21,563 bases of DNA, from the NCBI GenBank assembly GCA_022539475.1, contig VCMS01000511.1, positions 1 to 21,563 on the forward strand, given 5' to 3'. The notes below the pieces were generated by a model. It was not told the origin of the DNA, ran no database searches, and saw only the letters and a program-made list of their open reading frames with translations. Origin of the DNA: Gracilaria domingensis (lineage: Eukaryota > Rhodophyta > Florideophyceae > Gracilariales > Gracilariaceae). Positions within the stretch are counted from its first letter, which is position 1. Each line of letters opens with the position of its first letter. Positions 1-21,563 of this stretch are shown piece after piece. The translations under genes and the position numbers were made by a program.

Positions 1-553
1 GTGTTCGGTAGTAGATTCAATGCGTGGTTTCCGTGATCCTGATGGTGCCAACGGAACCATTCCCCATGCGGGTGAATTCACGCAACATGTCTTGCCAATT
101 TCTCTCGATGAGATTCTGGGACGTGAGACAAGTCCAGTTTTCAAACTCCTTAACAGGATCCTTAAATTGAGAGCCAGGTGGTGTGGCCTTCACCTCTGAC
201 GCGGTCGGATTAGAAACAACCGATGAATTGTCAGGGTTCGTGAAGTCACCTCTCTCCTACGAATGAGAAGCAGGAGCAGTGCCCTCCCCCTCCTTAGGGT
301 CGGTCAGGCCAAGCACTTCCGAGACAGGTATCTTCGTTGGTACGATAGCGGTGAGGTGAGGTAAGTCGGACCCGATAATTTGATTCTTCACCAGCCATTG
401 GTCAGAATGGCCAAAGTTGGCGATTCGCACCTTTAAGGGTTCTTCTGGACTGATAGTAACAATCTCGTTAGCAACTGCAAGTTGTTTCTCGGTAAAGAGG
501 GTTGACAGGGGTTGCACAATGTGCAACCCGACCTGTTTGGAAGAGACAGACAC
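1..553 (-). pseudogene. Protease-RT linker of E1 Pol, running off the left edge
   Basis: The frame 257-553 reads KQVGLHIVQPLSTLFTEKQ.. and ISPEEPLKVRIANFGHSDQW, the type of beta-rich spacer seen between protease and RT in Ty3 elements. It ends at a stop near 257. To its left, other minus frames read DMLREFTRMGNGS..GTIRITE, which resembles the LREFTPMWDAF segment that precedes RT in E3 (about 20850). RT should therefore begin just outside the window. A 14-base polypurine-type motif lies at 286-299. A stop in the TETTH.. frame near 30 shows the Pol frame is already damaged here. Confidence 0.6.
286..299 (-). promoter_or_regulatory. Internal polypurine-tract-like motif in E1
   Basis: The minus-sense CCCTAAGGAGGGGG is identical over 14 bases to the polypurine tract next to the E3 3' LTR (13742-13755) and is in the same element-relative orientation. 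It is read in frame as Pro-Lys-Glu-Gly in the protease-RT linker. It may be an internal (central) polypurine tract; coding constraint is the alternative explanation. Confidence 0.35.
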
Positions 554-1267
554 CTATACTCGGGATTCCGATGGTATCCGAACGGATTGGGCGATTCTGA
601 GTTTGGTGGAGACCGGTTTCGGTGTCGGCGCCTCTTTAGCGACAGGCAAGGAGACACGCTTGCGCGACGCGTTCCGGAATGTCTTCCGCACTATTGCAAT
701 CGACGAGCCATCAACCATTTCTACGGTTCTGGCCCTGGGGCGTATAGCTTCCAAGAAGCGATCACAAATATGAGAACCCAGAATAACGGGTGCTGCAAGT
801 GCTTTGCAGACAACAAAATCCAGGTGCAACAAGTACGTTCCGAGTCTCATCACGATAGATAAGTGACCCACCGTGCGTATCGGGCAGTTATTTGTGTCGG
901 CGATATCCAAGTTCGGACTGTGGCGAATATGTTCCCGAAGTGCGGGTGGTATCAACGCGGTGTGAATCAGATTGGGCGCAGCGCCTGTATCCAAGACGGA
1001 TAATTGACGTACCATGTACTGGTTTGATAAAGCTAAGTCGGCGTACACTTTGTAATTCCGCTCAGCCATTATCATGACCCGATCCGGGTTTCGCAAATTG
1101 CGGGAGAGAATCCACGGTCGATGCAACACTCCGAGGAGTTTCGAGTCAGCATCTGTATCAACAACCCTCCTGAAGAGGATTCGAATTGCCGGGGAGTGAA
1201 GCGGTGACGCCTCAGACGTCCTCTGCTTCGACTCAGAAGACGCACCTCCCGTAGGGGAGACTCTCAA
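554..1267 (-). pseudogene. pro: Retropepsin-like aspartic protease of E1
   Basis: The 237-codon minus frame contains the active-site motif LDTGAAPNLI, with the catalytic Asp-Thr-Gly at 983-991. About 65 residues later comes the flap/strand motif VILGSHICDRFLEAIRP, the second conserved signature of retropepsins. The enzyme works as a homodimer inside the particle and cuts Gag-Pol into mature proteins. The core domain looks intact, but the frame is separated from Gag by the broken interval to its right, and from the following linker by a stop or frameshift near 554. It is therefore called a broken part of a polyprotein and not a free-standing gene. About 85 residues precede the active site. Confidence 0.8.
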
Positions 1268-1855
1268 GTCTAGTTTTTCGGGGCAGGTTCGACTTCCGAT
1301 TGCGGTTCATTCCCACCTCGGGACTCCAAATGAACCCCGTTTGCCAGTGTCGAATCCTTCAACCCATGGTTGGGGTGTGTATCGATGTAGGTTGAGACGG
1401 CTGTTGTCGCCCGTACTTGGCTTTCGAATCCTCATATGAGGCAGATGGCACACGTTCCCGTTCTTCTGGGGTCAAAGACTCCTACTGTACGATTACTTTC
1501 GGCATCTCCCTCAAGGGAAACGAGCACTGAGGTGAGACATGTCCGTGTTGATAAAACATGTGACATATCAGCGACACCGATTTATCTAGCGAGCGTGCAG
1601 CCGCTGGTCGTTGAGGTCGTTTATCGTCATCCTGGGTGTGCGAACCGAGTGTGGTTGTTGGCGTAGGCCAGCGATGGCGCAGGAACCTTAGAGTTCCCCA
1701 TATACCCCACAGGGTCTGTATCCATTGTTTTCCCTGTAGTGGTTGAGAGTATCTTCGAAGTTCCTACTGAAATAGGATTTACCGCCAATTGGACCTGGTC
1801 ATAGTCCACAGATGGGCGGTTATCCTGTAACAGGGAGAGAGATGTCTCAGATCCT
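1268..1855 (-). pseudogene. Degraded Gag-protease junction of E1
   Basis: Between the Gag stop and the protease frame no single minus frame stays open. The longest is 1627-1809, a 60-codon frame reading VQLAVNPISV...PSLAYANNHTRFAHPG. In Ty3 elements this interval normally codes the nucleocapsid end of Gag and the N-terminus of the protease. A Cys-containing snippet (PCGVYGE) near 1700 might be the relic of a zinc knuckle, but the required CCHC spacing is not there. Frameshifts have broken the polyprotein here. Confidence 0.4.
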
Positions 1856-3184
1856 TCAGCCAGGAGAGCTTTCTTGAGCCTGTGTGCTGGCTTCCGTCTC
1901 GCTCGGAAAGTATTTCTCAGTCTGGACGTAGTGAACCGATTCCAAGTAGGAGATCTTTCTGTTCTGCTCCCGATAATGGGATACTAGCGCCCGGATGGCG
2001 GGGTCCAATACTTTCACAAACATTGTGCACCTTTCAGCTGAGGAATAAACGTTACCGCAACGGTGAAATGCTTTGTTCAAGCGCATTGAATAACTCGTTT
2101 CTGTTTCCCCCGAATTCTGCTTTGTCGCCCGTAGGGCCAAAATAGCGTCTGGGATCGCAGTGTCACTGGCATACGACCTCAATAGGTAATGAACGCCTTC
2201 GGGCCAACACGTGACACCGCCTTCCGAGGTTCTCGCTGATCCCCAAACGGAGTGAAATTGATCTTCTGCCATCCCTTTTAGGAAATATGGGAGGGCCACA
2301 TAGGTCTTTGCTTCACTCATACAGATTATGTCCGCTTCCTGCATGAAGCGTGCAAAATCCAACACCATAATTGGGTCGTCACCGCTGAAATCTTTCGTCT
2401 GTAGAGTGATCTGCATTCGGCGGATGTAATACTTCACTCGCCCCGTGCTATGGGCATTGAATTCGCCTGAGGCGTTCTGTAACCGATAATAACGGTATGA
2501 AAGCAGTTTTAGGTATAACGGATTCGATGGTTTCAACTCCCTGAGCCCCTTGTGTCTCTTTCCCTTAGCACGGGAGCGAATGGCCCCCTGGGTGACAAAG
2601 GTCGCCTTAGAACGTGTCGCTCGAGACCGACGTCGGTGACTACCTTTCCTGTTCGACGAGGATGAAGAAGATGTCGAGGTACCCGACGATTGGATGGAGG
2701 AGTCAGAATCGGACGAATCTGAATATGCGTGAACTTTCCTTTTGGACTTCCGGGATTTGCGCTTCATTGAGCGGTGAGCTGAGCCTTCTGAGGCGATTGG
2801 GTATTCTTTGGCTACAGCCTCATCCATGCGGATGATAGCCTCTATGTTTTCCAAACGACTCTGTAAGCGAGTGGGGCTCACCCGAGCTTCTTCAATAAAA
2901 GCGGCATACTCCGCTCTGAACACAGCGGGTTCTCCAAGACACTCCAAAATGGAGTTCACATCCTTACGCAGGAGTCGAATTTCTCCCGAGTAATCCCTAA
3001 CATGGGCATCTTGGAGACGATGCCGAAGTTCGGTTTGTTGTTTAAGAAGATCCACGAGGAAGATGTTGATAACACTCAATCGTGAGTCCAATAAGGTGTA
3101 CTCACCCGAGTCCAGCGCTTCGAGGCGGGCTGCCTGTGAAGGCGTTTCCACCAGCGGTGTAGGCTCCACAGGAGGAGGTTCCAT
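1856..3184 (-). CDS. gag: Ty3/gypsy Gag (capsid) protein of E1
   Basis: This 442-codon frame has no internal stop. Residues 1-130 are polar with leucine-rich helical stretches and probably form a coiled coil. Residues about 135-215 form a strongly basic and Ser-rich segment (SMKRKSRKSKRKVH, a Ser run, RRRSRATRSK) that could bind nucleic acid. Residues about 235-420 are the retrotransposon Gag core: a TGRVKYYIRRM.. segment, FSGDDPIMVLDFARFM, an ALPYFLKGMAEDQFHSV helix, TCWPEGVHYLLRSY and RCGNVYSSAERCTMFVKVLDP. Gag assembles the cytoplasmic virus-like particle in which reverse transcription occurs. No clear CCHC zinc knuckle is seen within the frame. The ATG at 3184 is the first in the frame, but the frame is open upstream to about 3336, so the true start may be earlier. 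Assignment to Ty3-type Gag is by motif style; the oomycete affinity is inference. Confidence 0.82.
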   Translation of the reverse strand: MEPPPVEPTPLVETPSQAARLEALDSGEYTLLDSRLSVINIFLVDLLKQQTELRHRLQDAHVRDYSGEIRLLRKDVNSILECLGEPAVFRAEYAAFIEEARVSPTRLQSRLENIEAIIRMDEAVAKEYPIASEGSAHRSMKRKSRKSKRKVHAYSDSSDSDSSIQSSGTSTSSSSSSNRKGSHRRRSRATRSKATFVTQGAIRSRAKGKRHKGLRELKPSNPLYLKLLSYRYYRLQNASGEFNAHSTGRVKYYIRRMQITLQTKDFSGDDPIMVLDFARFMQEADIICMSEAKTYVALPYFLKGMAEDQFHSVWGSARTSEGGVTCWPEGVHYLLRSYASDTAIPDAILALRATKQNSGETETSYSMRLNKAFHRCGNVYSSAERCTMFVKVLDPAIRALVSHYREQNRKISYLESVHYVQTEKYFPSETEASTQAQESSPG

Positions 3185-3681
3185 GACCGGTATCGGTACT
3201 CTAGAAAGCTCCTGCGGTACGAAAACGGCTGAGGCTGCATTCCGACCGTTCGGATCGCGATCGATATCTCCAGTCTCGGGAACAGACCTACGGGAGCGCG
3301 GGGCAGCAGGGGGTGCTGCTCCACTCCTTTAGACTGATCTGTTGCTCGAGTTTCCTCGTGAAGGGGGAGGTATTCTGCAGATATGCGTCCCAAGGACGGG
3401 AAGAGTACCAAAAACAACCAAATGATTCCGGAATGCGGGGTAGAGGTCAGATCTACCCGATAAGGGTCTTTCCAACCACCAAGGTGGGTAATTCCACTTC
3501 TAAACCAACCTGAAAAAGGTGATCTTCCCATAATTCGACTTCTAAGTCAGGAGACCACTTGTGGTGCAGACTCAGAACGGATGTAACACGCACAGGATGT
3601 ACGAAGTCCTGCTTCTTGGGCGATGGTAACTGGGTGGACGAGCCTCTGTTGACACCGAGGACCTGGGTGTAAAACCAGTAA
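3185..3681 (-). other. E1 leader (PBS region and possible Gag N-terminal extension)
   Basis: This stretch lies between the LTR end and the first Gag ATG. The Gag frame stays open upstream of that ATG to a TAA near 3336, reading a Pro/Arg-rich segment, so Gag may begin further upstream than 3184. A second minus frame (3076-3531) overlaps and reads a sequence ending in LPLHEETRATDQSKG that could be the original upstream part, one frameshift away. A primer-binding site should begin within a few bases of 3681. The sequence there (minus sense TTACTGGTTTTACACC) contains TGG, but I could not match it to a particular tRNA. Confidence 0.45.
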
Positions 3682-4553
3682 TGTACTGCGGAAAACCTAC
3701 AGAGGTGATTGCGGAAAGTCTAATATCAGGAGAATCACCAGCCGAGGACGGTTGGGAAGTGAGAAATACTCGAGAAGGGGTGAGCCAGATACTCCGAGGG
3801 GAGGCGTAGGCCGAGAAATAAGGGAAAAAGAGATGCTCCATAGAGGAGACGCGGGCGGTGCACACGCAGGCAGCAGGCCCGAGGTCTGGAAAAAAGAACA
3901 AGAAAAAACCAAGAAGCAACCCAATACTGGGGCGGAGATCTGTCCTGCAATCAGGAATTAATAGTAATAATAGATACCAATACCACACGGTATACGCAGA
4001 TTTTTTAGGCGTCCCAAGGAGAGTACGCGTACTTATATCTCTTGAGGTGACCCTCCGGGTGGAGTAGTACACCGGCAAGGGCAGTAACGCCTAGAGCCCA
4101 CACTCAAGATGAGTCTCAAGTGCCCTCTGATCCGAGTGGCATTTCTCGAAGGAGAGGCTCGGTTGCTTTACCGTCAGGTGGTGTCCAGCCGCCCCTGCAC
4201 CTTTAGGTACCCAGGTGCAGAGCCGGTCGACTGATTACAGTAGTGCACACCCGTACGGGTTGCACACGTACGCAACCCCACTGTTAGGGTGCCAAAATAA
4301 AAACAAAACTAAAATATTCCCCAAAATACTCCACTTGTGCACAAGCCATTCACCCCCACGTGTCCACGCCCAGCCAGGGGCCTTGGCCCATGCACGCCCC
4401 TCTACGGGTGCTAATTAAGATTAAATTAACCAACGGTTGAAGGCTCCCATAGGGGATGCACCTCATAACTTCAAGTGCCACGTGCACTGGCGCATCGCTC
4501 GTATATGAAGAGCTTCTTCCTCAAAACACCCTCAGAATCGGGTTTGCTCCACA
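3682..4553 (-). repeat. E1 5' LTR
   Basis: The start was set at TGTGGAGC (minus sense, 4553 downward), which matches the E3 LTR start TGTAGTGC and the solo LTR start TGTAGAGC. Internal blocks also align with those LTRs: an AATTAG block near 4400, a CTAAAATA..CCCCAA block near 4310 (E3 near 13530), and ACTCA..GAGTG..GGCTCTAG near 4095 (solo LTR near 8240). The end was set at the TACA at 3682-3685, by alignment with the CCATACA end of the solo LTR. The inferred length is 872 bp. A TATA-like box lies about 515 bp in. Short open frames here on both strands are not conserved and are treated as chance. Confidence 0.75.
4030..4039 (-). promoter_or_regulatory. TATA-like box in E1 LTR
   Basis: The minus-sense sequence GATATAAGTA lies about 515 bp inside the LTR, where a Pol II promoter at the U3/R junction is expected. 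The solo LTR has a TATAAAG at a comparable depth (8424-8430). The transcription start itself cannot be placed from sequence alone. Confidence 0.45.
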
Positions 4554-4870
4554 CCTCCCATCCTATGCAGTTCTGACAGTGTTGGACCAAAACTCACGGG
4601 ATATTTCTAAAATTACTAAAAAATTCACTCCATCCAAGCAACCCAATAGTGGTTCACATGCACACATTCCGGGTCCTGATCCACGTCATCGTGTGAGAGC
4701 AGGAAAGATGGATGGCCGCACCGTCGGCAGTCGCCGGCGGGCAAGCCCTTTATTTGGGGTTGCTACGTGGCCACTCTATGTGGCCGTGATAGCAGCGTGA
4801 TAACATCTGTTGGCCGGGGGCGACCGGCGCTTATCTGGTATGAAAGCATCAATTGATGCGTGAAAACACA
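4554..4870 (-). repeat. copia 3' LTR (interrupted by E1)
   Basis: The start was placed at TGTGTTTTCACGC (minus sense, 4870), directly after the purine tract CATCAGGGGG. The sequence 4700-4860 aligns with 10500-10640, including a shared CTCTAT.TRG box, CCAAATAAA and a CAGCGACTGCC-like core. The alignment weakens left of about 4700. E1 begins at 4553, so the end of this LTR and its target duplication are displaced out of the window. Confidence 0.65.
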
Positions 4871-4880
4871 CCCCCTGATG
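4871..4880 (-). promoter_or_regulatory. copia polypurine tract
   Basis: The minus-sense CATCAGGGGG immediately precedes the TG that starts the 3' LTR. This is the expected place for the RNase H-resistant primer of plus-strand DNA synthesis. The tract is short, and it also lies in the reading frame that runs from RNase H toward the LTR. Confidence 0.45.
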
Positions 4881-5321
4881 AGCGCAAGTCGCCTCCAGCG
4901 CTTGTGGATATGGCGCAACGGCCGGAGGCTGAGTAATTGTACGTTGCCCTCAAACTGTTGCGGAAGTAAGGGTTTCGTCATGATGTCAGAGCGTTGTCAG
5001 GCGGACGGTACGTGCTCCGGCTTGATGTTTCGCTTTCGGATATGATGGCGGAGGAAGTGATGTCTGAGGTCCATATACTTGCGTCGCTTTGTAGAGCCTT
5101 GCTGAAGGGCAGCGCCTATGGCTGCCTGGTTGTCCATTTTCAAAGGTGTCGGGATCGGCAAGGAAAATCCGATGAAAAACAGGATTCTTCTGAACATGAC
5201 GGCGTCGCGTGTGCCAGCGGTGGCGGCATAGTACTCCGCTTCACACACACAACCAGTGCGGGTACGGATTGTTTGCTGGAGGACCAATCTATGAGACTTT
5301 TATTCAAGAAATGGGTAGCCC
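4881..5321 (-). pseudogene. copia RNase H, C-terminal part
   Basis: The minus frames read IDWSSSKQS (near 5280), then CEAEYYAATAGTRDAVMFRRI, MDNQAAIGAALQQGSTKRRKYMDLRHHFLR and, after an in-frame TGA at about 4997, SDIMTKPLLPQQF. These are the standard copia RNase H landmarks: the Glu of the SxAEYY motif, the Asp of the xDNQxA motif, the HIDxRHHFxR-type helix and the ADIxTKPL tail. A frameshift lies between IDWSSSKQS and CEAEYY, near 5260. The domain degrades the RNA template during reverse transcription. Its N-terminal part is on the far side of the inserted element (5669-5830). Confidence 0.8.
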
Positions 5322-5324
5322 CTG

Positions 5325-5668
5325 CCCTAGAAGAACTGAAACGCTACGAGTGGCGTACAAAAAACCTTGAAATCTGGCTCAATGGCGTTCTATAGGCGTA
5401 AATTAGGTCGAGCGATTGGCGTACAATTTTGGGCTCCTACGCCACTTGCACGCTAATAGAGTAAGGTACAATAATTACACTACTGGCGTACAACGCATGT
5501 TTACCATACGTATGCCATTCGTGACCTATACGACCCATGGCGCACAAATGGCGTAGAAGGCCAAAATTGTACGCCAATATCTCGATCTAACGTACGCCTA
5601 TAGAACGCCAATGAGCCAGATTTCAAGGTTTTTTGTAGGCCACTCGTAGCGTTCCCGTTCTCTTAGGG
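5325..5668. mobile_element. MITE-like inverted-repeat DNA element with CTG target duplication
   Basis: Two arms of about 125 bp, 5325 to about 5452 and about 5541-5668, are inverted copies with few mismatches. The outer ends are CCCTAGAAGAAC and CCCTAAGAGAAC; the inner part shares CGCTACGAGTGG, a C-TTGAAATCTGGCTCA block and GTTCTATAGGCGTA. About 88 bp lie between the arms. Both ends are flanked by CTG (5322-5324 and 5669-5671). Cutting out the element plus one CTG brings the copia RNase H reading frame on the two sides into phase across the STSG-type motif, which independently confirms the boundaries. There is no transposase, so it is non-autonomous. The motif TGGCGTAC recurs at 5351, 5417 and 5484 and inverted at 5569, as subterminal transposase-binding repeats would. 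The superfamily is unresolved: a 3-bp duplication fits PIF/Harbinger or CACTA. Confidence 0.85.
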
Positions 5669-5830
5669 CTGATGTGAAACATCGCGTTCCTATGTCGGCG
5701 GCGAAGTCGGTTTCGGAGTTCGACGTAAGCTTTGTGATTGGGACACTTCGTGGATAGTGCAGTCCGTGGGTGGTGGTGCCTTTCAGTTATCGGCCTACTG
5801 ATTTGATATGTTTCCAATGGAGTTCAGTTG
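5669..5830 (-). pseudogene. copia RT-RNase H junction and RNase H N-terminus
   Basis: The minus reading contains a WKHIKSVGR-like helix (the copia HW..lkRvlrYLkgT region) and a TTHGL-like strand. It then reads an SETDFAADIGTRC segment, equivalent to the usual YSDADWAGD..rRSTSG, before running into the inverted-repeat element at 5668. Frameshifts occur near 5780 and 5740, so the match is spread over two frames. The first RNase H Asp (in DFAAD) is retained. This is the upstream half of the domain whose other half is at 4881-5321. Confidence 0.65.
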
Positions 5831-6647
5831 GGTTTGTTAAGGCAAGAGCCAGCTTTGCGGTAAAAAATGCAATGCCTGGCCGCGTGCCCTCTGAGAGCCA
5901 TCTGAGTCAACCGATCAACTGTACGTATAGACTTTTCGACTTCGACGAGAGTACGTCGTTGGCGTCGGGCGGATGATATCCAAAGCCGGATGTGTACGGG
6001 ATGCGTTTGCCATCGGCCTTTTCTAAGCCAAGCAGTGTAAGAATTTGTTGCAAAGTATGCGGTTTCGATATGGATATTGCGGCGTTGTCGTCTGTGGTGA
6101 TTTTCCATCCGAGATATTGGGTCGGCGAGCCCAAATTGTTTGATCGCATACTTTGCTGGAGCCGGGAGAAAAGGTTATCTATTCTGTGTCGGTGAGTAGC
6201 CGCAATGATGAATTCGTCTATATTTAGGACGAAAATGGTGTACTGATTGGTGGCGGTCCCAGCGACAAAGAGTGCATGGTCGTCGGTGGATTGTTGGAAG
6301 TCGAGAGACTGTAGGTATTTCCACCCTTCTTCAAGATAATAGTGTCCGGCTGGAGCAGCTCCAGAGAGATTGAGTATCAGCTGACCGCCTGGTTCTTGAT
6401 GCGTGTATGAGCCATCAAATTTTGGATGTTGTCGAACATATAGAGGAATCGTGCGTTGGTACTTCTCGTGCGTGAAGGCTGATTTTATGTCGAGGTGTTC
6501 AAGTTCCAATCCGTGTCGTGCAGCCCGTGCCGATATCAGCCGAACCATGGATTTCTGTGAGAGGTGGGCAGCGGTTTCATCCCAATTGAAATCCTTGTGA
6601 GGTATCATTCTGTCCCCGCGGACTGAGCATCTGGGATTGCGGCTCAT
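5824..6647 (-). pseudogene. pol: copia reverse transcriptase
   Basis: The longest copia frame here is 246 codons (5907-6647), continued by a second frame to 5824. It reads RGDRMIPHKDFNWDETAAHL, LDIKSAFTHEKY (first catalytic Asp at 6489-6491), PLYVRQHPKFDGSYTH, GGQLILNLSGAAPAGHYYLEE, and LNIDEFIIAATHRHRIDNLF in place of the usual VDD motif. It continues with LGSPTQYLGWKI and GKRIPYTSGFGYHPP. The enzyme would copy the element RNA into DNA. The catalytic pair is Asp-Glu instead of Asp-Asp (6213-6218), which should abolish or cripple polymerisation. The frame is otherwise long and clean, so decay here is mainly by substitution. A frameshift near 5910 moves the reading to the LTQMALRGH.. segment. 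Confidence 0.88.
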
Positions 6648-7105
6648 GATAAATCCTTCTGGTGTGCGTTTGTATTTTTAAGTCATGGTAAGTTGGATCA
6701 GTCTCTTTGGGAGCTGTTTCTACGGCATCTACTTAACAGCTTTCAGCTTGTCGAGCTTCGCGAGCTCTTCGTTGTGTGCTGTTGCCAATTGGTGGGCGTC
6801 GGGTACTTGTTTGCCTGTTTGCGGCTTGTTGGTGCTCGAGTGGTGTTTATGATTGTCCCTGGCGTGGGGTGCAGAATGTGGTTGTTAAATGCGTTGGAAT
6901 TTGATTCCACGGGCTCTGTAGATCGAGAAAATGGGTGAAAGTCTGTTTTCGGAGTTTGTATGTATCTTCCTGCGCCAAGAGCCATGACGAGGATGTTTTG
7001 AGAGGTGACGGCGTACATGTATCTGCAAGTTATTCCTCTGCTTTCCAGCTTGGATTGTAACTGGGCACTGGTGGGCAGTAAGGCATATCCAAGTCATCCA
7101 AGGGC
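6648..7105 (-). pseudogene. copia integrase C-terminal region and linker to RT
   Basis: The minus frame 6743-7018 reads RYMYAVTSQNILVMALGAGRY, then FHPFSRSTEPVESNSNAF, the usual beta-strand and Arg-Ser tail that follow the copia integrase core. After that comes a Thr/Ser/Gln-rich spacer. Left of 6743 the reading reaches LDKLKAV-like residues and stops before RT starts near 6647. The segment belongs to the polyprotein and is joined to the integrase core by one frameshift near 7097. Confidence 0.65.
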
Positions 7106-7812
7106 GTGTAGTGCGCGCGGCTTGGCCGGGGAGCCGAATTTGGCTTCGTGTGGTGTTCTGCCGGTAGAGGAATGTGGGATCAGTTTGTATTTGAAAGCAG
7201 TGTCACGGATTGCATCTTCCCAATGTTCATCGCCAAGGCTACTCTGTATGAGATTAGCTCTCGCAACGGAGGATAGTGTTTGATTGATACGCTCAGCGAT
7301 GCCATTTTGCCGTCGTGCACATGCTGTGGCTGTAACTTGGCTTGTGCATTGTGCGGAGAGTATTTGCTGGAGCGCTTTGATCAAGATTCTTTTGCGTTGT
7401 ACGAGATGAATATGGTGGGAGACGTTCCTGTCGCGCTCTGGAAGAATGGCAGGGCGCATGCCACGATTTTGGAGAGGCCCTGTCGGTTTTTGCTGAAGTG
7501 GAGGAGCAGGTATCGGCTGTATAGTTCAGAGAAGGTGACGAAGTAGAGGTTTTGCTGTGCTGAAGTGTGTGGCAGGGGGCCGCAGATGTCAGATGTGATT
7601 AATTTGCCGAGAGGGTACTGGTGTGACGTTTTTGTGTGCGGTTGGCGCTTGAGGCGCTCTAGCTTGCATCCGCTACATGTGATTGTGCGTTTCCCAACGG
7701 GGAGCAGCCTTGACTCGAGAATGATGTGAAGTGAGGCTAGTCGTGCGAGTTTAGAGGGCGGGACATGGTTATGTATCAGATGCCATTTATGTAGTTCAGG
7801 GTCTGACGGCTG
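7094..7812 (-). pseudogene. copia GAG-pre-integrase and integrase core
   Basis: From 7812 the frame reads the zinc-binding pre-integrase motif ELHKWHLIHNHVPPSKL...TCSGCKLERLKRQPH (H..H..CxxC). It then reads the integrase core with first Asp in SDICGPLP (Asp codon 7588-7590), FVTFSELYSRY.. and FFQSATG. The second catalytic Asp, expected before NAKE, is Tyr (FISYNAKE, codon 7399-7401), and a TGA follows at 7381-7383. A second frame (7094-7459) continues with the catalytic Glu in NGIAERINQTLSSV (7292-7294), then DEHWEDAIRDTAFKYKLIPHSS..TPHEAKFG. The enzyme would insert the cDNA into the host chromosome. Loss of the second Asp makes this copy inactive. The upstream end abuts the solo LTR at 7818. 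Confidence 0.87.
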
Positions 7813-7817
7813 TTCGT
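7813..7817. repeat. Left target-site duplication of the solo LTR
   Basis: TTCGT lies directly outside the TG of the solo LTR. Its partner at 8801-8805 is TTAGT, with one difference. The minus-sense version at the left is compatible with the copia reading frame, while the right copy creates a TAA, so the right copy is probably the mutated one. Confidence 0.7.
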
Positions 7818-8800
7818 TGTAGAGCAAGGCGAAATAGCGTGATAATCGTGGGGATGCTACTCATATAAGCAGGGGTGAGTATAGGAGGATGCAACCCCAA
7901 TGTATGAGTGAGACCCAATTTCGGAGGTTACTTTGGAATGGCTTTCCCAGTATTTTACCTCTAATCAGGGGCGCCATTGCTGGCTGTCACCGCTAGGTGA
8001 ACGCATGTATGACACCACCGTGTGTGCATAATACGGGAGGGGATAGTTGGTGCACTGGGCCTGACACTCGATTAGCTATCGTGGTACCGGAATCCTGCGG
8101 GTGTGGCACGCACGTGTTACATAGTTAGTTAGTAGACCTACTTAGGTGAGCGTGATCTCGCGGGACGCGACCACCTTTGTTAAGTCAACCCGAGCACTCC
8201 CCAAGTGAAGTCTTTGTCGAGGAGCGCTCTTCGGGTGGACTCAGCACGAGTGAGGCTCTAGCGCCAGCCGCCTACGTGGGTTATCACTCTCACGAGTATA
8301 GCCGCGTCTGGGTACGGTGGTCCTACCCTCTCCGGTACCTCTGAGGAACATCTATCTTGATGTCAGGACTTGCGAGTCATACCGAGGAGGTATCAGACTA
8401 GATTACGAAGTGATCCGACTCTGTATAAAGTTTAGCCATGGTTACGGAACCCCTTGCATCCCTGTCGGAGGATCTCGCCCCGCTCCGGGCACAGTGCCGA
8501 AGAGGCCCTACCCGTCGCCTGTGGGTGTTGGTTTTTCTTGTTGTTCCGTGTTGCCTTCCCTCCCGAGACTACTCTCGTCATTGGTCGCGTCGCATCGTTA
8601 CCGACATTACCCCATCTCTGGAGTTTCTCACCGTTTTCCCACGAATGTGCCTAGCACCTCTGTCGGTATAGCTAGTGCCACTTTGGTCTTACACTCAAGT
8701 TACGGTGGTACAGAGAGCTCTGTCGCTGGTCTACCATATCGCACCAGAGCGGAACTTCGGTCAGTCTGGTGGGTTTTCACTTTTCCGAGTTTACCATACA
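7818..8800 (+). repeat. Solo LTR of a Ty3/gypsy element, inserted in the copia element
   Basis: It starts TGTAGAGCAAGGCGA, homologous to the E3 (TGTAGTGCAACGCGA) and E1 (TGTGGAGCAAACCCGA) LTR starts, and ends CCATACA, giving TG...CA termini and 983 bp. The flanks are TTCGT (7813-7817) and TTAGT (8801-8805), a 5-bp target duplication with one mismatch. The copia protease-side linker reads up to the right flank and the pre-integrase domain resumes at the left flank, in the same frame if the LTR and one flank are removed. Internal homology to the E1 LTR includes the ACCACCT..CAACC.GAGC and GACTCA..GAGTG.GGCTCTAG blocks near 8180-8260. A TATAAAG lies at 8424-8430. No internal region is present, as expected after LTR-LTR recombination. 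The 168-codon plus frame 8317-8823 crosses the LTR end and is regarded as chance. Confidence 0.82.
8424..8430 (+). promoter_or_regulatory. TATA box of the solo LTR
   Basis: TATAAAG lies about 606 bp into the LTR on the LTR's sense strand, corresponding roughly in position to the box in the E1 LTR. If still active it would drive transcription rightward (plus), antisense to the copia Gag region. Confidence 0.45.
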
Positions 8801-8805
8801 TTAGT
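8801..8805. repeat. Right target-site duplication of the solo LTR
   Basis: TTAGT follows the CA end of the solo LTR and pairs with TTCGT at 7813-7817. A 5-bp duplication is usual for Ty3/gypsy integrase. Confidence 0.7.
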
Positions 8806-9349
8806 GTTGTGATGGTGAGGTAGTGAGCGCTAGGGGCCGGGGACGAAATGAACGCTTGGAACGGTTGGTCAGAGGAGTTTTGAGGCGATTGCGTTGGGTG
8901 CTGGGTAGTGGAGCAGGAGGTGGGCTTGTTTATGGCTCGGAGCGGGAGCTGCGTCTGGGAGCTTTCAGACTGGTGGTTTTGGCCGAGCTTGAGGTGGGTC
9001 CCAGGTTGAGGATGTAGGTGCTATTGTTCCAGGATGCTGTGCCAAGCACTGTTACTGGTATCGTGCGACTCAGAATATATGCAGTATGTGCTGTAAATAT
9101 GACGGGGGCGAGATGTCGCGTGATCGCACGAACAGAGACGAGGTTCCCATTGATGTTTTTGTTTATCAGTGTGGGTACATTCATTGAGAATCCCATATAA
9201 CTGATTAGTCGAAGACTGCTTCTCTTCCTTGTCTCTAGGGGCGTGGATGAGACGGTGTGGGTTACAATGTGGGTTTTATGTCCGTTTCGTCTGTGGTGCC
9301 GTGGGATACAATGCTTGGATGGGCTCCAGAGTCCAAAGCGTACGTACAC
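8806..9349 (-). pseudogene. pro: copia protease and spacer to integrase
   Basis: The active site ALDSGAHPSIVSHGTT is read in one minus frame (Asp-Ser-Gly region 9322-9336), which stops near 9264. A second frame, 8930-9349, carries the rest: GFSMNVPTLINKNINGNLVSVRAITRHLAPVIFTAHTAYIL, equivalent to the NLLSVxxLxxxG..f...g..i strands of copia proteases. After a stop near 8930 a basic/Pro-rich spacer (KRSFRPRPLALTTSPS in one frame) leads to the right flank of the solo LTR. The protease would mature Gag-Pol by self-cleavage. A single frameshift just after the active site inactivates it. Confidence 0.8.
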
Positions 9350-9399
9350 TGTGAAGTGTCTGGCGTGTCCGTGTCAGGGAGTGATTCGAGATATTTCAT

Positions 9400-10240
9400 G
9401 GCCTGAGCCATTTCTTCCGCTATGGCATCCTCTGCAGCAGATCCCTGTTTGGCAATGGAGCGAGCTCGTGGGTTGCGTTGTCGTGGGGGTTTGACATTTT
9501 CAATCTCTTTAGTGAGGTCAAGGACGGCGTTGCGTACGCTGCGTGTGCTAGACCCTCCGTAGCGTCCGCGGCCACGGCCACGTCCTTTTCTGTAACCGTG
9601 GCTGCTTGTTCGGTTCTGTGATGATGAGGGTCGTGTAGCAGATAAGTGTATGGGGACCTGTTAAGACAGTAGGTGTTTGTACTGCTCGAGGCGGTTTTGT
9701 GTCCCACGTATGGTCAGAGGTGAGTTGCCAATCATCATGGATATGGCTCGCTGTGAAAATCTCTCATCTATCAACAGACTCTGTCGTATGAAGGTCACGG
9801 TCATTTTCTCATCGGATATACCCGGAGTTTGTGCAACAATTGGTTTGCGCCGGATGGAGATATGTTGATTGTTGTACTCGGAGATGGTGCCGGTCTTTCG
9901 AAGATTCATGGCCTCCAGTGAATGACTGTAAAAATGTTTGGTATACTGATAGTCGAAAATGTTCATGACAGTTTCTAAAATTTGGACAAATGAGCCCGTG
10001 AAAACTGTGGGTCGGCAATTACGTTGATGACTTCCTCCGTGGTGCTTTTTGTAATGATTCGTCGTAAACCAGCAACTGCTTTAAGTGTTCTAAGTTATGA
10101 GGCTGAGAAATCTAGTCGATATGATCTGTGTAGTCATGTTCAGTGAAAATGTCTTGCAAGTTCTGTAACCATTGAAAATAATTTTCTGTTGTGAGTTCAA
10201 TGAGGTTTTTTGTGAACGTTCACGTATGCTGGGATAAGAA
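9400..10240 (-). pseudogene. gag: copia Gag
   Basis: The N-terminal part, near 10200-10000, reads TTENYFQWLQNLQDIFTEHD and EHLKQLLVYDESLQKAP across stops and frameshifts. The best frame (9661-9966) reads MNIFDYQYTKHFYSHSLEAMNLRKTGTISEYNNQH, then EKMTVTFIRQSLLIDERFSQRAI. This matches the copia (UBN2-type) Gag pattern of helices with a Y.....L..l+...g.si.ey...f core. A basic Arg/Lys stretch near 9560 (RKRTWPWPRT in one frame) may stand in for the nucleic-acid-binding tail; no CCHC knuckle was found. Two frames after that (9420-9707) lead to the protease. Gag would form the particle shell. The first ATG cannot be fixed because the N-terminus is eroded. Confidence 0.7.
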
Positions 10241-10349
10241 ACCGGAAGACTGAGAGAAGAAGAAAGATTCTTCTTTTGTTAGGTGGGTGGTGTAAGCAAT
10301 CACTTGCTATGCTTTTTTCTAGAACTTATGCCAGATGTCTCGCTTTTAG

Positions 10350-10645
10350 CAGTAGTAAAAGCATTATGCTCGCGTCTTAAGCGTAAAGAGTTGGAAGAAA
10401 TAATCTGGGTGAATGAAAGGAGTGCTAGGACTATAGATCAAGTTCTGGTTTGGTACGCTGATGCGCGGTTGCGCAAAGTTGTAAATAATCTGACAAAAAG
10501 AAAACTCGATGACCGCATTGCCGGCAGTCGCTGCACAAAATGCTTTTTATTTGGAATTGCCTCGTGACTACTCTATATAGGCGTGATAACCTCGTGCGAC
10601 TTATAGTGTTAAGGTCTCTATCAATGGGCGTTTTAATAAGTTATG
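10350..10645 (-). repeat. copia 5' LTR (decayed)
   Basis: The block 10505-10640 aligns to 4710-4865 of the 3' LTR. Shared parts are the ATCAAT..GCG start region, CTTAT, GTTATCACG, the TATA-type CTATATAG, CCAAATAAA and GCGACTGCC. Most differences are G-to-A or C-to-T in this copy relative to the 3' LTR. The inner (left) boundary is not visible: homology fades near 10480, and Gag coding is recognisable only from about 10240. The 96-codon-class plus frame 10283-10567 crosses this region and is not conserved between the two LTRs, so it is not called. Confidence 0.55.
10571..10581 (-). promoter_or_regulatory. TATA box of copia 5' LTR
   Basis: The minus-sense CCTATATAGAG lies about 65-70 bp inside the LTR and is followed 20-30 bases on by CCAAATAAA, a possible polyadenylation signal. 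The 3' LTR copy has the degraded counterpart CACATAGAG. Short U3 regions of this kind are common in copia. Confidence 0.45.
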
Positions 10646-11138
10646 ATTACCAATACCGATACTGTATCTTTGAAGAGAGCTTGCTCTTTCGTTTGGGGAC
10701 ACAATGAAGGATTTAAGCGTTGATGGAACTTAAGTAAGACCGCATTTGATGCAAAATTGCGCGTTTATTCTGGATAAAAATATGGTGAAATCTAGTTTGC
10801 AAGCAGAGATGCGGGCAAGTCCGGTGATAGGAGTTTAAAATGGAATTTCGTCTAATACAGGAAATCAATATATTGCCATTTGGTATTCCTCAAAATAGGT
10901 TCTCGATTCTAAGAACAGAAGTAAAGCTCCAGCGCGAGGATTAAATTTGCATGATGCTCATGGCTTGCATTATTGTGCACAAAAAGTGCCTCATTGAAAA
11001 TGATTGTATGATAATTGATCCACTAGAAAACGAAGATGGAGACATTGCAGAGGTGACTGGGAAACAGCTGCAGGGCCGCAGCAAAGAGATGAAATTCTGT
11101 ATTATATTCTTAATAAATGATCAGCTGAGTTCATTAGC
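10646..11138 (+). other. AT-rich stretch with possible transposase C-terminal remnant
   Basis: No gene is clearly supported. The plus frame from 10951 reads MMLMACIIVHKKCLIENDCM..IDPLENEDGDI and then RSKEMKFCIIFL. This resembles the C-terminal end of PIF/Harbinger transposases, where an ACxvLHNxCI helix is followed by an acidic stretch and an R.eix.fl helix. Upstream plus frames in 10646-10950 are full of stops; one reads LKRACSFVWGHNEGFKR, vaguely like the E-x-x-FGxxKxRF region. Catalytic Asp residues are not seen. This is a hypothesis from pattern only. Confidence 0.3.
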
Positions 11139-11600
11139 TTACAACTTGTTAACAATTTTTTCCATCAGCGAGCGCATCTTAAAGCGTTGCTTGTTACCAC
11201 GTTTACGTTTTTCAATTATCTGGGAGTGGAGATCCTTCTGATTGTTAGAGTAACGTTCTAGAAATCCGTTATCACTGGTCTTTGCACGTTTACGGCTATT
11301 TGTCATGCCAACCTCACATATATCATGTTCCGTATTACAGGCTCTTGGTGTTTCATGTCGGGCTTTTTGAGCCTCCAACTCCTGCAATTCTTTGCAGAAT
11401 AGGGGCTTCTCATAAGGTTTTCATCATCTCCGTCTCGAGCGAACTTACAATTTTTTTGTATGTAGGTTTTATAGTCCTGTATAAGATAGACAAATTTTTT
11501 CTGTTATGCTTTAGCTGATCTTACAATCTGGTTTTTATCTTTGGCCAGCTTAATTGCACTAGCAAAATATTCTTTCATTGACTTTCCTTGATCAGATTTT
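11139..11600 (-). pseudogene. Possible Myb/SANT-like DNA-binding protein remnant
   Basis: The minus frame 11139-11387 reads LEAQKARHETPRACNTEHDI..GFLERYSNNQKDLHSQIIEKRKRGNKQRFKMRSLMEKIVNKL, an acidic-to-basic helical (coiled-coil-like) tail. Immediately upstream, in another frame (about 11390-11590), it reads MKEYFASAIKLAKDKNQIVRSAKA and KKFVYLIQDYKTYIQKNCKFARDGDD, a trihelix-type pattern. The order of trihelix, short acidic spacer and coiled-coil tail matches the Myb/SANT-like accessory protein carried by PIF/Harbinger transposons and related domesticated host proteins. Stops and one frameshift break it. No database comparison was possible, so both the fold and the family are inference. Confidence 0.35.
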
Positions 11601-12240
11601 GATCCTTATTAAACGACCCTCATTTCTTGCAGCAATATAATGATTGTATCGTGATCATAGCTTGGTTTTTTGTCTGCTTTGTTTCTATTATTCTTTTAGA
11701 AGATGTGATAACAGCAAAATTAGAAACGGCATTACCATCTAATTCACTGTTTGTGGCATCAGTATTTGTTAGCTCGTTTTGACGATATAGTCTTGGGTGT
11801 AGTCTTGGGTGCATATAAAGGGCATGACCATTTCATATCGTGCGCTGACATTAGTGTCTTCACAGCATGCTGCTTAGCAGTGCAAAGATTGTCTGATATC
11901 TTCGTAATAATTGTTCCGCGAAAGAGGGGGTTCCCACTTTTGGAATTCTGGGATATGGGAAAGACAAGAGTCTGAACTGTGAGTTTTACGTGGGCAGTAG
12001 CCGGCTGTTGAATAGGCGATATATCACCTCTGGTGTTTCTTCGTTTGTTTGCCTTTTTTGGGGCGAAGTGCTGGACAATAATAATGTCTTCAGAACTGTC
12101 TAGGGAAGTTTCTATATTTTGCAAAGATGTCCTTAATTTTGTAAAAGTCTTGTGGAGGCGGTTCCAAGGGAGTGTCCCGCACTCCATTGGACTCTGCCAA
12201 AAGATTTTCTTATCTCCGGAGATTGCTCCGGAATAAAATC
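11601..12240 (-). other. AT-rich stretch with a 142-codon minus frame, unidentified
   Basis: The minus frame 11759-12187 stays open (MECGTLPWNRLHKTFTKL...SSKRANKY) and contains a basic KKANKRRN patch, but I recognise no family. A second frame, 11620-11814, continues with SELDGNAVSNFAVITSSKRI, which fits with its neighbour. Together with 11139-11600 these could be one old minus-strand gene, but the codon pattern is weak. Composition changes abruptly at about 12240 to very GC-rich. Confidence 0.25.
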
Positions 12241-12273
12241 ACCCTCCACCCTGAACTGCGCCCGTCGCCGCCC

Positions 12274-12386
12274 CCGTCTGCGCTCGCTGCCGTGCGTCTG
12301 CCGCCCGTCTGCGCTCGCTTCCGTGCGTCTGCCGCCCCGTCTGCGCTCGCTGCCGTGCGTCTGCCGCCCCGTCTGCGCTCAGTGCT
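12274..12386 (+). repeat. Tandem repeat, 31-32 bp unit
   Basis: Units start at 12274, 12305, 12337 and 12369, the last one partial. Each reads CCGTCTGCGCTCGCTKCCGT and then GCGTCTGCCGCC. The near-perfect identity implies recent expansion. Open frames across it only translate the repeat (RRRTAASADG-type on the minus strand). Confidence 0.85.
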
Positions 12387-12415
12387 ACGCGCCGGCGCCG
12401 CGGCGCGCCGCCGAA

Positions 12416-12712
12416 GATGATGAGGTCGCGCGCTGCGGCGCGGCGGCAAAGAAAGGAAGCTGCGCGCCGCTTGCTGTGGCGCGCCAATGAGGATAATGAG
12501 GTTGCGCGCCGCGCGCTGCGGCGCGCATAAGGAAGAGGACAATGAAGTCGGGCGCCGTGCGCTGCGGCGCGCGTGAGGAAAAGGAAGATGAGGTGGCGCG
12601 CCGCGCGCTGCGGCGCGCCTGAGAACGATGAAGTCGCGCGCCGCGCGCCTCGGCGCGCCTGAGGCAGAGGGCGATGAGGTTGCGCGCCGTGCGCTGCGGC
12701 GTGCCTGAAACT
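12416..12712 (+). repeat. GC-rich minisatellite with hairpin cores
   Basis: About six units of roughly 42-60 bp, each GATGAGGT-x-, then a core GCGCGCCGCGCGCTGCGGCGC, then GC-TGAGGAARAGG-type sequence. The core is an interrupted palindrome (GCGCGCCGC, loop GCGCT, GCGGCGCGC). Units are seen near 12416, 12488, 12540, 12586, 12627 and 12674. The ARG/ALA-rich frames that cross it (for example 12385-12840 minus) are repeat translations, not genes. Confidence 0.8.
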
Positions 12713-12909
12713 GAAGATGGTACCACTGGCTCTGTACTGGTGTTGCGTCTCTCGCGCTGCTGTTCCTCTGAATTGCTACGGACGGGAATGGACGCTTCTA
12801 CTGTGAACCAAAGGAAATGAGGGAAAGCGATGTGGGACACTGTTGCTACCGCTGCTGTGGGACTGTTACTGTTCTGGAAGTGGGGCTGCGGCTACTGAAT
12901 GATTGGCGC
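12713..12909. other. Spacer between minisatellite and E3 LTR
   Basis: I see no gene or clear repeat here. Part of it may belong to the E3 LTR, whose outer end could not be fixed. Confidence 0.4.
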
Positions 12910-13738
12910 GCCGTGTGACTACTGTTGTGCAAAACCCAGCGATGGGGAAAGACACGCAAAGGCGGTTCAGACCCTCTCTCAAGAGGCGAGCACAGCAGTA
13001 GAGCGCTCCCACAGGTACGACACGGCAATGCCGGGTGTAAGACCGGGGTCGACCCTTCCCAAGTAATGGAGGGAGCGAAGCGGCGAAGAAGAAGCGTCCA
13101 GCGGTAGAGAACACACGACACAAGTCGGCAGTAGCGTCACGTGCGTAGCACGCGGTACCCACGAGTGTGGCGATGACACGCGAGAGCGGTAATAGCCCAC
13201 GCGAGTGTGTCGAGCCACGAACGGTATGCACCGGTACACCAAGTAGTGCTACCTGTATAACAGGGACAGAAATAAAAGAAACACACACAAAGTAAACACG
13301 CGAAAGCGGTAGTGGTGTTAATGATGCCGCGAGGCGGATGATGAGCCCTGCACAAGGTGCCGACTCTCCGGGAGGAGGATATCGGTCACCAAGGGTGAAA
13401 CATCAGAGCCGAACACTCGGTTCGTTCGTTTACTTCCCCGACAATGGGTGCAGCTCAACCTACTAAGTAGTGTAGAGTGCAAACCCACTGTCAAGCGGTG
13501 TAGCGAAAATATCTAGAATAAACATCTAAAATACCCCAACTAATGGGTGCAAACTTCCCACACGTGTGTGACCCACCGGCTAAGCCGTGCGCCTCATAAC
13601 ACTAATTCTAATATTAAGTATACCCAAGAATGGGCTGATCTCACCAGTTACTCATACTGTGTGCCACCACCTCCCGGCATCGCCGTGCATGTTATGAATC
13701 GCATCAGCGAAGGAGTCCCGCAATCGCGTTGCACTACA
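12910..13738 (-). repeat. E3 3' LTR (outer end approximate)
   Basis: It starts TGTAGTGCAACGCG at 13738, directly after a purine tract, and aligns with the E1 and solo LTR starts. Shared blocks include TTCATAA.., GTATGAG, ATTAG near 13610, and CTAAAATACCCCAA with a CCCACTG block near 13480-13540. The outer end should be a CA 830-980 bp in; candidates near 12910-12930 are weak, so 12910 is an estimate. CGCGAGAGCGGT and CACGAGTGTG motifs recur inside (13145-13315). Frames such as 12866-13288 minus are regarded as non-coding LTR sequence. Confidence 0.65.
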
Positions 13739-13741
13739 TTT

Positions 13742-13755
13742 CCCCCTCCTTAGGG
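13742..13755 (-). promoter_or_regulatory. E3 3' polypurine tract
   Basis: The minus-sense CCCTAAGGAGGGGG, followed by AAA, sits immediately before the TG of the 3' LTR, the classic position of the plus-strand primer. It is also read as Pro-Lys-Glu-Gly at the end of a minus frame whose TAG stop (13734-13736) overlaps the LTR start, an arrangement common in compact LTR elements. Copies of the core occur at 17810-17821 and 286-299. Confidence 0.7.
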
Positions 13756-13800
13756 TGCGAGACGACCACGCGAGCGATTTCGTTTTCCTCCTCTGGAGTG

Positions 13801-13808
13801 TATTTAAG
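13801..13808 (+). promoter_or_regulatory. TATA-like box upstream of the antisense ORF
   Basis: TATTTAAG lies on the plus strand 168 bp before the ATG at 13976. The leader between them is strongly pyrimidine-rich (CTTCC and TCTC runs), a context often found around transcription starts. There is no direct evidence of use. Confidence 0.3.
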
Positions 13809-13975
13809 CACGTCGGCATGACGGTCTCCAATCCGGCCTCCCCGGTCTCTTCTAACGGCGACTCTGGTCCACCCCTCTCCACGCGTACTGCGGTAGTGTC
13901 TCCTCCGATACCTCGGCGCGCTCTCCTTCTCTCTCGCTTCCAGCGCTTCCTTCTCTTCCTCGCGCCGCTTCCGCG

Positions 13976-15858
13976 ATGCCTAACCCCAATCAGGGCGACG
14001 ATCAACCGCCTGTCGGGTCCCAAAACCAATACTTTGGTGGGTTTGCTGGTGTTTCACACCTTCCTCCTCTGGAGTGCCTCCTTCACAGCCGGCCTCCGCT
14101 GGCGTTCCGCTCCCTCAACCGGTCAATCCGGGATTCCATACTGCCCCTCTTCCCCAGACGGGTGGTCAACTTCCGCCCCCGGCGTCTGTACCGCAGTGGA
14201 ACTGGATCGCTCCTGCTGTTCCGGTCCAACCGGTAGTCAACCCGTATGCGGGCGCGTGGGCGTCGTATGACGAACTCGACAACGTCGACCCTCGCAGCAA
14301 TCCCACACCGTTCTTACGGGCTCCGTGGTTTCATCCGCAAGGCGTGACCAATCGTTCCCTCGTCGAGGCGTATGCCGATGGCAGTGGTCACCTCCCAGGA
14401 GGCGTGCACGTCTGGATGACGGTGACGTTCGACTGGCATTACCGGATTACCGTGCCTACCAACGCGCTCGTCCACCATCGTGGTCAGTCGCACAACTCCG
14501 CCCGAGCGGCCATGGTTCGCGTAGCGCACATGCGCATGTTTCGCACGTACTCAGAGCGCCCGATTCCGGCGAACTTCCGTTTCGACGTGGCCTTCTTCCG
14601 AACACTCGGCGAAATCCAATATGGAGAGAATCTTGCCCGGCTCGCCGGTGTGGTGGAGCGTTACCAGAACGTCCCCGTTCACCAGGATCTCCTGTGCTGG
14701 ACCCGTCCGCTTCTGCGTGCAGAATTTCGATATCTCCCACGCGTACCGCGGTCCAACTACCTTCAAACAATGATCCGTCCCGAACGACGTGCCCGCTCCC
14801 GATGGGGTTACCTTATCCCGTATCAAAACACGGAGTCAAACCGGATTCGTCCGCGCCACATGCGTGGGAGATATGTTCCTCTCCCCTTTGTGTGGGCGTC
14901 CGTGGAGGTCTGCCGTGGTTGTTACGTGGAACTCCCCCCCTGTCTCACGTATGTGGGTAGTAGGCTCGTGACAAACCCGTTTACGGGATGGTGGAGCGTT
15001 GTCCTCACGGAGTGGGCGGCGCGAACAGCGGTGTATCTCCTCAACGAGGTATATGACCAGTATCGACTGTGGTTCATTCTCCCGCGCTTGCGGCAACTCA
15101 TCCGAGCCTTGGATCTCACTATCCGCTTGGCGGTAATGGAAACTTCTCGGAAGTCATGTGCCTCTTGCGAGTGATTGATGGAGTCGACTGGAACCAGGTT
15201 CCTCGTTCGCAGAGCGCGCGCGACGAAGGCGATCTTGCCATTGACCGGTCTCCGGGTCGCAGGTTCCCACTGTCGGGTGATTACATCTACTACGACCCTG
15301 GACACCGGTGCCGATTACCAACGCCGAGGCGGAACTTCTTCGGAATGCCGAGCGAGTCATCCCTCCGGGGCACCCAACGGGTTTCATCATGACTGATGAG
15401 TTCTTTCACCCTGTCGGGGATCAAAACATCATGGTTGATGACGCTCCGATGACGGTGACGACTATGGCGATGACAACTTCGCAGCAGCTCCGGTGGAGGG
15501 GGCAGTACCTTCTTCAGCAGTGCCAGGTCCCCAAGCGGGTGTCGACGCGATCTTCTCGACTCCGGTGAATGTTCCCTCTGCGCCTCTAGCGGCTCCTGGG
15601 CCCGTAGTGGCTCCTGTTCCTACGCCTGTGGCGGTTCCGACTCCAGCGGAGAATGTTGCTTCGCCTGCGATGGCGGCGTCGGCTACGCCGAACGAAGCCG
15701 CGAACGCGGGACTTACCGACGAAGCACGGGCTGCCGTGATAGCTCAATTCCTCAGCGAGGCTGGTATCTCCGACTCGACATCTGGCGACGTCTCGCAGAT
15801 GCGCGACGCGCTAATTGCGCAGCTTGCGAACGCTGGAGACCAGCAGGAATCCGAGTAA
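13976..15858 (+). CDS. Unknown protein, antisense ORF inside Ty3 element E3 (frameshifted)
   Basis: I do not recognise this protein. It starts MPNPNQGDDQPPVGSQ at 13976. The reading changes frame near 14055, near 15120-15150, near 15300 and near 15445, and ends at TAA 15856-15858, giving about 620 codons in all. The longest clean stretch is 14074-15174. Seen in order: a Pro/Gln/Ser-rich N-terminus (PQPVNPGFHTAPLPQTGGQL); a globular centre rich in Arg, Tyr and Trp (GVHVWMTVTFDWHYRITVP, FRFDVAFFRTLGEI, VEVCRGCYVELPPCLTY); an acidic run (DDGDDYGDD); a Pro/Ala/Val-rich stretch; and a C-terminal helical piece (LTDEARAAVIAQFLSEAGI, MRDALIAQLANAG). Codon third positions are GC-rich, and the breaks look like one-base indels, partly in homopolymers. 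It lies between the E3 chromodomain and 3' LTR on the opposite strand, the position of the antisense extra ORFs known from some plant Ty3 lineages. No RT, capsid or envelope motif is visible. Confidence 0.6.
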
Positions 15859-16041
15859 CTCGTGCAGCTTCTCCTCTAGGGAGTCCTTCCTAGCTGATAC
15901 CCAATAACTTGGCCGTTGTGTGCTCGACTAGCGAGCCACAACATAGTAACATTGACCAGTAAACTGTGAACTTCTCTTGATCTCAAGACTTCTTCCCTTC
16001 TTCCAAGGTGTATACTTCTTAACTTCTCCCTTCCGGGGTGA
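15859..16041. other. Non-coding interval after the antisense ORF
   Basis: Apart from the hairpin at 15915-15942 and pyrimidine-rich plus-strand sequence leading into the minisatellite, nothing recognisable is present. Confidence 0.4.
15915..15942 (+). terminator. Hairpin downstream of the antisense ORF
   Basis: GTTGTG-T-GCTCG, a short ACTAG loop, then CGAGC-CACAAC forms an 11-bp stem with one bulged T, 57 bases after the stop codon at 15858. It may be a 3'-end structure of the antisense transcript; a eukaryotic terminator role is not established. Confidence 0.3.
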
Positions 16042-16240
16042 TCTTCCTCTTACGAGTGCTTCTTCCTCTTACGAGTGCTTCTTCCTCTTACGAGTTCATC
16101 TTCCTCTTACGAGTGCTTCTTCTCTTCTGAGCTTCCTTTTCCTCTTCATAGAGTCTTCTTCCTCTTGCGAGTGCTTCTTCCTCTTCTGAGCTTCCTTTTC
16201 CTCTTCATAGAGTCTTCTTCCTCTTGCGAGTGCTTCTTAA
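16042..16240. repeat. Pyrimidine/purine minisatellite (19-bp and about 59-bp units)
   Basis: Four 19-bp units TCTTCCTCTTACGAGTGCT run from 16042 to 16117, the third ending in TTCA instead of TGCT. A second, longer unit of about 59 bp combining TCTTCTTCCTCTTGCGAGTG with a CTTCTGAGCTTCCTTTTCCTC segment and CATAGAG is repeated about 2.3 times to 16240. On the minus strand it reads Glu/Lys/Arg-rich peptide (for example HSQEEEDSMKRKRKLRRGR), so it may be an expanded charged region of Pol or simply repeat. Confidence 0.8.
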
Positions 16241-16428
16241 CTTCTCCTCTTCCTGAGGGCGTTACTATTCGAACTTCAACTGTCCTCTCAATAGAGTGTC
16301 TCCTCACCACGCGAGTAGCGGTACAGTACTCCTCTGGAGGTTGTCGCAGCGTTCCTCGATTGAGTGTTGTGGTTCGTAGAACCGTTCGTGCGCGGTACGC
16401 GATAAGCTTCCGTCTCCAGCGACGTGTG

Positions 16429-16645
16429 TTAACCGACCATCGCTTGATGTAGATTAGCCGGCAACGCCGTGTTAGTACGACGGTGGTACTGCACGATCTT
16501 CGATCGGGGTAGGTGCTCCACGGGTTCGTCCGAGTCCCGCGACGGCGGATAGCCATACCAGCGTACCTGGTACTGAACATACCCTTCGGGTTCCAACTGT
16601 GCCCCACTATGTGGTCGACAACGAACTCTTTCGAGTAAACTCCCC
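16429..16645 (-). pseudogene. Chromodomain of E3 Pol
   Basis: The minus reading has YSKEFVVDHIVGHSWNPKG, then, one frame over, YQVRWYGYPPSRDSDEPVEHLPRSK and IVQYHRRTNTALP, ending in a TAA at 16429-16431. The pattern (E-x-x-V-x-x-I..h, y-x-V-R-W-x-G-Y, then D-x-x-E-P-x-x-x-L) is that of chromodomains at the C-terminus of chromovirus integrases. These read histone methylation marks and direct insertion to heterochromatin. Tyr/Trp residues of the methyl-lysine cage region (RWYGY) are present. A single frameshift near 16585 splits the domain. It is separated from the integrase core by an unusually long linker. Confidence 0.75.
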
Positions 16646-17886
16646 GCTCGAGCTCTTCCTGCGAAGGGTCGTCAGCGTGTCGCGGCGGTGCCGTTACATA
16701 GTCACCAGCGGTGCTGTGAGTTTCTCCTGACGCCTTCGGCGGTAAGTGTGTCCTCCGCTGAGTGGTCGCTTCCGGAATCCGGGTCTTCTCAAGCAGCTTC
16801 GCCGCTTCGGCGGGTCCGCGAACGGCTAGTTCATGCGGCAGTTCCCGTCTTGACGGTGAAGGCGAACGCGGAGGCGGATTGTTCACCACGGCACGTGCCG
16901 GTTCACGTGACGACACGCGACGTTTCGCGGTGGTGGCACTGCCACGAGTTGTGATTGGCCCATTGTGTGGCGCGCGCTGCGCACCCCAAGATTTGTGGTG
17001 CGCAAGCGCTCCTGCAGATGCAGTGTGCATTTTCCCTAAATCAGGGCTGTAATCCGTATCTCCAGCGAGCGGTGCGCCGTCATGACTTATCGAAACGTCA
17101 TGACGTGCGACTTGCGACTTCCCCAAAGCTGGGTGCAACGGTACACTACCATTACCCGAACCGGGGTGCTTGATCTTCGCTTCAGCGAGCGTCTTCTCTT
17201 CTTCCTGCTCTGCAGTGTCAACGATACCGGGATCTGCCGTGACTACCCTACAGCGCGCCTGCGAAGGCGGTTTGCGGCGGTCGTCAGCGGCGGAGTGCGG
17301 CGACTGCGCGTCCGGAATACTCCGTGATACAGTATCCAGCTTCGCTGTAGCCTTGCTCTGCCGAGAAGTCGGGTGTTCTTGATCAACTTCCGGCCTTGCC
17401 GTGGAAACTTCGCGAACGAGAGCATGCTCCGCGTCCTGCGTCCGTGCGACGATGGGCGCGTGTTCCTGTGACAATTCCCCAGATGGGTGAGCAATACCAG
17501 TATCCTGGGACAACCTTGAGTCCGTTCGTTGCGTGCGGTGTCCTTCCTGAAGGTCGCGATCCTTCGTGGAAGGTTGTGTATCCTCCGCAGAGTTCTGCGC
17601 GACAGCGGCCGACTGCGGCGCGTCCTTCGCGACTTTCAACACGCGACAGCGGGTGATCCTTCCCACTGACAGTGGTGTCCGTAGCAACTACGTCTTCGAC
17701 GGTGTCCTGAGGCGACTCTGCCTCTGCTTCATTACTTTCCCGTGAATCACGGTGCTGCGACGGTAGCGACACCGGTGACTCACTCTCCGCGACAACGCGT
17801 GAATTCCCTCCCCTCCTTAGGTGGAGCGTTACGGGGAGCAGTCATCACGTCTGTTGACGGTGTGATAGACGCCGTGAAACGCGATT
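16646..17886 (-). pseudogene. Low-complexity linker between GPY/F region and chromodomain
   Basis: A 513-codon minus frame (16146-17687) covers most of it without a stop. It is rich in Ser, Thr, Pro, Ala, Arg and His, with no hydrophobic core (SQDTGIAHPSGELSQEHAP, HPTSRQSKATAKLDT, SPSPSRRELPHELAVRGPA). It begins after the GPY/F segment near 17887 and ends where EELERGVYSKEFVV opens the chromodomain. Several short inverted repeats lie in the DNA, including TGCGCACC/GGTGCGCA at 16978-17004 and two copies of CGTCATGAC at 17078 and 17096. A polypurine-like copy lies at 17810-17821. In most chromoviruses this spacer is far shorter. It is probably disordered; its function is unknown. Confidence 0.6.
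17810..17821 (-). promoter_or_regulatory. Internal copy of the E3 polypurine tract
   Basis: The minus-sense CCTAAGGAGGGG matches the core of the 3' polypurine tract at 13742-13755 in the same orientation, about 4.07 kb upstream in element sense. The continuing purines (AGGGAA) extend it. It could serve as a central polypurine tract, as described for Ty1 and lentiviruses; this is inference. Confidence 0.4.
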
Positions 17887-18300
17887 TCACCAGCGGTGTA
17901 TGTTCCGATATCTCGGCTTGGGACGATATAATCGGTACCTCTGCGAGACCCCTTGCAGGGTTGCAAAGCCCACAGTAGGTGTAGTGTTCTGCGACGAGAA
18001 TTCTCGGTCTGTGTCTGTCCAGCTTCCTGCTGTGAATCTGAAACTATTTCCGTGTGCACGGTTGGGCCTGCACAAGCGATCGCGGGAGAAACGCTCATGA
18101 GCGTCGCCAACTTCCAGTACGACTGTGTCCGTATTCACGCTAATAACGCGGTATGGACCATCAGCGATGGGTGAAAGCTTGTGGCGCCGCTCTTTTTCAG
18201 GGTTGTAGTACTCCCTTCCTGACAAAGGCGAGGTTTCCCACTTTCAGTGGCGGTAGTGGTCTCCGTACCCGGGCATCAAAGTTCCGCTTGTAGCGTGTTG
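17887..18300 (-). pseudogene. Integrase C-terminal GPY/F region of E3
   Basis: The minus frame 17887-18225 reads YYNPEKERRHKLSPIADGPYRVISVNTDTV, then VLEVGDAHERFSRDRLCRP. The motif h-K-L-x-P-x-x-x-GPY-x-V, followed by a beta strand and a -x-x-S-R-D-R-L- ending, defines the GPY/F module that follows the integrase core in Ty3 elements. It contributes to integrase multimerisation and DNA binding. A frameshift near 18200 separates it from VGNLAFVRKG, the preceding strand (read at 18197-18451). After RLCRP the low-complexity linker starts. Confidence 0.78.
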
Positions 18301-19341
18301 TGCTTTCGCCATTGACGACCTGGCGACAGGTACCATTGCGGATAACCACTGTTCCATTGCAAGTAGTGATCCCGTATTGACGGTGACGTATCCAGCTTTG
18401 CTGATGGTTCAACCGCAACTGGCGGTGGTGTCCGTGAGAGCACGAGCTCAAAGGGCGATAAACCAGTTACTCTGTGAACTTGCGTATTATACGCATACGT
18501 CACGGTATCCGTGTAGAGATCCAAGTTTTCGGGTGTTCAACTGTATAAGCCGCAACGGCGGAGAGCATTGTCGGTTAAACCGTTCGACTTGCCATTGCAT
18601 TGGGGATGAATACGTCGTCGTGAAGAGATTCTTCACGTCGAGTACCGACAGACATCCTGGAAGAAACGTGCAGTAAACTGCGGACCATTATCTGAGAGGA
18701 GATTGACCGGGGGACCGTAGACCATAACCCAATGGCGAACGAATGCCTCCGCAACACTGCGTGCTGTAATCGACTTCAACGGAACTGTCCGGACTAGCTT
18801 ACTGAATCTATCCGTAATAACGAGTAAGAACCGATTTCCTCGGGAAGTACGCAAGAACTCGCCGAGTATATCGATGGCAATAAACTCCAACGGCGCCCCT
18901 TGCGGGGAAAAGTGTTAGTTTCTTCGCATGGCGACGCTGTTTAACTCGCTCTCGAGCACAATGTGTACACGCCTTCACGGTGGTGTAGCAGTCCAACGCT
19001 AACGCGGGCCAGTAGAAATCCCGACGCAGTGTCGTGTATAACCGCTTAGCACCCGGATGGGAAGCCATCCGCGAGTGATGCGAGAGATGCAATACCCTTG
19101 TTTGTAAGGAGTGAGGAACCCACAATCTGTGGGGTAGAAGAACCACTCTGACGAGGTACTGTGGTTCGACCCCGAACGGGATGTTAGCCACCACATATTT
19201 GGGAGCGTATCCTCGTACAGAACGGGTTCCAGATTTGCTGTTCCACGCACCAGCTATTCTGGAGTAATGGGGAGAATGTACCGTGTATTCCGGGTCCTTC
19301 ACGTCTGCAGACGAGCAATCATCACAGATGTTCGTCGACAC
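18276..19341 (-). pseudogene. Integrase zinc-binding domain and catalytic core of E3
   Basis: Frame 18808-19341 reads the HHCC domain: VLHLSHHSRMASHPGAKRLY, FYWPALALDCYTTVKACTHCARER (His..His..CxxC). Frame 18633-18890 reads the core: FIAIDILGEFLRTSRGNRFLLVITDRFSKLVRTVPLK (first Asp 18870-18872), WVMVYGPPVNLLSDNGPQFTARFFQDVC (second Asp 18690-18692; 60-residue spacing, normal). The Glu-containing segment near 18590 is split by one-base gains and losses. Frame 18276-18524 continues with DLYTDTVTYAYNTQVHRVTGLSPFELVLSR. The enzyme would insert the cDNA. Motifs are well preserved while at least four frameshifts interrupt them. Confidence 0.88.
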
Positions 19342-20101
19342 GATGTCGTAGTTTCATCACCCTCCTCCACTGAGGAAAACAGGGGATATCTTCATCCTCG
19401 TGCATCGAGGGGTAAAGCTTCACCTTCCGTTCTAGACGTGAAGAGCAATCCGCCTTGCGCGTTTAAACAATCCCTTCTTATAGGTGACCTCGTAGTACTC
19501 GGCAAGCCGAAGACGCCAGAACGCATTAAGCCGTCGGAAATGCTCCGTGACTGACATTACCCAAGCCAAGGCGGAATATCCGGTATTTTGACGGTACAAA
19601 GTGAGCACACGCATAAGATATGGTCGGTAGAGTCTGCCAAAGCCATACCAGGCGAGACACTCTGTCTCAGGATAACCGAGTAATTGCGTCTCGTTTGCAT
19701 ACAGTTTGAGTGTACAGAAACGCATAGCCAAATTGGTTTGCGTTCCTTCGGGTGTAGTCTGAAAGAGCGCGCAGCAATTTGGTATCCCCTCGAATCCGTA
19801 TCCACGGTTGTACGGCACCCGTTTCTTTGGCTACTGCTACTACGGGTGCCGTGGTAACGCTCTTTTAAGAGAGTTGAAAGGCCCTCCACTGCGTGGGGGG
19901 CGTAAGATGGATACCATAATTTGGGCGGTCTTGTCCTTCTTCAAGGAGTTCGTTTGAGCGGTCCCGCATCTTCGCGAGAGCGAGAAATGAACCGTCCTTA
20001 TAACCGTTGCACGTAGCGCCTGAAAGTGAGCGTAGCATCTGGTCTGTGTAGTGGGGTGCTTGCCTTTTGGAGGGACTTCGACGGAGCTTCCTCGATCAGT
20101 A
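19342..20101 (-). pseudogene. RNase H region of E3 Pol
   Basis: The minus frames read CCALFQTTPEGTQTNLAMRF, LGYPETECLAW, RPYLMRVLTLYRQN and TEHFRRLNAFWRLRLAEYYEVTYKKG. These correspond to the Ty3 RNase H order: vLxQ..g..PiaYaSr.L, Y.x.E.EcLAVV, FRPYLyG..., TDN.aL, and R..rW.l.LqEYdFe..Y+kG. The ECLA glutamate is kept. The usual Asp of the TDN motif reads as Arg-Gln (YRQN), and the opening Asp motif is lost in a frameshift. To the right, near 20020, NSLKKDKTAQI marks the connection domain after RT. Four frame changes were seen. Confidence 0.78.
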
Positions 20102-20900
20102 ACCGTCTGGACGTATGACATGGCCCAGATACTTCACTGAGTGAAGTGAAAAACTCACACTTCCTCAATTTTGAGAAGTGAATTCCAGCATCCCGCAAGG
20201 GTCATTATCTCCCGAACATGCATGTTTCGAGGTGATGCGTCTCAAACTGTTTTGAAAACCCGATGATGTCATCGAGGTAATAACCAAGCAACTCCGCCAT
20301 TTGAAGCGAGCTAACAAAAAAAAATGTCCCCAGAGCAGGCTGAAACGATAGAGAGAGAGGCGTTCAGTTACGCCGAACGGATACGCTTAAAGCGGTATAG
20401 TTCCTGACTGACAGGTAATACGCGGTCTTGTCACGGAGTCTTCCGTCTACCTGGGTACTGTATGCCAGTAACGCCCAGTTTGCTCAAAGTTGGAGAAAAC
20501 AGAGCATGCGGCCAAGCGAAGTCGATATACTCGTCATCACGAGGTATGGGGTAACACGTCTTTGACGGTGACATCGTTCAAGCGACGACTAGTCGATCAA
20601 AAGCGCCAGGACCCGTGGGTTCGGAGCCAGTACAACTGGGAGATGCCCACGGCGACATCGGCCGGTTTTTTTTTCCTATCCCAACGGGGCAGTCGGAGAG
20701 CATTTTGGTGATCTAAAACTCTTCCTTCTGTCCAGTGCTTTCGGGCTGCCCGTAAGGGTGCGAGCAAGTCGGTTGGTCTCCGGCAGGAGGTCAATCGGTG
20801 TTCCGTAGTTGAAACGTCTTCGAGGGAACGCATCCCACATTGGTGTAAACTCTCGCAAATGTTGCGCAACTCTCTCACGGTGTGAAACCGGTATGACCGA
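20102..20900 (-). pseudogene. pol: Reverse transcriptase of E3
   Basis: Read from the right: LREFTPMWDAFPRRRFNYG and TPIDLLPETNRLARTLTGSP (linker and fingers), KKKPADVAV, LNDVTVKD (the aLNxxTvKd.yPlP motif), FEQTGRYW (motif A; the usual LDLxSGYW Asp reads Glu), DKTAYY, a PFGVTE motif, and the catalytic ELLGYYLDDIIGFSK (20262-20282 codes YYLDDII). It then reads KYLGHVIRPDG (20102-20134), the standard Ty3 fLGHvis.dGi motif. The enzyme would copy the element RNA. Frameshifts near 20600, 20450 and 20380 and a stop near 20195 break it. Confidence 0.87.
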
Positions 20901-21563
20901 GATTCAAATTCTTCTAGACTCCTTGAATAGGGTCATCCTTGTCATATACTCGTATGGAGCGGTCCAAACGAGTCGACGTTATAGTAGGATGCGGAGGCGT
21001 AGTCGAGAGATATCGCTACACACTCATAGATTATTGCGGTGAAGTCAGTGCGTTCTTTAAGCAACGCCGAGCATTCGGGGCGTCACCTTTGTAGGGGATG
21101 TGCGAAGCGCCGTTAGGTCGGTTCGGGTAAGAGACAGTATCCATTACTTGGTTCTCAACCCCAAGCATACTGGGGCTCTCTTCGCCCAACGTTTTGGCGC
21201 AATCAGTAACGCCCGAAAGGTGGGTTGGCGGGTTGATTGGATTTTGATTATGCAGACTTCGGTTCGGCTCGAGCACGGGCTTGACCTATGAAGCTACTGT
21301 TCTCGTATACACTTAAGCCGACAGTTGTTCAGTAGAGTTAATCCACGCAACAGACACTCACGCGGATGTGCGGCAGTACATCAACCCAACCCTCGGGACT
21401 TTCTTCCGGAGGAGAAATAGCAGCGTCCTGCGTATATATATTGCACTCGTAGACAAACGTGAGCTTCGGGACTCTTCGGAGTGTGCAGGAAATGCCTGTG
21501 TAGGGAGCGGGTAGTGGTACAAGCTAGCTGACGCTCGGCGTAAGATGAGCGACGACAATCGGT
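20901..21563 (-). other. Probable upstream part of E3 Pol, not resolved
   Basis: By position this should be the protease-RT linker and protease of E3. Short minus frames exist, such as VENQVMDTVSYPNRPNGASH near 21150 and SPPEESPEGWVDVLPHIRVS near 21390. I see no Asp-Thr/Ser-Gly motif or ILG strand, and none of the frames is long. Confidence 0.35.

Follow-up and report, generated by a model that had tools for sequence, protein, structure and literature searches.

The 21,563-nucleotide stretch of Gracilaria domingensis DNA that we analyzed (hereafter the window, contig C511) contains a plus-strand gene, termed aORF, that lies inside a chromodomain Ty3 element. The gene, which is convergent with Pol, occupies the interval that separates the 3' LTR from the chromodomain end of a Ty3 polyprotein on the minus strand (Table 1). 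We lean toward the view that aORF is an accessory gene owned by the chromovirus, one that would be promoted from the LTR and act in trans, and that its lysine-free protein would be shielded from ubiquitin turnover. The assignment of aORF to the element is based on its location inside the LTRs, its convergent orientation, its occurrence in three diverged families and the presence of relatives in other Gracilariales. Our literature search recognized no published description of this aORF family.

Table 1. Positions in the window of aORF and of the parts of the element that carries it.
Feature	Position	Strand	Remarks
3' LTR	12923..13738	-	816 bp, 98.2% to 5' LTR of C45 copy, no gap
Polypurine tract adjoining 3' LTR	13739..13751	-	read on minus strand
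aORF, family A element	13818..15858	+	alternative in-frame start 13976
aORF longest unbroken frame	13984-15174	+	
aORF search-query stretch, 366 codons	14074..15171	+	conserved Arg-rich core; end residues cross frame change
Tandem repeat in the aORF-pol interval, unit of 19 bp	16042..16238	not assigned	
Pol	16429..21563	-	C-terminal chromodomain; integrase core 18633-18914

The carrier element is a Ty3 chromovirus, as evidenced by the order of its reverse transcriptase, RNase H and integrase together with a C-terminal chromodomain. Specifically, Pfam places RVT_1, RNase H, H2C2, rve and Chromo in that order in the Pol of copy L021, and the Chromo domain was also found in copy L032. The C45 copy has identical 816-bp LTRs with TG..CA ends, a 5-bp target-site duplication and aORF inside, as well as a 720-codon gag frame and pol on the minus strand; it is the one copy in which both the LTR ends and the duplication typical of Ty3 elements were found. 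Gag has no Pfam match and was named from its place and from a zinc-knuckle-like motif recognized by eye in the C45 copy. The LTR edge that an initial annotation of the window had set at 13738 is correct. The Pol of the window is broken by indels toward the contig end, which truncates the element inside Pol.

We searched the alga's own 77.9-Mb, 680-contig assembly and obtained at least 116 matches to the aORF query, with 27 of the listed matches (counted by eye) spanning nearly the whole query in stop-free frames of 710-725 codons. Some contigs are redundant, so that copy numbers are inflated; for example, L018 and L019 have a common flank and several pairs of matches are equal in score. Twenty copies were taken with their flanks, 16 belonging to family A and four to family B. 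The aORF frames of family A (n=16) contain 624-725 codons, with exactly 721 in 13 of them, and those of family B (n=4) contain 651 codons each. A third family, C, has an aORF of about 610 codons and accounts for 77 main rows among the matches listed, 57 of which have no stop and 52 of these at least 600 open codons. The identity of aORF is 47-49% between families A and B, 42% between A and C, and 39% between B and C.

The initial annotation had proposed checking whether aORF always sits antisense beside the same Pol, and this placement is borne out by the flanked copies: in 19 of 20, aORF is convergent with polyprotein frames that run for a long distance on the minus strand. The match of the twentieth copy, L018, to other copies ends at oriented position 4660, before Pol. 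The family C copies L032 and L034 also have aORF convergent with the polyprotein. For L031, which has a third C-type Pol, the 7 kb read downstream of this Pol hold family A-like Gag and Pol frames and no aORF was found across them. We also counted arrangements by coordinates, entering 112 of the aORF matches listed and excluding four short second pieces. Among these listed matches, 53 of 112 have a convergent integrase match at 3.2-4.1 kb, four have an integrase within 9 kb solely in another arrangement, and 55 have no integrase match nearby; note that the integrase query was that of the window (family A), with family B partners not expected among the matches listed. For family C, 28 of the 77 matches listed have a convergent integrase partner at 2.6-3.6 kb, two have a partner within 10 kb in another arrangement and 47 have none, while 28 of the 48 C-type integrase matches listed occur with aORF and 20 occur without it.

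The plus-strand coding region that the initial annotation had placed inside a chromodomain Ty3 element is confirmed. When 1000 first-order Markov sequences were generated to match one open copy in length and base composition, the longest open stretch in any of the six frames was at most 433 codons (mean 198) as compared with the 721 codons observed. The frame also carries signs of selection. Within family A (16 copies, 120 pairs) the mean dN is 0.021 and the mean dS 0.051, giving a ratio of 0.41, and within family B (four copies, six pairs) the corresponding values are 0.023, 0.035 and 0.67. Between families A and B dN/dS is 0.22, at a dS of about 2.6 that is near saturation and with 4 of 64 pairs yielding no dS. 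We further used a tree-free redistribution test in which the observed changes were reassigned randomly over matching bases in 1000 runs. The samples for this test were 15 family A copies (L018 was excluded, as it has a flank in common with L019), four of family B and five of family C, with the frames of L014 and L015 shortened and that of L036 being 509 codons. Family A exhibited 94 synonymous, 134 non-synonymous and 1 stop changes versus 63.7, 158.2 and 7.1 expected (p about 0.001), family C exhibited 226, 139 and 1 versus 101.5, 251.7 and 12.8 (p about 0.001), and family B exhibited 33, 67 and 0 versus 28.1, 68.6 and 3.3 (p 0.16). The initial annotation had regarded a dN/dS near 1 among copies as telling against the gene; N/S relative to neutral is 0.57 in family A and 0.25 in family C, whereas family B is not significant. 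A synonymous excess is also seen in minus frame 2, which has its third positions in common with the aORF frame (p 0.016 in A, 0.077 in B and 0.001 in C), and no such excess was found by this test in the remaining frames. Judged from these substitution patterns, purifying selection appears to act on aORF in families A and C. We weighed a chance open frame, an explanation that the GC-rich sequence (61%) and the non-significant result in family B would accommodate. Its probability is practically nil given the Markov control, the synonymous excess of the aORF frame in families A and C, and the existence of homologous frames between families at 39-49% identity.

As read in the window, aORF contains four frame changes. 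When the window is compared with the copy in contig C154, the interval from 12921 to 17499 exhibits no mismatches and seven indels, and the left flank common to both is 99.6% identical over 1341 bp with six gaps. Past 17499 the number of indels in the window climbs, reaching 45 per 500 bases at 21000-21499. Over 17500-21563 this increase is steep toward the contig end, with mismatches staying low until about 19000. A steep rise of indels with few mismatches is a sign of unpolished long-read sequence, and on this comparison C511 most likely represents the C154 locus a second time, in a poorly polished form. Thus, of the reading with four frame changes given by the initial annotation, the frame itself is real but the changes are probably assembly errors and not decay, because the flank matches C154, there are no mismatches and the C154 copy of aORF is open over 721 codons.

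Several other features were observed in the window. On the minus strand, 554-3328 contains frames that resemble a Ty3 protease and Gag and would belong to a further element of this kind, with the Gag frame resembling, by eye, the Gag of family A. Also on the minus strand, 5907-6677 and neighboring frames code for a Copia-type reverse transcriptase (RVT_2). There is an inverted repeat at 5324-5453 and 5540-5669 (130 nt, 88% complementary, 86 nt apart), and GC-rich tandem repeats are present at 12263-12708 immediately outside the 3' LTR.

In regards to the start of aORF, the in-frame ATG at 13976, the position where the initial annotation began the gene, stands as an alternative, but an earlier in-frame ATG is present at 13818. 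The distance from the LTR edge to the first ATG is 79 nt in family A, 43 nt in family B and 53 nt in family C, with the edges in B and C taken from the conserved TACA end and polypurine tract and not from an LTR pair. Because the first ATG is just 43-79 nt away from the LTR edge, we infer that an antisense promoter within the 3' LTR may drive aORF transcription. The ATG at 13976 is 237 nt away from the LTR edge; if family A copies start there, a promoter outside of the LTR would have room, and the argument is weaker for this family. The TATA-like box noted upstream of the gene is present as TATTTAA at 13801 and also occurs in L021 (family A), but no such box was found before the ATG in the one family B and one family C copy examined.

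Antisense genes near a 3' LTR have been described in other retroelements. The HTLV-1 HBZ gene, which codes for a bZIP protein, is transcribed from the 3' LTR. As in HTLV-1 and other deltaretroviruses, aORF is an antisense gene at the 3' end of its element, and transcription from the 3' LTR would be a further likeness; unlike HBZ, aORF has no match to bZIP or any other Pfam domain. Antisense TRP28 ORFs are carried by the Retand (Tat lineage) Ty3 elements of plants, and PMC11963269 suggests a regulatory role for these ORFs and compares them with retroviral antisense genes, naming those of HTLV and STLV. Retand elements (PMC11963269) and those analyzed here are alike in that an antisense ORF separates pol from the 3' LTR, that tandem repeats occur in this part of the element (only in family A among the families analyzed here), and that recently active copies have retained the ORF. 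However, Retand elements are non-chromoviruses of flowering plants (PMC11963269), whereas the elements described here have a chromodomain (L021, L032) and reside in a red alga. The presence of the chromodomain rules out membership of the carrier in Retand. The likeness of aORF to TRP28 is one of position and strand; aORF has no Pfam match. The earlier proposal that a chromodomain Ty3 element carries an antisense accessory gene is supported, the position of the gene being comparable to that of the Tat/Retand antisense ORFs. By analogy, the best reading is that aORF codes for a trans-acting accessory protein and is a positional counterpart of the Retand and HTLV antisense genes.

A natural loss of aORF bears on its mode of action. 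Contigs C476 and C176 contain the same LTR and Pol around an unrelated 2.2-kb stretch that occupies the place of aORF and has no frame over 150 codons (L030:1947-4159, also L033). Among the matches listed, this stretch occurs at 40 places and is 100% identical in 18 of these, and of the 102 A-type integrase matches listed 24 are of this subfamily (A') and 53 are with aORF, two sets that may overlap. The integrase matches of C176, C476 and C33 lie within 1851-codon frames. A' is a young sister subfamily with a long open Pol that has lost aORF, yet has spread. This indicates that aORF is not needed in cis, and the spread of A' with its long open Pol after losing the gene would be explained if the aORF protein acts in trans. 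The success of A' could instead mean that aORF is not needed at all.

The named protein relatives of aORF are one protein of Gracilariopsis chorda (41% identity, 98% query coverage) and two proteins of Agarophyton chilense, with the family C aORF exhibiting 65-72% identity to a Gracilariopsis chorda protein. Homologues are present in the own genome and in other Gracilariales, an order of red algae, and the oomycete host suggested by the initial annotation is not supported. A further database protein, P0006 (337 aa, source lgn), has a Gag-like piece (by eye) fused to a 42-residue aORF-like piece and is probably a gene call that spans a rearranged copy. The initial annotation had also suggested a captured host gene. 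Searches of 5.8 billion proteins, judged from the proteins alone, found no recognizably cellular relative, and no stand-alone host gene was found. Capture of a host gene is therefore very unlikely, as is a module that hitch-hikes on the element for its own benefit: A' does show that the segment is replaceable by unrelated DNA, but a cellular relative was not recognized in these searches and the place of aORF in the element is constant across the three families.

The aORF protein is composed of a variable N-terminus, a core that is conserved over about 350 residues and in which 22 columns are invariant in 10 sequences (first Met included), and an acidic tail. The acidic run and Pro/Ala tail described earlier are present, with a tail pI of 4.1 in all eight relatives. 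No Pfam match at E <= 1 was obtained for P0001 or for the pieces taken from the window, and 10 aligned aORF relatives gave just E3_binding, at E 0.24, in one of them. PHROG and Pfam together yielded nothing past single weak matches (E 0.24-0.32), and no relative of solved structure was found. Predicted structures are of low confidence and have no matching fold, with the best match to viral predicted structures at E 4. A membrane span is not clearly indicated by hydropathy; means over 19 residues peak at 1.22-1.77, with the family B value of 1.77 exceeding the customary cut-off of 1.6 and other relatives reaching 1.22-1.52. These results make it highly improbable that aORF codes for a particle or structural protein (a second capsid or an envelope-like protein) from the antisense strand. 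Such a role would suit a large, multi-domain protein kept by selection and the one hydrophobic window of family B, but the lower values of the other relatives, the low-confidence models that lack a viral match and the spread of A' without aORF all argue against it.

The core has a pI of 6.3 to 9.8 across eight relatives, so that the nucleic-acid-binding protein suggested by the initial annotation is not supported in the sense of a generally basic protein. A more specific possibility is a nucleic-acid-binding regulator of the transcription or RNA of the element, as suggested for TRP28, with low lysine as a by-product. The position and strand are the same as in Retand, for which DNA binding is predicted (PMC11963269), and the aORF protein contains about 50 arginines, its core including Arg-rich stretches that are conserved. 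Nonetheless we consider this explanation somewhat unlikely, as the core pI is only 6.3-6.5 in four of the eight relatives, Pfam gives no DNA- or RNA-binding domain, and lysine depletion goes beyond the composition null in families A and B.

Specifically, the aORF protein has 0 lysines in 681 residues in family A, 2 in 644 in family B and 2 in 599 in family C, while Gag has 29 in 720 and Pol has 76 in 1740. Lysine is absent from 13 of the 16 family A copies, with 1-2 in the others. The four B copies have 1-3 lysines each, one C copy has 2, and nine database relatives have 0-6. A Markov null gave mean lysine counts of 9.8 (A), 10.1 (B) and 7.3 (C), with minima in 300 runs of 2, 3 and 1, respectively. 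Depletion of lysine thus exceeds composition in families A and B, with C falling within the null range. Arginine is kept, at 51 (A), 49 (B) and 52 (C). The features of a lysine desert, namely a long lysine-free stretch, retained arginine and conservation in relatives, are all observed, although more weakly in family C. In cellular proteins, lysine deserts protect against ubiquitylation, and viral proteins poor in lysine have also been reported (PMC10169902); the aORF protein likewise has long lysine-free stretches, retains arginine and ends in a disordered-looking tail. It differs from the lysine-desert proteins of the ubiquitin-proteasome system in having no ubiquitin-like, RING or similar domain match. 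By analogy, this lysine-free, arginine-rich make-up probably shields the aORF protein from ubiquitin-dependent turnover. A protein shielded in this manner could persist as a regulatory factor with a long lifetime, or could serve as an adaptor to the host ubiquitin system; either would favor expression or persistence of the element. Counting against this part of the reading are the depletion in family C, which is within the null, and the lack of a match to a ubiquitin-related Pfam domain.

A more far-reaching proposal, which we regard as unlikely and offer as speculation, is that aORF would be an HBZ-like gene that red-algal chromoviruses evolved independently and express from the LTR, whose lysine-free product of new fold would serve as a long-lived, trans-acting adaptor to the ubiquitin or regulatory machinery of the host, with young aORF-less elements parasitizing it. 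Under either version, aORF represents a gene family that is new but of a known kind, that of antisense accessory genes beside the 3' LTR, and its novelty lies in a new host group, a new element lineage and an unusual composition. Antisense genes in this position are already known from deltaretroviruses and from the Retand elements of flowering plants. A third case, from red algae and with no detected sequence relation to any described family, would point to repeated use of this position for regulatory genes. The many natural copies, the three diverged families and the natural loss in A' provide material for probing the function of the gene, and the near absence of lysine is a concrete, testable hint at its role.
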